Source: Salinicola endophyticus
GTDB taxonomy: Bacteria; Pseudomonadota; Gammaproteobacteria; Pseudomonadales; Halomonadaceae
Assembly: GCF_040536835.1 (NCBI RefSeq)
Contig: NZ_CP159578.1
Span: forward strand, 2,108,001-2,172,000
Length of the DNA: 64,000 bases
Direction: 5' to 3'
Shown here: positions 1 to 64,000 of the stretch, in pieces
Layout: each line of letters opens with the position of its first letter
Numbering within the stretch: position 1 is the first letter of the stretch
The notes under the pieces: generated by a model
The model's input: only the letters and a program-made list of their open reading frames with translations
Database searches by the model: none
What the model was told of the DNA's origin: nothing
Program-made: the position numbers and the translations under genes

Positions 1-2222
<2,222 letters not shown>

Positions 2223-2253
2223 GGTGCGTCCAGCGGATCGGCGGTGGGAGAGA

Positions 2254-2277
2254 GGCCACCCGGCGGAGCGGGTGGCC
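2254..2277 (-). other. Intercistronic hairpin between gcvH and gcvP
   Basis: A perfect 8-bp inverted repeat (GGCCACCC / GGGTGGCC) with an 8-nt loop sits in the 73-bp gap between gcvH and gcvP. No U-run follows, so it is unlikely to be a full terminator. It could stabilise the gcvH mRNA end or adjust the relative expression of the two genes; this role is an inference. Confidence 0.5.
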
Positions 2278-2295
2278 GCGACTGGGGCGAGTGGG

Positions 2296-2700
2296 TCAGT
2301 CGTCCTGATCTGCCTCGGCGGCGACCAGGTCCGCATAGGCTTCGGCGGAGAGCAGTGACTCCAGCTCACCCTGATCGGCCAGCTTGAGCTTGAGAATCCA
2401 GCCATCGCTGTAGGGCGAGTCGTTGACGGTCTCGGGGGCGTCCTCGAGCGTTTCGTTGACCTCGAGAATCTCGCCGGCCAGCGGTGCATAGAGATCGGAG
2501 GCTGCCTTCACCGACTCGATGACACCGAATTCGTCACCAGCGTCGAGGCTCTTGCCCGGCTCGGGCAGTTCGACGAAGACGACGTCGCCCAGCGCTTCCT
2601 GGGCATGGTCGGTGATGCCGACAGTGACGCTGCCGTCGCCGTTGTCCAGCACCCATTCGTGGCTATCGGTATAGAGCAGGTTGTTGGGGATATCGCTCAT
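2296..2700 (-). CDS. gcvH: Glycine cleavage system H protein
   Basis: Lipoyl carrier protein that shuttles the aminomethyl group between P, T and L proteins of the glycine cleavage complex. The 134-residue protein has the normal family length and the lipoylation segment [13 protein letters not shown], with Lys65 as the lipoyl site. The C-terminus is acidic (AAEADQDD). The start is ATG at 2700. The only Shine-Dalgarno-like stretch (AGGAAA) lies inside a 16-bp palindrome just upstream, so this palindrome could influence both transcription and translation. It is the first gene of the gcvH-gcvP unit, and its upstream region is shared with the divergent symporter gene. Confidence 0.97.
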
Positions 2701-2704
2701 GAGG

Positions 2705-2720
2705 GTTTCCTATAAGAAAC
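2705..2720. promoter_or_regulatory. 16-bp palindrome, copy 1 (candidate operator over gcvH start)
   Basis: Read on the minus strand it is GTTTCTTATAGGAAAC, a 5-bp inverted repeat around a 6-bp spacer. It matches the copy at 3009-3024 at 15 of 16 positions. It ends 5 bp before the gcvH ATG and contains the presumed ribosome-binding site. Duplication of the motif in one divergent region suggests a dimeric DNA-binding regulator; a translational hairpin is an alternative for this copy only. Confidence 0.5.
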
Positions 2721-3008
2721 GTGTTTCGGCACAAGAGACTCTGGGGAGCATTATGCATCAATGTCTCGTCAATTGGCATAGGCTCGCGACTGCCATGGCC
2801 GCGATCGCCGCCGCCACGCTCCTAGGTTGGGGCGAGAAGGCGCCGACGTCCAGTGGCAACCGCTTGCATGAGCTCACGGCCTCGTCACTGGCGGCTCGCG
2901 CCGGCTGAGTCTGCAGCGTACGTGAGACTAGAGAGGCCGATGGTGGGCCGTGTGAGTCGGGTCCTGCGCGGTTGGCGATCGAAAGTGGCGTTCCTGATTG
3001 GGGTGCGT

Positions 3009-3024
3009 GTTTCTTATCGGAAAC
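3009..3024. promoter_or_regulatory. 16-bp palindrome, copy 2 (candidate operator)
   Basis: GTTTCTTATCGGAAAC on the plus strand, differing at one position from the copy next to gcvH. Here the symmetry extends to 8-bp arms (CGTGTTTC / GAAACACG, 3006-3027). It lies about 300 bp upstream of gcvH and 90 bp upstream of the candidate symporter promoter, far from any start codon, so it looks like a DNA site and not a translation signal. The binding protein is unknown. Confidence 0.5.
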
Positions 3025-3098
3025 ACGAACGCTTTTCGCGCCAGACCTTTTCGCATAAGGTTAGCGACATCCTCCGTGTCGTCGCTGCCGATCCGCCA

Positions 3099-3127
3099 TT
3101 GGGCTGATTGTGAAAGCGCAGCATAAT
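3099..3127 (+). promoter_or_regulatory. Candidate sigma-70 promoter for the symporter gene
   Basis: TTGGGC (3099-3104), 17-bp spacer, CATAAT (3122-3127). It would give a leader of about 145 nt before the GTG at 3279, containing the hairpin at 3222-3246. Assigned from sequence match only. Confidence 0.35.
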
Positions 3128-3278
3128 CCTCTATCGTTGCAGGGTTTTTTTCGACACAAGCGTCTAGGGTCTGTACGAAACTGCCTGCGCCGGCCGGCTT
3201 TTCGTGCAAATTCTAGGACGTCGCCCCACGGCTCGCCGTCGGGGCGCTGGGCAATAACAATCTCAACAGGGGGTTGCC

Positions 3279-4667
3279 GTGGAACTTTTGACCAATATCT
3301 TCGGATCCATCAACGGGGTCGTGTGGGGCCCGCTGATGCTGATACTGCTGTTCGGAGTGGGTATCTACCTCCAGCTGGGCCTCAAGCTGCTGCCGATCCG
3401 CAAGCTCGGCCTCGGCTTCAGTCTGCTGTGGCAGGGGCGTCGGAGTGCCGACGACGATCGCAACGATGGCGAGATCTCGCCGTTCAACGCGCTGATGACC
3501 GCACTTTCGGCAACCATCGGTACGGGCAATATCGCCGGCGTGGCGACGGCGATCGCGCTCGGCGGCCCCGGAGCGGTGTTCTGGATGTGGCTCACCGCGC
3601 TGGTCGGCATGGCGACCAAGTTCTCCGAGGCGGTGCTGGCGGTGCGCTATCGCGAGACCGACTCCGAGGGTAACCATGTCGGCGGGCCGATGTACTACAT
3701 CCGTAACGGTCTCGGCCGGCGCTGGGCCTGGCTCGGCGGGCTGTTCGCCTTCTTCGGTGCGGTGGCTGCATTCGGTATCGGCAATACGGTGCAGGCCAAC
3801 TCGGTGGCGGATGCGTTGACCACCTCCTTCGGCGTGCCGGCGTGGCTGACCGGGGTGATCATAATGCTGCTGGCGGGTGCTGTGATCCTCGGGGGGATCA
3901 AGCGTATCTCCCAGGTCGCGGGCAAGCTGGTGCCGCTGATGGCGGTGGCTTACGTGGTCTCGGGGCTGATCATTCTGGCCATCAACGTCGACCAGATCGG
4001 CAGCGCCTTTGCCTTGATCTTCAACCACGCCTTCAATCCGATCGCCGCCACCGGTGGTTTCGCCGGTGCTGCCGTGGCTGCAGCGATTCGCTTCGGTGTG
4101 GCCCGCGGGATTTTCTCCAACGAGGCGGGCCTGGGCAGTGCGCCGATCGCCCACGCTGCGGCTCAGACCCGCAATCCGGTGCGCCAGGGGCTGATCGCGA
4201 TGCTCGGTACCTTCATCGACACCCTGGTGGTGTGCACCATGACCGCGCTGGTGATTCTCACCTCGACCCACTGGCTGGATGGTGAAAGCGGTGCCGGCTT
4301 GACCTCGCTCTCCTTCGACAGCGCGTTGCCGGGTATCGGCCAGCACGTGGTCGCCATCGCCCTGGCGGTCTTCGCTTTCACCACCATCCTCGGCTGGTCG
4401 TTCTATGGCGAGAAGTGCTTCCAGTATCTGTTCGGTGACAAGCCGATCATGCTCTACCGTATCGTCTTCGTGCTCGCGGTGCCGGTGGGCGCGATGGCCA
4501 AGCTCGACTTCATCTGGCTGGTGGCGGACACCTTCAACGCCATGATGGCGATCCCCAACCTGATCGCGCTGGCACTGCTGTCACCGGTGGTGTTCAAGCT
4601 GACCCGCGATCACTTCGCCGGCAAGACGGTGCTGCCGGGCGAGGAGCTCGAACGCCACCGCGACTGA
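3279..4667 (+). CDS. Sodium:alanine/glycine symporter (AGCS family)
   Basis: Integral inner-membrane cation symporter of the alanine or glycine:cation family. The 462-residue protein is hydrophobic throughout and carries family segments GTGNIAGVATAIALGGPGA (near residue 80) and GLGSAPIAHAAAQT (near residue 285). The GTG start at 3279 follows a G-rich ribosome-binding stretch. It lies between gcvHP and gcvT, which argues for glycine or alanine as substrate, with imported glycine feeding the cleavage system. The gap to gcvT is 77 bp on the same strand, so co-transcription is likely. Substrate is inferred from family and context. Confidence 0.9.
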   Translation: MELLTNIFGSINGVVWGPLMLILLFGVGIYLQLGLKLLPIRKLGLGFSLLWQGRRSADDDRNDGEISPFNALMTALSATIGTGNIAGVATAIALGGPGAVFWMWLTALVGMATKFSEAVLAVRYRETDSEGNHVGGPMYYIRNGLGRRWAWLGGLFAFFGAVAAFGIGNTVQANSVADALTTSFGVPAWLTGVIIMLLAGAVILGGIKRISQVAGKLVPLMAVAYVVSGLIILAINVDQIGSAFALIFNHAFNPIAATGGFAGAAVAAAIRFGVARGIFSNEAGLGSAPIAHAAAQTRNPVRQGLIAMLGTFIDTLVVCTMTALVILTSTHWLDGESGAGLTSLSFDSALPGIGQHVVAIALAVFAFTTILGWSFYGEKCFQYLFGDKPIMLYRIVFVLAVPVGAMAKLDFIWLVADTFNAMMAIPNLIALALLSPVVFKLTRDHFAGKTVLPGEELERHRD

Positions 4668-4744
4668 CGCTGCGGGCGGGCTGCTGTTTCGTGCAGCGGC
4701 CCCTCGGCGCGGTTTCCCCCTCGATCCGATCTGGAGAATCCACC

Positions 4745-5854
4745 ATGTCCGACCTCAAACAGACGCCGCTTCACGCCCTGCATCAAGAGCTGGGTGGCAA
4801 GATGGTGCCCTTCGCCGGCTACAGCATGCCGGTTCAGTTCCCCCTCGGGGTCAAGAAGGAGCACGAGCACACCCGTCAAGCCTGCGGCCTGTTCGATGTC
4901 TCCCACATGGGCCAGGTGCGGGTGACCGGCCCGGCGCCGGCCCAGGCGATGGAGACCCTGGTGTGTGCGGACGTGGTGGGTATCCCCGAAGGGGGGCAGC
5001 GCTATGCGCTGTTCACCAACAGCGAGGGCGGCATCCTCGACGATCTGATGATCGTCAACCAGGGCGATGCGCTCTACGTGGTGGTCAACGCCGCCTGCAA
5101 GGACGAGGACGTTGCGCTGATGCGGGTCGGGCTGGATGCCGAGCACGAGGTGGAGGTGCTCGACCGTGCGCTGCTGGCGCTGCAGGGCCCGCAGGCCAGC
5201 CAAGTGATGGCGCGGCTGTGCCCCGCGGCGTGCGAGCTCAGCTTCATGCAGCATGGGCGGTTCGAGGTCGACGGCGACAGCCTGTGGATCAGCCGCAGCG
5301 GCTATACCGGCGAAGATGGCTTCGAGATCTCGGTCGCCGCCGGGGCCGCCGAAAAGCTGGCGCGCTGGTTCCTGGCCCAGACGGAGGTGGCGCCGATCGG
5401 TCTGGGCGCACGCGACTCGCTGCGCCTGGAGGCAGGGCTGTGCCTCTACGGCCACGATATCGATACCACCACCACGCCGGTGGAGGCGAGCCTCGCCTGG
5501 GCGGTGGGCAAGGCGCGCCGGGTGGGCGGCGAGCGCGAAGCGGGCTTCCCCGGCGCGGATATCATCCTGCACCAGATGCAGGCCAAGGATCATCGGCGCA
5601 AGCGGGTCGGGCTGGTCGGCGAGGGGCGGGCCCCGGTGCGCGAGGGTTGCGCGCTCTACGACGCCGATGACAATGCCGTTGGCGAGGTCACCTCCGGCAG
5701 CTTCGGCCCCAGTGTCGGAGTGCCGGTGGCCATGGCTTACGTCAAGGTCGAGGCGGCGCAGCTAGATACCACGCTGTATGCCGATGTGCGCGGCAAGCGC
5801 TTGCCGATGCGCGTCAGCCGGATGCCGTTCGTCGAGGCCAACTATCGGCGCTGA
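4745..5854 (+). CDS. gcvT: Aminomethyltransferase, glycine cleavage T protein
   Basis: T protein: releases ammonia and transfers the methylene group from the H-protein arm to tetrahydrofolate. The 369-residue length is standard. Family segments are visible: LFDVSHMGQVRVTG (about residues 50-63), the ISRSGYTGEDGFEI block and GLGARDSLRLEAGLCLYGHD. The start ATG at 4745 has GGAGAATCCACC upstream. In many gammaproteobacteria gcvT heads a gcvTHP operon; here it is on the opposite strand from gcvHP with a symporter between them, and a rho-independent terminator follows at 5936. Confidence 0.97.
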   Translation: MSDLKQTPLHALHQELGGKMVPFAGYSMPVQFPLGVKKEHEHTRQACGLFDVSHMGQVRVTGPAPAQAMETLVCADVVGIPEGGQRYALFTNSEGGILDDLMIVNQGDALYVVVNAACKDEDVALMRVGLDAEHEVEVLDRALLALQGPQASQVMARLCPAACELSFMQHGRFEVDGDSLWISRSGYTGEDGFEISVAAGAAEKLARWFLAQTEVAPIGLGARDSLRLEAGLCLYGHDIDTTTTPVEASLAWAVGKARRVGGEREAGFPGADIILHQMQAKDHRRKRVGLVGEGRAPVREGCALYDADDNAVGEVTSGSFGPSVGVPVAMAYVKVEAAQLDTTLYADVRGKRLPMRVSRMPFVEANYRR

Positions 5855-5895
5855 GCGCTGGCGGTAAGGCTGAACCACGATGTCGCTTTGCCCTA

Positions 5896-5920
5896 TTTAT
5901 ACCGTTATCTTGTTTTGTCA
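5896..5920. repeat. 25-bp dispersed repeat, copy A
   Basis: A 25-bp sequence beginning TTTATACCGTTATCTTGT and ending TGTCA. A second copy at 23327-23351 matches at 23 of 25 positions. Both copies lie in intergenic DNA in the same orientation. This one sits between the gcvT stop and its terminator. Function unknown. Confidence 0.55.
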
Positions 5921-5935
5921 CAGTTAACGTTCCGA

Positions 5936-5961
5936 AGCCTCCCATACGGGAGGCTTTTTTT
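5936..5961 (+). terminator. Rho-independent terminator after gcvT
   Basis: Perfect 8-bp stem AGCCTCCC / GGGAGGCT with a 4-nt loop (ATAC), followed by seven T residues. It ends the symporter-gcvT transcript and lies 95 bp before the convergent end of alkB. Confidence 0.93.
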
Positions 5962-6056
5962 GTTATTCAGAATCGGGCAGGCAGGGTATCAGGGGGCGCC
6001 GTCGACAAGCTGACGAGATCGTCATCGCGGTCAGAGGTGGTGCGTGTGGAATCGGC

Positions 6057-6686
6057 TCAGCCGTGGACGCGGCGGAAGGTGAGGCTGATGCGGGGGCCGG
6101 GGATCGCCCGTGGGGCCAGGGCATGCTGCCAGCGGGACTGGGCGCCGGGGCCCATCAACAGCAGACTGCCATGGGGCAACCAGACGTTGAACGCCCGCCG
6201 CCCCGGGCCCCGGCGACGCTCGCGGAAGCGTAGCGGGCGCTCGGCGCCGAGCGAGACCGCGGCGACGATCGGGTCCGGGCCCAGCTCCGGCTCGTCGTCG
6301 CTGTGCCAGCCCATGCGCTGCTGACCGTCCTGATAGCGATTGAGCAGCACGCTGTTGAATTCGGTGGTCGGCAGCTCGGCGTGGGCCAGGGCTTGCTGCA
6401 CCCGAGAGGCCAGCTCGGCCACCGCCGGGTGCCAGGGTGTCGGCACCAGCTGGCTGCCGGAGTAGCGGTAGCCGGCTTCGGGGTCACCCATCCAGCACTG
6501 GGCGCGGGGGATGACATGGTCGCGCCCGTAGACGCGGATGGCGGGGCTCTCCCACGCGACCTCGTGAAGCAGGGTCTCGAGCAGCGCACTGGCCTCAGCG
6601 GGAGCGATAAAAGTATCCAGCCGGGCCAGCAGCGGCCCGCTCTCAAGCCACTGCCAGGCCTCGTGCGATAGGCTGCGGGTGTTCAA
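6057..6686 (-). CDS. alkB: AlkB-family 2-oxoglutarate/Fe(II)-dependent DNA repair dioxygenase
   Basis: Oxidative demethylase of the AlkB family, repairing alkylated bases. About 209 residues. The iron ligands are visible as His128-x-Asp130 (GWHSDDE) and His188 (RWQHAL), and the 2-oxoglutarate arginines as Arg199 and Arg205 (GPRISLTFR). The reading frame has no ATG; the best start is TTG at 6686, overlapping the PAP2 stop codon as TTGA, consistent with translational coupling. It is the last gene of the minus-strand block. The size and the NRYQDG segment resemble the ALKBH2-like bacterial group; substrate preference cannot be told from sequence. Confidence 0.9.
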   Translation of the reverse strand: MNTRSLSHEAWQWLESGPLLARLDTFIAPAEASALLETLLHEVAWESPAIRVYGRDHVIPRAQCWMGDPEAGYRYSGSQLVPTPWHPAVAELASRVQQALAHAELPTTEFNSVLLNRYQDGQQRMGWHSDDEPELGPDPIVAAVSLGAERPLRFRERRRGPGRRAFNVWLPHGSLLLMGPGAQSRWQHALAPRAIPGPRISLTFRRVHG

Positions 6687-7243
6687 AGCGAGGGCAAGAT
6701 CAACGCTGCCAACGCCTGGCTGGACCAGGCGAGTCCGGCGCCGATCAGCCCGCCGATCAGCACATCGCTCAGGTAGTGCAGCCCCAGTATCACCCGTGAG
6801 GCGGCGATCAGGCAGGCCAGGGGAAAGACCACCGGCAGCAGGCTGGGCGTGGTGGTGGCGGTGAGCAGGGTGAACATCACCGCATGCAGGGTGTGTCCGC
6901 TGGGAAAGCTGTAGCGGTCCACCGGCGGCATGCTGCAGCGAATGGTCGAGAAGGTGATGTAGGGGCGCTCGCGGCACAGGCGGGTCTTGAGCAGTCGATA
7001 GAGCAGGGCGGCGACCGCGGTGGTCAGTCCCCAGTAGATGGCGATCAGCCAGCCGCGGGCACCATGCCACAGCGGCTGGCACAGGCACAGCAGCACCCAC
7101 GCAGGCCAGTCGCCCAGACGGCTGACCAGCCGGAACAGCCACAGCGTCGGCGAGTGGCGTGAGAGCTCGGCGAAGCGATGACTGAGGCGGCTCTCGAAGC
7201 GATCGAGACGTTCAAACGTGAGACGTGTAGTGCGCGGCAGCAT
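6683..7243 (-). CDS. PAP2-family membrane phosphatase
   Basis: Membrane lipid or pyrophosphate phosphatase of 186 residues. The three signature blocks are present: KTRLCRERP, PSGHT and SRVILGLHYLSD, with the nucleophilic histidine in the last block. Several hydrophobic segments surround them. The ATG at 7243 lies inside the end of the upstream glycosyltransferase gene (32-bp overlap), and the stop overlaps the alkB start, so the genes look translationally coupled. Likely roles are undecaprenyl-pyrophosphate, phosphatidate or phosphatidylglycerophosphate dephosphorylation; pairing with a GT4 glycosyltransferase favours membrane-lipid modification, which is an inference. Confidence 0.9.
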   Translation of the reverse strand: MLPRTTRLTFERLDRFESRLSHRFAELSRHSPTLWLFRLVSRLGDWPAWVLLCLCQPLWHGARGWLIAIYWGLTTAVAALLYRLLKTRLCRERPYITFSTIRCSMPPVDRYSFPSGHTLHAVMFTLLTATTTPSLLPVVFPLACLIAASRVILGLHYLSDVLIGGLIGAGLAWSSQALAALILPSL

Positions 7244-8369
7244 GCTGTGGCCTCTGAACCTGGATCATGTGAGCGAGGAAGCGATCACCGATGTTGCTCC
7301 AGCTCAGGGCGGCGGCGCGTTGCCGTGCCTGACGGCCGAGCTGGGCGTAGAGTGCAGGCTGGCCACTCAGTTCGCTGGCGGCTTGAATGAAGCCGTGACG
7401 ATCGTCGGCGGCGATCAGGCGCCCGTCGACGCCATCGGTGATCAGTTCCTGGGCGGCGGCGTGCTCGAAGGCGACCACGGCCAGACCGCTGGCCATGGCC
7501 TCGGGCACCACGTTGCCGAAGGTCTCGGAGAGCGAGGGAAACACGAACAGGTCAGCGCTGGCGTAATGTGCTGCCAGTGCCTCGCCGGTCTGGAAGCCGG
7601 TGAAGATCGCCTCCGGCAGCCGTCGCGCCAGTGTCTTGCGTGCCGGGCCATCGCCCACCAGGACCTGGGTCAGGGCGGGGTTGCTGCGTTGCATTGCTGC
7701 CATGCTGTCGGCGAGCAGTTCAATGTTCTTTTCCGAGGCGAGACGGCCGACATACAGCGCCACCGGCTGGTGCGGGCCGACGCCCCACTGGCGACGCAGC
7801 TCGGCGCTGCGCTTGTCGGGGGTATAGCGCTGGGCGTCGACGCCGCGGGCGAGCACCGAGACGCGTTGGTAGCCCTGACGTTCGAGATGCTGGCGCTGGG
7901 CCTGGGTGGGTACCAGGGTCGCTTCACAGCGATTGTGGAAGTAGCGCAGGCCGCGCCGCGCGATGGGGATGCTCCAGCCCAGATGGTAGTTGCTGGCATA
8001 CTGGTCGAAATTGGTGTGGAAGCCGCTGACCACGGGAATCTGCAGATCGCGGGCAGCGTTGAGCGCCGACCAGCCGAGCGGCCCCTCGGTGGCGATGTAG
8101 AGCGCATCGGGGCGCTCCTGGCGCCACAGTTTCAACAGCCGCCGTCGGCACGGCAAGCCGATGTGCACGTCAGCATAGATCGGCAGCGACATGCCCCTGA
8201 CATGGACGTCGCGCTCGGCCAGCTGGTCACGCTCGCCGCCGACCGGCTGCGGGCGGATCACCTGCAGGGTGACGCCCTTGGCGACGAGGTGGTTGGCCAG
8301 GTGGCGCAGCGTGTGCGCCACGCCGTTGACTTCCGGAGACCAGGTTTCGCTGACCAGGGCTATCCGCAT
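7212..8369 (-). CDS. GT4-family glycosyltransferase
   Basis: Retaining nucleotide-sugar glycosyltransferase of 385 residues. The N-terminal acceptor domain begins MRIALVSETWSPEVNGVA, and the C-terminal donor domain contains LYVGRLASEKNIELL and the ex7e-type segment FPSLSETFGNVVPEAMASG. It resembles the bacterial alpha-mannosyltransferase/diacylglycerol glycosyltransferase group. The ATG at 8369 is preferred over an upstream ATG because GGAG lies 8 nt before it and the protein then starts exactly at the Rossmann strand. It overlaps the PAP2 gene by 32 bp, so the two probably act on the same lipid or glycolipid pathway. Confidence 0.88.
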   Translation of the reverse strand: MRIALVSETWSPEVNGVAHTLRHLANHLVAKGVTLQVIRPQPVGGERDQLAERDVHVRGMSLPIYADVHIGLPCRRRLLKLWRQERPDALYIATEGPLGWSALNAARDLQIPVVSGFHTNFDQYASNYHLGWSIPIARRGLRYFHNRCEATLVPTQAQRQHLERQGYQRVSVLARGVDAQRYTPDKRSAELRRQWGVGPHQPVALYVGRLASEKNIELLADSMAAMQRSNPALTQVLVGDGPARKTLARRLPEAIFTGFQTGEALAAHYASADLFVFPSLSETFGNVVPEAMASGLAVVAFEHAAAQELITDGVDGRLIAADDRHGFIQAASELSGQPALYAQLGRQARQRAAALSWSNIGDRFLAHMIQVQRPQHAAAHYTSHV

Positions 8370-8507
8370 CACGATCACTCCCTTGCACGGCGCATGACCG
8401 CGTTGGCGGCGCATACGACCGTGTTGACCCTTCCTAGATCCTGCGTATCGCGAGTGACGTCAATGCGTCAAAGCGATGACGGTTCCATGACAACCCCCAA
8501 TTATCGA

Positions 8508-9398
8508 TCAGCGTAGCACGCGCGCGGGATCGATGGGCTTGCCGCCATGACGTAGATCGAACAGCAGATGATAGTTGTTGGCGTTGGCGTCGTGGGCGAT
8601 GTCGCACACGGGGTCGCCGCGCTTCACGCTCTGGCCCTCGCTCACCAGCAGCTTGCTGCAGAAGGCGTAGACGCTCTGCATGTTGTCGGCGTGGTGCAGG
8701 ATCACCACCTGACCGAGCTGACGCATGCCGCTGGCGAAGCGCACCTTGCCGGCGTTGGTCGCCTTGGCCTGTGCGGGGCCGTTGGTGGAGAGCAGCATCG
8801 GTTGCAAGGTGCCGTTGGCATCGCGGCCGAAGGCGCGTGCGATGCGGTAGTTGGACAGCGGCCATGCCCAACCGTGCGCCGTGCGCGGCAGTGGGCCTGG
8901 GTCGGGCAGGCTGCGGCGCGCGGCTGGGGCGCTGCTATGCGCGCCGCTGCTGCGACTGCCGGCGCTGCCCAGAGGCACCTGAATCAGCTGGCCCACGGCG
9001 AGATTGCTCGGGTCGAGTCCCGGGTTGGCGGTCTGGACTCGCTGCGGGTCGGCGCCGAAGTAGCGTGCGATGCCGTAGAGGGTATCACCACGGCGTACCT
9101 GATAGCGGTAGGGGCCGCCACCGGGGGCGCGCTCCTGGCGCGAGGGCAGCATCAGGCGCTGGCCCACCGCCAGACGACGTGCATCGACGCCGGGGTTGAA
9201 GCGCTGCAGACGCAGCAGCGGAATGTCCGCCTGACTGGCGATCTTGCCCAGGGTGTCGCCGCGCTGGACCGTGATCCAGCCGGGGCCGGCGCGACCGTTG
9301 CCACCCCCACCGGTGGCGCAGCCGCCGAGCAGCAGGATCAGGGCCAGGAGTAGGAGGAGAGCGCCGCGTCTTTTTCCTGCCACAGGGTGTTGAGCCAT
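8508..9398 (-). CDS. Lipoprotein with two LysM domains and a degenerate LytM (M23) domain, NlpD-like
   Basis: A 296-residue predicted lipoprotein: signal and lipobox LLLGGC with Cys27, LysM repeats at about 41-86 and 97-143, a Ser/Ala-rich linker, and a LytM domain at about 175-296. The M23 zinc ligands are lost: the HxxxD segment is replaced around residues 200-206 and the HxH motif reads HLLFDLR (277-283), with Leu279 for the second histidine. This matches non-catalytic amidase activators such as NlpD and EnvC, so a role in activating cell-wall amidases is more likely than peptidase activity. Its start overlaps the acyltransferase gene by 61 bp. Confidence 0.88.
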   Translation of the reverse strand: MAQHPVAGKRRGALLLLLALILLLGGCATGGGGNGRAGPGWITVQRGDTLGKIASQADIPLLRLQRFNPGVDARRLAVGQRLMLPSRQERAPGGGPYRYQVRRGDTLYGIARYFGADPQRVQTANPGLDPSNLAVGQLIQVPLGSAGSRSSGAHSSAPAARRSLPDPGPLPRTAHGWAWPLSNYRIARAFGRDANGTLQPMLLSTNGPAQAKATNAGKVRFASGMRQLGQVVILHHADNMQSVYAFCSKLLVSEGQSVKRGDPVCDIAHDANANNYHLLFDLRHGGKPIDPARVLR

Positions 9399-10213
9399 GA
9401 ATAAAAACGTTCCTTGTATTGGGCGTCGTCGTAACGGCCCTCGAGCATCCAGTCCGGCCGGTCGAGACGTCTGACCACCAGTGCGATCTGACCCTCGCGG
9501 CCGCACAGGAAGTCCCAGAAGTCGGGCTGCTGCCGCCGGTAGTGCAAGGTGGCGTCGAGAATGCCGTCGAGGCGCTCACCGAGCAGGCCGATCACCTGGG
9601 CCACGCCGCCGGCCTTGGGGCGCAGCAGATGCTCGAACGGGCTCGACTGGGCCTGGCGCTTGGCCGTGGTGAAGCGGGTGCCCTCGACGAAGTTGTAGAT
9701 CGTCATCGGCATCTCGCGGGCGTGATCGCACATGCGCTGGGTCGCCTGACGGTCGCGCTCGGCGAGTCTGGGGTTGCGCGCCAGGCGCTCGCGGCTGTAG
9801 CGGCGCATGAACGGGAACTCCAGCGCCCACCAGGCGAGGCCGACGATGGGCACCAGGATCAGCTCGCGCTTGAGGAAGAACTTGGGCATCGGCAAGCGGC
9901 CGGTGAGCACGTAGAGCATGACGATGATATCGGTCCAACTACGGTGGTTGGCGATCACCAGCCACCACTGTGCCGGCGAGAGGCCCTGCGGCAGCTCGTG
10001 GTGAATGCGCGGGCGCAACCAGAGGCGGATCCAGACGTTGTTGGTGCGAATCCAGGCCAGGGCAAGCCAGTGCAGCCCGCCGAGCACGCGCAGGCGCGCC
10101 CGACGCGTGGGCGTGACCAGCTTGACCGCGGTGAGCGCGATCAGCGGGGTGCCCCAGAACAGGGTGTTGGCGATCAACAGTAGTACGCTGACGAGCCCCT
10201 TGAGGGTCGACAT
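9338..10213 (-). CDS. Lysophospholipid acyltransferase-family protein (YihG-like)
   Basis: Membrane-associated 1-acyl-glycerol-phosphate-type acyltransferase of 291 residues. The catalytic NHRSWTD motif is at 89-95 and the glycerol-phosphate-binding FVEGTR at 175-180. A hydrophobic N-terminal segment at about 5-30 anchors it. Overall it resembles E. coli YihG. I chose the ATG at 10213 because GGAG lies 6 nt before it; two ATG codons slightly upstream lack this spacing. It is the first gene of the minus-strand block and overlaps the LysM gene by 61 bp. Confidence 0.88.
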   Translation of the reverse strand: MSTLKGLVSVLLLIANTLFWGTPLIALTAVKLVTPTRRARLRVLGGLHWLALAWIRTNNVWIRLWLRPRIHHELPQGLSPAQWWLVIANHRSWTDIIVMLYVLTGRLPMPKFFLKRELILVPIVGLAWWALEFPFMRRYSRERLARNPRLAERDRQATQRMCDHAREMPMTIYNFVEGTRFTTAKRQAQSSPFEHLLRPKAGGVAQVIGLLGERLDGILDATLHYRRQQPDFWDFLCGREGQIALVVRRLDRPDWMLEGRYDDAQYKERFYSWLNTLWQEKDAALSSYSWP

Positions 10214-10592
10214 GCCATGCTCCATCAAAGACTTGGGGCAATGTTACTGGAATGTCGTCGAACTGCACAGATGACCATGACAGTGCGCGGGTCAAGGGTC
10301 AAAATCGTCATCCTGTCGGGGTGGGCGAGTGCCGAAAATCTGATCAATCCGAGTGCGATGCCGAGATGCTCGGCGAGCGTCGTACCCGGACACCGGAAAT
10401 GCACAGCGTTATCCACAGAAGATGTGAATAATTCGTGGCACGCTGCCTCCGGGGCCTGCGTGAGTCGGAATAGGGCCGGCAAGTTGTTAGAATGCCGCTC
10501 CTTTGACTTCTGCTCCACCGCGCGTGGCGGGATGCGGCCCGCGATGGTCGGGTGCCGCCATCGCGCCGTGTGGTCATCTATCGGAGGACTTC
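10214..10592. other. 379-bp divergent intergenic region
   Basis: No gene is supported. The stretch holds the upstream regions of the acyltransferase (minus) and MFS gene (plus), and a pair of inverted DnaA-box-like sequences at 10409-10431. A TAGAAT hexamer at about 10488 could be the -10 of the MFS promoter, but no good -35 is visible. Confidence 0.5.
10409..10431. promoter_or_regulatory. Pair of inverted DnaA boxes
   Basis: TTATCCACA at 10409-10417 is a perfect high-affinity DnaA box. TGTGAATAA at 10423-10431 is its reverse-strand partner (TTATTCACA, fitting TTATNCACA). The two face each other across 5 bp. dnaA and an AT-rich unwinding region are not present here, so this is not an evident replication origin; regulation or DnaA titration is possible. 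Confidence 0.5.
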
Positions 10593-11903
10593 TTGCGCTC
10601 ACTGCCTGCGACGCTGCCCATCCTGTTTCTGTGCGAGATCAGTTTCCTGCTCGGCCATGGTCTAATCATGACGCTGCTCGGCGTGCGGATGTCGCTCGAG
10701 TCGTTCCCGTCGCAGATGGCGGGGCTGTTGATGTCCTGCTTCTCGCTGGGCTTCGTCGCCGGAAGCTACTGGCTCGAGAAGCGCATCCGCAGCGTCGGTC
10801 ATATCCGTGTCTTCGCCGCCTGCGCGGCGCTGCTCGCGGCGACCGCGATTCTCCACGGCCTGTGGGTCAACCCCTGGGCATGGCTGGTGTGGCGGCTGTT
10901 CGGTGGCGCAGCGACCGCCGGCCTGCTGATGGTGATGGAGTCGTGGGTCTCGGGAGAGTCGACCAACGAGAATCGGGGCCGCGTGCTCGGCTGGTATCTG
11001 GTGATCTCGACCCTGTCGCTGGCTGGCGGGCAGTGGATGCTCAATGCCGCTGACCCCGGCACCTTCGTGCTGTTCTCGGTCGCCGGCATCCTGTTCGCCC
11101 TGTCGCTGGTGCCGCTCTCGATCCACCGTATACATGGTCCGCTGCGCGGTCAGCACAGCGTGGCAGCGAAGATCTCGCTGGCCCAGCTGTTCAAACGCGC
11201 CCCGGTGGGGCTGACAGGGGCCTTCGTCGCCGGGCTGATGGTTCAAGCGTTTTTCGCCATGACGCCTTTCTATGGCCAGGAGATCGGCCTGAGCACCGGC
11301 CAGACCGCCCAGTTCATGTCGATCACCACGCTGGTGGCACTGGTGGCCCAGTGGACCCTGGGCCGGGTCTCGGACCGCTTCGATCGGCGCAAGGTGATCC
11401 TGTGTATGGCGATCGTGATGACGATCTCCGGGGTGCTGATCACCTTCGCCGCGCGCTCCAGCTTCTGGCTGCTGGTGTTCGTGGCCAGTTTCCACACCGC
11501 CATGCTGCACACGCTCTATTCGTTGAGCCTGGCCCACACCCACGACTGGCTGGAGCCGGAGGAGACGATCCAGGCCAATGGCAAGATCCTGATGTGCTAC
11601 GGCGTGGGCTCTGTGATCGGCCCGTTCAGCGCCTCGCTGCTGATGGATATCGCGGGGCCCGATGGGCTGTGGTACTTCCTCGGCGCTGCGGCCCTGTCAC
11701 TGGCGCTGTTCATTCTCTATCGCCTGTGGCGGCGTGAGCCGGTCAAGACGCCGCAAGAGCAGGAGCCCTACACCCCGCTGGTGCCGCTGGTGGAGTCGAC
11801 CCACTACATCAACGAGCTCGATCCCCGTCATGCGCCGATCCAGTACGAGCTCGATCTCGACGGCCACGACTGGGACGCCGGACCAGACAGAGAGGCGGCC
11901 TGA
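10593..11903 (+). CDS. MFS transporter, YcaD-like
   Basis: Major facilitator superfamily permease of 436 residues with about twelve hydrophobic segments and an acidic cytosolic tail (DPRHAPIQYELDLDGHDWD). The block WRLFGGAATAGLLMVMESW followed by NRGRVLGWYLV matches the YcaD family, whose substrate is not known. The start is TTG at 10593, five bases after GGAGG; upstream in-frame ATG codons lack a ribosome-binding site and would add a non-hydrophobic leader. It is convergent with grxA, with a long hairpin between them. Confidence 0.85.
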   Translation: MRSLPATLPILFLCEISFLLGHGLIMTLLGVRMSLESFPSQMAGLLMSCFSLGFVAGSYWLEKRIRSVGHIRVFAACAALLAATAILHGLWVNPWAWLVWRLFGGAATAGLLMVMESWVSGESTNENRGRVLGWYLVISTLSLAGGQWMLNAADPGTFVLFSVAGILFALSLVPLSIHRIHGPLRGQHSVAAKISLAQLFKRAPVGLTGAFVAGLMVQAFFAMTPFYGQEIGLSTGQTAQFMSITTLVALVAQWTLGRVSDRFDRRKVILCMAIVMTISGVLITFAARSSFWLLVFVASFHTAMLHTLYSLSLAHTHDWLEPEETIQANGKILMCYGVGSVIGPFSASLLMDIAGPDGLWYFLGAAALSLALFILYRLWRREPVKTPQEQEPYTPLVPLVESTHYINELDPRHAPIQYELDLDGHDWDAGPDREAA

Positions 11904-11922
11904 GTCGCCCTATCGGTCTGAC

Positions 11923-11963
11923 ACGACGACGCCCGCGACCGATGAGGTCGCGGGCGTCGTCGT
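11923..11963. terminator. 18-bp perfect hairpin between convergent MFS and grxA genes
   Basis: Arms 11923-11940 and 11946-11963 are perfectly complementary over 18 bp, beginning ACGACGACGCCCGCGACC, with a 5-nt loop (GATGA). It starts 20 bp after the MFS stop and ends 57 bp before the grxA stop. There is no T-run on either side, so intrinsic termination is not certain, but its position suits a bidirectional end or mRNA 3' stabiliser. Confidence 0.6.
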
Positions 11964-12019
11964 ATCCGGGTCGTCGTTCGGAGCCGGCGCTGAAGGCGGG
12001 CCTGCCGAGGACGTCTGAC

Positions 12020-12289
12020 TCAGGCGTTTTCCGGCATCAGGGCATGATCGCGGACGTACTGATCGAACTCGGTGAAGCCGCCGATATGGGTCTGGTCGAC
12101 GAAGATCTGCGGCACGGTCTCCACCGGCTTGCCGATGGTCTTCTCCATGTCCGCCTTGGTGATGCCTTCGGCGTGGATGTCGATATAGCGGAAATCGAAG
12201 TCGTCACGTGCCTGCTTGAGCTGCTCGGAGAGCTCCTTGGCACGCACGCAGAAGGGGCAGCCGGGACGGCCAAAAATGACGGTCAACAT
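12020..12289 (-). CDS. grxA: Glutaredoxin 1
   Basis: Glutathione-dependent dithiol oxidoreductase of 89 residues; it supplies electrons to ribonucleotide reductase and reduces protein disulfides. The protein aligns along its length with E. coli GrxA, including VIFGRPGCPFCVRAKEL, AEGITKADM, KPVETVPQIFVD and HIGGF. The active site is CPFC instead of the usual CPYC. The ATG at 12289 has AGGAG 8 nt upstream. In enterobacteria grxA is under OxyR control; the upstream region here has a palindrome and a direct repeat that may be regulatory. Confidence 0.94.
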   Translation of the reverse strand: MLTVIFGRPGCPFCVRAKELSEQLKQARDDFDFRYIDIHAEGITKADMEKTIGKPVETVPQIFVDQTHIGGFTEFDQYVRDHALMPENA

Positions 12290-12333
12290 CGAGCGGTCTC
12301 CTGTGAAGAGGGGAGGACGTGAATCCGGGATGT

Positions 12334-12353
12334 GAATCTGAACAGTCAGATTC
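12334..12353. promoter_or_regulatory. Perfect 8-bp inverted repeat upstream of grxA
   Basis: GAATCTGA and TCAGATTC separated by ACAG, 45 to 64 bp upstream of the grxA ATG. It could be an operator or a leader hairpin. No family-specific consensus was recognised. Confidence 0.4.
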
Positions 12354-12427
12354 TGAATAGTCGATTGGGGCTTATTCTTTCGTATTAAACCCCAGGCCGC
12401 CAATAGCGCCAGCCTACTCGGCCCATT

Positions 12428-12457
12428 GTGCGGGACTATATCTAGTGCGGGACTATA
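12428..12457. repeat. Tandem 13-bp direct repeat upstream of grxA
   Basis: GTGCGGGACTATA occurs at 12428-12440 and again at 12445-12457, a 17-bp period. On the minus strand each copy contains TATAGT, similar to a -10 element, and ATAG-N7-CTAG resembles part of the OxyR pattern, but the full OxyR consensus is not met. The 266-bp gap between grxA and suhB contains no gene. Confidence 0.45.
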
Positions 12458-12555
12458 CCTGCTTTGGCGTGACATCAGTTTGGCGCGACAGCGGTGCGGT
12501 GCCATATCCGTGCAGTGCCTCGGACCCGGGGAGACGCCGCTCCCCGGAGCGCCGC

Positions 12556-13377
12556 TCAGTGCCGGAGTCGGCCACCTTCGTCGGCATGCCGCAGCAGCTC
12601 ACCCAGGTCGCGGTGGATATCCGGGGCGCTCACCAGCAGGTTCTCGCCATAGAGATCGGCCGGCAGGTTGTCCGGGCAGGCATAGAGGTGCCCGGTGCGC
12701 GCACCCGCCTCACGGGCGATCAGCAGCCCGGCGGCGAAATCCCAGGGCGAGACGCTCTCGTAGTAGGCATCCAGGCGGGCGCAGGCGACATGGCACAGGT
12801 CGAGTGCGGCGGAGCCGTTGCGGCGGATATCGCGGCAGGCACCAAGAACATGGCTGAGACGGCGCACCAGCGGCTCACGCTTGTCGCGGCCATAGGGGAA
12901 GCCGGTGGCGACCAGGCTGCGCGCCAGACTGTCGGCCTGGCTGCAGCGGATCGCCTGACCGTTGCACCAGGCGCCCTGGCCGCGCACCGCGCTGAAGGTC
13001 TCGCCCATGAAGGGGGCGTGGACCACGCCCAGCTCGAGTTCGCCATCCACCGCCCAGGCGATGGAGACCGCCACATGGACATGGTCGTAAGCGAAGTTGA
13101 CCGTACCGTCGATCGGATCGACGACCCACAGCGGTCCTTCGCGTTCGAGCTGGCTGCGGTCGGGGGATAGCTCTTCGGTCAGACGTGCTTCTCCGGGAAA
13201 GTTGGCCTCCAGCTCATCGGCGATCAACTGGTCGACCGCGACGTCGACGTCGGTAACCAGTTCGTCGCCGCCCTTGTAGCGGTGCGCGTAGTCCTGAGCG
13301 CGGCGGGCATCCTGAATGCGCTCGCCGGCCTGATGGGCGATGCGAATCATCTGTTCGAGACGCTGGGTGTGATCCAA
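12556..13377 (-). CDS. Inositol monophosphatase-family protein (SuhB-like)
   Basis: Mg-dependent, Li-sensitive phosphatase fold of 273 residues. The metal-binding block WVVDPIDGTVNF and the C-terminal SPWDFAAGLLIAREAG are intact; the first acidic ligand block reads LTEEL. It resembles SuhB/CysQ-type phosphatases; inositol phosphate, or adenosine 3',5'-bisphosphate, are possible substrates, and SuhB also acts in rRNA transcription in E. coli. The start is TTG at 13377 with AGGAG 6 nt before it. It lies 53 bp after regA, suggesting read-through from the regB-regA unit. Confidence 0.87.
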   Translation of the reverse strand: MDHTQRLEQMIRIAHQAGERIQDARRAQDYAHRYKGGDELVTDVDVAVDQLIADELEANFPGEARLTEELSPDRSQLEREGPLWVVDPIDGTVNFAYDHVHVAVSIAWAVDGELELGVVHAPFMGETFSAVRGQGAWCNGQAIRCSQADSLARSLVATGFPYGRDKREPLVRRLSHVLGACRDIRRNGSAALDLCHVACARLDAYYESVSPWDFAAGLLIAREAGARTGHLYACPDNLPADLYGENLLVSAPDIHRDLGELLRHADEGGRLRH

Positions 13378-13430
13378 GTGAAACTCCTGCGGGGGTCGAA
13401 AGCGAATGAAGGCGGAGATCTGCGCGGCGC

Positions 13431-13967
13431 TCAGTGGCGCACCGGACGTTTCTGCAGCTTGCGCTGCAGGGTGCGCCGGTGCATGCCGAGCGCACGTGCG
13501 GTGGCCGAGATATTGCCGTCGTGCTCCTGCAGTACCTTCTGGATGTGCTCCCAGGTCACGCGGTTGACCGAGGGCGGGTTGTCGGCGATTTCGACGTCGA
13601 CGTCACCGCTGTCGCGATCCAGGGCATGCAGGATCTCGTCGGCGTCGGCCGGCTTGCACAGATAGTTGACCGCGCCGAGTTTGATCGCCTCGACCGCGGT
13701 AGCGATGCTCGAGTAGCCGGTGAGCACGATGACCCGGCACTCGGGGGCCACCGCCAGCAGCTCGGGCAGCAGCTTGAGCCCGGAGTCCGACTCCAGCTTG
13801 AGATCCAGGGTGGCCAGGTCCGGCGGCGCCAGGCGCGCGGCCTCGAGCGCCTCGGCCTGGGTATGGGCGACGCTCACCTCATAGCCGCGCCGACGCATGG
13901 CGCGCTCCATCACGAAGCAGAACTGATCGTCGTCGTCGACGATCAGCAGACGTTCCTGATCATTCAT
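13431..13967 (-). CDS. regA: Redox response regulator RegA/PrrA/RoxR family
   Basis: Response regulator of 178 residues with an N-terminal receiver domain (DDDD at 11-14, phospho-acceptor Asp55 in LATLDLKLESD, Thr/Lys switch residues LTGYS and LCKPAD) and a short C-terminal Fis-type helix-turn-helix (ISATARALGMHRRTLQRKL). This compact architecture is typical of RegA/ActR/PrrA, called RoxR in Pseudomonas, which controls respiration and redox balance. It follows regB by 103 bp. Targets in this organism are unknown; the Fis-type HTH is strongly conserved in the family. Confidence 0.92.
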   Translation of the reverse strand: MNDQERLLIVDDDDQFCFVMERAMRRRGYEVSVAHTQAEALEAARLAPPDLATLDLKLESDSGLKLLPELLAVAPECRVIVLTGYSSIATAVEAIKLGAVNYLCKPADADEILHALDRDSGDVDVEIADNPPSVNRVTWEHIQKVLQEHDGNISATARALGMHRRTLQRKLQKRPVRH

Positions 13968-14070
13968 GGCTATCCGTCCTCGATCCTTTCCTTGCAGTTG
14001 ATGCTATTGCGCGTTGAAGCACGGAGCGGCGTCGCCATAGCGGGCACCCTGAGGGGGGGGCGACGCGCGC

Positions 14071-15342
14071 TCAGGGCAGCTCGCCGGCGGTGACCCGCGG
14101 CAGTTTGACCTCGGTCAGGGTGCCGCCCTCCTCGTGATTGTAGAGACTCACGCCGCCCCCGAAGCGGTTGATGGTGGCGTGGCTCAGAAACAGGCCGATG
14201 CCCATGCCCTTGCTCTTGGTCGAGACGAAGGTGTCGCCGAGCTGGTCGGCGATCGACATCGGCACGCCGGGGCCGTGGTCGCGGATATCGATGATCAGCT
14301 CCTCGACGTTCCAGTCGAGGCTGGTCACGACCGCTTCCGGGCTGGCGTCGGCGGCGTTGTTGAGCAGGTTGATCAGCGCCTGCTCCAGGGTGGTGTCGAC
14401 CGCGATCCACGGCTGGCCGCGGCGGCCGACGATCTCCAGTTGATGGGTCACGTCCGGGCGCAGCACCAGCCAGCGCTGGATCAGCGACTCCATCCACGGA
14501 ATGGCACGCAGTGTCTCCGGCTTCTCCAGACGGCGGCGGTCGGCATTGGCGACCAGGGTCTGCAGGCGCTGCTTGCAGGTGTCGACCTGGCGGCGCAGCA
14601 GCTCGATGTCTTCGAGCAGCTGCGGCTGGTCGGCGGCGTCGTGGCGCATTTCGTTGAGCAGCACCGCCATGGTCGACAGCGGCGTGCCCAGCTCGTGTGC
14701 GGTGCCGGCGGCTTGGGTCGCCACGGCGAGAATCTGCTCGTTGCGCAGCGCCGCCTCGCGGGTCCGCGAGAGGGTCAGGTCACGGCGGCGTAGCGCGTGG
14801 GCCATCTTGAAGATGAAGAAGCTGAGCAGCCCACCGGAGAGGATGAAGTTGAGCCACATGCCTACCGTGTGCAGCTGGATGCCCGAGACCAGCTCGGCGC
14901 TGGCGAGCTGCGGGACCGGCTCGTAGAACAGCATCATGAAGGTGTAGCTGGCGGTGGCGGCGAAGGCGATGATCCAGGCGTAGGACCAGGGCAGGGTGGA
15001 AGCGGCGATCGCCAGCGGTACCAGCAGATAGGTGATGAAGGGATTGGTCGAGCCGCCGGTGTAGTAGAACAGCAGGCTCAGGCCGGCGATATCCAGCAGC
15101 CAGTGCAGCAGATACTCGGTGTCGGTCACTGCCAGCGGGCGTCCCAGACGCCACCAGGTGGCCACGTTGCACAGCCCCATGGCGACGATCACGCTGATGA
15201 TCGGCAACACATGCAGCTGGAACTTGAGCACTTCGATGCCGAAGATGATCGCCGCCAGGAACCCGGTCCAGGTGATGCCGCGCACGATCGTCAGGCGCAC
15301 CAGATTGCGATTCGGGGTCGAAAGGGGTAGCGCCTGCAACAT
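14071..15342 (-). CDS. regB: Redox-sensing histidine kinase RegB/PrrB/RoxS family
   Basis: Membrane histidine kinase of 423 residues. Six hydrophobic segments occupy about residues 25-180 and include the ubiquinone-linked motif GGSTNPF at 96-102. The phosphorylated histidine is His216 in GTAHELGTPLS, and Cys256 (VDTCKQRL) aligns with the redox-active cysteine of RegB. The ATP-binding N, G1 and G2 boxes (INLLNNAADAS, DHGPGVP, GMGIGLFLS) are intact. Keeping both redox elements argues for true RegB-type sensing of the quinone pool or thiol state. It is transcribed toward regA and divergent from prfC. Confidence 0.92.
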   Translation of the reverse strand: MLQALPLSTPNRNLVRLTIVRGITWTGFLAAIIFGIEVLKFQLHVLPIISVIVAMGLCNVATWWRLGRPLAVTDTEYLLHWLLDIAGLSLLFYYTGGSTNPFITYLLVPLAIAASTLPWSYAWIIAFAATASYTFMMLFYEPVPQLASAELVSGIQLHTVGMWLNFILSGGLLSFFIFKMAHALRRRDLTLSRTREAALRNEQILAVATQAAGTAHELGTPLSTMAVLLNEMRHDAADQPQLLEDIELLRRQVDTCKQRLQTLVANADRRRLEKPETLRAIPWMESLIQRWLVLRPDVTHQLEIVGRRGQPWIAVDTTLEQALINLLNNAADASPEAVVTSLDWNVEELIIDIRDHGPGVPMSIADQLGDTFVSTKSKGMGIGLFLSHATINRFGGGVSLYNHEEGGTLTEVKLPRVTAGELP

Positions 15343-15602
15343 GATCTCTCCGCAATCGCGATCGGCGATGTCGCCGCGCCGGTGGTCGAATACCCGCCTA
15401 TGGTAACGCAGCCGGCGAGCTGGCGTGAGCGCGCAGCGCCGGTGTCGGCAGGGCGCGTCGGATTCGCTGTCCCTTAGCTGCTACAACTCGCCGCCGCCAG
15501 CGCGTACAATCGCGCCCATTCTGAACCTCTCTATACCCTTTCTACACTCTCGCACGCGCGGTCCACTGGCCGACGTGCCCTGTTTCGGTCAGCGAACTCT
15601 TC

Positions 15603-17192
15603 ATGTCAGACATTCAGATAGCCCAGGAAGCGGTACTGCGGCGCACCTTCGCCATCATCAGCCACCCCGACGCGGGCAAGACCACCATCACCGAGAAGAT
15701 GCTGCTGTTCGGCAACGCGATCCAGCTGGCGGGCTCGGTCAAGAGCAAGCGCGCCGAGCGTCACGCCACCTCCGACTGGATGAAGATGGAGCAGGAGCGC
15801 GGCATCTCGGTGACCACCTCGGTGATGCAGTTTCCCTACAACGGGCGGGTGGTCAACCTGCTCGATACCCCGGGACACGAGGACTTCTCCGAGGATACCT
15901 ACCGCACCCTGACGGCGGTGGACTCGGCGCTGATGGTGATCGACGGTGCCAAGGGCGTCGAGGATCGCACGATCAAACTGATGGAGGTGTGCCGCCTGCG
16001 CACCACGCCGATCCTGACCTTCGTCAACAAGATGGACCGCGAGACTCGCGATCCGGTCGAGGTGATGGACGAGGTCGAGACGGTGCTCAATATCCAGTGC
16101 GCACCCATGACCTGGCCGATCGGCATGGGCCGGGCGTTCAAGGGGGTCTACCACCTCTATGACGATGTGGTTCACCTCTACACCCAGGGCCAGGGCAACC
16201 GGATTCCCGAGGACAAGCGCATCGAGGGCCTCGACAGCGAAGAGGTGGATCGTGTGCTGGGCGCGAACGTGGCCGAGGAGCTACGCATGGAGGTGGAGCT
16301 GGTGCGCGGTGCTTCGCACGAATTCGATCTCGAGGCCTATCGCCGCGGCGAGCTGACGCCGGTCTACTTCGGGACCGCCATGGGCAACTTCGGTGTACGC
16401 GAGATGCTCAACGGCTTCGTCGAGTTCGCCCCGGCGCCGCAGCCGCGCGAGACCGACGCCCGCGAAGTGGTCTCCGACGATGGCCGCTTCTCCGGCTTCG
16501 TGTTCAAGATCCAGGCCAACATGGATCCCAAGCACCGCGATCGGGTCGCCTTCCTGCGCATCTGTTCGGGCAAGTACGAACGCAACATGAAGATGCGCCA
16601 CGTGCGCATTGGCAAGGAGGTCAAGATCGCCGACGCCCTGACCTTCATGGCCTCCGATCGTGCCCACGTCGAGGAGGCCTGGCCTGGCGACATCATCGGT
16701 CTGCACAACCATGGCACGATCCAGATCGGCGATACCTTCACCGCCGGTGAGGACATGCGCTTTCTCGGCATCCCGCACTTCGCCCCCGAGCTGTTCCGCC
16801 GCGTGCGGCTGCGTGATCCGCTCAAGATGAAGGCATTGCAGAAGGGGCTGCAGCAGCTCTCCGAGGAGGGCGCGACCCAGGTCTTTCTGCCGCTGGACAA
16901 CAACGACCTGATCGTCGGGGCGGTGGGTACGCTGCAGTTCGACGTGGTCGCCCATCGGCTCAAGGAGGAGTACAAGGTCGACTGTCTCTATGAGCCGGTC
17001 AACGTCCATACCGCGCGCTGGATCTACTGCGACGATGCCCGCAAACTCGACGAGTTCAAGCGCAAGGCGAGTCTCAATCTGGCCTACGACGGCGGCAACT
17101 ATCTCACCTATCTGGCGCCGACCCGGGTCAATCTGCAGATGACCCAGGAGCGCTGGCCGGATATCACTTTCCGCGCCACGCGCGAGCACTGA
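15603..17192 (+). CDS. prfC: Peptide chain release factor 3
   Basis: GTPase that removes RF1/RF2 from ribosomes after termination. The 529-residue length equals the E. coli protein. The G1 motif is [15 protein letters not shown]2/switch includes [10 protein letters not shown]3 is DTPGHEDF and G4 is NKMD. The start ATG at 15603 gives the standard N-terminus ([21 protein letters not shown]). It is a single gene, divergent from regB with a 260-bp gap; a TACAAT hexamer at about 15506 may be its -10 element. Confidence 0.97.
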
Positions 17193-17392
17193 TAGCGCGA
17201 GAACGGATGGCGCGAGCCGCTGGCAGCGCCAGGCGTCAGCATCGCTGATCCGTCAGGGGGCGCGGCCGCTCGCTTGTCGCCCGCCGGCGCCTGGGCCATG
17301 CTGTCGGCGTGGGACACGCAACAAGGGAAGGGCGCACTCTGCCGGCGGGTGCGCCTCGTAGGGCGTAATCGACTCAGTCAAAGGGAACGTCG

Positions 17393-17875
17393 ATGGCTTC
17401 CAAATTTCTCAAGGAGTTCCGCGAGTTCGCGGTCAAGGGCAATGTCGTCGACATGGCCGTGGGTATCATCATTGGTGGTGCCTTCACGCTGATCGTGCAG
17501 AGCCTGGTCAAGAACATCATGAATCCGCTGCTGGGATTGCTGATCGGCGGCGTGGATTTCTCCAACTTCTTTGCCGTGCTCAAGGAGGGCGCCACGCCCG
17601 GGCCCTATCCATCGCTGGCGGCGGCGCAGCAGGCAGGTGCGGTGACCCTGGATTACGGGCTGTTCCTCAACGCCGTGATCAGCTTCGTCATCGTCGCCTT
17701 TGCGGTCTTTCTGCTGGTACGCACCATCAACCGCCTCAAGCGCGAGGAGGCGGTGGCCCCCAAGGCACCCACCGACAAGGCGTGCCCTTACTGCTTCATG
17801 ACCATCCCGATCAAGGCGACTCGCTGCGGCCACTGCACCGCTGACCTGCCCAGCGAGGAGCGCGCCACGCCCTGA
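17393..17875 (+). CDS. mscL: Large-conductance mechanosensitive channel with C-terminal zinc ribbon
   Basis: Pentameric inner-membrane channel that opens under membrane tension and releases solutes during osmotic downshock. The 160-residue protein has the standard N-terminus ([25 protein letters not shown]), TM1 at about 20-45 and TM2 at about 88-112. The usual short C-terminal helix is followed or replaced by a CPYC-x10-CGHC segment (Cys131, 134, 145, 148), a likely zinc ribbon on the cytosolic side. The gene ends 2 bp before yjjV, so the two are probably co-transcribed. Osmotic channels matter particularly in halophiles; that habitat is inferred. Confidence 0.95.
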
Positions 17876-17877
17876 CG

Positions 17878-18636
17878 ATGCTGTTCGACGCCCACTGTCA
17901 TCTCGATTTCGCCGCTTTCGACGCCGACCGCGAAGCCGTTTTCGCCAGGGCCCACGCGGCCGGCGTCAGGCGTTTCATGGTGCCGGGCACCACCCGCGCA
18001 CGCTGGCCGGCGGTGAACGCGCTGGCGGCACGCGACGATGTGGTCGTGGGGCTGGGGTTGCACCCCTATTTCATCGATGACCACCGCGACGAGGATCTCG
18101 ACGCGCTGGAAGAGGCGCTGGTGCAGCGCAGCGAGGGGGTTGCCATCGGCGAGTGTGGTATCGATGCCCGCTTCGAAGAGACGCTGCCACGCCAGTGGCA
18201 GCTGTTCGAAGCCCAGTTGCAGCTGGCCAAGCAGCATCGGCTACCGCTGGTAATCCACTGCGTGCACGCCAACGACCAAGTGGCCAAGCGGCTGCGGCAG
18301 CTGACGCTGCCCGCGGGGGGGCTGATCCATGCCTTTGCCGGCAGCGCGCAGCAGGCCAGTCGTTTCGTCGATCTCGGCTACCATCTGGGCCTGGGTGGCG
18401 CCGCCACTCACGCCCGCGCCCAACGGCTGCAGCGGGTCATTGCCGGGTTACCCGACGATGCCTTCGTGCTCGAGACCGACAGCCCCGACATGCCGCCGGC
18501 CGGGCGTCAGGGGCAGCGCAACGAGCCGGCCAATCTCACCGAGGTGTTGACCCGGGTCGCCGCGCTGCGTCGCCGACCCGAGGCCGAGGTCGCCGCCCAG
18601 GCCTATGCCAATACTTGCCGCCTGTTCGCCTGCTGA
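17878..18636 (+). CDS. yjjV: TatD-family metal-dependent hydrolase (YjjV-like)
   Basis: Amidohydrolase-fold metallohydrolase of 252 residues, probably a DNase or nucleic-acid processing enzyme like other TatD proteins. Metal ligands are visible: LFDAHCHLDF at the N-terminus, the glutamate in AIGECGID, VIHCVHAND, LIHAFAGS and the aspartate in LETDSPDMPP. The block HAFAGSAQQASRFVDLGYHLG matches the YjjV subgroup more than TatD or YcfH. It starts 2 bp after mscL. A MITE has inserted directly at its 3' end; the TGA stop is contained in the 5-bp target duplication, so the protein is intact. Confidence 0.92.
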   Translation: MLFDAHCHLDFAAFDADREAVFARAHAAGVRRFMVPGTTRARWPAVNALAARDDVVVGLGLHPYFIDDHRDEDLDALEEALVQRSEGVAIGECGIDARFEETLPRQWQLFEAQLQLAKQHRLPLVIHCVHANDQVAKRLRQLTLPAGGLIHAFAGSAQQASRFVDLGYHLGLGGAATHARAQRLQRVIAGLPDDAFVLETDSPDMPPAGRQGQRNEPANLTEVLTRVAALRRRPEAEVAAQAYANTCRLFAC

Positions 18637-18637
18637 G

Positions 18638-18844
18638 AGGGTGTTTACAAAATGCCTGCGCTCGGCAATACGGCGTTAAAATCGGCTCACTGAACGAAGT
18701 TCAGAACGTCCGAAGGACGGCCCGAAGGGCGAGCGGAGCGAGTCAAATACTCATTTACTCCGTGTAAACTGGAGCGCCAGCCCGGTCCTTTTTCGACCGA
18801 TTTTGCCTTGTCTTGCCTTCGCTCGCCGAATTTGTAAACGCCCT
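18638..18844. mobile_element. MITE-like element of 207 bp at the yjjV stop codon
   Basis: Terminal inverted repeats AGGGTGTTTACAAA and AGGGCGTTTACAAA match at 13 of 14 positions, and weaker symmetry extends about 50 bp inward to AAAATCGG on both sides. The element is flanked by the 5-bp direct repeat CTGAG (18633-18637 and 18845-18849), a probable target-site duplication. It contains no credible gene. It lies between the convergent yjjV and ygfZ genes. A parent transposon family is not identified. Confidence 0.72.
18690..18730. repeat. Three consecutive GAA-triloop mini-hairpins inside the MITE
   Basis: Three back-to-back palindromes share a GAA loop: CTGAAC-GAA-GTTCAG (18690-18704), CGTCC-GAA-GGACG (18707-18719) and GCCC-GAA-GGGC (18720-18730). 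Stem length decreases 6, 5, 4 bp. This is the central part of the MITE and may fold in RNA or single-stranded DNA. Confidence 0.65.
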
Positions 18845-18897
18845 CTGAGTCCGCGTCGCCGAGCCCACGAGATCATGATCCGCGGCGTTGGCCGCTG

Positions 18898-19941
18898 TCA
18901 CGCCTGGGCGGGCTCGCTGGCGGCGGCCAGGGTCTCCGGGTCGAGGCGTTCGAGGGGGTAGGGCAGCGGCGCGCGTGTCAGCTCGCGGCCCTCGACCTGG
19001 AGCGGCTCGTCGTCTGCCACCGCGGTACTGATCACGATCAGCAGTTGGCAGCCAGTGCCACTCGGGTCGGTCTCTGCCTGGCACACCTCGCCGACACGCT
19101 TCTCCTGGGCATCGCGAATCTCGCTGCCGAGTACCGGCGGCGTGTCGCCAGCAAGCCGTGCCACTCCCAGACGGCGCTTCACCTGGCCGCGGAAGTGCGC
19201 GCGGGCCACCACCTCCTGCCCGGTATAGCAGCCCTTGCGGAAACTGATGCCGCCCAGCGCCTCCCAGTTGATCATCTGCGGCAGATAGCTGTCGCTGTGC
19301 GCTTGGGTTAGCCAGGCCAGGCCGGCGGCGATATCGGCGCGCAGCCAGAGGTCGGTACCGTTCAGCGCCAGCTCGGCGGTCAGCGCCGCCCATTGTGTCT
19401 CGGCCTGATCCGCGGGCAGCGCCACTAACCAGCGCGGCTGGGGCCCGGGATGGCGCACCACCACGCTGGCGTTGTCATGTGCCATGTGCCAGGCGGTGGA
19501 GGGCCAGGTGGCGGCAATTGACGTGTCGCCGACCACGCCCAGCAACACGAGATCGTCGCGGGCGGCCAGGGTCATCTTGTAGAAAGGGGCGTACTTGTCG
19601 AGCTGCTGCTTGAGCGGCGCGACCAACGAGGCGTGCAGCACCAGCCAGTAGTGCTCGGGTGCCACCTTCAGCAGCTCGGCATTGGCCAGCACACGGCCCT
19701 TGGGGGTGCAGAACACCGTCAACGGCGCCAGGGTGCCATTGGCATGCTCGACGTTGGCGCTGGTCTGCCCCTGCAGAAAGCGCGCTGCATCGGCGCCGCG
19801 ACACTCGAGCACCGCCAGATGGGTCAGCGGCACCAGCGCCGAAGCGTCATCCGCTTGATGTGCGTCGTCGGGGAACTGCCAATGCAGCGCGTCGCGTGGC
19901 TGGCCGCCCTGGGCTTCGAGATGCGCCGTCCAGTCGTGCAT
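18898..19941 (-). CDS. ygfZ: tRNA-modifying / Fe-S assembly folate-binding protein YgfZ
   Basis: Folate-binding protein of the GcvT-like YgfZ family, needed for activity of some Fe-S enzymes such as MiaB. The diagnostic motif appears as KGCYTGQEVVARAHFRG at about residues 235-250 with the conserved cysteine. The 347-residue length is close to E. coli YgfZ (326) with a modest excess. The ATG at 19941 has GGAG 7 nt upstream. It is convergent with yjjV and divergent from the small HMA-like gene at 20135. Confidence 0.93.
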   Translation of the reverse strand: MHDWTAHLEAQGGQPRDALHWQFPDDAHQADDASALVPLTHLAVLECRGADAARFLQGQTSANVEHANGTLAPLTVFCTPKGRVLANAELLKVAPEHYWLVLHASLVAPLKQQLDKYAPFYKMTLAARDDLVLLGVVGDTSIAATWPSTAWHMAHDNASVVVRHPGPQPRWLVALPADQAETQWAALTAELALNGTDLWLRADIAAGLAWLTQAHSDSYLPQMINWEALGGISFRKGCYTGQEVVARAHFRGQVKRRLGVARLAGDTPPVLGSEIRDAQEKRVGEVCQAETDPSGTGCQLLIVISTAVADDEPLQVEGRELTRAPLPYPLERLDPETLAAASEPAQA

Positions 19942-20134
19942 CGGGTCACTCCGGTGGTGATGGTGAGTGGGGGTCGCGGACCACGATCACCAGAGGCGAT
20001 CGGGAGGGGCGCTCATGACGCCCGGCATTGGCCACAACATGGCGGCGACAATGCCACATTGCAACGCTGGCAAGGCGCTGAAGTGCTATTCTCATCGACG
20101 GTTTCGAATTCATTCTGCGGTTAGCGAGTCCTCC

Positions 20135-20332
20135 ATGTCCCGAATCAATCTGGCCCTCGAAGGCGTCACCACGCCCGAGGATCTCAATCGTGTCACCACG
20201 GCGCTGATGATGGTCGACGGCGTTGAGAGCGTCGATATCGGCCGCGACTGGGCCGAAGTCGAAGGCAGTGCAACTCGCGGTGCGCTGATCAAAGCCGTCA
20301 GTGAGCTGAAACAGGGCTACGTCGCCCGCTAA
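20135..20332 (+). CDS. Small HMA-like fold protein without the metal-binding CxxC
   Basis: A 65-residue protein (starts MSRINLALEGVTTPEDLNRV) whose alternating pattern resembles the beta-alpha-beta-beta-alpha-beta fold of heavy-metal-associated domains: VTTALMMVDGVESVDIGRDWAEVEG and later LIKAVSELKQGY. It has no cysteine, so classical copper/zinc binding is excluded. The chosen ATG at 20135 begins the folded part; an upstream in-frame extension has low-complexity character and no ribosome-binding site. It lies 66 bp upstream of uvrB on the same strand. Function unknown. Confidence 0.7.
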   Translation: MSRINLALEGVTTPEDLNRVTTALMMVDGVESVDIGRDWAEVEGSATRGALIKAVSELKQGYVAR

Positions 20333-20398
20333 GACCTCATCATCGCGATCGCGGGCGCCGCCCTTGAAGCGACCGGCTCTGGACCCTACCTAACGATC

Positions 20399-22429
20399 AT
20401 GAACAAACCCTTCAAGATTCACTCCAAGTACCGCCCCGCGGGTGACCAGCCGGCCGCCATCGAGGGGCTGGTACGCGGGCTCGGGGCGGGGCTGTCGCAC
20501 CAGACGCTGCTCGGGGTCACCGGGTCGGGCAAGACCTTCACCATGGCCAACGTGGTCGAGACGCTGCAGCGCCCGACCATCGTGCTGGCGCCCAACAAGA
20601 CCCTGGCGGCGCAGCTCTACGGCGAGTTCAAGAGCTTCTTCCCCGACAATGCGATCGAGTACTTCGTTTCCTACTACGATTACTACCAGCCGGAAGCCTA
20701 TGTGCCGTCGTCGGACACCTTCATCGAGAAGGATGCCTCGATCAACGACCATATCGAGCAGATGCGGCTATCGGCGACCAAGGCGCTGCTCGAGCGCCGC
20801 GACGCGCTGATCGTGGTCTCGGTCTCGGCGATCTACGGTCTGGGCGATCCCGAGCAGTACATGAAGATGCGGCTGCACTTCAACCGCGGCGAGCAGATCG
20901 ACCAGCGCCAGTTCCTGCGCCGTCTCGCCGAGCTGCAGTACACGCGCAATGACGCCGACTTTCGCCGTGGTACCTACCGCGTGCGCGGCGATGTGATCGA
21001 TATCTTCCCGGCGGACGCCGAGGACGAGGGCGTGCGGGTGGAGCTGTTCGACGACGAGATCGACTCGATCCGGCTGTTCGACCCGCTCACCGGCGAAGTG
21101 CGCGGTCAGGTGCCGCGCATGACCATCTACCCCAAGACCCACTATGTGACCCCGCGAGACACCATTCTCTCGGCGATCGATGCGATCAAGCAGGAGCTGG
21201 CCGAGCGGCTCGACTATCTGCGCAAGCACGAGCGGCTGGTCGAGGCGCAGCGGCTCGAGCAGCGTACCCTCTATGATATCGAGATGATGCTCGAACTGGG
21301 CTACTGCAACGGTATCGAGAACTACTCGCGCTACCTCTCGGGTCGCGAGCCGGGGCAGGCGCCGCCGACCTTCTTCGACTATCTGCCCGACGATGCGCTG
21401 CTGTTCATCGACGAATCCCACGTCAGCGTGCCCCAGGTGGGCGGCATGTACAAAGGCGACCGTTCGCGCAAGGAGACCCTGGTGGAGTACGGTTTCCGCC
21501 TGCCCTCGGCGCTCGACAACCGTCCGATGCAGTTCGAGGAGTGGGAGAACATCCTGCCGCAGACGGTGTTCGTCTCGGCCACGCCCGGCCCCTACGAGCA
21601 GGCTCACGCCGGGCAGGTGGTGGAGCAGGTGGTACGCCCCACCGGGCTGGTCGACCCGGAAATCGAAGTGCGCCCGGCGTCGACCCAGGTCGACGATCTG
21701 CTCTCCGAGATCCGCCTGCGCCTCGAGGTCGAGGAGCGGGTGCTGGTGACCACCCTGACCAAGCGCATGGCCGAGGATCTCACCGAGTACCTCGACGAGC
21801 ACGATGTGCGCGTGCGCTATCTGCACTCGGATATCGATACGGTAGAGCGGGTCGAGATCATCCGCGATCTGCGCCTGGGCAAGTTCGATGTGCTGGTGGG
21901 GATCAACCTGCTGCGTGAGGGCCTGGATATCCCCGAGGTGTCGCTGGTGGCGATCCTGGACGCCGACAAGGAGGGCTTCCTGCGCGCCGAGCGCTCGCTG
22001 ATCCAGACCATCGGCCGCGCTGCGCGTAACGCCAACGGCAAGGCGATCCTCTATGGCGACCGAGTCACTGACTCGATGCGCCGGGCGATCGACGAGACCG
22101 AGCGTCGTCGCGCCAAGCAGGTGGCGCACAACGAAGCGCACGGCATCGTTCCGCGTACGGTGACCAAGTCGGTCGCCGATATCATGGAAGGGGCCCAGGC
22201 ACCGGGACGCAAGGGTGGCCGCAAGCGCGCCGAGCAGCGCGTCGCCGAAGCGCCTGGCAGCTATACCCGCGACGAGCTGAACGCAATGGGCGCGCCGCAG
22301 TTGACCAAGGAGATCGGCAAGCTCGAGGATCGTATGTTCGAGGCGGCGCAGAACCTCGAGTTCGAGCAGGCCGCCAAGCTGCGCGATCAGTTGCAGACGC
22401 TCAAGGCGCGTCTGCTCGAGCTGGGTTGA
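20399..22429 (+). CDS. uvrB: UvrABC system protein B
   Basis: Helicase-like damage-verification subunit of nucleotide excision repair. The 676-residue protein has Walker A GVTGSGKT at 39-46, the damage-probing beta-hairpin [12 protein letters not shown] at about 92-103, the DEAD-like [11 protein letters not shown], motif VI region [11 protein letters not shown], and a C-terminal UVR motif ([23 protein letters not shown] region) that contacts UvrC. The start ATG at 20399 gives a standard N-terminus, though its ribosome-binding site is weak. nei follows 16 bp downstream, so two DNA repair genes appear co-transcribed. Confidence 0.97.
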
Positions 22430-22445
22430 GAGGCGAGGGGAGCGC

Positions 22446-23279
22446 ATGCCCGAGGGGCCCGAGATTCGGCGCGTCGCCGACCGCCTAGGCAAGCTGCTGA
22501 TCGACGCGTCGCTGTGCGAGGTGTGGTTCGCTTACGCCGACCTCGCACGGCAGGCACCAGCGCTAGCCGAAAGCCGCGTGGTGGCGGTGGATAGCTGGGG
22601 CAAGGCGCTGCTGATCACCTTCGCCAATGATCAGGTGCTCTACTCTCACAACCAGCTCTATGGGGTGTGGAAGGTGCATCGGCGCGAGCGCGAGCCGGCC
22701 ACGGGGCGTGTGCTGCGGGCGCGATTGGTCACGCCGACCCATGTCGCCAGCCTCTACAGCGCTTCGGACATCTCGCTGTGGACCCGCGATACCCTCGACC
22801 AGCAGCCGTTTCTGGCGCGCCTGGGGCCGGATCTGCTCACCCATGACGTCAGCCCGGAGCAGATCGTCGAACGTCTGATGCTGCCAGCGTTTCGCCGCCG
22901 CGGGCTGTGTGGGCTGCTGCTGGACCAGGGCTTCTACGCCGGTATCGGCAACTATCTGCGCTCAGAAATCCTGTTTTATGCCGGGCTGCCGCCCAAGATC
23001 AGCGCCGAGCGGCTGTCGCCGCGCAAGCGCCGGCGTCTCGCCGAGGTGATGCTGCATACCGTCGCCCAAGCGTATCACGAGGCCGGGGTGACCAACCGGC
23101 CGACCTGGCGCCGACGTCTGCAGCGCCAGGGGCTCAAGAGGGCGCGCTGGCGGCATGCGGTGTTCAACCGCGCCGGCCTGCCGTGCCACGCCTGTGGCAG
23201 TGAGATCGTCAAACTCATGGTCGCCTCCCGGCGGCTCTACCGCTGCCCGCACTGCCAGCCCGATTCGCCTGCTGCCTGA
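22446..23279 (+). CDS. nei: Endonuclease VIII
   Basis: Bifunctional DNA glycosylase/AP lyase for oxidised pyrimidines. The 277-residue protein begins MPEGPEIRRVAD, exposing catalytic Pro2 and Glu3 after methionine removal, and has Lys53 in SWGKALL as in E. coli Nei. YSHNQLYGVWKV and the C-terminal zinc finger CHACG...YRCPHCQ are intact, with the finger arginine in VASRRLYR. The start ATG at 22446 follows GAGGGGAGCGC. It is 16 bp after uvrB. Confidence 0.95.
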   Translation: MPEGPEIRRVADRLGKLLIDASLCEVWFAYADLARQAPALAESRVVAVDSWGKALLITFANDQVLYSHNQLYGVWKVHRREREPATGRVLRARLVTPTHVASLYSASDISLWTRDTLDQQPFLARLGPDLLTHDVSPEQIVERLMLPAFRRRGLCGLLLDQGFYAGIGNYLRSEILFYAGLPPKISAERLSPRKRRRLAEVMLHTVAQAYHEAGVTNRPTWRRRLQRQGLKRARWRHAVFNRAGLPCHACGSEIVKLMVASRRLYRCPHCQPDSPAA

Positions 23280-23326
23280 TCTCCCCTCGGCTTGTCTGAT
23301 CGAGAGAAGGCCTGTGAATGTCCAGG

Positions 23327-23351
23327 TTTATACCGTTATCTTGTACTGTCA
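23327..23351. repeat. 25-bp dispersed repeat, copy B
   Basis: Matches copy A at 5896-5920 at 23 of 25 positions in the same orientation; the two mismatches are adjacent. It lies 48 bp after the nei stop and 115 bp before the fumarase start, so here it could act on fumarase expression. On the minus strand it contains TTGACA-like and TATAAA-like hexamers but their spacing (14 bp) is too short for a standard promoter. Confidence 0.55.
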
Positions 23352-23465
23352 AAAAAACGATCCACCTGCCGATTGTCATCAATTGCGGTAAGATGCCGGC
23401 CACCCGAATACCCGCTACCCGCGCTGAACAGTGGGAGCAGTCACCGTGATAGCAGGAGTGCCGTG

Positions 23466-24971
23466 ATGACCGTGATCCGTCAGGAGGATCTCATCCAGAG
23501 CGTGGCCGATGCGCTGCAGTACATCTCTTACTACCATCCCAAGGATTTCATCGATGCCATGCACGCAGCCTACCAGCGGGAAGAGAACCCCGCGGCGCGC
23601 GATGCCATCGCCCAGATCCTGATCAACTCGCGGATGTGCGCTACCGGCCACCGTCCGATCTGCCAGGACACCGGCATCGTCACCGTCTTCGTCCACGTCG
23701 GCATGAACGTGCGCTGGGAGTGCGAGCTGAGCCTGGATGAGATGATCAACGAAGGCGTGCGGCGCGCCTATACGCTGCCGGACAACGTCCTGCGCGCCTC
23801 GGTGCTGGCGGACCCGGACGGCAAGCGCAAGAATACCGGCGACAACACCCCGGCGGTGATCCACCACAAGCTGGTGCCGGGCGATCGCGTCGAGGTGCAT
23901 GTGGCGGCCAAGGGCGGCGGCAGCGAGGCCAAGTCCAAGTTCGCCATGCTCAACCCGTCGGACAGCGTGGTCGACTGGGTGCTCGAGCAGCTACCCAGGA
24001 TGGGCGCCGGCTGGTGCCCGCCGGGCATGCTGGGCATCGGCATCGGCGGCACCGCGGAGAAGGCGATGGAGCTGGCCAAGGAGGCACTGCTCGACCCCAT
24101 CGACATCCAGGCGCTGCAGGCGCGTGGTGCCAGCAACCGTGCCGAGGAGTTGCGTCTGGAGCTGTTCGACAAGGTCAATCAGAGCGGCATCGGCGCCCAA
24201 GGGCTGGGCGGTTTGACCACGGTGCTCGACATCAAGGTCAAGGATTACCCGACGCATGCCGCCAACAAGCCGGTGGCGATCATCCCCAACTGCGCCGCCA
24301 CGCGCCACGTGCACTTCACGCTGGATGGCAGCGGGGCGGCCGCACTGCCGGCACCCAAGCTCGACGACTGGCCCGAGATCACCTGGGAAGTGGGTGAGGG
24401 CGTGCGCCGGGTCGATCTGGATACGCTGACCCCGGAGATGGTGCGCGAGTGGCAGCCGGGCGATACCGTGCTGCTCTCGGGCAAGCTGTTGACCGGGCGC
24501 GATGCGGCCCACAAGCGCATGATCGACATGCTGGCCAAGGGCGAGTCGCTGCCGGTGGATCTGAATAACCGCTTCATCTACTACGTCGGCCCGGTCGACC
24601 CGGTCGGTGACGAGGTGGTCGGTCCGGCGGGCCCCACCACGGCGACGCGGATGGACAAGTTCACCCGCACCCTGCTCGAGCAGACCGGTCTGCTGGGCAT
24701 GGTCGGCAAGGCCGAGCGTGGCCCGCTGGCGATCGAGGCGATCCGCGACAATCAGGCGGTCTACCTGATGGCCGTCGGCGGTGCCGCCTATCTGGTCGCC
24801 CAGGCGATCAAGAAGGCCGAGGTGATCGCGTTCGAGGATCTGGGTATGGAAGCGATCTACGAGTTCGAAGTCGAGGACATGCCGGTCACCGTGGCGGTCG
24901 ATCATCTCGGCACCTCGGTGCATCAGACCGGCCCGGCCAAGTGGAAGGAGATCCTTGCCGCGCGAGTTTGA
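23466..24971 (+). CDS. Class I fumarate hydratase, [4Fe-4S]
   Basis: Iron-sulfur fumarase converting fumarate and L-malate in the TCA cycle. The 501-residue single chain joins the alpha-type and beta-type domains. Cluster cysteines are visible at Cys66 (ICQDTG), Cys184 (GWCPPGMLG) and Cys276 (NCAATRH). The catalytic region GKLLTGRDAAHKRM and YVGPVDP are intact. The ATG at 23466 has AGGAG 7 nt before it. This oxygen-sensitive type is often accompanied elsewhere by a stable class II enzyme. A strong terminator follows. Confidence 0.95.
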   Translation: MTVIRQEDLIQSVADALQYISYYHPKDFIDAMHAAYQREENPAARDAIAQILINSRMCATGHRPICQDTGIVTVFVHVGMNVRWECELSLDEMINEGVRRAYTLPDNVLRASVLADPDGKRKNTGDNTPAVIHHKLVPGDRVEVHVAAKGGGSEAKSKFAMLNPSDSVVDWVLEQLPRMGAGWCPPGMLGIGIGGTAEKAMELAKEALLDPIDIQALQARGASNRAEELRLELFDKVNQSGIGAQGLGGLTTVLDIKVKDYPTHAANKPVAIIPNCAATRHVHFTLDGSGAAALPAPKLDDWPEITWEVGEGVRRVDLDTLTPEMVREWQPGDTVLLSGKLLTGRDAAHKRMIDMLAKGESLPVDLNNRFIYYVGPVDPVGDEVVGPAGPTTATRMDKFTRTLLEQTGLLGMVGKAERGPLAIEAIRDNQAVYLMAVGGAAYLVAQAIKKAEVIAFEDLGMEAIYEFEVEDMPVTVAVDHLGTSVHQTGPAKWKEILAARV

Positions 24972-25019
24972 ACGCGCGGTAGCGCGGACGGGCGCCGCGA
25001 CGGCGCCTGTCCCGATGAC

Positions 25020-25050
25020 GAGAGGGCCATGGGGCTCTCTCTTTTTTTTT
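25020..25050 (+). terminator. Rho-independent terminator after fumarase
   Basis: A 9-bp stem (GAGAGGGCC with GGCTCTCTC, one G-T wobble) and 4-nt loop are followed by nine T residues. A further small hairpin (GGCGCCG-CGA-CGGCGCC, 24991-25007) precedes it. Confidence 0.9.
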
Positions 25051-25121
25051 GGGTATGATGGCCGGATCGATCAATTCGACAGGAGCCGGTGCATGGCGCA
25101 GGGCAGCGTGGAGTCTCGGCA

Positions 25122-26543
25122 ATGACATGGATCATCGGCACACTGCTGTTTCTGTGCCACGTGGTGGGCACCATCTCCGCTGTCTTCGCGCTGATGTCCA
25201 GCCGTACCTCCCAGGGTGCGGTGGCCTGGATCATCACGCTGGTGCTGTTTCCCTACTTCAGTGTCCCCATCTTCTGGATCTTCGGCCGGCCACGCTTCTA
25301 CGGCTACGTCTCGGCACGCGGCGAGCGCGATACCGTGCTGCGCCAGGTGCTCAAGCGCTACCGCCCGCAGATGGATGATTACGTCTCGCGCCCGGAGGCG
25401 GTGAGCGGGCGCATCCGCGCGGTGGAGCAGCTGGCGATGATGCCGATGACCCGCGGCAATCGGGTGGAGTTGCTGATCGACGGTGAGCGCACCTTCGACA
25501 GTCTTTTCGCCGGCATCGATCAGGCCGAAGAGTACATTCTGGTGCAGTTCTTCATCGTCCGCGCCGATGAGATCGGTCTTGCCTTCAAGCGCAAGCTGAT
25601 CCATCAGGCCGAGCACGGGCTCAACGTCTATTTCCTGTATGACGAGATCGGCAGCCGGGGTCTGCCCGGGGGCTATCTGCGTGACCTGGAGGAGGCCGGG
25701 GTGCGGGTGTCGGCGTTCAACTCGTCGCGAGGCTGGCGCCATCGCTTCCAGGTCAATTTCCGCAATCATCGCAAGATCGTGGTGGTCGACGGCCGCGCCG
25801 GCTGGACCGGCGGGCTCAATGTCGCCGACGAGTACCTGGGCCGGGTCGAGCGCTACGGTGCCTGGCGCGATACCCATGTCAAGCTGGAAGGGCCGAGCGT
25901 ACTGGCGCTGCAGGAGGCGTTTTGGGAAGACTGGTACTGGGCCACCGGCGATATTCTCGCCCTCGGCTGGCGTATCCATCATGTCGCGGATGCGTCCCAG
26001 CATGTGGCGATCGTGCCCTCCGGCCCCGCTGACGGTCGCGAGACCGCGAGCCTGCTGGTTCAGCACGCCATTCACGGCGCCCGCCATCGGCTGTGGGTGA
26101 CCAGTCCCTATTTCGTGCCAGATCACGGGGTCCAGGACGCGCTGATCCTGGCCGCGCTGCGTGGTGTCGACGTGCGCGTACTGATCCCCGAGCGGCCGGA
26201 TCATCTGCTGGTGTTCCTGTCGGCGTTCGCCTTCCTGCCCGAAATGATCCGTAACGGCGTCAAGATCTATCGCTATCAGCCGGGTTTTCTGCATCAGAAG
26301 ACGCTGCTGGTCGATGATCACACCGCCATGGTCGGTACCGTGAACCTGGACAACCGCTCGTTCCGGCTCAACTTCGAGGTGACCGCCTACGTGCCCGACA
26401 AGACCTTCGCCGCCGAAGTGACAACCATGCTGGAGCACGATTTCGCGCATAGCCGCGAGGTGACCGAGCGCGAACTGGCAGCGCGACCGCTGTGGCGCAA
26501 GGTGGTGTCGCGGGCGACCTACCTGCTGTCGCCGGTCCAGTGA
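25122..26543 (+). CDS. cls: Cardiolipin synthase
   Basis: Phospholipase D-family synthase condensing two phosphatidylglycerols to cardiolipin. The 473-residue protein has two N-terminal membrane segments (about 2-24 and 34-54) and two HKD motifs: His216-Lys218-Asp223 (HRKIVVVDGRAGWTGGLN) and His391-Lys393-Asp398 (HQKTLLVDDHTAMVGTVN). The ATG at 25122 has GGAG 8 nt upstream; a GTG at 25089 is a possible longer start. It fits the ClsA type. It stands alone between the fumarase terminator and the LysR gene. Confidence 0.94.
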   Translation: MTWIIGTLLFLCHVVGTISAVFALMSSRTSQGAVAWIITLVLFPYFSVPIFWIFGRPRFYGYVSARGERDTVLRQVLKRYRPQMDDYVSRPEAVSGRIRAVEQLAMMPMTRGNRVELLIDGERTFDSLFAGIDQAEEYILVQFFIVRADEIGLAFKRKLIHQAEHGLNVYFLYDEIGSRGLPGGYLRDLEEAGVRVSAFNSSRGWRHRFQVNFRNHRKIVVVDGRAGWTGGLNVADEYLGRVERYGAWRDTHVKLEGPSVLALQEAFWEDWYWATGDILALGWRIHHVADASQHVAIVPSGPADGRETASLLVQHAIHGARHRLWVTSPYFVPDHGVQDALILAALRGVDVRVLIPERPDHLLVFLSAFAFLPEMIRNGVKIYRYQPGFLHQKTLLVDDHTAMVGTVNLDNRSFRLNFEVTAYVPDKTFAAEVTTMLEHDFAHSREVTERELAARPLWRKVVSRATYLLSPVQ

Positions 26544-26622
26544 AGGCCTTACCGGCTCTGATACCCAAGCGCAGCCGCGTCGGCCGGGGCCGGCGCGTAA
26601 AACCCATCGTCAAGGAGTCCCC

Positions 26623-27540
26623 TTGAACCTAGAGACCAAATGGCTGGAAGATTTCGTGGCGCTCGCCAATACGCGCAGCTTCTCCGCCTCGGCGCGCCAG
26701 CGCCACGTGACCCAGCCCGCTTTCAGCCGCCGTATCCGCTCGCTGGAGCAGGCCGTCGGCGCGACCCTGGTCGACCGCTCGACCACGCCGGTCAGCCTGA
26801 CCCCGGAAGGGCAGCTGTTCCTGGTGACGGCGCGCAACATGGTCGAGCAGCTCAACGATAGTCTGGCCCATCTGCGCGGCCTGGCGATGGACAACGAGGC
26901 GCTAGACATCGTTGCCGCCCACTCTCTGGCGCTGGCCTTTTACCCGCAATGGATCTCGCGTCTGCAGAAGGGAGTGGGCGAGCTGCCCACGCGGTTGGTG
27001 GCGATGAACGTGGGGGATGCCATCCATGTGCTGCGTGAGGGTAACTGCGATCTGATGCTGGCCTATCACGACCCCTACGCCACGATGCAATTGGATGCCG
27101 AGATCTTCCCCTCGTTTTCGATCGGGCAGGTCAAGATGCTGCCGGTGAGCGTGCCCAAGGCCAACGGTGAGGCCAAGTTCTCGTTCGACGACGAAGGATC
27201 GATCCCGTTTCTGGCCTATACCCAGGGCGCCTTCCTCGGTCGCAGCGTGCGCATGCTGCTGAAGAACGAGCCCGCCCGTATGCGCCTCAAGACGGTCTAC
27301 GAAACCGCGATGGCGGAGGGGTTGAAGGGCATGGCGCTGCAGGGGGTGGGGCTGGCCTGGATTCCCGATTTCTGCATTCGTGAGGAGCTGGCCAACGGCA
27401 AGCTGGTGCGCGCTGCCGGTGAGAGCTGGGACATTCCGCTGGAGATCCGCCTCTACCGTTGCTCGCTGGTCCACAAGCCCGGCGTCGAGAAGCTGTGGAA
27501 ACGCATGATGAAGCTGCCGAGTGATTTCCTGCGCGCCTGA
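26623..27540 (+). CDS. LysR-type regulator similar to HypT (YjiE)
   Basis: LysR-type transcription factor of 305 residues: N-terminal winged HTH (FSASARQRHVTQPAFSRRIR) and a periplasmic-binding-like effector domain. The N-terminus ETKWLEDFVALANTRSFS and the AAHSLALAF, REGNCDLM and GLAWIPDF segments parallel E. coli HypT, which responds to hypochlorite through methionine oxidation. Orthology is an inference. The start is TTG at 26623, five bases after AGGAG. It lies 79 bp downstream of cls on the same strand; whether it controls neighbours is unknown. Confidence 0.88.
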   Translation: MNLETKWLEDFVALANTRSFSASARQRHVTQPAFSRRIRSLEQAVGATLVDRSTTPVSLTPEGQLFLVTARNMVEQLNDSLAHLRGLAMDNEALDIVAAHSLALAFYPQWISRLQKGVGELPTRLVAMNVGDAIHVLREGNCDLMLAYHDPYATMQLDAEIFPSFSIGQVKMLPVSVPKANGEAKFSFDDEGSIPFLAYTQGAFLGRSVRMLLKNEPARMRLKTVYETAMAEGLKGMALQGVGLAWIPDFCIREELANGKLVRAAGESWDIPLEIRLYRCSLVHKPGVEKLWKRMMKLPSDFLRA

Positions 27541-27705
27541 CCGGGGTCGGGAGGCACACCCGCGGCGCCCGGGGCTGCTAGACTGGCGAGACGAGCGTCG
27601 CGCGCTGTGCACAACGCCTGCGCCAGCACGAGCCGACAGCCGGGCAGGGCAGTGAGGCGACGCCGAGAAGCTCACGACGACGAGACGGGAAAGGATGCCG
27701 TAACG

Positions 27706-28743
27706 ATGGTGAAGAGCGTCAAGTACTGGTTCAACGTGATTCGCGATTCGATCAAGCTGTGGCTCGATCGTAACGCCTTCAGCTACGCCGGGTCGCTGGC
27801 GTTCTACACCCTGTTCTCGCTGGCGCCGACGGTGATCATTGCGGTCACCGTCGTGGGGCTATGGTTGGGAGAGGACGCCGCCCGCGGCGAGATCGTCGCC
27901 CGCCTGCAGGATACCCTCGGCCCGGCAGCGGCCAAGGCGATCGAGGATGCCGTCGCACAGTCGAGCATTCAGGCGTCGGGCATCTTGCCCACCGTGGCCG
28001 GCTTCGTGACCCTGTTGGTCGGTGCGACCACCGTCTTCGGCCAGATGCAGTTCTCGCTCAACACCATCTGGGGCGTGGCGCCCAATCCCGATCGCAACAG
28101 TCTGTGGCTGTTCGCCAAGAAGCGGCTGTTGTCGCTAGCGGTGGTGCTGGCGATCGGCTTCGTGCTGCTGGTATCGCTGGTGCTCGGGGTCATCGTCCAG
28201 GCTACCTTCAGCTACGCCGGCGACTGGGTGCCGGGTAGTGTGATGCTGCTCGAGCTGGCGCAGTTCGCGCTCTCGCTGGCTGTGGTCACGCTGTTCTTCG
28301 CCGCTATCTTCAAAGTGCTGCCGGACGTGGTGCTCTCCTACCGTGACGTTTTCCTGGGCGCCCTGGTCACTGCGGTGCTGTTCATGCTGGGCCGCAATGC
28401 GATCGCCGCCTATCTCGCCCACACCGCCACGGCTTCCACCTATGGCGCCGCGGGGTCGGTGGTCCTGGTGTTGCTGTGGGTCTACTACTCGTCGCTGATC
28501 CTGCTCTACGGCGCGGCCTTCACGCGAACCCACGTGGTGTCGAAGGGTCGCCGGGTGATTCCGCGCAATACCGCGGTACTGGTGCGCCACGAGGTACTGC
28601 ACAAGGAGACCGTTGAGCAGGAAGCGCCACCGACACCAATGCCAATGCGCAAGCAGGAGCAGGAGCAGGAGGAGACCTCACATGACCAAGCGCACGATTC
28701 GAGCCCGGGTGAGCGGCCACGTTCAGGGCGTGGGCTATCGTGA
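27706..28743 (+). CDS. YihY/BrkB-family membrane protein
   Basis: Inner-membrane protein of 345 residues with about six hydrophobic segments, beginning KLWLDRNAFSYAGSLAFYTLFSLAP, the characteristic start of the BrkB/YihY (formerly RNase BN-like) family. The region NAIAAYLAHTATASTYGAAGS and WVYYSSLILLYGAAFT is also typical. The tail is hydrophilic and rich in Glu/Gln. The ATG at 27706 follows GGAAAGGATG and begins the conserved part. The 3' end overlaps the acylphosphatase gene by 62 bp. The family has no settled biochemical function. Confidence 0.9.
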   Translation: MVKSVKYWFNVIRDSIKLWLDRNAFSYAGSLAFYTLFSLAPTVIIAVTVVGLWLGEDAARGEIVARLQDTLGPAAAKAIEDAVAQSSIQASGILPTVAGFVTLLVGATTVFGQMQFSLNTIWGVAPNPDRNSLWLFAKKRLLSLAVVLAIGFVLLVSLVLGVIVQATFSYAGDWVPGSVMLLELAQFALSLAVVTLFFAAIFKVLPDVVLSYRDVFLGALVTAVLFMLGRNAIAAYLAHTATASTYGAAGSVVLVLLWVYYSSLILLYGAAFTRTHVVSKGRRVIPRNTAVLVRHEVLHKETVEQEAPPTPMPMRKQEQEQEETSHDQAHDSSPGERPRSGRGLS

Positions 28744-28954
28744 GTTCGTGCGTCGCCACGCCGAGCGCTGGGGGCTCACGGGGCACGCCATCAATCAGGA
28801 CGACGGTGCGGTCGAGGTGGTCGCCTGCGGCGAGGCGACCGCCATTGCCGAGCTGATCGATCTTCTGTGGGAAGGGCCGCCGGCGGCGGACGTGATCGAG
28901 GTGAGCGTGGAGGAGGCCACGCTGATCGCCCCGGCGAGTTTCACCACCGGTTGA
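28682..28954 (+). CDS. Acylphosphatase
   Basis: Small enzyme of 90 residues hydrolysing acyl-phosphates. The phosphate loop reads GHVQGVGYREFVRRHA with the catalytic arginine, followed by GHAINQDDGAVEVVACGE with the catalytic asparagine. The ATG at 28682 has AGGAG 7 nt upstream and lies inside the BrkB gene (62-bp overlap in another frame), suggesting translational coupling. Convergent with the nucleoside hydrolase gene; a GCCGCCGGCGGC palindrome lies in the 60-bp gap. Confidence 0.93.
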   Translation: MTKRTIRARVSGHVQGVGYREFVRRHAERWGLTGHAINQDDGAVEVVACGEATAIAELIDLLWEGPPAADVIEVSVEEATLIAPASFTTG

Positions 28955-29014
28955 GGGAGGCAGCCGCCGGCGGCGTCTGGGCGACGGCCGCTGGCGGCGT
29001 GCTCAACAGGGCGG

Positions 29015-29965
29015 TCAGGCGCCCGCGGTCAGCGTCTCGACGATCCACTCGACCACTGCCGTGCCATTGGCGTTCATGCACACCTCTGCAGTGGCGTCGC
29101 GCGTCCAGCGCGCATCCACGAATTCTCGTGTCTGCGGGGCCAGGATCGTCTGTCCCTCGGCCAGGCCCTCGGTGACCACGCTGAGCGTGCCGCGGGTGGT
29201 GGTGAACAGCTCCGGACGCAGCAGCCAGGCCAGGGCACAGCTGTCGTGGGGGCAGCAGCCATCGATGCCTAGCGCCTGCTGATAGAATGCGCGATAGAAG
29301 GCGTAACTCTCCCCGAGTACGCGTCCCAACTTGCCTTGAGACTCGACGATCCGCGCCATGCTGTCGGGGTCGAGCACGCAGCGATGGGTGGCATCGAGCC
29401 CCACCAGGGTCAGCGGCCAGCGCGCCTCCAGTACCGCCTTAGCGGCGTGCGGGTCGTTGAAGATATTGGCCTCCGCCACTGGCGTCACGTTGCCGCCCTC
29501 GCGGATCGAACCGCCCATCACCACCACCTGCTTGACCTTGTCCACCAGCGACGGGTCGAGCTGCAGTGCCGCGGCCAGGTTGCCCAGCGGCCCGACCGCC
29601 ACCAGCACCACTTCGCCCGGACGCGCGTTGACCTGCTCGACGATGAACTGCGGGGCACTCTGGGGCAGCGCCTGGGTGCTGATCTCGGGCAGGGCGATGT
29701 TGCCCAGGCCGTTGTCGCCGTGGATATGCCCCGGCGGCGGGTTCTTGGGCTTGGCCATGGGCGTGGCGGCGCCCTGGGCAACGGGGATCTTTTGCCCGCC
29801 CAGCTCGGCCAGCAGCAGGGCGTTGTGGGTCGCGACCTCGATGGTGACGTTACCGAAGGTGGTCGTCATCCCCAGCAGCTCGATCTCCGGGTGGGCCAGG
29901 GCGATGGCGATGGCTTGGGCGTCGTCGACACCCGGGTCGGTGTCGAAAATGATAGGCGTGGTCAT
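29015..29965 (-). CDS. Nucleoside hydrolase
   Basis: Inosine-uridine preferring type N-ribohydrolase of 316 residues, cleaving nucleosides to base and ribose. The calcium-binding signature IIFDTDPGVDDAQAI starts at residue 5, and the distal active-site HD appears in CCPHDSCALAWL. VLVAVGPLGNLAAAL and EANIFNDPHAA are family blocks. The start ATG at 29965 follows a GAGAGAG stretch. It is the third gene after a 2-hydroxyacid dehydrogenase and ribokinase, so ribose released here is probably phosphorylated by the neighbouring kinase. Base specificity is not evident. Confidence 0.92.
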   Translation of the reverse strand: MTTPIIFDTDPGVDDAQAIAIALAHPEIELLGMTTTFGNVTIEVATHNALLLAELGGQKIPVAQGAATPMAKPKNPPPGHIHGDNGLGNIALPEISTQALPQSAPQFIVEQVNARPGEVVLVAVGPLGNLAAALQLDPSLVDKVKQVVVMGGSIREGGNVTPVAEANIFNDPHAAKAVLEARWPLTLVGLDATHRCVLDPDSMARIVESQGKLGRVLGESYAFYRAFYQQALGIDGCCPHDSCALAWLLRPELFTTTRGTLSVVTEGLAEGQTILAPQTREFVDARWTRDATAEVCMNANGTAVVEWIVETLTAGA

Positions 29966-30026
29966 GCTCTCTCTCGATACGGATAACGATGGACTGGCCC
30001 CGGCGCTCGCTGCCGGGGCCTCGGGG

Positions 30027-30947
30027 TCAGGCGCGCTCGATACGCAACGGCGGCAGACTATCGAGCGCCGATTCGACCGCTGCGGCCAGCGGAATGCTCG
30101 GCGCCGCGCCGGCCTGCTGCACGCACAGGGCCGAGGCCGCGCTGGCCAGTCGCAGGGCCTGTTCGACGTCGTCGCCACGCTGGCGTGCGGCCATGAAGTA
30201 GCCGATGAAGGTATCGCCGGCCGCGGTGGTGTCGACCGCCTCGACCTGATGCGCCGAGGCGCGGATGCGCTCGCCGGCGAGCTGATGACAGACACCGTCT
30301 CGCCCCAGGGTGAGCACGATCTCCACCTCCGGCAGGCGCTCGGCCAGGGCGCTGAGCAGCGTATCGACCTCGCTCTCTTCGTCGAGTTCGACCAGCGCTG
30401 CGGCCTCGCCGCGGTTGAGAAACAGGATACGGCACAGCGATAGCGGCAGGGTGGCCACTTCAGGGCCCAGCGGCGCCGGATTGAAGGCGATCGCCAGACC
30501 GCGTTCACTGGCCAAGCGGATGATGCGTTCGGCGGCGTTGCACTCGTTCTGCATCAGCAGCCAGCTGTCGTCGTCAGCGGCGCCGATGAGCGCCTCGAGA
30601 TGCTTGTCGCTGAAGCCGTGGTTGGCGCCGGGGTAGAGAATGATCGCATTCTCGGCGTCGTCGTCGACCTGGATCAGCGCGTGACCGCTGGCCTCGGCGG
30701 TCAGCTCCACATGGGCGGTGTCGACGCCCGCCTTGGTCAGCGGCTCCAGCGCCCAGCGATCGGCCTGGCCCAGGCGCCCCCAGTGGGCCACCTGGCCACC
30801 GGCGCGGGCCAGCGCCAGTGACTGGTTGGCGCCCTTGCCGCCGAGCACCTGACGAAAGCCGGTACTGGACAGCGTCTCGCCGGGGCGCACCAGGTGCGGT
30901 ACGCGATAGACGTAGTCGATATTGATCGAGCCGTAGTTGTAGATCAT
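30027..30947 (-). CDS. rbsK: Ribokinase
   Basis: PfkB-family sugar kinase of 306 residues phosphorylating ribose to ribose 5-phosphate. The N-terminal substrate motif is VLGGKGANQSLALARAGG, the Mg-binding NxxE segment is LNRGEAAALV and the anion-hole/catalytic motif is DTTAAGDTFIGYF. It lies 27 bp after the 2-hydroxyacid dehydrogenase gene and 61 bp before the nucleoside hydrolase gene, a salvage arrangement. No rbs transporter genes are present, which favours ribose from nucleosides and not from uptake of free ribose. Confidence 0.9.
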   Translation of the reverse strand: MIYNYGSINIDYVYRVPHLVRPGETLSSTGFRQVLGGKGANQSLALARAGGQVAHWGRLGQADRWALEPLTKAGVDTAHVELTAEASGHALIQVDDDAENAIILYPGANHGFSDKHLEALIGAADDDSWLLMQNECNAAERIIRLASERGLAIAFNPAPLGPEVATLPLSLCRILFLNRGEAAALVELDEESEVDTLLSALAERLPEVEIVLTLGRDGVCHQLAGERIRASAHQVEAVDTTAAGDTFIGYFMAARQRGDDVEQALRLASAASALCVQQAGAAPSIPLAAAVESALDSLPPLRIERA

Positions 30948-30974
30948 GGCTAACTCACTGCTGGAGAATCTGGG

Positions 30975-31907
30975 TCAATGCCGCCAGGCGCGGAGATTGT
31001 CGGCGGTCAGGGTCACCACGCGCTGACGTGCCTCGGGGCTGATCCAGGCGTTGTGCGGGGTGACGATGAGATTGAGTGACTCGTGCAAGGCGTCGAGCAG
31101 GGCATGGCCCTCCCGCGGCGGCTCGCTCGGCAGGCTATCGACGGCGAGTCCGCCGAGCCGGCCCTGACGCAGCGCCTCGAGCGCGGCGTGTTCGTCGATG
31201 ATACCGCCGCGGGCGCAGTTGATCAGCAGCGCCTCGGGCTTCATCGCCGCCAACGCCCGGGCATCGACAAGGCCGCGGGTGGCCTCGGTCAGCGGGCAGT
31301 GCAGGCTGAGCACGTCCAGCTCGCCCAGCAGGTCGGCGAGCGGCGGGCGCGTGTCACTGGCCTCGTTGCCGGGGCGCGCCGCGAAGGTCACGCGCATGCC
31401 GAAGGCTTCACCCAGCCGGGCCACCGCGGAGCCCAGCTCACCGCTGCCGACGATCACCAGGTGCTTGTCGGCGAGCTGCAGCGTGGGCTGATCGAGCAGG
31501 CAGAAAATCTCGCTGCGCTGCCAGGCGCCGTCGCGCAGCGCGGACTGGTAGTGCGGCAGGCGCGCGGCCAGTGCCAGCATCAGCATCAGGGTGTGCTGGG
31601 CGACGCTGGCGGTACCATAGGCGGTGACGTTACGCACGGCGATGCCACGCCGCTCGGCGGCTTGCGTGTCGATATTGTTGGTACCGGTGGCGAGCACGCA
31701 GATCAGCTCGAGATCGGGCAGGGCGTCGATCAGCTCGGCGTCGATCACCACCTTGTTGACCAGTGCCACCTGGGCGCCGGCAAGGCGCTCGCGGCGCTGC
31801 TCGGGGGCGGTCAGCGCATGGACCTCCAGGTCGTCGACCAGCGCGCGCAGAGGGCTGAGATCGATATCGTCACCGAGTGACGCGGCGTCCAGCAGAACGG
31901 CTTTCAT
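30975..31907 (-). CDS. D-2-hydroxyacid dehydrogenase (glycerate/hydroxypyruvate type)
   Basis: NAD(P)-dependent 2-hydroxyacid dehydrogenase of 310 residues. The Rossmann motif is LVIVGSGELGSAVARLGEAFG, the catalytic arginine is in LINCARGGIIDE, and the catalytic histidine in IVTPHNAWIS. It resembles HprA-like hydroxypyruvate reductases. The ATG at 31907 follows GAGGAAGCCTGC and starts with the typical MKAVLLDAASLG. It heads the three-gene minus-strand unit with ribokinase and nucleoside hydrolase; a metabolic link to nucleoside salvage is not obvious. Confidence 0.87.
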   Translation of the reverse strand: MKAVLLDAASLGDDIDLSPLRALVDDLEVHALTAPEQRRERLAGAQVALVNKVVIDAELIDALPDLELICVLATGTNNIDTQAAERRGIAVRNVTAYGTASVAQHTLMLMLALAARLPHYQSALRDGAWQRSEIFCLLDQPTLQLADKHLVIVGSGELGSAVARLGEAFGMRVTFAARPGNEASDTRPPLADLLGELDVLSLHCPLTEATRGLVDARALAAMKPEALLINCARGGIIDEHAALEALRQGRLGGLAVDSLPSEPPREGHALLDALHESLNLIVTPHNAWISPEARQRVVTLTADNLRAWRH

Positions 31908-32279
31908 GCAGGCTTCCTCTCTCCAGCGTGCGGGCCCCGTACCCTCCGTCCGGGCCGGGGCCACAGTCGCCACGTCGCGGCGGGCGACAGCGATTTCCTG
32001 AGCCGGTAATATTGCCCGCGACCGGCCGCTGCGCGCTATACTATGCGGCTTTCGAACACGGCTTGGAAAGGGCGCGCGGCAGCGCGTATCGATTCCGGCT
32101 TGGAAAGCCCGTGCGCCGCCCCTATTTGCCTGGAAGATCGCCCGGCTGTCTGGATGCGTGTCGGAATGGCCCGGGCGAGCGCAAGGGGTGCAGCGGCTGC
32201 GCATCGCGATCATCGATGCCGTGATGCCGCTGCGACGTGGCGCGACTCGATCGCGCATCTTTGAGAGAGTGACACGACC
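31908..32279. other. 372-bp divergent region with long fmdB leader
   Basis: No gene is supported. It contains a candidate promoter at 32012-32042 directed at fmdB-aspS and, in the resulting leader of about 230 nt, two copies of CGGCTTGGAAAG (32059-32070 and 32096-32107). The leader also has GC-rich inverted repeats around GGGCGCGCGGCAGCGCG. Whether the leader is regulatory is unknown. Confidence 0.5.
32012..32042 (+). promoter_or_regulatory. Candidate promoter for fmdB-aspS
   Basis: TATACT (32037-32042) is a good -10 hexamer. TTGCCC (32012-32017) is the nearest -35-like sequence, with a long 19-bp spacer. It would start a leader of about 230 nt. Confidence 0.4.
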
Positions 32280-32558
32280 ATGCCCATCTACGAGTACGAG
32301 TGCAAAGCCTGCGGCCATCGCCTGGAGAAGCTCCAGAAGATCAGCGCCGCGCCGTTGACCGACTGCCCCGCCTGTACCGAGCCGACGCTGTCGCGCCTGG
32401 TATCGGCTGCCGGGTTCCGGCTCGCGGGTGGCGGCTGGTACGAGACCGATTTCAAGTCGGGCAGCAAGAAGAACCTCGCCGGTGACAGCGCCAGCATGCC
32501 AGCGTCGAGCGAGAGCGGCAGCGCCAAGCCTGCCGGTGAGAGCAAGGCTTCGGCCTGA
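32280..32558 (+). CDS. FmdB-family zinc ribbon protein
   Basis: Small protein of 92 residues. The N-terminal zinc ribbon uses Cys8-x2-Cys11 and Cys29-x2-Cys32 ([15 protein letters not shown]...DCPACTEP). The remainder is a low-complexity Ser/Ala/Lys tail after the conserved [12 protein letters not shown]. The family is named after a putative regulator in methylotrophs but has no firm function. It lies 29 bp upstream of aspS on the same strand, a pairing seen in many gammaproteobacteria, so co-expression with the tRNA synthetase is likely. Confidence 0.92.
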
Positions 32559-32587
32559 GCCATAGCATTCATAACACAGGATCCCTC

Positions 32588-34369
32588 ATGCGCAGTCATT
32601 ATTGCGGCCAGTTGAACGAGTCATTGATCGATCAAGAAGTCACGCTTTGCGGGTGGGTGCATCGCCGCCGCGATCACGGTGGGGTCATCTTCCTCGATAT
32701 GCGCGATCGAGACGGTGTCGCTCAGGTGGTGGTGGATCCCGATACGGCGGAGGCCTTCGCCACCGCCGATCGCGCGCGCAGCGAATACGTGCTGCGGATT
32801 CGCGGGCGCATTCGCCTGCGTCCCGAAGGCACCCAGAACCCCAACATGCCCACCGGCATGATCGAAGTGCTGGCCAAGGACGTGGAGGTACTCAACACCG
32901 CCGCCACGCCGCCGTTCCAGCTCGACGAGCACGGCAAGGTCGGCGAAGAGGTGCGTCTCAAGTATCGCTATGTCGATCTGCGCCGTCCGGAGATGATCGA
33001 GAAGCTGCGCCTGCGTTCGCGGATCACCCACAGCGTGCGCGCCTATCTGGAGGGCGAGGGCTTTCTCGATATCGAGACCCCGATCCTGACCCGCGCCACC
33101 CCCGAAGGGGCGCGCGACTATCTGGTGCCCAGCCGTACCCACGAAGGCCACTTCTTCGCGCTGCCGCAGTCGCCACAGCTGTTCAAGCAGCTGCTGATGG
33201 TGTCGGGCTTCGATCGCTACTACCAGATCGCCAAGTGTTTCCGTGACGAGGATCTGCGCGCCGATCGCCAGCCCGAGTTCACCCAGATCGACATCGAAGC
33301 GTCGTTCATCGAAGAGCGCGACATCATGGGCATTACCGAGACCATGGTGCGTCAGCTGTTCCAGGACGTGCTCGACGTGGCGCTGCCCGAGTTCCCGCGC
33401 ATGCCCTACAGCGAGGCGATGCAGCGCTACGGTTCCGACAAGCCGGACCTACGTATTCCGCTGGAGCTGGTCGACGTCGACGACCTGATGCAATCGGTCG
33501 ACTTCAAGGTCTTCTCCGGCCCGGCCAAGGCCGACGACGGCCGTGTCGCCGCGCTCAAGGTCAGCAGCGGGGCCAAGCTCTCGCGCAAGGAGATCGACGA
33601 CTACACCAAGTTCGTGGGTATCTATGGCGCCAAGGGCCTGGCCTGGATCAAGGTCAACGAGCGCGCCAAGGGGCTCGACGGGCTGCAGTCGCCGATCGTC
33701 AAGTTCATGGAAGGCGTGATCGAGGAGCTGCTCGACCGCGTGGGCGCGGAGGATGGCGATATCGTCTTCTTCGGCGCCGACAAGGCGCGGGTGGTCAACG
33801 AGGCGCTGGGCGCGCTGCGCGTCAAGCTGGGCGAGGATCTCGACCTCTACACCGCCGACTGGGCGCCGCTGTGGGTGGTCGACTTCCCGATGTTCGAAGC
33901 CGACGACAACGGCCGCCTGGCCGCGCTGCACCACCCGTTCACTGCGCCTTCCTGCGCGCCGGAAGCGCTCAAGGCCTCGCCGGCTACGGCGCTGTCGCGG
34001 GCCTATGACATGGTGCTCAACGGAACCGAGCTGGGTGGCGGCTCGATCCGTATCCACGACCAGGAGATGCAGCGCGTGGTCTTCGACGTGCTCGGCATCG
34101 GCAAGGAAGAGGCGGAAGAGAAGTTCGGCTTCCTGCTCGACGCGCTCAAGTTCGGTGCGCCGCCCCACGGTGGCCTGGCCTTCGGCCTCGACCGTCTGGT
34201 GATGCTGATGACCGGTTCGCGTACCATTCGCGACGTCATCGCCTTCCCCAAGACCCAGAGCGCCGCGGACCTGATGACCGACGCCCCGGGCGAGGTGAGC
34301 AAGGAGCAACTGCGCGATCTGCACATCCGTCTGCGTCCCAAGGCCAAGCCGGAGAGCGCCGGCGAATAA
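32588..34369 (+). CDS. aspS: Aspartyl-tRNA synthetase
   Basis: Class II synthetase of 593 residues, normal bacterial length. It has an N-terminal OB-fold anticodon-binding domain ([20 protein letters not shown]), motif 2 ([18 protein letters not shown]), the bacterial GAD insertion at about 285-420 and motif 3 ([13 protein letters not shown]). A terminator follows 26 bp after the stop. In many relatives yebC then ruvC follow aspS; here yebC is absent and ruvC starts 238 bp further on. Confidence 0.97.
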
Positions 34370-34394
34370 TATCGCCCGGCGTTCGACGTGCCCC

Positions 34395-34426
34395 GAACCG
34401 GCGCCCCGCGAGGCGCCGGTTCTTTT
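34395..34426 (+). terminator. Rho-independent terminator after aspS
   Basis: Perfect 11-bp stem GAACCGGCGCC / GGCGCCGGTTC with a 6-nt loop and a short TTTT tail. The 238-bp gap to ruvC has no gene besides this signal. Confidence 0.85.
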
Positions 34427-34607
34427 ATGCGTGGCGGCTAGGGGATACGCTGCCGGGCGATACGCTCAATTGCGCGGTATACCCCTCGAGTCGCCCCCGT
34501 ACCCGCCGCACGGAATAAGGTGAACCCAGCATGAAGCGCACGACGGAGCGAGCGATGATCATCCGCATGACGCACAGGGGCCAAAGCGCGATGGCGAGGG
34601 CAGGGCG

Positions 34608-35150
34608 ATGATCCTGCTGGGTATCGATCCGGGCTCGCGCGTTACCGGCTACGGCGTGATCGACGTCGACGCGACACGGCCACGCTACGTCGCCAGCGGC
34701 TGCATTCGTATCTCCGGTGACGATCTGGCGCAGAAGCTGGCCCAGGTCTATGCCGGCGTCGCCGAGCTGATCGGGCGCTATCGACCTCAGGAGTTCGCCA
34801 TCGAGCGCGTGTTCATGGCCAAGAACCCTGACTCCGCGCTCAAGCTGGGCCAAGCCCGCGGCACCGCGATCGTCTGCGCCGCCAATCACGGCCTCCCGGT
34901 GCACGAATACGCCGCGCGCCAGATCAAGCAGGCGGTTACGGGCACCGGCGGTGCCGAAAAGGCCCAAGTCCAGCATATGGTAACGGCGCTACTCACGCTG
35001 GACGCGTTACCCCCCGAGGATGCCGCCGACGCGCTGGCCATCGCGCTCACCCATGCCTACGCGCGTCAGGGGCTGGTAGCGACCAGCAGTCGCCGGCGTG
35101 GTAGCGGCAGCGTTGGCCGCAATCGTTGGCGCGACTTCAAGCCAGAGTGA
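34608..35150 (+). CDS. ruvC: Crossover junction endodeoxyribonuclease RuvC
   Basis: Holliday junction resolvase of 180 residues. Catalytic Asp7 lies in [16 protein letters not shown], the second acidic residue in [11 protein letters not shown], and the C-terminal [13 protein letters not shown] carries the last two aspartates. The ATG at 34608 follows AGGGCAGGGCG. In most gammaproteobacteria ruvC is contiguous with ruvA-ruvB; here about 3.4 kb with three minus-strand genes, a MITE and a small plus-strand gene separate it from ruvA. The tail after the catalytic domain is Arg/Ser-rich. Confidence 0.96.
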
Positions 35151-35205
35151 GAGACGGGGAAGAATCCAATGTGCTCAGTCCCATTCACGAGTGACAGGCA
35201 CGCTG

Positions 35206-36324
35206 CTATGAGCGGCCGAAGCGCTCTAGCTGCATCTCGCGCAGACGGCTGAACGCGCGGCGGAAGGCAAAATCGAGGTAGCCTTGGGTGTAAAGCTCAT
35301 CCAGCGCCACCTCGGCTTCGATATACAGCGGCACGCGGCGGTCGTAGCACTCGTCGACCAGAGCGATGAAACGGCGCACCGCATCGTCGTTGCGCGACAG
35401 TGCCGGCAACTGTCTGTCGCCGGCGTCGACCCGTTCGGCGCCATCCTCGGTGCCGCGGGCGATGCGCCCTTCGCGCGGCTCACCGCCCAGGCGCGGTACC
35501 TCCTCAAGCAGAATGGCCGGAAAGCGCCCGCATAGCGCGATAAAGTCCGACGCGGCCAGCGGCCGTTCGCACAGTTCACTGAAGCGGCACCACAGCGCTG
35601 CCGGGCTGTGGCCCAGATTGGCGATACGCCGATGACCCAGTGCGACCGGCTCATGGCTGACCACCTGGCCCTCGCTCAGGCGGGCGAACAGCTCAAATAG
35701 CGCCTTGGGCTGCTGCACCCAGTAACGCTGTACCTCAGCGCCGGGGTGCAGGCGATGATCCTGCTCGCCGTCCACGGCCACCACCTGCATGTGCGCTTCG
35801 AGTGCGGCAATGGCCGGCAGGAAACGCTCGCGGTTGAAACCATCGGCATAGAGCTGATCCGGCGGCTGATTGGAGGTGGCCACCAGCACCACGCGCTGCT
35901 GCACCACCAGGCTGAGCAGGCGACCCAGCAACATGGCATCGCCGATATCGCTGACGAACAGTTCATCGAAGCACAGCACGCGCACCTCGCGTCCTAGCTC
36001 CTCGGCCAGCAGACGCAGTGGGTCGGCATTACCGGTGAGCTGGAACTGACGCCGATGCACCCACTGCATGAAGTGATGGAAGTGCTGGCGCCGCGCCGGC
36101 ACACGCAGGGCGTTGTAGAAGGCGTCCATCAGCCAGGTCTTGCCGCGTCCCACCGGTCCCCAGAGATACACGCCGGGCGGGTATTCGCTGCGATGCACGG
36201 CCTCGAAGCACTGTTGCAGCGCTGCCACCGCCCGGCGCTGGGCAGCATCGGCGACGAAGCCTTCGGTCAACGCTTGCTCATAAGCAGCCCGCGGGGAGCC
36301 CGGTAATGTCTCTGGCGCGTTCAA
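35206..36324 (-). CDS. AFG1/ZapE-family P-loop ATPase
   Basis: ATPase of 372 residues with Walker A LWGPVGRGKTWLMDAF and Walker B VLCFDELFVSDIGDA, then sensor segment LVATSNQPPDQLY. This matches the AFG1-like ZapE family, which affects Z-ring stability in E. coli and Lon-like quality control in mitochondria. The ATG at 36324 overlaps the nitrilase stop as ATGA, so it is the third gene of a tight GNAT-nitrilase-ATPase operon. A canonical zapE is usually near rplM-rpsI, so this may be a paralogue; that is an inference. Confidence 0.88.
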   Translation of the reverse strand: MNAPETLPGSPRAAYEQALTEGFVADAAQRRAVAALQQCFEAVHRSEYPPGVYLWGPVGRGKTWLMDAFYNALRVPARRQHFHHFMQWVHRRQFQLTGNADPLRLLAEELGREVRVLCFDELFVSDIGDAMLLGRLLSLVVQQRVVLVATSNQPPDQLYADGFNRERFLPAIAALEAHMQVVAVDGEQDHRLHPGAEVQRYWVQQPKALFELFARLSEGQVVSHEPVALGHRRIANLGHSPAALWCRFSELCERPLAASDFIALCGRFPAILLEEVPRLGGEPREGRIARGTEDGAERVDAGDRQLPALSRNDDAVRRFIALVDECYDRRVPLYIEAEVALDELYTQGYLDFAFRRAFSRLREMQLERFGRS

Positions 36325-37205
36325 CGCAGCACCCGCCGGTTTTCGTCGAACTGCTTCGGCCAGTCGCGCCGGGTGAATACCTGGCCGGTTTCACGCACCC
36401 GGCGCACCTCGGCCAGATCCAGCTCGGCGATCAGCCAGCGGCTGTGCGTTAGGCTCAGCACTTCGCTCTCGGCGATCACCCCATTGGCCGGCATGCCGTA
36501 ATCCGATGGGACGTAGAGCGCGGCGCGGCCCATATTCTCGTCCAGCGCCGGCGACCAGGGCGCCAGGCCGACAGTGGGCGACTGCAGCACGGCAATCTGG
36601 TTCTCCAGCGCGCGCGCCTGGGCCCCGATACGCACACGATAGAAGCCCGCTTCGGTATCGGTGCAACTGGGCGCGAGGATCAGATCCACCCCGGCCTCGG
36701 CCAGGGTGCGCGCCAGCAGCGGGAACTCGTTGTCATAGCAGATCAGGATACCCAGCTTGCCCAATGCCGTGTCGAACACCTGGAGCCCGCTACCGGGCGC
36801 TATCTGCCACTGCTCCAGCTCGAAGCGGGTCATCATCAACTTGTCCTGGCTGCCCAGGCAGCCGTCCGGGCCGAACAGCCAGGCGCGATTGCGATAGGCG
36901 CCATCGTCATCCCGCACGGCCACCGAGCCGGGTTGCAGATAGATCTGCAGCCGCCGCGCCAGGCTCTCGCACAATTCCAGCCAGCGTGGCAGCAGCGCCT
37001 GGATGCCGGCGATCGAGCCGTGCAGGTCGCTACGCTGGGCCTGCGGTAGCTGGCCCGTGAGCACCATGCCGGCGTATTCCGGCAGCAGCAACAGCTCGGC
37101 GCCCTGGCCGGCGGCGGCCTCGCACAGCTCGGTCAGGTGTTCGGCATAGACGTCCCAGCTCGTCAGCAGGTCGATGTGATATTGGCAGGCAGCAACCTTG
37201 ATCAT
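36321..37205 (-). CDS. Carbon-nitrogen hydrolase (nitrilase superfamily)
   Basis: Amidase of the nitrilase superfamily, 294 residues. The Glu-Lys-Cys triad is visible: LLLLPEYAGM (Glu), SQDKLMMTRFE (Lys) and ILICYDNEFP (Cys). Overlaps of ATGA type on both sides tie it to the GNAT gene upstream and the ATPase downstream. In some bacteria a GNAT domain and a nitrilase domain are fused in one protein (YhcX type), which suggests the two proteins here act together. The substrate is not known. Confidence 0.9.
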   Translation of the reverse strand: MIKVAACQYHIDLLTSWDVYAEHLTELCEAAAGQGAELLLLPEYAGMVLTGQLPQAQRSDLHGSIAGIQALLPRWLELCESLARRLQIYLQPGSVAVRDDDGAYRNRAWLFGPDGCLGSQDKLMMTRFELEQWQIAPGSGLQVFDTALGKLGILICYDNEFPLLARTLAEAGVDLILAPSCTDTEAGFYRVRIGAQARALENQIAVLQSPTVGLAPWSPALDENMGRAALYVPSDYGMPANGVIAESEVLSLTHSRWLIAELDLAEVRRVRETGQVFTRRDWPKQFDENRRVLR

Positions 37206-37792
37206 GAGGTGAGTTCCTTGAGCCAGAACGACATGGGCTTGGCCGACTCCTCGGTTTCGTCCAGATCGCGCCAACGATACTGGGTATGCAGTTCGGGATG
37301 ATGACGATAGCCGCGGCGCGCCCAGAAGGCGTCCAGCGGCTGGTAGTCGGCGGGCCGGCGCGGGTGGTCGGCCGGGCGCTGCACGGCGCAGAAGGCGCAC
37401 CAGTCGAAGCGATCCAGCCGGCGCGCATGCGCCTCGCGCTCGGCGAAGAAGCGCACGCCCAGACCACGCCCGCGCCAGGCCGGCAATACCACCGACTCGG
37501 CGCAGTAGAAGATGCGCGCAGGATCCCAGCCTGCCGTGAGGAAGGGGTGCTGGAATTCCATGGTTTCATCGGTCAGCGGCAGCGCCGTGGAAGCGCCGAC
37601 CACGCGGCCCGCGTCCCGTACCAGCACGCACAGGCTGTCCGCGCTGCGCACGTAGGTGTCGAGATACTCGGCCTCGTAGTCGAGGCTGCCGTCGTAGAGG
37701 TAGGGAAATTCGCGGAAGACCGTGATCCGCAAATGCGCCAGATCTTCGACATGGGGCGCAATCTGCGATCCCCGGAGCAGTTCGATGTCCAT
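37202..37792 (-). CDS. GNAT-family N-acetyltransferase
   Basis: Acyl-CoA-dependent N-acetyltransferase of 196 residues. The acetyl-CoA loop appears as [16 protein letters not shown]; the C-terminal DAFWARRGY is typical. The protein starts [23 protein letters not shown]. It overlaps the nitrilase gene by 4 bp and is first in the operon. A MITE lies about 90 bp upstream of its start. Substrate unknown; fusion partners in other genomes support pairing with the nitrilase. Confidence 0.88.
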
Positions 37793-37880
37793 CTGGAGTC
37801 GTTCGCCAGCAGCAGGGTGACGCCGGCGACTATGCCGGCTGGAAGGCGCGAACTTATCATGCGAGCCAACCCATCACTAA

Positions 37881-38023
37881 GGAAGCGCTGAATAAATCGA
37901 CGAGCGAGATGAAGCGCAAGGCGCATGGAACACAGAACACGAGATATAACATGGGGTTAGGCGAGTGTTCGAGTACCACGCAACGCAGCGATTCGCTCGC
38001 GCAGGCATTTATGCAGTGGTTCC
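37881..38023. mobile_element. MITE-like element of 143 bp, IS5-type ends
   Basis: Terminal inverted repeats GGAAGCGCTGAATAAAT and GGAACCACTGCATAAAT match at 14 of 17 positions. The element is flanked by the 4-bp direct repeat CTAA (37877-37880 and 38024-38027), which fits the YTAR target duplication typical of IS5-family transposition. No gene is inside. It sits between the GNAT gene start and the small NTF2-like gene, within the block separating ruvC from ruvA. The IS5 link is inferred from ends and duplication only. Confidence 0.75.
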
Positions 38024-38051
38024 CTAACCACGCTACGCAAGGAACCTAGCC

Positions 38052-38450
38052 ATGACCGCCACCGAACTGGTTCAGGCCTACTACGCCGCATTCAACGCCG
38101 GCGACATGCCCGCCTTTCTCGACCTGCTGGACGAGGATGTGGTGCACGACATCAACCAGGGCGAGCGCCAGATCGGCAAGGCTACCTTCGCCGCCTTCAT
38201 GGACAAGATGAACCGCTGCTACCGCGAGCGCCTGGCCGATATCGTGGTGATGCAGAACGCCGCCGGCGACCGCGCCGCTGCTGAGTTCGTGGTGCACGGT
38301 GAGTACCTGGCCGACGACGAAGGCCTGCCGCCGGCCAACGGCCAGACCTACGTCCTGCCGGCCGGGGCCTTCTTCGAGATCAAAGGCGGCAAGGTCGCGC
38401 GCATCAGCAACTACTACAACCTCAATGAGTGGGTGGCACAGGTGGGCTGA
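38052..38450 (+). CDS. NTF2/SnoaL-like ketosteroid isomerase-related protein
   Basis: A 132-residue protein with the cone-shaped NTF2-like fold pattern: MTATELVQAYYAAFNAGDMPAFLDLLDEDVVHDI... region at the N-terminus, and a C-terminal GGKVARISNYYNLNEWVAQV. Such proteins are isomerases, hydrolases or binding proteins; no specific catalytic set can be assigned. The ATG at 38052 follows AAGGAA, 25 bp past the CTAA that ends the MITE insertion, so the promoter of this gene may lie in or upstream of the element. ruvA starts 91 bp later. Confidence 0.85.
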   Translation: MTATELVQAYYAAFNAGDMPAFLDLLDEDVVHDINQGERQIGKATFAAFMDKMNRCYRERLADIVVMQNAAGDRAAAEFVVHGEYLADDEGLPPANGQTYVLPAGAFFEIKGGKVARISNYYNLNEWVAQVG

Positions 38451-38540
38451 ATATCGTCAGGCAGGGGGCCATGTAGCAGCTAGTCAGCCGATTCGGCGAT
38501 GCGTATAGTGGACGCCGTCACGGAAAGGACGTTGAATGGA

Positions 38541-39146
38541 ATGATTGGACGCCTGCACGGCACCCTGCTGGAAAAGCTCCCTCCCTGGATCGTGGTCGAC
38601 GTCAATGGCGTCGGTTATGAACTCGAAACCTCGATGACGACACTGGTCGCGCTACCCGCCGTGGGCGAGGAGGTCCGCCTCTACACCCACCTGAGCGTGC
38701 GCGAGGATGCGCATCTGCTCTACGGTTTCGGGCGTGACGAGGAGCGCCAGCTGTTTCGCGCGCTGATCAAGGTCAATGGCGTGGGGCCGAAACTCGCCCT
38801 GGCGATCCTCTCCGGCATGGATCGCGACGCCTTCGTCGGCTGCGTCATGGAGGGCGACAGCAAGGCGTTGACCAAACTGCCGGGTGTGGGCAAGAAGACC
38901 GCCGACCGCCTGATCGTCGAGATGCGCGATCGCTTTCCCCACTGGCAGGAAGAGCAGGGGTCGCTGCTGGAGACGCCGCGCCAGCCCGTGGTCAAGCCGC
39001 GGGATCCGTTCGCCGATGCCGAAGCAGCGTTGGTATCGCTGGGCTACAAGCCGACCGAGGCGTCGCGCATGCTGTCCGGGCTCGACGAGGGCCTGCCCAC
39101 CGAAGCCCTGATCAAGGCGGCGCTGGCGCGCCAGATGGCCGGGTAA
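38541..39146 (+). CDS. ruvA: Holliday junction branch migration protein RuvA
   Basis: Tetrameric junction-binding protein of 201 residues. Domain I is MIGRLHGTLLEKLPPWIVVDVNGVGYEL; two helix-hairpin-helix motifs lie in domain II (NGVGPKLALAILSG and PGVGKKTADRLIVE); domain III for RuvB contact is at the C-terminus (ADAEAALVSLGYKPTEA). The ATG at 38541 is chosen since it gives the invariant MIGRL start; an upstream ATG at 38499 adds 14 residues. It is followed after 6 bp by ruvB. Confidence 0.96.
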   Translation: MIGRLHGTLLEKLPPWIVVDVNGVGYELETSMTTLVALPAVGEEVRLYTHLSVREDAHLLYGFGRDEERQLFRALIKVNGVGPKLALAILSGMDRDAFVGCVMEGDSKALTKLPGVGKKTADRLIVEMRDRFPHWQEEQGSLLETPRQPVVKPRDPFADAEAALVSLGYKPTEASRMLSGLDEGLPTEALIKAALARQMAG

Positions 39147-39152
39147 GCCGAC

Positions 39153-40184
39153 ATGATCGAACCCGATCGTCTTATCGAAGCCTCGCCGCGACAGGGTGAG
39201 CAGCAGGCCGATCATGCCATTCGCCCGCGCCGGCTGGGTGACTATATCGGTCAGCCGCGGGTGCGCGAGCAGATGAATATCTTCATCTCGGCGGCGCGCA
39301 ATCGCGGTGACTCGCTCGATCACACCCTGGTCTTCGGCCCCCCGGGGCTGGGCAAGACCACGCTGGCCAATATCATCGCCACCGAAATGGAGGTCGATAT
39401 CAAATCGACCTCGGGCCCGGTGCTGGAGCGGGCCGGCGATCTCGCCGCCATGCTCACCAATCTGCAGCCGGGTGATGTCCTCTTCATCGACGAGATTCAT
39501 CGGCTGTCGGCGGCGGTGGAGGAGGTGCTCTATCCGGCGATGGAGGATTTTCAGCTCGACATCATGATCGGCGATGGCCCCGCGGCGCGGTCGATCAAGC
39601 TCGATCTGCCGCCGTTCACGCTGGTCGGCGCCACCACCCGCGCGGGGCTCCTGACCTCGCCGCTGCGCGATCGCTTCGGTATCGTCCAGCGCCTGGAGTT
39701 CTACGCCATCGACGAGCTGAGCGAAATCGTCGCGCGTTCGGCGCGGCTGCTCGGGGTGCCCGCCGACGCCGCCGGGGCGCGTGAGATCGCGCGCCGCGCC
39801 CGCGGCACGCCGCGTATCGCCAATCGTTTGCTGCGGCGTGTGCGCGACTTCGCCGAGGTGAAGGGCGACGGCACCCTGAGCGCGCAGATCGCCGATCAGG
39901 CGCTGAACATGCTCAATGTCGATAGCCACGGCCTCGATCACATGGATCGCCGGCTGCTGCTGGCGATGATCGAGAAGTTCGACGGCGGGCCGGTGGGGGT
40001 CGACAGCCTGGCGGCGGCGATCAGCGAGGAGCGCGATACCATCGAGGACGTGATCGAGCCCTATCTGATCCAGCAGGGGTTCATGATGCGTACCACGCGG
40101 GGGCGGGTGGTGACCCGTTCGGCGTATACCCACTTTGGCCTGGCGCCGCACGATCAGGCACCCGAAGGGGGCGAGAGCGGGTGA
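39153..40184 (+). CDS. ruvB: Holliday junction branch migration helicase RuvB
   Basis: Hexameric AAA+ motor of 343 residues. Walker A is [14 protein letters not shown], Walker [11 protein letters not shown], sensor [12 protein letters not shown], and the C-terminal winged helix is present. The stop overlaps the ybgC start (GTGA), so ruvA-ruvB-ybgC and probably the tol genes form one transcript. Confidence 0.97.
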
Positions 40185-40591
40185 GCGAATTTCTCCTGCC
40201 GCTCAAGGTGTACATCGAAGACACCGACGCCGGCGGCATCGTGTACTACGTTAACTATCTGAAATTCATGGAGCGTGCACGCAGCGAGTGGCTGAACGCC
40301 CAGGGCTTTGCCCAGCGCGAGCTGCTCGAACAGGGCGTACAGCTGGTGGTGCATAACCTCAGCTGTCGCTACGCACGCCCGGCGCGGCTCGACGATCGGC
40401 TGGAAGTGAGTGCCGTCGTCGAGCAGCTCGCCGCCTGCTCGGTGCGATTCACCCAGGCGGTGCGGTATCGCGGGGATACATTATGCGAGGCGGTGGTCGA
40501 TATAGCATGCGTCGACACGCAGAGCCTGAAACCCAGGCGGTGGCCACAGGCGCTTCGCGCGGTGCTGACGCCAGACATTCATAGCCAGTGA
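40181..40591 (+). CDS. ybgC: Acyl-CoA thioesterase YbgC (Tol-Pal associated)
   Basis: Hot-dog-fold thioesterase of 136 residues. The catalytic aspartate lies in [28 protein letters not shown] region, the family signature. The start is GTG at 40181, overlapping the ruvB stop. As in most gammaproteobacteria it is the first gene of the tol-pal cluster; its role there may concern phospholipid synthesis at the inner membrane, which is known only partly. Confidence 0.95.
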
Positions 40592-40604
40592 TTCGAGGAT
40601 TCAC

Positions 40605-41294
40605 GTGAACGACTCCATGTCCATCCCCCATCTGATCATGAACGCCAGCCTGGTCGTCCAGGTGGTCATGCTGCTGCTGCTGGCCGCTTCGGTCGCCTCC
40701 TGGGTGGTGATCTTCCAGCGCAGCTTTGCACTGGCGCGGGCCAAGAAGGCGCAGCGCGAGTTCGACGAGCGCTTCTGGTCCGGCATCGATCTCAACGAGC
40801 TCTATCAGGACGTGCCGGAGAACCATGAAGCCCAGGGTGCCGAGCATGTCTTCCGCGCCGGCTTTCGCGAGTTCAATCGGCTGATGCCCAAGACCCGCAG
40901 CAGCGAGGCGGTGCTCGATGGCGTGCAGCGCTCGCAGCGCGTGGCACTGTCACGCGAAGAGGATCGTCTCAACGCCAACCTGACGCTGCTGGCCACGGTG
41001 GCCTCGGCAAGCCCCTACATCGGCCTGTTCGGTACCGTATGGGGCATCATGGGGTCGTTCCAGAGCCTCTCCATGGCCCAGCAGGCCACGCTCTCTACGG
41101 TCGCGCCGTGGATCGCCGAGGCGCTGGTGGCGACCGCCATGGGCCTGTTCGCGGCCATCCCCGCGGTGATCTTCTACAACCGTCTCTCTTCCATCGCCAG
41201 CCGTCTGCTCGGCGAGTACGAAGATTTCGCCGAAGAGTTCCACTCGATCCTGCACCGCAATCTGCAGGGTCGCGGCAGCAGTCAGTCGGCCTGA
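40605..41294 (+). CDS. tolQ: Tol-Pal system protein TolQ
   Basis: Inner-membrane motor subunit of 229 residues, three membrane segments (about 12-35, 130-155, 165-190). It belongs to the TolQ/ExbB/MotA family and forms the proton-driven complex with TolR. GTVWGIMGSFQSL and ALVATAMGLFAAIPAVIFYN are family blocks. The start is GTG at 40605, 13 bp after the ybgC stop. Confidence 0.96.
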   Translation: MNDSMSIPHLIMNASLVVQVVMLLLLAASVASWVVIFQRSFALARAKKAQREFDERFWSGIDLNELYQDVPENHEAQGAEHVFRAGFREFNRLMPKTRSSEAVLDGVQRSQRVALSREEDRLNANLTLLATVASASPYIGLFGTVWGIMGSFQSLSMAQQATLSTVAPWIAEALVATAMGLFAAIPAVIFYNRLSSIASRLLGEYEDFAEEFHSILHRNLQGRGSSQSA

Positions 41295-41308
41295 GCCGGA
41301 GGTGAGTC

Positions 41309-41752
<444 letters not shown>

Positions 41753-41761
41753 GGAGTCAGC

Positions 41762-42925
41762 ATGGCGAAGCGAACGCGCCGTGTCGGCTACGGCTTGCCC
41801 GTCGTCCTGGCGATCGGGGTGCACATTGTGGCCCTGCTGTTGACGATGTTGCGCCTGCCGGAGAGCGAGCCGACCCCCAGCTCCTCTTCGGTGGTGCAGG
41901 CGACGCTGGTCAGTGATGTGACCGCGACCGACAAGGCTCAATATGCCAAGGAGGCCAAAGCGCGTGCGGCCAAGCGCCAGGCCGAGGAGGCCGCGCAGCA
42001 GGCTGCCGAGCAGCAGGCGCAGGAAGCCGCCCGTGAGCAGGCCGAACAGCAGGCGGCACAGGCGCAAGCCGAACAGCAGGCAGCGGCCGATGCTGCTCGT
42101 GCCGAGGCTCAGCGGCGTCAGCAGGCGGCCGAACAGGCAGCCGCGGAGCGCGCCGAAGCGGCACGTCAGCAAAAGGCAGCGGAAGCCGAGCAGCAGCGGC
42201 AGGTGCAGATCCAGAAGCAGAAGGCCGAAGAGGCCAAGAAGCAGGCCGAGGCCGAGAAGCAGCGCCAGGCCGAAGAGGCCAAGAAGAAAGCCGAGGCCGA
42301 GAAGCAGCGCGAGGCGGAAGAAGCCAAGAAGCAGGCCGAGGCCGAGAAGCAGCGCGCGGCAGAAGAGGCCAAGAAGAAAGCCGAGGCGGAGAAGAAGCGC
42401 GAGGCAGAAGAGGCCAAGAAGAAAGCCGAGGCGGAGAAGAAGCGCCAGGCCGAGGAAGCCAAGAAGAAGGCCGAGGCGGAGAAGAAACGTCAGGCGGAAG
42501 AGGCCAAGAAGAAGGCCGCAGCGGAAGCCAAGAAAAAGGCCGAGGCCGCAGCCAAGGCGGCAAGCCAGAATGCGCTCAATGACTCGATTGCCAACGAAGA
42601 GGAGCGTATTGCCAATGCGCAGCAGTCGAATCAGGCCTCCAACAGCTTCATCAATCTGGTCAAGCGTGCGGTCGAGGATCAGTGGCACCTGCCACCCAAC
42701 GCCGATGGTTCGCTGGTAACGCAGGTCAGAGTGCGGCTGGGGCCGTCAGGGGAGCTGCTCGCGGCGACCGTGACCCGCAGCAGTGGCAACCCCAGTTTCG
42801 ACCGCTCGGCGACGCAGGCGGTAGAGGCGGCGGCACCGTTCCGTGAGCTGCAGCAGCTGGATGCCGGACTGCAGCGACGGTTCCGCGATTTCAATCTCAA
42901 GTTCACACCCGGGGATATACAGTGA
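41762..42925 (+). CDS. tolA: Tol-Pal system protein TolA
   Basis: Periplasm-spanning protein of 387 residues linking the TolQR motor to TolB and Pal. Domain I is the membrane anchor (about 12-30), domain II a long Ala/Glu/Lys/Gln coiled helix (about 55-270), and domain III the globular C-terminal part (from about 290, [20 protein letters not shown]). Seven 15-residue repeats of [15 protein letters not shown] type occupy 155-259. The stop overlaps the tolB ATG. Confidence 0.95.
42224..42538 (+). repeat. Seven 45-bp tandem coding repeats in tolA domain II
   Basis: Seven in-frame copies of a 15-codon unit ([15 protein letters not shown] and close variants) encode residues 155-259 of TolA. Copies differ mainly in Lys/Gln and Arg-x codons. 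Such repeats can change number by slippage, altering helix length. Confidence 0.85.
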
Positions 42926-44247
42926 TGAAACAACGGATGTCTCAAAGCTTGCGACGACTGGCGGCTGCCTGGCTGGCATCGCTCGTCGCGCTGTGCCTGG
43001 CGGCGAACGCCCAGGCACAGAATCTCACCATCGAGATCACCCGCGGCAGCGACCAGGCGATTCCGATCGCCATCGTGCCGTTCGAGTCCCAGGGGGCGGG
43101 CGGTCTGCCTCAGGATGTGGCGCAGATCGTCAGCGATGACCTCGAGCACAGCGGTCAGTTCGAGCCGCTCAGCCGCAGCGCGCTGATCTCGCTGCCGAGC
43201 AGCAGCAAGGACGTGTTCTACGATGACTGGAAGCGGGTCAACGCGCGCTATCTGGTGGTCGGCAAGATCGAGCCCCAGGGCAGCGACTATCGTATCCAGT
43301 ACGAACTGATGGACATCGCCGGCGGCAAGCGCATGCTCGGCGAAACGGTGACCTCCAGCGCCAGCGATCTGCGCGCCAGCGCCCACTACATCAGCGACCA
43401 GATCTTCGAAGCGATCACCGGCATTCGCGGTGCCTTCTCGACCCGTATCGCCTATGTCGCGGCCTCGGGCAGCGGTGACAACGCGCGCTATGCGCTCTAC
43501 GTCGCCGATGCCGATGGCTACAATGCCCAGCAGGTGCTTTCATCCGACGACCCGATTCTGTCGCCGGCCTGGTCGCCTGATGGCAGCAAACTCGCCTACG
43601 TCTCCTTCGAGTCCGGCAACTCCGCCATCTACGTGCAGAACGTGGCCACCGGCGAGCGCCTGCGCCTGACTTCTTTCCCGGGTATCAACGGCGCGCCGGC
43701 GTGGTCGCCGGACGGGCGCAAGATGGCGATGTCGCTGTCCAAGGATGGCCAGCCGGAAATCTACGTGATGGATCTGGCCTCGCGTCAGCTCACCCGCTTG
43801 ACCAACAACCGCGCCATCGAGACCGAGCCCGATTGGTCGCCGGACGGCCGCTCGCTGATCTTCACGTCCGACCGTAGCGGCGCACCCCAGCTCTATCGCA
43901 TGCCGGCCAGCGGCGGCGAGGCTCAGCGCGTCACGTTCACCGGCAGCTACAACTCCGATGGGCGTTTCTCGCCGGACGGCAAGGCGCTGTTCATGATCAC
44001 CCGCGACGAGAATGGTTTTCACGTCGCAAAACAGGACCTGGACACCAGCCGTGTAACAGTCTTGACTGATACACGTTGGGATGAATCACCTAGTGTCGCA
44101 CCGAACGGCACCATGGTAATCTTCGCGACGCAACAAGGGTCGCAAGGGGTGTTGGGGGCAGTCTCTTCCGATGGACGCGCGTCCTTCCGGCTGCCCTCAC
44201 AACAAGGTGACGTGCGGGAACCCGCATGGTCACCATATTTGAACTAA
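42925..44247 (+). CDS. tolB: Tol-Pal system beta-propeller protein TolB
   Basis: Periplasmic protein of 440 residues that links TolA and Pal. A signal peptide ends at about residue 33 ([11 protein letters not shown]). An N-terminal alpha/beta domain is followed by six propeller blades, each with WSPDG or FSPDG motifs ([43 protein letters not shown]). The ATG at 42925 overlaps the tolA stop; a GTG one codon earlier is less likely. Confidence 0.96.
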
Positions 44248-44295
44248 ACGACGAAAGTCGACTGTGTCATTCGACATCCGAGCAAGGAGATGACA

Positions 44296-44811
44296 ATGCA
44301 ATTCAAGACTTACGCCAAGACGCTAGCGGTCGCGCTATCACTGGCAGTGGTTGCGGGCTGTTCCAGCAGCGGCGGCACCCAGGAAGGGAACATGGATGGC
44401 ACCTCCGGCAACATGTCCGGCCAGGGCATGACCTCCGGTCAAGGCGCAAACGGTTCGCAGATGAACGCCAACCAGCAGCGTCCCAGCGTCGACACGATCT
44501 ACTTCGCGTTCGACAGCGACGAAATCCGTCCGGAGTTCGAATCCGTGCTGCGCGGCCACGCCCAGTACCTGATGGCCAACCCGAACGTCAACGTGACGCT
44601 GGAAGGCTATGCCGACGAGCGCGGCACGCGTGAATACAACCTGGGCCTCGGCGAGCGTCGTGCGCAGTCGGTCGAGCAGTACCTGACCGTCCAGGGCGTA
44701 TCCCCGTCGCAGATCTCCATCGTCAGCTACGGTGAAGAGCGTCCTGCCGTTCAGGGCCACACCGAAGAAGCCTACGCGAAGAACCGTCGCGTCGTGTTCG
44801 ACTACAAGTAA
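44296..44811 (+). CDS. pal: Peptidoglycan-associated lipoprotein Pal
   Basis: Outer-membrane lipoprotein of 171 residues that holds the outer membrane to peptidoglycan. The lipobox is AVVAGC, followed by a Gly/Asn/Met-rich linker and an OmpA-type peptidoglycan-binding domain (VDTIYFAFDSDEIRPEF, LEGYADERGTREYNLGLGERRA). I chose the ATG at 44296 because AAGGAG is 6 nt upstream; the ATG at 44290 abuts that sequence directly. Confidence 0.96.
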   Translation: MQFKTYAKTLAVALSLAVVAGCSSSGGTQEGNMDGTSGNMSGQGMTSGQGANGSQMNANQQRPSVDTIYFAFDSDEIRPEFESVLRGHAQYLMANPNVNVTLEGYADERGTREYNLGLGERRAQSVEQYLTVQGVSPSQISIVSYGEERPAVQGHTEEAYAKNRRVVFDYK

Positions 44812-44829
44812 TAGTCGACGGAGATCAGC

Positions 44830-45678
44830 ATGAAACACGGTCTGAAAAGACTGTGCGGCGCGGGAGCCCTGGTGCTCCCGCTGTCCGTATGGGCTCAGCA
44901 GCCGGTCGTGGATGACCTCACCGGTCAGTCGTCCGGCGGTTTCTACAGTCAGACGCAGGCACGCGAAAGCGGCGGCGGCACCCTGACGATCCTCAACGAA
45001 TTACAGGACAACCGCCAGCAGATCCAAGAGCTGCGCGGGCAGGTCGAGGAGCTGCGCTATCAGCTCGAGCAGCTGAAGCAGCAGACTCAGCAGCAGTATC
45101 TCGATCTCGATGACCGTCTCTCGGGGAGCGGGAGCGGCAATGGTGGTGACATGTCGGGCAGTAGCGTCGACACCGGCGCGGCGAGCCAGGTCACCGAAAA
45201 CAGTGGGGCCGGAGATAGCGGGGCCGCAGGCGGCAGCGCCGGTGCAGCCAGCGCCACGACCGCTGACAGCGGTGCCAGCGCACCGGCAGCAGGTGGCAGC
45301 GGTGATGGACGTGATGCCTACCAGGCCGCCTTCCAGCAGGTACAGGCGCGCCAGTTCGACGCTGCCATCAGTTCGTTCAAACGCTTCATCGCCGATTATC
45401 CGCAGTCGAGTCTGATCCCCAATGCTCACTATTGGCTCGGTGAACTCTACTCGGCGCAGTCACAGCTCGACGCTGCCGCCACCGCCTTCAACACCGTCAT
45501 CGACGACTACCCGCAGAGCAGCAAGGTACCCGATGCGCTCTACAAGCTGGGGCTGTTGAAAGCGCGTCAGGGCGACACCCAGGGCAGCCGTGAGCTGCTC
45601 AAGCGCGTACAGAGCGACTACCCCAAGAGTAGCGCCGCGCAGATGGCTGGGGATTTTCTCAACCAGCTGGGCAACTGA
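44830..45678 (+). CDS. cpoB: Cell division coordinator CpoB (YbgF)
   Basis: Periplasmic protein of 282 residues coordinating outer-membrane constriction with septal peptidoglycan synthesis. A signal peptide ends after about residue 22 (VWAQQ), an N-terminal coiled coil (LQDNRQQIQELRGQVEELRYQ region) trimerises, a Gly/Ser/Ala linker follows, and TPR repeats fill the C-terminus (YQAAFQQVQARQFDAAISSF and two more). Last gene of the tol-pal unit. Confidence 0.94.
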   Translation: MKHGLKRLCGAGALVLPLSVWAQQPVVDDLTGQSSGGFYSQTQARESGGGTLTILNELQDNRQQIQELRGQVEELRYQLEQLKQQTQQQYLDLDDRLSGSGSGNGGDMSGSSVDTGAASQVTENSGAGDSGAAGGSAGAASATTADSGASAPAAGGSGDGRDAYQAAFQQVQARQFDAAISSFKRFIADYPQSSLIPNAHYWLGELYSAQSQLDAAATAFNTVIDDYPQSSKVPDALYKLGLLKARQGDTQGSRELLKRVQSDYPKSSAAQMAGDFLNQLGN

Positions 45679-45809
45679 CGTAGATTCATGCCGGCCAGAG
45701 GCGCGAGGCGGCCGGGCCGATGGTCGGCGACTCGGTGACTTGCCGCCCCCGCGCGCCTCGGCGTTAGCGAGTGCGATCGCCTATCACCAGAACCAGGAGG
45801 AGATGAACC

Positions 45810-46568
45810 ATGCCTTGTCATAGCGACTATCAGGCGCCCGCAGATCTGCTCACGGGTAAGGTGATTCTGGTTACCGGGGCGAGCGCCGGCATCGGACGTG
45901 CGGCGGCCATGACCTATGCCCGGCACGGTGCCACCGTGGTGCTGCTCGGGCGTAGCCTGAGCCGATTGGAAACGGTGTATGACGCCATCGAGGCGGCCAA
46001 GGCACCGCAGCCGGCAATTTTCCCGCTCAATCTCGAGAGCGCCACGGCGCAGGACTTCGGGGTCGTCGCGGCCAAGCTCGAACAGGCCTTCGGGCGGCTC
46101 GACGGTCTGTTGCACAATGCCAGCCTGCTGGGGGAGCGCAAGTCGGTCGCTGACTCCGATCTCGAGGTCTGGGCACAGGTGATGCAGGTCAACTTCACCG
46201 CCAGTCTCGGTTTGACTCAGGCCTTGTTGCCGCTGCTCGAAGCGTCCACTGACGCCTCGGTGGTGTTCACCTCGTCCAGCGTGGGACGGCGCGGGCGTGC
46301 CGAGTGGGGCGCCTACTCGACGTCCAAGTTCGCCACCGAGGGCCTGATGCAGATTCTCGCCGACGAGTATCGCGACTCGGCGCTACGCTTCAACTCGATC
46401 AACCCCGGCGGTACGCGCACCGCCATGCGCCGTGCGGCCTATCCCCAGGAAGACCCGCAGCGGGTGCCCACGCCGGAATCGATCATGCCCACCTACCTCT
46501 GGTTGATGGGCCGCGAGAGTCGCGGCACCACTGGCGAAGCCTTCGACGCCCAGCCGCCGCGGCAGTGA
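45810..46568 (+). CDS. yciK: YciK-family short-chain oxidoreductase
   Basis: Short-chain dehydrogenase/reductase of 252 residues. NAD(P)-binding motif VTGASAGIGRAAA, structural HNAS, catalytic Ser in FTSSSVG and YSTSK (Tyr-x3-Lys). The sequence matches E. coli YciK in the N-terminal CHSDYQAPADLLTGKVILVTG. In Pseudomonas yciK lies beside ubiG and mupP; here those are 9 kb away. Substrate unknown. The ribosome-binding site is AGGAGGAG upstream of ATG 45810. Confidence 0.92.
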   Translation: MPCHSDYQAPADLLTGKVILVTGASAGIGRAAAMTYARHGATVVLLGRSLSRLETVYDAIEAAKAPQPAIFPLNLESATAQDFGVVAAKLEQAFGRLDGLLHNASLLGERKSVADSDLEVWAQVMQVNFTASLGLTQALLPLLEASTDASVVFTSSSVGRRGRAEWGAYSTSKFATEGLMQILADEYRDSALRFNSINPGGTRTAMRRAAYPQEDPQRVPTPESIMPTYLWLMGRESRGTTGEAFDAQPPRQ

Positions 46569-46645
46569 GCCGCTGCGGTGGACAGAGGTGGTGTCACGCC
46601 GATGACGCAGCCTGACCGTTCCCTCGCTGGCCAATCATGCTAGCC

Positions 46646-46679
46646 ATTCTCTCTCATTCTCGCTCTCACTCTCATTCTG
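46646..46679. repeat. CT-rich low-complexity tract
   Basis: A 34-bp pyrimidine-rich run of CTCATTCT/CTCACTCT-like units between yciK and idnD that extends into the last codons and stop of idnD. It stands out against the GC-rich background. On the minus-strand transcript it is a GA-rich 3' end. Confidence 0.5.
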
Positions 46680-47685
46680 GCCACAACCGCACCAGCACTT
46701 TGCCCGAGGTCTGGGCATCCTTGGCGATCGTGAACGCCTCGACCGCGTCATCGGCGGCGAGTTCATGGGTGATCACCTGATCGAAGCGCGCATCCCGGTC
46801 GAGCAGTTCGATCGCTTCGTCGACCTCGTCGTTGAAGCGGAAGCAGCCCCGTAGCTGAATCTCCTTGGCGATCAGCGTCGCCAGCTCCAGCGGCTGGGAA
46901 CCGGCACCCATCATGCCGATCTGGGCGATCACGCCGGCACGCCGCACGGCACGGATGGCGACATCGATCGACGCGGGCACGCCCGAGCACTCCAGCGCCA
47001 CATCGAACGCCTCTGCCGCTGGCTCCGCCTCACCGATGCGCACGGTGGCGTGCACACCGAGTGCCCGCGCCCGCGCCAGCGGCCCCTCGCAGACATCCGT
47101 GGCGGTGACCTCGCTCGCGCCTTTGGCCAGCGCCGCGGCGGCCACCAGCAGGCCGATCGGCCCTGAACCGCAGACCAGCACGCGCTTGCCCTCGACGCCG
47201 CCGGCGATACGGATGCCGTGCAGCGCCACCGCCAGTGGCTCGGTCAGTGCCGCGCGCTTGAGCGGCAGCGTCGCCGGCAGGGTGCGGATCATGCTGCGCT
47301 TGACCACCAGATACTCGCTCATTCCCCCCTGGGTGTGCGGCGTGGTCGAGGCCGACCCCAGATAGCCGCCGCGTGGCCACAGGTGCGGGTGCTGTTCCAG
47401 CCCCGGCTGGCACTCGCCGAAGGTGGCCGGGTGGAAGGTCACCGGGGTGCCCGCAGCCAGCGCTCCGCTGGGGTCGAGATCCACCGTGCCGGAGAGCTCA
47501 TGCCCCGGAATCAGCGGCTCACGCACCACGAAAGCACCGTTGGCGCCCTCGTGGTAGTAGTGCAGATCGGAGCCGCAGATGCCGCCCCAGGCGATGCGCA
47601 CGCGCACTTCGTCGTCGCCCGGTTCCGGGGTGTCCCAGGCCTCTGCTCGCAGATCCTGCTTGCCGTGTATCACCAGCGCTTTCAT
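46672..47685 (-). CDS. idnD: L-idonate 5-dehydrogenase-like zinc alcohol dehydrogenase
   Basis: Medium-chain dehydrogenase of 337 residues similar to E. coli IdnD, which oxidises L-idonate to 5-ketogluconate. Catalytic zinc ligands lie in GGICGSDLHYYHEG and IPGHELSG; the Rossmann motif is VCGSGPIGLLVAAAALAKG. The structural zinc lobe is degenerate: where IdnD has four cysteines this protein retains one (FGECQPGLEQHPHLW). The ATG at 47685 follows AGGAG. It is 121 bp downstream of the SDR gene on the same strand. Confidence 0.87.
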   Translation of the reverse strand: MKALVIHGKQDLRAEAWDTPEPGDDEVRVRIAWGGICGSDLHYYHEGANGAFVVREPLIPGHELSGTVDLDPSGALAAGTPVTFHPATFGECQPGLEQHPHLWPRGGYLGSASTTPHTQGGMSEYLVVKRSMIRTLPATLPLKRAALTEPLAVALHGIRIAGGVEGKRVLVCGSGPIGLLVAAAALAKGASEVTATDVCEGPLARARALGVHATVRIGEAEPAAEAFDVALECSGVPASIDVAIRAVRRAGVIAQIGMMGAGSQPLELATLIAKEIQLRGCFRFNDEVDEAIELLDRDARFDQVITHELAADDAVEAFTIAKDAQTSGKVLVRLWPE

Positions 47686-47806
47686 GCCCTTGTTGCTCCT
47701 GTATGACGCCGCCGGCCCCGGTGCGATGCCCGGCATCCGGCGGTGATGAATGAATCAGGCTTTCGACAGCCAGATCGTCGGCGGTCGGCTCGTAGGCCTT
47801 CGAGAC

Positions 47807-48571
47807 TCAGACCACCGAGGTCATGCCGCCGTCGACGAAGATGTTCTGGCCCGAGACGAAGGCCGAGGCGTCCGAGCAGAGATAGACCAGCGTACCCACC
47901 AGCTCTTCGACGTTACCCCAGCGCTGGGCCGGCGTGCGCGATTCCACCCAGCTGTTGAAGGCCTCGTCCTGCCACAGGGCGGTGTTCATGTCGGTCTTGA
48001 AGTAGCCCGGCGAGATGCAGTTGACCTGGATATCGAAGCGCGCAAGGTCGGCGGCCATGCCCTTGGTCAGCATCACCACGCCGCCCTTGGAGGCGGCATA
48101 GGGGGCGATGGTCTGGCGTGCCAGCTGCGACTGCACCGAACCGATATTGACGATCTTGCCCGACCCGCGCTGCGACATGCGCTCAGCCAGCGCACGCGAG
48201 ACATAGAAGGCGCTGGAGAGGTTGGTAGCGAGCACCGCATCCCAGTCGGCGGGATCGAACTCGGTGAACGGGGCTCGCCGCTGGAGCCCGGCGTTGTTGA
48301 CCAGGATATCCGGTGTGCCCAGGCGCGCCGTCAGCCCATCCAGCGCCTCGCGCACGGCGGCGCTATCGGTGACATCGAAGGTCACGCTGTCGACGTCGGC
48401 ACCGGTCTCGGCGCGGATCGCCTCGGCGGCACGCGTCACCGCCTCGGCCTGGCGCCCGTGCACGATCACGCGCGCTCCCTGGCGTGCCAGCCCCTGGGCC
48501 AGGGTGAATCCCAATCCCCGTGACGAGCCGGTCACCAGGGCCAGGCGGCCGCTGATATCGAAAAGCTTCAT
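47807..48571 (-). CDS. idnO: Gluconate 5-dehydrogenase-like SDR
   Basis: Short-chain dehydrogenase of 254 residues, close to IdnO/Gno-type 5-ketogluconate reductases. NAD(P) motif VTGSSRGLGFTLAQG, NNAG, and the catalytic YAASKGG with the preceding serine NIGSVQSQ. Together with IdnD it could interconvert L-idonate, 5-ketogluconate and gluconate. The ATG at 48571 follows GGGAG. First gene of the minus-strand pair, divergent from the hydroxyacid dehydrogenase-IclR-TRAP operon. Confidence 0.86.
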   Translation of the reverse strand: MKLFDISGRLALVTGSSRGLGFTLAQGLARQGARVIVHGRQAEAVTRAAEAIRAETGADVDSVTFDVTDSAAVREALDGLTARLGTPDILVNNAGLQRRAPFTEFDPADWDAVLATNLSSAFYVSRALAERMSQRGSGKIVNIGSVQSQLARQTIAPYAASKGGVVMLTKGMAADLARFDIQVNCISPGYFKTDMNTALWQDEAFNSWVESRTPAQRWGNVEELVGTLVYLCSDASAFVSGQNIFVDGGMTSVV

Positions 48572-48897
48572 GCAGTGTCTCCCGATGCGGTGTTTAGCGA
48601 CATGTACAGACATCCTGTGATCCGCCATCAGACCCGGATTGCGCCCCCGGGTTCAAGCACCGGGAGGCGGACTGCCTGTGACGAGATACTCGAACCAGAC
48701 CGCGACCAAAGGCGGGGTTACGTCGATAGCCTAGCATTGTACAGTCCGCTGAACGACGTTCAGCTCATTGGACAATGGTCGCGCTCGCGACAGCCAGACT
48801 GGCGCCCGGAGAGGGGACCGAGAGCCGCGCGCCGAAGACCCTAAAACCAAGACCGTAAAGCCAAGACCGCGGACCGACACGACACGAGGAGCGAGCC
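48572..48897. other. 326-bp divergent control region of the sugar-acid cluster
   Basis: No gene is supported. The region serves both the minus-strand idnO-idnD pair and the plus-strand operon of six genes. It contains the 17-bp palindrome at 48748-48764, and further minus-strand TACAAT at about 48737-48742 that could be a -10 for idnO. Confidence 0.55.
48748..48764. promoter_or_regulatory. Perfect palindrome, candidate IclR-family operator
   Basis: GCTGAACG-A-CGTTCAGC, an 8+1+8 perfect palindrome, with ATTGT and ACAAT also placed symmetrically outside it. It lies about midway between the divergent operons, 134 bp from the plus-strand start codon, near a cluster-encoded IclR regulator. Assignment to that regulator is an inference. 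Confidence 0.55.
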
Positions 48898-49995
48898 ATG
48901 CAGCAGACACCAGCGCCGGGGGCGGGGCGTGACGCAAACCCATCGGCGAGCCACAGGCTGAGAGTGGCGGTGGCCACGCCGTTGAGCGAGACGCTGTGTG
49001 CCATGATCGAAGCCCGCGAGCCGCGTCTCGAGCTGATCCGTGATCAGGCGCTGTTGCCGCCCATGCGCCACCCGGCGGATTTCGCCGGCGACCCCAGCTT
49101 TCAGCGCAGCACCGAGGCCCAGGCGCGCTTCGAGGCGCTGCTCGCCGATGCCGAGGTACTCTACGGCATTCCCGATCTCGACCCGGCGGCGCTGGCGCGC
49201 GTGGTCGCGGCCAACCCGCGCCTGCGCTGGGTCCATCTGATGGCAGCCGGTGGCGGTGGCCAGGTGAAAGCGGCGCAACTCTCCCGCGAGCAGCTCGACC
49301 GGGTCGCTTTCACTACGTCGGCCGGGGTGCACGGCGGGCCGCTGGCCGAGTACGCGCTGTTCGGTGTACTCGCCGGGGCCAAGCAGCTGCCACGGGTCCA
49401 GGCCCAGCAGCGCGCGCACCACTGGAGCGGACGCTGGGCGATGGGACAGGTCAGTGAACAGACCGTGTTGCTGCTGGGGCTCGGCGGGATCGGCCGCGAG
49501 GTGGCGCGCAAGCTGTCGCTGCTGGGCGCGCGGGTGATCGGCGTCTCGCGCCATGGCCGGGCGGTCGACCACGTCGACGAGATCGTGGCGCCGGAAGCGC
49601 TGCACGCGGCGGCGGCACGCGCCGACGCCGTGGTCTGCTCGCTGCCGGGCACCGCCGCCACCGACAAGCTGGTGGATGCGGATTTCCTCGCCGCGCTGCC
49701 CCCGGGCGCCACCTTCGTCAACGTCGGCCGCGGCACGGTGGTCGACGAGCCGGCGCTGATCGAGGCCCTGCGCGCCGAGCATCTGGGCCTGGCGGTACTC
49801 GATGTCACCGCCAGCGAACCGCTGACCGCCGACTCGCCGCTATGGGATCTGCCCAATGTGCTACTGACCCCACATACCGCGGCGCTCAACGCCGCCGAGG
49901 ATCGTCTGATCGCCGAGCTTTTCGTCGACAACGCCCGGCGCTATCTCGACGGTGAGCCGCTGCGTAATCGCGTCGATACGGTGGAGTTCTACTGA
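48898..49995 (+). CDS. D-2-hydroxyacid dehydrogenase
   Basis: NAD(P)-dependent 2-hydroxyacid dehydrogenase of 365 residues, similar to GhrA-like glyoxylate/hydroxypyruvate or 2-ketoacid reductases. Rossmann motif VLLLGLGGIGREVARKLSLLG; catalytic arginine in FVNVGRGTVVDE; catalytic histidine in LLTPHTAALN. The ATG at 48898 follows GAGGAGCGAGCC. Its stop overlaps the iclR start. In this context a 2-keto-sugar acid is a plausible substrate. Confidence 0.87.
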   Translation: MQQTPAPGAGRDANPSASHRLRVAVATPLSETLCAMIEAREPRLELIRDQALLPPMRHPADFAGDPSFQRSTEAQARFEALLADAEVLYGIPDLDPAALARVVAANPRLRWVHLMAAGGGGQVKAAQLSREQLDRVAFTTSAGVHGGPLAEYALFGVLAGAKQLPRVQAQQRAHHWSGRWAMGQVSEQTVLLLGLGGIGREVARKLSLLGARVIGVSRHGRAVDHVDEIVAPEALHAAAARADAVVCSLPGTAATDKLVDADFLAALPPGATFVNVGRGTVVDEPALIEALRAEHLGLAVLDVTASEPLTADSPLWDLPNVLLTPHTAALNAAEDRLIAELFVDNARRYLDGEPLRNRVDTVEFY

Positions 49996-50813
49996 TGGCG
50001 GGAGAGGCCGAGCGCAGCCCGGCGGTGACCCGGGCGATTCGCGTGCTGGCGCTGCTGGAGCAGGCCGGTGACACCGCACTGGGGGCGAGCGAGATGGCGC
50101 GGCAGCTGTCGGTGGCGCGCTCGTCGCTGTTCAACATCTGTCTGGCGCTGGAGGCCGAGGGGCTGATCGCACGCAGTGCCGGCGGCTACCGCCTGGGGCG
50201 ACGTCTGGTCGAGCTGGGAGGCGCCTATCTGCGCGGCGTCGATCCGGTCCAGGCGTTCTACCAAGCGTGCAACGAGACCCCACTGCTGCACGACGAAATC
50301 TGCCAGCTGGCGGTGCTCGACGGCACCGAGGTGCTCTATCTCGCCGCCCATGCCGGGCGTATGCCGCTGCGCATGACCGCGAGCATCGGCAGCCGCTTTC
50401 CGGCCTCGATCACCGCGGTGGGCAACGCGCTGCTGGCGCGCCTCGACGATGCCGAGATTCGGCGGCGTTTCGCCGACCCGGCGACTCGCCCGGGTTGGAC
50501 CGAGCGCTCGGTCACCGACCTCGAGGCGCTGGTGGCCAAGATCGCCCGGGTGCGCGAACGCGGCTACGGCCTTGACCTGGGCGAGGTCTTTCCCGGGGTA
50601 CGCGGGCTGGCGCTGGTGGTGGCGCCGCAGTACAGCGGCGAGCAGGCCTATGCCCTTGGCACCTCACTGATGGAGGAGCGTTGTAACGACGCGCTGGAGG
50701 CGGACGCCGTGGCGGCGCTGGATGCCATGGCGCGGCGTATCGCCAACCCCATGAACCTGGCCGCCGACCCCCACGATACCGCCATGCGCGGTGCCCGCGA
50801 CGCCGGGCGCTGA
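49995..50813 (+). CDS. IclR-family transcriptional regulator
   Basis: Regulator of 272 residues: N-terminal winged HTH (TRAIRVLALLEQ, ASEMARQLSVARSSLFNI) and a C-terminal GAF-like effector domain (SRFPASITAVGNALLARLDD, ERGYGLDLGEVFPGVRGLA). The ATG overlaps the preceding stop codon, so it is co-expressed with the pathway it likely controls. IclR proteins often sense aromatic or sugar-acid intermediates. The likely operator is the palindrome at 48748-48764. Confidence 0.9.
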   Translation: MAGEAERSPAVTRAIRVLALLEQAGDTALGASEMARQLSVARSSLFNICLALEAEGLIARSAGGYRLGRRLVELGGAYLRGVDPVQAFYQACNETPLLHDEICQLAVLDGTEVLYLAAHAGRMPLRMTASIGSRFPASITAVGNALLARLDDAEIRRRFADPATRPGWTERSVTDLEALVAKIARVRERGYGLDLGEVFPGVRGLALVVAPQYSGEQAYALGTSLMEERCNDALEADAVAALDAMARRIANPMNLAADPHDTAMRGARDAGR

Positions 50814-50860
50814 GCAGTCGTCGCTGGGTCGAGCCATTCACTGTTCGAGGAGTCAACACC

Positions 50861-51835
50861 ATGCCGTCTTCCACCGATTCCGCTGCCGCTGACGCTCTCA
50901 GTGACACCGCGGCGAGCTTCGAGGCCGCCTTCGCCCGGCCCGGCAAGCGCCGGGTCGGCATGCTCGGCCTGGGCAACATGGGCATGCCCATGGCGCGCAA
51001 TCTGCTGGCCGCCGGGGTGGCTGCGCAGGTGAGCGTGTATGGGCGCTCGCCCGACAAGCTGGCGCCGCTGATCACTGCCGGCGCCCAACTGGCGGAGACG
51101 CCGCGGGCGCTGGCTGCCGCCAGCGACGTACTGATCACGGTGCTGCCCGATCTCGACCCGCTGCGCGAGCTGCTGTGGGGCGATCAGGGCATCGTCGCCG
51201 GTGCCGGCGAGGCGCTGCTGATCGTGATCTGCTCCACCTCGTCACCCCAGGGCGTGCGCGAGCTGGCTGCCGAACTCGAGCAGGCGAGCGCGGGGCGTAT
51301 CCGCCTGCTCGACGCGCCGCTCTCCGGGGGTACCGATGGCGCCGACGCCGGGCGGCTGTCGATCATGGTCGGCGGCGAGGTACCGCTCTTCGAGGCGGCG
51401 CGGCCGCTGCTGGCGAGCCTGGGTACCCCCGTGCATCTGGGGCCGCTGGGAGCGGGCGAGGTGGCCAAGGCGTGCAACCAGATGGTGGTGGCCTCGACCA
51501 TGGTGGCGCTGTCGGAGGCAACGGTGATCGCCGAGCGAGCCGGGCTCGACGTCGCGTCGCTGCTCGAGTGCCTGGGCGGTGGCTATGCCGGTGGGCGCCT
51601 GCTGGAAGCGCGCAAGCAGCGCCTGATCGACAAGGATTACACCCCCACGGGGGTTGCCCGCTACATGATCAAGGATCTCGCCTTCGCGCGCGACGAGGCG
51701 GACCGCGGCGGGGTAGTGACGCCACAGCTGGCAACGCTCTCGCGGCTGTTCGACGACCTTGGCGCGCGCGGGCTGGGCGACCAGGATCTGTGCGTCACCC
51801 AGCGCTACATCGCTGAACTGGATCGCCTGCCCTGA
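50861..51835 (+). CDS. Beta-hydroxyacid dehydrogenase (3-hydroxyisobutyrate/tartronate semialdehyde reductase family)
   Basis: NAD(P)-dependent oxidoreductase of 324 residues. N-terminal motif VGMLGLGNMGMPMARNLLAAG, substrate segment DAPLSGGTDGADAGRLSIMVGG and the catalytic lysine in GEVAKACNQMVVAS. It belongs with 3-hydroxyisobutyrate, 2-hydroxy-3-oxopropionate and related dehydrogenases. About 30 residues precede the Rossmann fold and look disordered. Third gene of the operon. Confidence 0.88.
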   Translation: MPSSTDSAAADALSDTAASFEAAFARPGKRRVGMLGLGNMGMPMARNLLAAGVAAQVSVYGRSPDKLAPLITAGAQLAETPRALAAASDVLITVLPDLDPLRELLWGDQGIVAGAGEALLIVICSTSSPQGVRELAAELEQASAGRIRLLDAPLSGGTDGADAGRLSIMVGGEVPLFEAARPLLASLGTPVHLGPLGAGEVAKACNQMVVASTMVALSEATVIAERAGLDVASLLECLGGGYAGGRLLEARKQRLIDKDYTPTGVARYMIKDLAFARDEADRGGVVTPQLATLSRLFDDLGARGLGDQDLCVTQRYIAELDRLP

Positions 51836-51874
51836 ACGCGAGCGCCGCGCCCGGGCGCGGCGGGAGGAGCCGAG

Positions 51875-52402
51875 ATGACGACACTGAAGGCGTTCTGGCG
51901 CGGTATCGAATGGATCATCGCGCTGTTGATGTTACTCACCATGGTGCTGGTCTTCGTCAACGTGGTGCTGCGCTACGGCTTTGCCTCGGGGCTGCGCTCG
52001 GGGATCGAGCTGTCGCGGCTGGGCTTCGTCTGGATCGTGATGCTCGGCGCCTCGCTGTGCCTCAAGGAGGGCGAGCACCTGGCGGTGTCCGAACTGTTCG
52101 ACCGTCTACCGCGGGGGCTGCGCAGCATCATCGGGCGGCTTGCGTGGCTGGCGATCCTGGTCGCCTCGCTGATGCTGCTGGTCGGCTGCTGGCGCCAGAC
52201 CCTGGCCAACTGGCACAACATCTCGCCGCTCACCGGGCTGCCCACGGCGCTGTTCTATCTCGCCGGCGTGGTGTCGGGGGCGCTGATGAGCGTGACCGCG
52301 GCCCTCGGCGCCGTACTGCCCGGGGGGCCCGGCGCGCCGGAGGCACCGGGTGGGCCGGAGACATCTCATCACGCTGACACCGCCGAGGAGACACGGCCAT
52401 GA
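51875..52402 (+). CDS. dctQ: TRAP transporter small membrane subunit
   Basis: Small permease subunit of a tripartite ATP-independent periplasmic transporter, 175 residues, four membrane segments, with NVVLRYGF and ELSRLGFVWIVMLGAS typical of DctQ. The C-terminus is a Pro/Gly-rich cytosolic tail. It overlaps dctM by 4 bp. Confidence 0.92.
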   Translation: MTTLKAFWRGIEWIIALLMLLTMVLVFVNVVLRYGFASGLRSGIELSRLGFVWIVMLGASLCLKEGEHLAVSELFDRLPRGLRSIIGRLAWLAILVASLMLLVGCWRQTLANWHNISPLTGLPTALFYLAGVVSGALMSVTAALGAVLPGGPGAPEAPGGPETSHHADTAEETRP

Positions 52403-53679
52403 CGCTGGGGCTTTTTCTGGCAGTGCTGATCGGCACCATCCTGCTGAGCCTGCCGGTGGCGTTCGCGCTGCTCGCGGCGGCGGTGGCGCTGATGCTGCAC
52501 ATGGGGCTGTTCAGCGCCGACATTCTAGCCCAGTCGCTGATCAACGGCGTCGATAACTTCGCCCTGCTGGCGATTCCATTCTTCATGGTCGCCGGCGAGG
52601 TGATGGCGGTCGGTGGACTCTCCGACCGCATCGTGCGCCTGGCGATGACGCTGGTCGGCCACTGGCGCGGCGGTCTCGGCTATGTCGCCATCCTCACGTC
52701 GCTACTGCTGGCCGGGCTGTCCGGCTCGGCGGTGGCGGATGCGGCGGCACTGGTCAGTATCCTCTATCCGATGATGCGCAAGAGCGGCTATCCCGCGTCG
52801 CGCTCGGTGGGGCTGCTGGCCGCCGGCGGCATCATCGCCCCGGTCATCCCGCCGTCGCTGCCGCTGATCATTCTCGGGGTGGCGGGCAATCTCTCGATCG
52901 CCAAGCTGTTCATCGGCGGTATCGTGCCGGGGCTGTTCATGGGGCTGGCGCTGATGATCACCTGGCGGGTGATGATGCGCCGCTCGGACCTGGCCCCCCA
53001 GCCCCGCGCCAGTCGCGGCGAGCGTCTCAAGGCGCTGCGCGAAAGCGTATGGGCGCTGCTGCTGCCGCTGATCATCATCGTCGGTATTCGTTTCGGCGTG
53101 TTCACCCCGACCGAAGCCGCGGTGGTCGCGGCGGTCTACGCCATCCTGGTCTCGGCGCTGGTCTACCGTGAGCTGAGCCCGCGCAAGCTGCTCGGCGTGC
53201 TGATCCGGGCCGGGCGTTCGACGGCGCTGGTGATGTTCCTGGTGGGCGCGGCGATGGCCGCCTCCTGGGTGATCACCATCGCCCAACTGCCACAACAGCT
53301 TGCCGCCATGCTCGGCCCGCTGGTCGAGCATCCGATCCTGCTGATGGCGGCGATCATGCTGGTGGTACTGCTGGTGGGCATGGTCATGGATCTGGCCCCG
53401 GCGATCCTGATTCTGGTGCCTTTGTTCATGCCGCTGGTGATCCAGGCCGGGATCGATCCGATCTATTTCGGCCTGATGTTCGTGATCAACTGCTGCATCG
53501 GCTTGATCACGCCACCCGTGGGCACCGTGCTCAACGTGGTCTGCGGGGTGGGCAACACCTCGATGACCGAAGCCGTGCGCGGCGTCTACCCCTTCGTACT
53601 GGTCTATATCGGTCTGCTGGCGCTGTTCGTGCTGGTGCCGCAGATCATCACGGTGCCGATGCATTGGCTGATCGGCTAG
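52399..53679 (+). CDS. dctM: TRAP transporter large membrane subunit
   Basis: Main translocating subunit of 426 residues with about twelve membrane segments. Family blocks: IPFFMVAGEVMAVGGLSDRI, GLSGSAVADAAALVSI and PPVGTVLNVVCGVGN. It couples uptake to a sodium or proton gradient. The ATG overlaps the dctQ stop as ATGA. Confidence 0.94.
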   Translation: MTLGLFLAVLIGTILLSLPVAFALLAAAVALMLHMGLFSADILAQSLINGVDNFALLAIPFFMVAGEVMAVGGLSDRIVRLAMTLVGHWRGGLGYVAILTSLLLAGLSGSAVADAAALVSILYPMMRKSGYPASRSVGLLAAGGIIAPVIPPSLPLIILGVAGNLSIAKLFIGGIVPGLFMGLALMITWRVMMRRSDLAPQPRASRGERLKALRESVWALLLPLIIIVGIRFGVFTPTEAAVVAAVYAILVSALVYRELSPRKLLGVLIRAGRSTALVMFLVGAAMAASWVITIAQLPQQLAAMLGPLVEHPILLMAAIMLVVLLVGMVMDLAPAILILVPLFMPLVIQAGIDPIYFGLMFVINCCIGLITPPVGTVLNVVCGVGNTSMTEAVRGVYPFVLVYIGLLALFVLVPQIITVPMHWLIG

Positions 53680-53702
53680 GCAAGAGCAAGGAGACGATGA
53701 CA

Positions 53703-54713
53703 ATGAACAAGACACTGCTGGGCATGGCATCCGTGCTGTGTGGTCTGGCGCTGCTGTCGACCACGGCCGCCGCAGCCACCACGCTGCGTTTTGCCCACCC
53801 CGCGCCGCAGAGCGATCTGCAGCAGGTGCTGGCCGAAGCCTTCAAGAAAGAGGTCGAGCGCGAGAGCGACGGCGAGCTTCAGGTGCAGATATTTCCCAAC
53901 GGCCAGCTCGGCAACGACGCCCAGATGATCGACGGCACCCGTTCGGGGATCATCGATATCACCCTCTCGGGGCTCAACAACTTCACCGGTCTGGTGCCGG
54001 AAGCGGCGGCGTTTACGCTGCCGTTCATGTTCCCGGACCATGAGGCCGCCTACCGCGCGCTGGATGGCAAGCCGGGGCAGCAGGTGATGGCCAAGCTCGG
54101 CGAGTTCGGTCTCGAGGGGCTGGCGTTCCCCGAGAACGGGTTTCGCGAAATGACCAACAATCGTGGCCCGATCCGTGAGCCCAAGGATCTCGAGGGTCTG
54201 CGCATGCGCGTCAACAACTCCATCGCGCTCAACGACATGTTCGAGCTGCTCGGCGCCAACCCGCAGCAGATTCCGGTCAATGAGCTCTACACCGCGCTCG
54301 AAACCGGTGTGGTCGACGCCCAGGATCACCCGCTGGGGATCGTGGTGTCGTTCAACTTCAATGAGGTGCAGAAGTATCTATCACTCACCAATCACGCCTA
54401 TGCCGCGCTGACGCTGGTGATGAACAAACGGCGTTTCGATGGCCTGACCCCGGCGCAGCAGAAGATCGTGCGCAAGGCGGCGGCAGACGCCACCCGCATG
54501 CAGCGGGAGATGAACATCCAGCGCAGCGAATCGATGGTCCGCGAGCTCGAGCAGAAGGGCATGCAGGTGAACCGGGACGTCGATACCGCGGACTTCCAGC
54601 AGGCGGTGAAGCCGGTGTGGGACAAGTTCATCGAAGCGCACGGCGAGGCGATGATCGACGCCATTCAGCAGGCCTCCGGCCAGGCGCAGTCTGGCGCAGA
54701 GACCCAGAGCTGA
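53703..54713 (+). CDS. dctP: TRAP transporter substrate-binding protein
   Basis: Periplasmic solute receptor of 336 residues. The signal peptide ends at about residue 24 (STTAAAA). The conserved arginine that binds the substrate carboxylate lies in LEGLRMRVNNS, and IFPNGQLG and PFMFPD are DctP signatures. The ATG at 53703 is 9 nt after AAGGAG; the ATG at 53697 is an alternative. Carboxylate binding plus the neighbouring enzymes point to a sugar acid such as a gluconate or idonate. Confidence 0.93.
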   Translation: MNKTLLGMASVLCGLALLSTTAAAATTLRFAHPAPQSDLQQVLAEAFKKEVERESDGELQVQIFPNGQLGNDAQMIDGTRSGIIDITLSGLNNFTGLVPEAAAFTLPFMFPDHEAAYRALDGKPGQQVMAKLGEFGLEGLAFPENGFREMTNNRGPIREPKDLEGLRMRVNNSIALNDMFELLGANPQQIPVNELYTALETGVVDAQDHPLGIVVSFNFNEVQKYLSLTNHAYAALTLVMNKRRFDGLTPAQQKIVRKAAADATRMQREMNIQRSESMVRELEQKGMQVNRDVDTADFQQAVKPVWDKFIEAHGEAMIDAIQQASGQAQSGAETQS

Positions 54714-54737
54714 GGTCGGGATCGATGTGAGCGCTGG

Positions 54738-54770
54738 ACGCCGGCTTCTCGCAAGACGGGAGGCCGGCGT
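54738..54770. terminator. Hairpin between convergent dctP and mupP/gph
   Basis: ACGCCGGC and GCCGGCGT (8 bp) surround a 17-nt loop in the 84-bp gap between two convergent genes. There is no T-run, so the terminator role is tentative. Confidence 0.4.
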
Positions 54771-54797
54771 GCCGTGCTGCAGCGATTCGCCGAGCGG

Positions 54798-55463
54798 CTA
54801 CATCTCGACGAGCGCGGCGGCCAGCGCCGAGCCGCTCTCGAACCAGCGATCCGCCGGCCAGTCGGCGGTGGGTTCGTCTTCGGGGATATAGCCATAGCGT
54901 ACGGCTACGGCGGTCATGCCGGCGCGGTGGGCCGCTTCCATGTCACGTCGATGATCGCCGATATACCAGCAATCCGCCGGGGCGACGCCCAGCTCGCGGG
55001 CCGCGAACCACAGCGGCTCCGGGTCGGGCTTGCGCACCGGCAGGTCGTCGGCGCAGACCAGGACACCGGGGCTCAGGCCCAACGCTTCCACCAGCGGCGC
55101 GGCATAGCGGCGCGGCTTGTTGGTGACGATCCCCCAGGGGTGCCCGGCCGTCTGCCACGCCTCGAGCAGCGGTGTCAGCCCGTCGAAGACCCGGCTGTGC
55201 TCGGCCACCGCCTCACCGTAGCGTGCCAGTAGATAGTCGCGCGCCGCGGCATGATCGGGGTGCTCCAGCGACAGCCCCAGGGCCAGGGTCACCAGGGCGC
55301 TGCCGCCGTTGGAGACCTGGGCGCGCAGGGTGTCATAGGGCAGCGGGGCGAGGCCGTGGTGGTAACGCAGCCGGTTGGTCGCCGCCGCCAGATCCGGTGC
55401 GGTGTCGACCAGCGTGCCGTCGAGATCGAACAGCAGGCCGGCGGGCAGCGCCGGCTGGCTCAT
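54798..55463 (-). CDS. mupP: HAD phosphatase, MupP/phosphoglycolate phosphatase type
   Basis: HAD-superfamily phosphatase of 221 residues. Nucleophile and acid Asp13 and Asp15 lie in [16 protein letters not shown]; motif II is GIVTNKP; the lysine in VRKPDPEPL and the aspartates in YIGDHRRDM complete the site. Its ATGA overlap with ubiG matches the arrangement of Pseudomonas, where the ubiG neighbour is MupP, the MurNAc 6-phosphate phosphatase of cell-wall recycling. Phosphoglycolate phosphatase (gph) is the alternative. Confidence 0.85.
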
Positions 55464-56230
55464 GCCGGCGTCTCCGCGTTGCGCGGTGCGTCGGTCTCGT
55501 TGATCTCGCCGTCGCCCCACTGGGGTGTCACGTGCACCATGTAGTTGACCGACACGTCGTGCGGGTCGAGTCGATAGTGGCGGGTGAAGGGGTTGTAGGT
55601 GAGTCCGGTCTGGTCGCGCAGGCGCAGCCCGTGCTCGCGGCACCACGCCGAGAGTTCGGAGGGGCGGATCAGCTTGTGATAATCGTGGGTGCCTCGCGGC
55701 AGTAGCCTGAGCACGTATTCGGCGCCGATGATCGCGAAGACGTAGGACTTGGGATTACGGTTGATGGTCGAGAAGAAGAGGTGGCCGCCGGGCTTCACCA
55801 GCTTGGCGCAGGCTTTTACCACCGCGCCCGGGTCGGGCACGTGCTCGAGCATTTCCAGACAGGTGACGACATCGAACTCGCCCGGATGGGCCTCGGCCAT
55901 CGACTCCACGCTCGCGTGGCGGTAGTCGACCTCGACCCCGGACTCCTGCTGGTGCAGCCGCGCCACCGCCAGCGGCGCCTCGCCGAGATCGATGCCGACG
56001 ACATCGGCACCGCGCTGGGCCATGGCCTCGCTGAGAATGCCACCGCCGCAGCCGACGTCCAGCACGCGCTTGCCGGCGAGTGCCACGTGGCGATCGATGA
56101 AGCCCAGACGCAGCGGGTTGATATCGTGCAGCGGCTTGAAGTCGCCTTCTCGATCCCACCACCGGCTCGCCAGCGCGTCGAACTTGGCGATTTCGGCGTG
56201 ATCGACGTTGTCGTGTTGCGATTGTGCCAT
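55460..56230 (-). CDS. ubiG: Ubiquinone biosynthesis O-methyltransferase
   Basis: SAM-dependent methyltransferase of 256 residues catalysing both O-methylations of ubiquinone synthesis. SAM motif [29 protein letters not shown], and the terminal [23 protein letters not shown] are diagnostic. The ATG at 56230 follows AAGGAATCTCTGC. Overlaps mupP by 4 bp. Confidence 0.95.
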
Positions 56231-56562
56231 GCAGAGATTCCTTGCACTCGAGAGACTGACAGTGCCCCGGGCCGGGGCAGCATGGGCGTCGCCGCCATCC
56301 TGGCGGCGACGCCTGGCGAATTGGAGGCATAGTCTACTATGGACGCAGACGTTGCTGGGCGCCATGCGGGGATAAAACCCCGGGGCGTTCGCTCGCAAGA
56401 CGCTGCGATGCGACACCGGGTGTCGACATTCTGCGACTGTGCTTTCGGCGCCTGCGCCGTTAAGCTACGGCGACAGGGGTCAGGCGACCCGATACCGATC
56501 GTCACGCTTTTGCACGCGGCGCAAAGCTGGTTATCACATCCAGGAAAGGAAGGAATAACACG
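56231..56562. other. 332-bp divergent region ubiG / galU
   Basis: No gene is supported. It holds two perfect palindromes, CGACACC-G-GGTGTCG (56411-56425) and CGGCGC-CT-GCGCCG (56446-56459), and a candidate galU promoter at 56510-56537. Either palindrome could be an operator or a short hairpin. Confidence 0.5.
56510..56537 (+). promoter_or_regulatory. Candidate promoter for galU
   Basis: TTGCAC (56510-56515), 16-bp spacer, TATCAC (56532-56537). Transcription would begin near 56544, about 20 nt upstream of the ATG and just before the AGGAAGG ribosome-binding site. Confidence 0.4.
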
Positions 56563-57450
56563 ATGATTCGCAAGGCTGTATTGCCCGTTGCCGGCTTCGG
56601 CACCCGCTGCCTGCCGGCGTCCAAGGCGATCCCCAAGGAGATGATCACCATCGTCGACAAGCCGGTGATCCAGTACGTGGTGAGCGAGGCGGTCAAGGCG
56701 GGGATCAAGGAGATCGTACTCGTCACCCATTCGTCCAAGAGCGCCATCGAGAACCACTTCGACAAGCACTTCGAGCTCGAGACCCAGCTCGAGGCCAAGG
56801 GCAAGCAGGCGCTGCTCGACGAGCTGCGCAATATCATCCCCGACGACGTCAACATCATCAGCGTGCGTCAGCCGGAGGCGCTCGGCCTGGGCCACGCGAT
56901 CCTGTGCGCCCGCCCGGTGGTCGGCGACGAGCCGTTCGCGGTGCTGCTGCCGGACGTGCTGATCGATGACGACAACGCGCCGCAGAACGATCTGGCCGGG
57001 ATGATCGCGGCCTATGAGGCCAGCGGCAAGGCGCAGATCATGGTCGAGACCGTGCCCCACGAGCTGACCTACAAGTACGGCATCGTCGCACTCGAGGGTG
57101 ACGAACCGGTCGCCGGGCAGAGCGCGCCGATGACCGGTGTGGTCGAGAAGCCCAAGGTCGAGGAGGCGCCGTCGACGCTGGCGGTGATCGGCCGCTATCT
57201 GCTGCCCGGCGAGATCTTCTCGCTGCTGGCCGAGACCCGGCCGGGTGCCGGCAACGAGATCCAGTTGACCGATGCCATCGAGGCGCTGCGCCGTGAATCC
57301 GGTGCCGAGGCCTACCGCATGCAGGGCCAGACCTACGACTGCGGCAGTCAGCTCGGCTATCTGGAAGCCACCCTGGCGTTGGGGCGCAAGCACCCGACGC
57401 TGGGCGAGGGGTTCCGCGAGTTGGTCAAGCAATACGCAGCCGAGGAATAA
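56563..57450 (+). CDS. galU: UTP-glucose-1-phosphate uridylyltransferase
   Basis: Makes UDP-glucose for polysaccharide and glycolipid synthesis. The 295-residue protein begins with the nucleotide-binding AVLPVAGFGTRCLPASKAIPKEM; VDKPVIQYVV, QPEALGLGHAILCA and NEIQLTDAIEAL are also typical. The ATG at 56563 follows AGGAAGGAATAACACG. The UDP-glucose dehydrogenase-like gene starts 4 bp after its stop, so they are co-transcribed. Confidence 0.96.
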   Translation: MIRKAVLPVAGFGTRCLPASKAIPKEMITIVDKPVIQYVVSEAVKAGIKEIVLVTHSSKSAIENHFDKHFELETQLEAKGKQALLDELRNIIPDDVNIISVRQPEALGLGHAILCARPVVGDEPFAVLLPDVLIDDDNAPQNDLAGMIAAYEASGKAQIMVETVPHELTYKYGIVALEGDEPVAGQSAPMTGVVEKPKVEEAPSTLAVIGRYLLPGEIFSLLAETRPGAGNEIQLTDAIEALRRESGAEAYRMQGQTYDCGSQLGYLEATLALGRKHPTLGEGFRELVKQYAAEE

Positions 57451-57454
57451 CGCC

Positions 57455-58735
57455 ATGCGGGTGGTCGTACACGGTAGCGAACTGGCAGCGGCCACCGCCG
57501 CTGCGGCGCTCTGCTCGGTAGGGCATCAGGTGACCTGGATGCCGCACGCCGACTTTCCCTGGGAGAGCCTCTCCCGGGCGGACTGGCTGATCAGCGAGCC
57601 GGGCCTGAAGGATCAGATTCTCGCCGGCGAAGCCTCGGGGCAGCTCGCCATCGTCGATCGGGTGGGCCCGGAGAGCGATGCCGAAGTGCACTGGCTGGCG
57701 CTGTCGCCGGATCAGCGCGAGGCTGCCGAGCGCTATGTCGAGGAGGTGCCGGGGCGGCAGACGACCCCCCTGGTGATCGTCAACAACTCGACCTTCCCCG
57801 TGGGGCAGACCGAGAAGCTGGAGGCGCAGCTGGGCCACGCCAGCCAGATTGCCGTGGCGCTGCCGGATCGGCTCGAGGAGGGGCGTGCCTGGGACACCTT
57901 CACCCGCCCGGCACACTGGCTGCTGGGTAGCGAGGACGAGTGGGCGACCCAGCAGATCCGTGAACTGCTGCGCGCCTTCAGTCGGCGTCACGAGGTCTAT
58001 CAGCTGATGCCGCGCAAGGCTGCCGAGCTGACCAAGCTGGCGATCAACGGCATGCTGGCCACGCGTATCAGCTTCATGAACGAGCTGGCAGGGCTCGCCG
58101 ACTCCCTGGGCGTCGACGTCGAGTACGTGCGCCAGGGCATGGGCGCCGATACTCGTATTGGTTTCGAGTATCTCTATCCCGGCTGCGGCTTTGGCGGTCC
58201 CAACTTCTCCCGCGATCTGATGCGCCTGGCCGATGTACAGCACTCTACCGGGCGCGAGTCGCATCTGCTCGAGCACGTGCTCGACATCAACGAGAGCAAG
58301 AAGGAGACGCTGTTCCGCAAGCTGTGGAATCACTTCCAGGGCGAGCTGGAAGGGCGCACGATCGCCATCTGGGGCGCGGCCTTCAAGCCGGGCACGGCGC
58401 GCATCGACCAGGCACCGGTGCTGACCATCCTCGAGGCGCTGTGGGCCCAGGGCGTCAAGGTCAAGATCCACGATCCGGCGGCCCTCCACGCGCTGGCGGA
58501 ACTCTATCCGGCGCATCCGCAGCTCGAATTCGTCGAAGGGGATTTCTACGCCGCCTGCGAAGGGGCCGACGCGCTGATGCTGGTCACCGAGTGGAAGTGC
58601 TACTGGAACCCGGACTGGCGGCGTCTGCTGCAGGCGTTGAAGACGCCGCTGATCCTCGATGGGCGCAACATCTTCGATCCCACCTACGTGGCCTCGCGCG
58701 GTTTCGTCTACCGCGGTATCGGCCGTCGCGCCTGA
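57455..58735 (+). CDS. UDP-glucose 6-dehydrogenase-like protein with altered active site
   Basis: A 426-residue homologue of UDP-glucose/GDP-mannose dehydrogenases. Conserved are the NNSTFPVGQTEKL strand, Lys194 and Asn198 (ELTKLAINGMLATRISFMNE), DTRIGFEYLYPGCGFGG and Asp254. The catalytic cysteine of GGSCFPKD is replaced: the motif reads GGPNFSRD with Asn250. The N-terminus (MRVVVHGSELAAATAAAAL) lacks the GxGxxG dinucleotide motif, and TDDxREAP reads TARIDQAP. Oxidation of UDP-glucose by the usual thiohemiacetal route is therefore unlikely. Tight linkage to galU suggests a UDP-glucose-related role. Confidence 0.82.
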   Translation: MRVVVHGSELAAATAAAALCSVGHQVTWMPHADFPWESLSRADWLISEPGLKDQILAGEASGQLAIVDRVGPESDAEVHWLALSPDQREAAERYVEEVPGRQTTPLVIVNNSTFPVGQTEKLEAQLGHASQIAVALPDRLEEGRAWDTFTRPAHWLLGSEDEWATQQIRELLRAFSRRHEVYQLMPRKAAELTKLAINGMLATRISFMNELAGLADSLGVDVEYVRQGMGADTRIGFEYLYPGCGFGGPNFSRDLMRLADVQHSTGRESHLLEHVLDINESKKETLFRKLWNHFQGELEGRTIAIWGAAFKPGTARIDQAPVLTILEALWAQGVKVKIHDPAALHALAELYPAHPQLEFVEGDFYAACEGADALMLVTEWKCYWNPDWRRLLQALKTPLILDGRNIFDPTYVASRGFVYRGIGRRA

Positions 58736-58745
58736 GGCCACCCCC

Positions 58746-58768
58746 GACCACCGCCATTGGCGGTGGTC
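58746..58768. terminator. Perfect 10-bp hairpin between convergent genes
   Basis: GACCACCGCC / GGCGGTGGTC with a 3-nt ATT loop, 11 bp after the UDP-glucose dehydrogenase-like stop and 13 bp before the stop of the convergent superoxide dismutase-like gene. A bidirectional terminator is likely, though the T content after it is low. Confidence 0.6.
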
Positions 58769-58780
58769 TCATTCAGCGTG

Positions 58781-59395
58781 TCACATTGCCTGCGCGCTCA
58801 CGGGCGGCAGGCCGAGCAGCAGCGTGACCGTCTCCCAGTTGAAGCGCGACCACAGCGCCGTGAAGTAGGCGCTGCGGTCGTCGCCGAAGTCGATGCGATA
58901 CGCCTCCTCGCACAGCGCGATGGCCAGCAGCGGCCGTATCCCCGGCGGTAGTTCGCCCTCGGGCGTCTCCCTCAGTGTCAGGGTCTCGTCCGAGGCCACG
59001 CCCAGCCAGCTGAAGCCTCCCGGTGCGGACTCGACCACGCGCTCTCTCCAGATCGACGCGAACCGTTCCCAGTCACCGAAATCGTGTGCCAGGCGGGCCT
59101 TCAATACCGCCTCGGGTGCTGACGGGCGCGCCGCCAAGCCGTGCCAGAACAGCGTCATGCCCCAGGCCTGGACCGCCGCCGGGCGCAGCTGCGCGGGGCC
59201 TTCGGCGGCAAGCGTCGCCAACGAGCGCGGGTCGTCGGCGGCCAGGGCCGCGTTCAGGGTCGTCAACTGTTGACGGTGGTAGTGGCTGTAGAGCAGATCG
59301 ATCTGGGCCCGTGACAGTGCCGGTTCCAGCGAGTGGCGCTCGAAGGGGAGCGCGGGAAGTTCGAATCGGACGTCTGGCGTCGCTCTCGTCGGCAT
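58781..59395 (-). CDS. Fe/Mn superoxide dismutase-fold protein lacking all metal ligands
   Basis: A 204-residue protein aligning end to end with Fe/Mn superoxide dismutases: ELPALPFERHSLEPALS at the N-terminus, AAVQAWGMTLFWHGL, GGFSWLGV, LLAIALCEEAYRIDF and SRFNWETV near the C-terminus. By alignment with E. coli SodB, the four ligands His26, His73, Asp156 and His160 correspond to Leu35, Met80, Ala160 and Glu164, and gateway Tyr34 to Gln43. It cannot bind the metal in the usual way, so a structural or binding role is likely. The ATG at 59395 has AGGAG 4 nt upstream. Divergent from the coiled-coil-tamA-tamB genes. Confidence 0.85.
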   Translation of the reverse strand: MPTRATPDVRFELPALPFERHSLEPALSRAQIDLLYSHYHRQQLTTLNAALAADDPRSLATLAAEGPAQLRPAAVQAWGMTLFWHGLAARPSAPEAVLKARLAHDFGDWERFASIWRERVVESAPGGFSWLGVASDETLTLRETPEGELPPGIRPLLAIALCEEAYRIDFGDDRSAYFTALWSRFNWETVTLLLGLPPVSAQAM

Positions 59396-59675
59396 GGGGC
59401 TCCTGGTAGCGGTGAAGCGTGTGGGTGGGAGATCATGTAGCTGGGGCATGTGGTTTTAACTGTGGCCGTGAAACGCGATTGCGCGCTGGCTAGCATGCCT
59501 GGCAAGCGCTGCCAAGCCTAGGCTTGCGGGGCGCTTTCACGTAACGTGACGCAGTGAGCGCCGGGGTCGACCGCGTCGGCTGCCCGGCGCTCATCCCAGA
59601 TCTCAAGGGAGATGCTGAATCCAGCATGCAGCGTTTCCCAAGTCTGCATCTTCATCGTTAAGGTACACGACGGCA

Positions 59676-60695
59676 ATGCCCCCCAATTCCGACGAGGCGC
59701 GCACTGCGCAGACGATCGTTCCCGACCGCGGCGATATGAGCGTGCGCCGCGCAGGCTCACATGGCAGCCATGGCGCTGGTCCGTCTGCCGGGCGCCGGCC
59801 ACCGCGAGTCTGGCCCCTGTGGTGCCTGACGCTGCTGCTCGGCGGCGCGCTCGCCGCCGGCGGCTGGCAGTATTGGCAGGACCGGCAAGCCTTCGAGGCG
59901 CGACTCGCCAAGCTCAATCAGCGCCTCGACGCCACGGGCAATACCCTGGACGCCTCGGGAGAGAGCCTGCGTGGCGAGTTCGACCGCCTGCGCGGTCAGC
60001 TCGAGGCCACGCGCGCCGCTGTCGGCAGCCTCGAGACCCGGGTCGCCCAGGGAAGCAGCGACGATCTCGAGACGCGCGTGGCCGCGCTGAAAAGCAGCCT
60101 GGACGACCAGCAGGGCGTCATCGCGGCGCTGCAGACCTCGCTCTCGGCGCTGGAGAGCACCGCCAAGGATGCCCGCGCCACCCTCGCCACTCGTCTGCAG
60201 ACGCTGAGCGAGGCCCAGCAGCGGCAGGCGACACAGCTCACCGAACAGGAGCAGGCACTGGCTGAGAACGCCAAGGCGGATCAGGCGCTAGTGGCGCGGG
60301 TCGACACGCTGGCCCAGACGCAGAAGAGCCAGGCCGAGGCGCTCGAGGCGGCTTCCGATAACGATCTGCCCAAGCGCGTCGATCAATTGAGCACGCAGCT
60401 GTCCGACCTCGACCAGCGGGTCGACGATGTGGCTGGGCGTAAGGTGCCCTCGGCGCAGTCGATCGAGCAGCTGCGCAGCGCCGTGGCGGAACTTCGTCAG
60501 GGTCAGACCGCTCTTAGTGCAGGGATCGAATCGCTGCAGTCACGTCTTGCCAATCTGCCCAAGGGAATCAGCAGCGCGCAGATGAAGACCTTGAACGAGC
60601 GCATCGCCTCCCTGGAGGCGAGCCGTGCCCAGCTGACGCGGCGCGTCACCGGTCTGATCACCGACGTTTCTCAACTGCAGCGCCGCGGAGGCTGA
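59676..60695 (+). CDS. Single-pass membrane protein with long periplasmic coiled coil
   Basis: Unrecognised protein of 339 residues. After a polar N-terminus of about 45 residues there is one membrane segment (WPLWCLTLLLGGALAAGGWQ, about 46-65), then nearly 270 residues of heptad-like Leu/Ala/Glu/Gln sequence (SLETRVAQGSSDDLETRVAAL, LNERIASLEASRAQLTRRV) predicted as coiled coil, outside the cytosol if the N-terminus is inside. The gene ends 3 bp before tamA, so it is expressed with the TamA/TamB outer-membrane assembly system. A scaffold or spacer role is an inference; HemX-like proteins have a similar layout. Confidence 0.8.
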   Translation: MPPNSDEARTAQTIVPDRGDMSVRRAGSHGSHGAGPSAGRRPPRVWPLWCLTLLLGGALAAGGWQYWQDRQAFEARLAKLNQRLDATGNTLDASGESLRGEFDRLRGQLEATRAAVGSLETRVAQGSSDDLETRVAALKSSLDDQQGVIAALQTSLSALESTAKDARATLATRLQTLSEAQQRQATQLTEQEQALAENAKADQALVARVDTLAQTQKSQAEALEAASDNDLPKRVDQLSTQLSDLDQRVDDVAGRKVPSAQSIEQLRSAVAELRQGQTALSAGIESLQSRLANLPKGISSAQMKTLNERIASLEASRAQLTRRVTGLITDVSQLQRRGG

Positions 60696-60698
60696 TGC

Positions 60699-62555
60699 AT
60701 GCCCCAGCTCAAGGTCCTACGGACGGGACTGACGCTACTCACACTACCCATCGCCACACTCCCCCTTGCAAGTCAGGCCTGGGCGCTGGATGTGGAGGTG
60801 AAAGGCATCAGCGGCGCGCCGGCCGACAATATCGTCAATATCCTCTCCGAGCTGGAACCTGACAGTCAGGCCACCCGCGAGCGCCTCGACGGCGTGGTAC
60901 GGCAGCGCGCCGAGCAGGCGCTGCAGGCTTACGGCTACTATGGCGCGACCCTGGCCACTCACTACCCGGACAAGGACAACGCGCGGGTGGTGATCGACGT
61001 CAAGCCCGGCGAGCGCACCCGAATCACCAAGGTCGATGCCGAGCTCGAGGGCGATGCCCGCCAGGACGACGCCTTCACCAAGGCCATGGCGAACAACCCG
61101 CTCAAGGTCGGCGACCCGCTGGTGCACTCGCGCTACGATGGCTTCAAGAGCCGGCTCTCGACGCTGGCGCTGGAACGCGGCTATTTCGATGCGCGATTCA
61201 GCCAGCAGCGCATCGAAGTGCGCCCGTGGGAGGAGAGTGCGCGCATCTATCTGGAGCTCGACAGCGGCACCCGCTACCGCTTCGGCCACGTGCGCTTCCG
61301 CGGCAGCCAGATCGAGCCCGAGCGGCTGCGCAACCTGGTGCCATTCGCCCCGGGCGACCCGTATATTGCTGGCGACCTCGCCACCCTCAATCAGAATCTC
61401 GGCCAGACCGATTGGTTCCGTGGTGTCGCGGTGCGCCCGCGGGTCAACGAGGATACGCCCTCGTTCGCGCCCAGCCTGTGGTGGCAGGAGGCGACCGGGC
61501 GCGATACCACCGCTGACAACGCCCGCGTGCTCGGCGGCCCGGGGCTGCGCGCCGCGCGCGAGCTGACCGATAGCCAGCCCAAGGTGGTGCCGGTGGATGT
61601 CGAAGTGACCCCGGCCGATCGCCACCAGTTCGAGGTGGGTATCGGTTATGCCACCGACGTGGGACCGCGCACCCAGTTCTCGTGGACCATGCCGTGGCTC
61701 AACCGCTACGGCCACAGCCTGACCAATTCGCTCTACCTGTCGTCGCCGGAGCAGCGCTTCTCGGGCGAGTACACCATTCCCCTGGCCAACCCGCTGCGCG
61801 ACAGCTACCACCTGCGCTACGGCCTGGAGAGCGTCGACAACGAGGACACCAAGAGCTTCGAGAGCTCGGTGCAGCTGGCGCGGCACTGGGAGTTCGCCAA
61901 CGGCTGGAATCAGGATCTCTACTGGCAGACCACCTACGAGGACTTCACCCAGGCCGATCAGGACGACGCGGTACTGCTGCTCTATCCCGGGATCAGCTGG
62001 TCACGCACACGCAAGCGCAATCCGACCTTTCCCAGCTGGGGGGACCGGCAGCAGCTCACGCTGGAGTGGTCGGACCCCGCCTGGGGCTCGGACGCGCGCT
62101 TCGTTAGGACCACCTTCAGCACCCAGTGGATCCGTATGCTGGGCAGCGAGAACCGCTTCCTGTGGCGCCTCGGCGGCGGCGCCATGGCCACCGATACCTT
62201 CGACAAGGTGCCACCATCGCTGCGTTTCTTCGCCGGTGGCGACCAGAGCATCCGCGGCTACGGCTATGAGAGCCTGTCACCGGAGAACGCCGACGGCGAG
62301 CTGCTCGGCGGCCAGCAGATGCTCACCGGCAGCCTCGAATACCAGCGCCACCTCAGTGGCAACTTCTGGGGCGCGAGCTTCATCGACAGCGGCAACGCCT
62401 TCGACGACTGGTGGCCGAACACGCTCAAGACCGGTGCCGGTCTGGGCATTCGCTGGATATCACCCGTGGGGCCGATTCGCTTCGATATCGCCCATCCGTT
62501 TGACGACGAGGAGGACTCTTGGCGTCTCCATTTCTCCATCGGACCGGAGTTCTGA
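60699..62555 (+). CDS. tamA: Translocation and assembly module protein TamA
   Basis: Outer-membrane protein of 618 residues in the BamA/Omp85 superfamily, acting with TamB in autotransporter insertion and phospholipid transport. A signal peptide ends at about residue 29 (ASQAWA), three POTRA domains follow, then a 16-strand barrel (FEVGIGYATDVGPRTQFSWT onward, with the RFFAGGDQSIRGYGYESLSP lid loop and the C-terminal GPIRFDIAHPF). Compared with E. coli TamA about 45 extra residues (NEDTPSFAPSLWWQEATG region) lie in POTRA3. tamB overlaps its end. Confidence 0.94.
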   Translation: MPQLKVLRTGLTLLTLPIATLPLASQAWALDVEVKGISGAPADNIVNILSELEPDSQATRERLDGVVRQRAEQALQAYGYYGATLATHYPDKDNARVVIDVKPGERTRITKVDAELEGDARQDDAFTKAMANNPLKVGDPLVHSRYDGFKSRLSTLALERGYFDARFSQQRIEVRPWEESARIYLELDSGTRYRFGHVRFRGSQIEPERLRNLVPFAPGDPYIAGDLATLNQNLGQTDWFRGVAVRPRVNEDTPSFAPSLWWQEATGRDTTADNARVLGGPGLRAARELTDSQPKVVPVDVEVTPADRHQFEVGIGYATDVGPRTQFSWTMPWLNRYGHSLTNSLYLSSPEQRFSGEYTIPLANPLRDSYHLRYGLESVDNEDTKSFESSVQLARHWEFANGWNQDLYWQTTYEDFTQADQDDAVLLLYPGISWSRTRKRNPTFPSWGDRQQLTLEWSDPAWGSDARFVRTTFSTQWIRMLGSENRFLWRLGGGAMATDTFDKVPPSLRFFAGGDQSIRGYGYESLSPENADGELLGGQQMLTGSLEYQRHLSGNFWGASFIDSGNAFDDWWPNTLKTGAGLGIRWISPVGPIRFDIAHPFDDEEDSWRLHFSIGPEF

Positions 62556-64000
62556 TTCGGCTAGCGCTCTGGCTGCTGCTGTGGCTGCTGGGACTGATAT
62601 TGCTGCTCGCCGGCGTGGCGCTGTCATCCTGGGGCTCGCAGTGGCTGTTCGAGCAGGCGCAGTCGCGCGGGTGGGTCCAGGCAACGCGCTTCGAGGGCGC
62701 GCCGCTCGACGAGTTGACCATCGACGACCTGGCGCTCGACGCCGGCCCGCTGTCGCTGCGGGTGGCGCACCTGCACCTCGCCTGGGGTGACGACTGCCTG
62801 TGGAAAGGGCGGCTGTGCCTCGACGACCTCACGCTTTCCGGTGCGCGTATTCGCCTGGCGGCCAGCGAGACCCAGGTGCCGCCCCCGCCGCAAGAGGACA
62901 GCGGTGGGGCGCTGGGGCCGATTGCGGTGCCGCTGCCGATCGAGATCCGTCAGGTACGTCTGAACGACGTGGGGGTCGAACTCGCCGACGGTACCGCGCT
63001 GCACTGGGATCACTTCCAGACCGGCGCCAGCATGCAGGGCAACCGGCTGACGCTGTCGCCGACGACCCTGGCGGGTGTCGATATCACGCTGCCCGCGGCC
63101 ACCGATGACGATCTGGCGCAGACGCTGGCGCAGGCCTCGCTGGGCGATGGCGTGATCAGCCCCGCGGCGCTGGCGGCGGCCGAGAGCCTCTACCCGTCGA
63201 CATCCCCGGCGCGCGCCGCCACGGCGTCAGCCAGTACGAGCGAGGCGTCCGGCGGGCGGACGCCAGCGACGGCCGGCAGCAAGGTAAGCGCCGATCAGAC
63301 ACCGTCTAGCGCCACACCGTCGCAGACATTACCCCCGCTGGTGCTGTCCCCGCTGACGCTGGCCGCGGCGGCCAATGTGGCGGCGGCGACGGACACCGCC
63401 GATCCGCGGGTCGCGGCAATCGAGGAACAGCTCCAGGCGCTGCGCCAACAGTTGCCCGACTTTGCGCTGCCGCTACAGCTGGAGGTGCCCAGTCTGACGA
63501 TCCGCGACGTCAGCCTGAACGGGCCCACGCCGCAGCGGCTCGATCGCCTGACGCTGTCGCTGGCGGCGGTCGATCGCCAGTTGGAGATTCGTCGGCTGAC
63601 TCTCGATTCGCCGGATGGCCAGGCCGAGCTCAGCGCCCGGGTCGAGCTCAGCGGCGAAGTGCCGATCGCGCTCGCGCTGCGTAGCCGAATCACCCGCGCG
63701 CCTCTCTATGGCCAACAGACCACCCTCGACGTCTCCGGCACGCTGGCCGATCTGGACCTGACGCTGCATACCCAAGGCGTCGCCGACGCTACGTTGAAGG
63801 CGCGGCTGCAAGCCTTTGCCCCGGGGCTGCCGTTCACCCTCGAGCTGAACGGCCAGGACCTGCGCTGGCCGCTCGCGCAGCAGCCGTTCGCCGCGTTCCG
63901 CGCGCTCCCCGAAGGGCTCGATGCCAGCGCCATTCGCAGTGCCCGCGATCTCGCCGGCGTCGCGCCAGTGCCGGCGTCGGCGCCGCAGTATCGGCTCGAC
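62519..64000 (+). CDS. tamB: Translocation and assembly module protein TamB, 3' end outside window
   Basis: Inner-membrane-anchored periplasm-spanning protein of the AsmA-like/TamB family; forms a beta-groove that bridges to TamA. About 494 residues are visible. An N-terminal anchor (LALWLLLWLLGLILLLAGVAL) is followed by beta-rich AsmA-like sequence and an Ala/Ser/Thr-rich insert at about residues 220-275. I place the start at TTG 62519, with AGGAGG 4 nt before it and 37 bp inside tamA; no ATG occurs nearby in this frame. Confidence 0.88.
   Translation, partial: MASPFLHRTGVLIRLALWLLLWLLGLILLLAGVALSSWGSQWLFEQAQSRGWVQATRFEGAPLDELTIDDLALDAGPLSLRVAHLHLAWGDDCLWKGRLCLDDLTLSGARIRLAASETQVPPPPQEDSGGALGPIAVPLPIEIRQVRLNDVGVELADGTALHWDHFQTGASMQGNRLTLSPTTLAGVDITLPAATDDDLAQTLAQASLGDGVISPAALAAAESLYPSTSPARAATASASTSEASGGRTPATAGSKVSADQTPSSATPSQTLPPLVLSPLTLAAAANVAAATDTADPRVAAIEEQLQALRQQLPDFALPLQLEVPSLTIRDVSLNGPTPQRLDRLTLSLAAVDRQLEIRRLTLDSPDGQAELSARVELSGEVPIALALRSRITRAPLYGQQTTLDVSGTLADLDLTLHTQGVADATLKARLQAFAPGLPFTLELNGQDLRWPLAQQPFAAFRALPEGLDASAIRSARDLAGVAPVPASAPQYRLD

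Follow-up and report, generated by a model that had tools for sequence, protein, structure and literature searches.

The window, by which we mean the whole 64,000-nucleotide stretch of Salinicola endophyticus DNA analysed here, carries a superoxide dismutase (SOD) homologue that is the sodB orthologue of the Halomonadaceae by descent, altered in place so that all four metal ligands of the enzyme have been replaced. On balance we favour the view that the fold of this pseudo-SOD has been kept as a non-enzymatic binding or scaffold protein. The first-pass annotation of the window, made from the letters alone, had described an SOD fold stripped of its ligands; that the gene is an altered form of sodB, with parallel cases and intermediate forms in related bacteria, was absent from that reading.

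The reading frame starts with the ATG at 59395 and ends with the stop at 58781, encoding 204 amino acids (Table 1). A scan of positions 58700-59720 returned neither a sigma-70-like promoter nor a terminator. The product matched two Pfam families above their cut-offs: Sod_Fe_C at 2.9e-13, with 50.2 bits against a required 20.9, and Sod_Fe_N at 8.8e-7, with 29.7 bits against 27. Its homology to SODs is thus far above chance and extends across both domains. Its scores with the NCBIfam SOD equivalogs NF007832, NF041312 and NF008177 (79.3, 44.5 and 43.5 bits) fell below the respective cut-offs of 348, 300 and 363. The predicted monomer structure is a confident SOD fold, and the QAW, FW and NWE segments are all present, in agreement with the framework that the first-pass annotation had recognised and proposed to verify by Pfam alignment and modelling.

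Table 1. Features of the pseudo-SOD gene and its surroundings, in window coordinates
Feature	Position	Strand	Basis
galU-like nucleotidyltransferase, ancestral neighbour	56563..57450	+	Pfam NTP_transferase; synteny
ugd-like UDP-glucose dehydrogenase, ancestral neighbour, used for tree	57455..58735	+	Pfam
Pseudo-SOD gene, 204 aa, ATG start, stop included	58781..59395	-	ORF and homology; present in 18/18 genus genomes searched
Codon 164, Glu for ligand His160 (genus: Glu 10/18, Asp 8/18)	58904..58906	-	alignment
Codon 160, Ala for ligand Asp156	58916..58918	-	alignment
Codon 80, Met for ligand His73 (genus: Leu 14/18, Met 4/18)	59156..59158	-	alignment
Codon 43, Gln for Tyr34	59267..59269	-	alignment
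Codons 10-41, N-terminal segment and start of helix 1, most conserved part in genus	59273..59368	-	mean majority fraction 0.93
Codon 35, Leu for ligand His26 (Leu in 18/18 genus)	59291..59293	-	alignment
AGGAG, Shine-Dalgarno-like (putative function), 4 bases 5' of ATG	59400..59404	-	sequence
Coiled-coil protein, divergent neighbour	59676..60695	+	weak Pfam matches; synteny
tamA	60699..62555	+	POTRA_TamA_1 and Omp85

Alignment to E. coli SodB placed Leu35, Met80, Ala160 and Glu164 at the ligand positions His26, His73, Asp156 and His160, respectively, and Gln43 at Tyr34, the very substitutions that had been read from the sequence initially. Further replacements affect His30 (Tyr39), Trp122 (Phe), Trp158 (Cys) and Tyr163 (Arg167). 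The window protein thus has neither the three His nor the one Asp that define an SOD enzyme, and of the second-sphere pair Tyr34 and Gln69 it retains only Gln69, which is itself Glu in 14 of the 18 sequences of the genus. Throughout Salinicola the ligand positions 26 (Leu), 73 (Leu/Met) and 156 (Ala/Thr/Ser/Pro) form a mostly greasy pocket. The near-invariant His, Cys, Asp or Glu columns of these 18 sequences (E12, E19, H21, E24, D33, H38, H40, H85, E/D164, D169 and E188) include none at positions 26, 73 or 156, while E/D164 sits at position 160. These columns rule out a shifted ligand set, and with it the objection, foreseen by the first-pass annotation, that the ligands had merely moved to nearby His or Asp residues. 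By descent the gene belongs to the SOD family, but it lacks the ligands by which an SOD is defined.

The gene was found in all 18 Salinicola genomes searched, the window's included, with scores of 289-334 bits compared with at most 168 bits for the next-best match listed elsewhere in the family. The matched stretch is free of stops in 17 of them (the remaining genome, G188, has one TGA), and the other 17 genus loci that were read all have open frames, of 194-227 amino acids. All 20 proteins returned by a protein search, the first being the window's own, lack the ligands; the named organisms among them are Salinicola and one Gammaproteobacteria bacterium, MFB021. The occurrence in 18/18 genomes rules out misassembly or a single decayed genome, the latter being an objection foreseen by the first-pass annotation.

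Seventeen genus loci from named records share the gene order of the window, galU-ugd-[SOD, opposite strand]-coiled coil-tamA-tamB, and the slot galU-ugd-[SOD]-coiled coil-tamA is common to the pseudo-SOD and to complete FeSODs of related genera. The SOD in the galU-ugd/tamA slot of Modicisalibacter muralis (L020) has all four ligands, and ligands have been lost from its counterparts in Halomonas ramblicola (L068) and in H. litopenaei (L077). The divergent arrangement with the coiled-coil/tamA/tamB operon is real, as initially described, but since complete FeSODs occupy the same slot, the position of the SOD beside the tam genes is ancestral and a role with TamAB read from position is rejected. 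The coiled-coil gene, which has only weak coiled-coil-type Pfam matches, is found next to the SOD in the majority of the syntenic loci examined and diverges faster than ugd and tamA. Two loci showed irregularities in neighbouring genes: in Salinicola tamaricis F01 (L004:3414-4777 and L004:9946-10829) tamB and galU each gave matches in two adjoining or overlapping pieces, resembling an assembly frameshift, and in S. salarius 1A01339 (L011:5072-6589) the tamA match ends at residue 517, with an unusually high dN/dS of 0.29 against L016, a likely frame error.

We then compared 150 Halomonadaceae loci, a non-random sample made up of 100 hand-chosen regions from the listed rows of a family search, 30 from 39 hand-picked genomes, 22 from an 80-locus set and the window, after removal of three duplicates (L020 = L183, L068 = L194, L077 = L083). 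Two duplicate pairs are still counted (L019 = L127 and L021 = L143, both complete and without the neighbours), so that distinct loci number 148. The family search itself gave a match in at least 203 of 275 genomes, a lower bound because at most 11 candidates were scored per genome. The sample comprised 101 complete SODs, 14 with changes in the second sphere and intact ligands, and 35 with lost ligands, 30 of which lack all four. Eighteen of the 35 belong to the genus, 16 lie at the slot in other genera (one, L089, at a contig end and without ugd), and one (L182) was without the four neighbours in the fetched stretch. In the 80-locus set, with L067 left out, the ligand-less loci were 17 genus loci together with L068 and L077, and four ligands were present in 60. 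A profile of 14 ligand-less proteins from other genera matched 2327 proteins at ≤1e-10 among 8000 scored; of at least 120 listed matches, the 17 that were read comprised 7 ligand-less proteins and 10 with all ligands, which is no proof of occurrence outside the Halomonadaceae. An order-wide search gave a match in 307 of 390 genomes, counted regardless of ligand state.

Tyr34 is absent from 35/35 ligand-less loci, 10 of which keep Gln69, and is changed in 13 of the 14 intermediates, which suggests, as far as sequence comparison goes, that the second sphere was lost before the ligands. The replacements recur: His26 became Leu (21 loci) or Arg (13), His73 became Leu (26), Met (4) or Phe (3), and Gln69 became Glu (20). 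Of the 17 ligand-less loci that do not belong to the genus, 13 have the segment behind the ligand loop shortened to 24-29 residues, compared with 34; none of the 18 genus loci shows this. The intermediates (L084-L088, L120, L131, L140, L177, L185, L191, L195, L197 and L198) are FeSODs with intact ligands that carry His, Cys, Ser or Phe at Tyr34 (13/14) and a changed Gln69 in 10 of 14 cases (Glu in nine, Asp in one), Glu69 being the change present in the engineered E. coli mutant 2nyb. Other departures were noted at single loci. L182:1495-2070 (reverse strand, genus g23) keeps His26 and His73 and has Asp156 replaced by Gly and His160 by Asn; L091-L093 and L109, in the same slot in genus g10, keep all ligands and have Val or Ile at His30, L109 showing in addition Tyr163 to Val and Tyr76 to Leu. 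The FeSOD of M. muralis (L020:8001-8555) has Asn at the otherwise conserved His31.

The number of losses was assessed on two trees, both built by a quick method. On the ugd tree (110 rows; 32 of 105 inner branches open) the ligand-less state needs five changes, four of them forced by branches with SH-aLRT ≥95, and the second-sphere state needs eleven; forcing the ligand-less rows together cost 377 log units (p-AU 1.8e-51), so that a single origin is rejected. The SOD protein tree (80 rows, 30 of them hand-chosen complete family members, changed columns excluded; 23 of 77 inner branches open) likewise needs five changes, L182 included, although one long-branch union was flagged as unsafe. Assuming that SOD and ugd were inherited as a unit, there were about five losses of the ligands, in the window's genus, in H. 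ramblicola and nine relatives, in L077/L083 with L096, in L090 with L101, and in L094, and probably the same change has taken place at the same chromosomal spot in relatives several times over. Gene replacement in place by recombination may also have occurred, because the well-supported branches of the SOD tree force only one change and a single clade is not rejected there (p 0.068).

Among loci with ugd adjoining, a second strong SOD was found in the genomes of 33/33 ligand-less, 14/14 second-sphere and 42/60 complete loci (Fisher p 9.4e-6, a test that ignores relatedness), SODs per genome being Pfam Sod_Fe_C counts in which the ligand-less gene may itself be included. When independent pairs were compared, the association was not significant, 0-2 of 11 pairs being informative. 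A complete MnSOD was present in 20/20 genomes read (13 of the 18 non-genus ligand-less genomes and 7 genus genomes), and all 19 second SODs fetched were MnSODs with four ligands. The genome of the window has two Sod_Fe_C genes, the pseudo-SOD and a complete MnSOD at 4.23 Mb. Because a further strong SOD was found in the genome of every eroded locus with ugd, redundancy with the MnSOD was probably the condition for ligand loss.

The pseudo-SOD of the genus is under purifying selection as a protein, as shown by NG86 dN/dS values of 0.08-0.30 in 12 genus pairs, compared with 0.01-0.04 for ugd and 0.09-0.20 for the coiled-coil gene, selection being as strong as on this last neighbour or somewhat weaker. 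The constraint is weaker than on complete SODs (0-0.23, 10 pairs), and weaker still on the ligand-less proteins of other genera (0.16-0.51, 9 pairs). Conservation peaks in residues 10-41, ahead of residues 74-88 (mean majority fraction 0.83), 156-190 (0.79) and 42-73, 89-128 and 129-155 (0.55-0.59). The N-terminal block is conserved as protein and not as DNA, because synonymous codon differences at invariant residues are as frequent there (0.44, 23 sites) as elsewhere (0.44, 21 sites), which rules out a regulatory cause at the DNA level. At 37 positions a single residue is shared by at least 90% of the genus sequences and by at least 90% of the complete orthologues. A further 31 have become fixed for a different state in the genus (four being gaps), and 13 of these 31 fall at SodB positions 9-32; the newly fixed residues are R20, H21, S22, R29, Q31, L35, S37, R41 and R167. 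Over positions 1-36 the genus sequences have a mean pairwise identity of 0.86, complete orthologues one of 0.92 and other ligand-less proteins one of 0.58, and since this identity is also high in complete FeSODs, N-terminal conservation may partly serve folding.

Relative to ugd, median synonymous divergence was 1.46 for ligand-less genes (20 pairs) and 0.51 for complete ones (10 pairs), with a p of 1e-4 that is too small because the pairs share branches. Lys has been replaced almost entirely by Arg, mean composition being R 16.8 and K 0.6 in the genus and R 2.5 and K 9.7 in complete SODs; the window protein, with 17 Arg and one Lys, is more extreme than the four neighbours counted. Both shifts would fit a lower expression than that of the enzyme SOD and a loosened constraint. 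The genus pseudo-SODs are acidic (mean pI 5.5), which makes them appear, overall, unlike ribosomal or RNA-binding proteins, and a basic RNA-binding protein is unsupported given a mean net charge of -7.9. The data analysed hold no pointers to the ribosome, RNA or TamAB.

The protein has thus probably moved to a different, non-enzymatic job. With superoxide removal carried by the MnSOD, the second SOD would first lose its second-sphere residues (Tyr34, and often Gln69 to Glu) and afterwards its metal site, and the folded protein would stay useful as a cytoplasmic, metal-free binding or scaffold protein; we infer the retained role from the selection data in the genus. The non-enzymatic role suggested in the first-pass annotation accordingly gains from the lost site, the kept fold, the presence in 18/18 genomes and purifying selection, and loses its link to TamAB. 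The protein is predicted to bind neither Fe nor Mn and to have no dismutase activity. Its likeliest contact surface would be residues 10-41 (..FELPALPFERHSLEPxxSRAQxDLLYSHYHR..), which comprise the N-terminal segment and the beginning of helix 1, because this part is the most conserved, has many of the newly fixed residues and contains several Arg and His (R20, H21, R29, H38 and R41). Residues 11-30 have a moderate pLDDT of 65-68 in the monomer model, as a segment ordered by a putative partner might. A more far-reaching idea, which we put forward tentatively, is that the FeSOD of the Halomonadaceae always had a second, structural job residing in the N-terminal segment and the fold, that the MnSOD took over the enzymatic one in several lineages, and that the parallel loss of the metal site, from Tyr34 through Gln69 to the ligands, exposes this hidden role.

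Somewhat unlikely, in our judgement, is slow decay, in which selection relaxed after the takeover by the MnSOD and the proteins are made and folded without a role, their genes being on the way out. The confinement of eroded loci to genomes with a second strong SOD would agree with it, as would the raised dN/dS, the relaxed synonymous constraint, the drift from Lys to Arg, the shortening in several lineages and one ligand-less copy whose halves lie in different frames (L226:501-1066, from the 76% complete genome G096; decay or sequencing error). However, the association with a second SOD fades when relatedness is taken into account, dN/dS in the genus is low even after ligand loss, the gene is kept with an open frame across the genus, and the set of newly fixed residues is unlike drift alone. 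A new metal or cofactor site for other chemistry or sensing, formed by H21, H38, the old H40 and H85 and E/D164, appears improbable: H21 (18/18) and H38 (17/18) do replace Asn/Lys of the complete orthologues and position 160 is Glu or Asp in all 18 sequences, but three former ligand positions are now mostly greasy, H40 and H85 (positions 31 and 78) are also His in the family's complete SODs, and H21 falls where the structural model has low confidence. Tuning of the MnSOD through mixed dimers, for which the shared fold and the complete MnSOD of all 20 genomes read would provide, is very hard to credit, as the residues that we take to be the SOD dimer bridge are changed in the ligand-less proteins (Glu159 in 21/35, His160 in 35/35, Tyr163 in 35/35 and His30 in 31/35, gaps counted as changed).

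Re-use of the SOD fold without the enzyme site is known from mS42 and mS43, mitochondrial ribosomal proteins of eukaryotes. The window protein resembles them in having kept the fold without the site, although they are subunits of the eukaryotic ribosome, and neither was among the 60 listed of 165 PDB sequence matches or the 50 entries listed in a further comparison. With E. coli FeSOD (SodB, SodFM family; 1isa, and 2nyb/2bkb for the Q69E form) the protein shares ancestry and the fold over its whole length, but all four ligands, Tyr34, His30 and Tyr163 have been replaced. Among the same 60 matches, the best for a ligand-less profile (A3) was the Q69E mutant (169.5 bits), slightly ahead of the wild type (168.3 bits), probably because Glu69 is frequent in the profile. 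PAP9/FSD2 and PAP4/FSD3 of the plastid RNA polymerase offer another likeness, being members of the FeSOD family that have left the usual soluble role for a place in a large complex; according to the available part of that source, the residues with which PAP9 holds its metal, which is zinc in the recombinant protein, are those conserved in FeSODs, the ligands that the window protein has lost (PMC8278866). A literature search, weak because subscription journals were mostly uncovered, found no bacterial Fe/Mn-SOD without ligands among the titles and abstract openings listed.

The complete form, the second-sphere intermediates and the ligand-less ends at one locus make up a natural series from metalloenzyme to pseudoenzyme. 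The name 'Fe-Mn family superoxide dismutase', given by databases to several of the ligand-less proteins, may therefore mislead as to their activity. The loss of the ligands in place in bacteria, probably several times, contrasts with a survey of Fe/Mn-SODs in 3,011 genomes, in the available part of which the four ligands are called universally conserved (PMC10172142).
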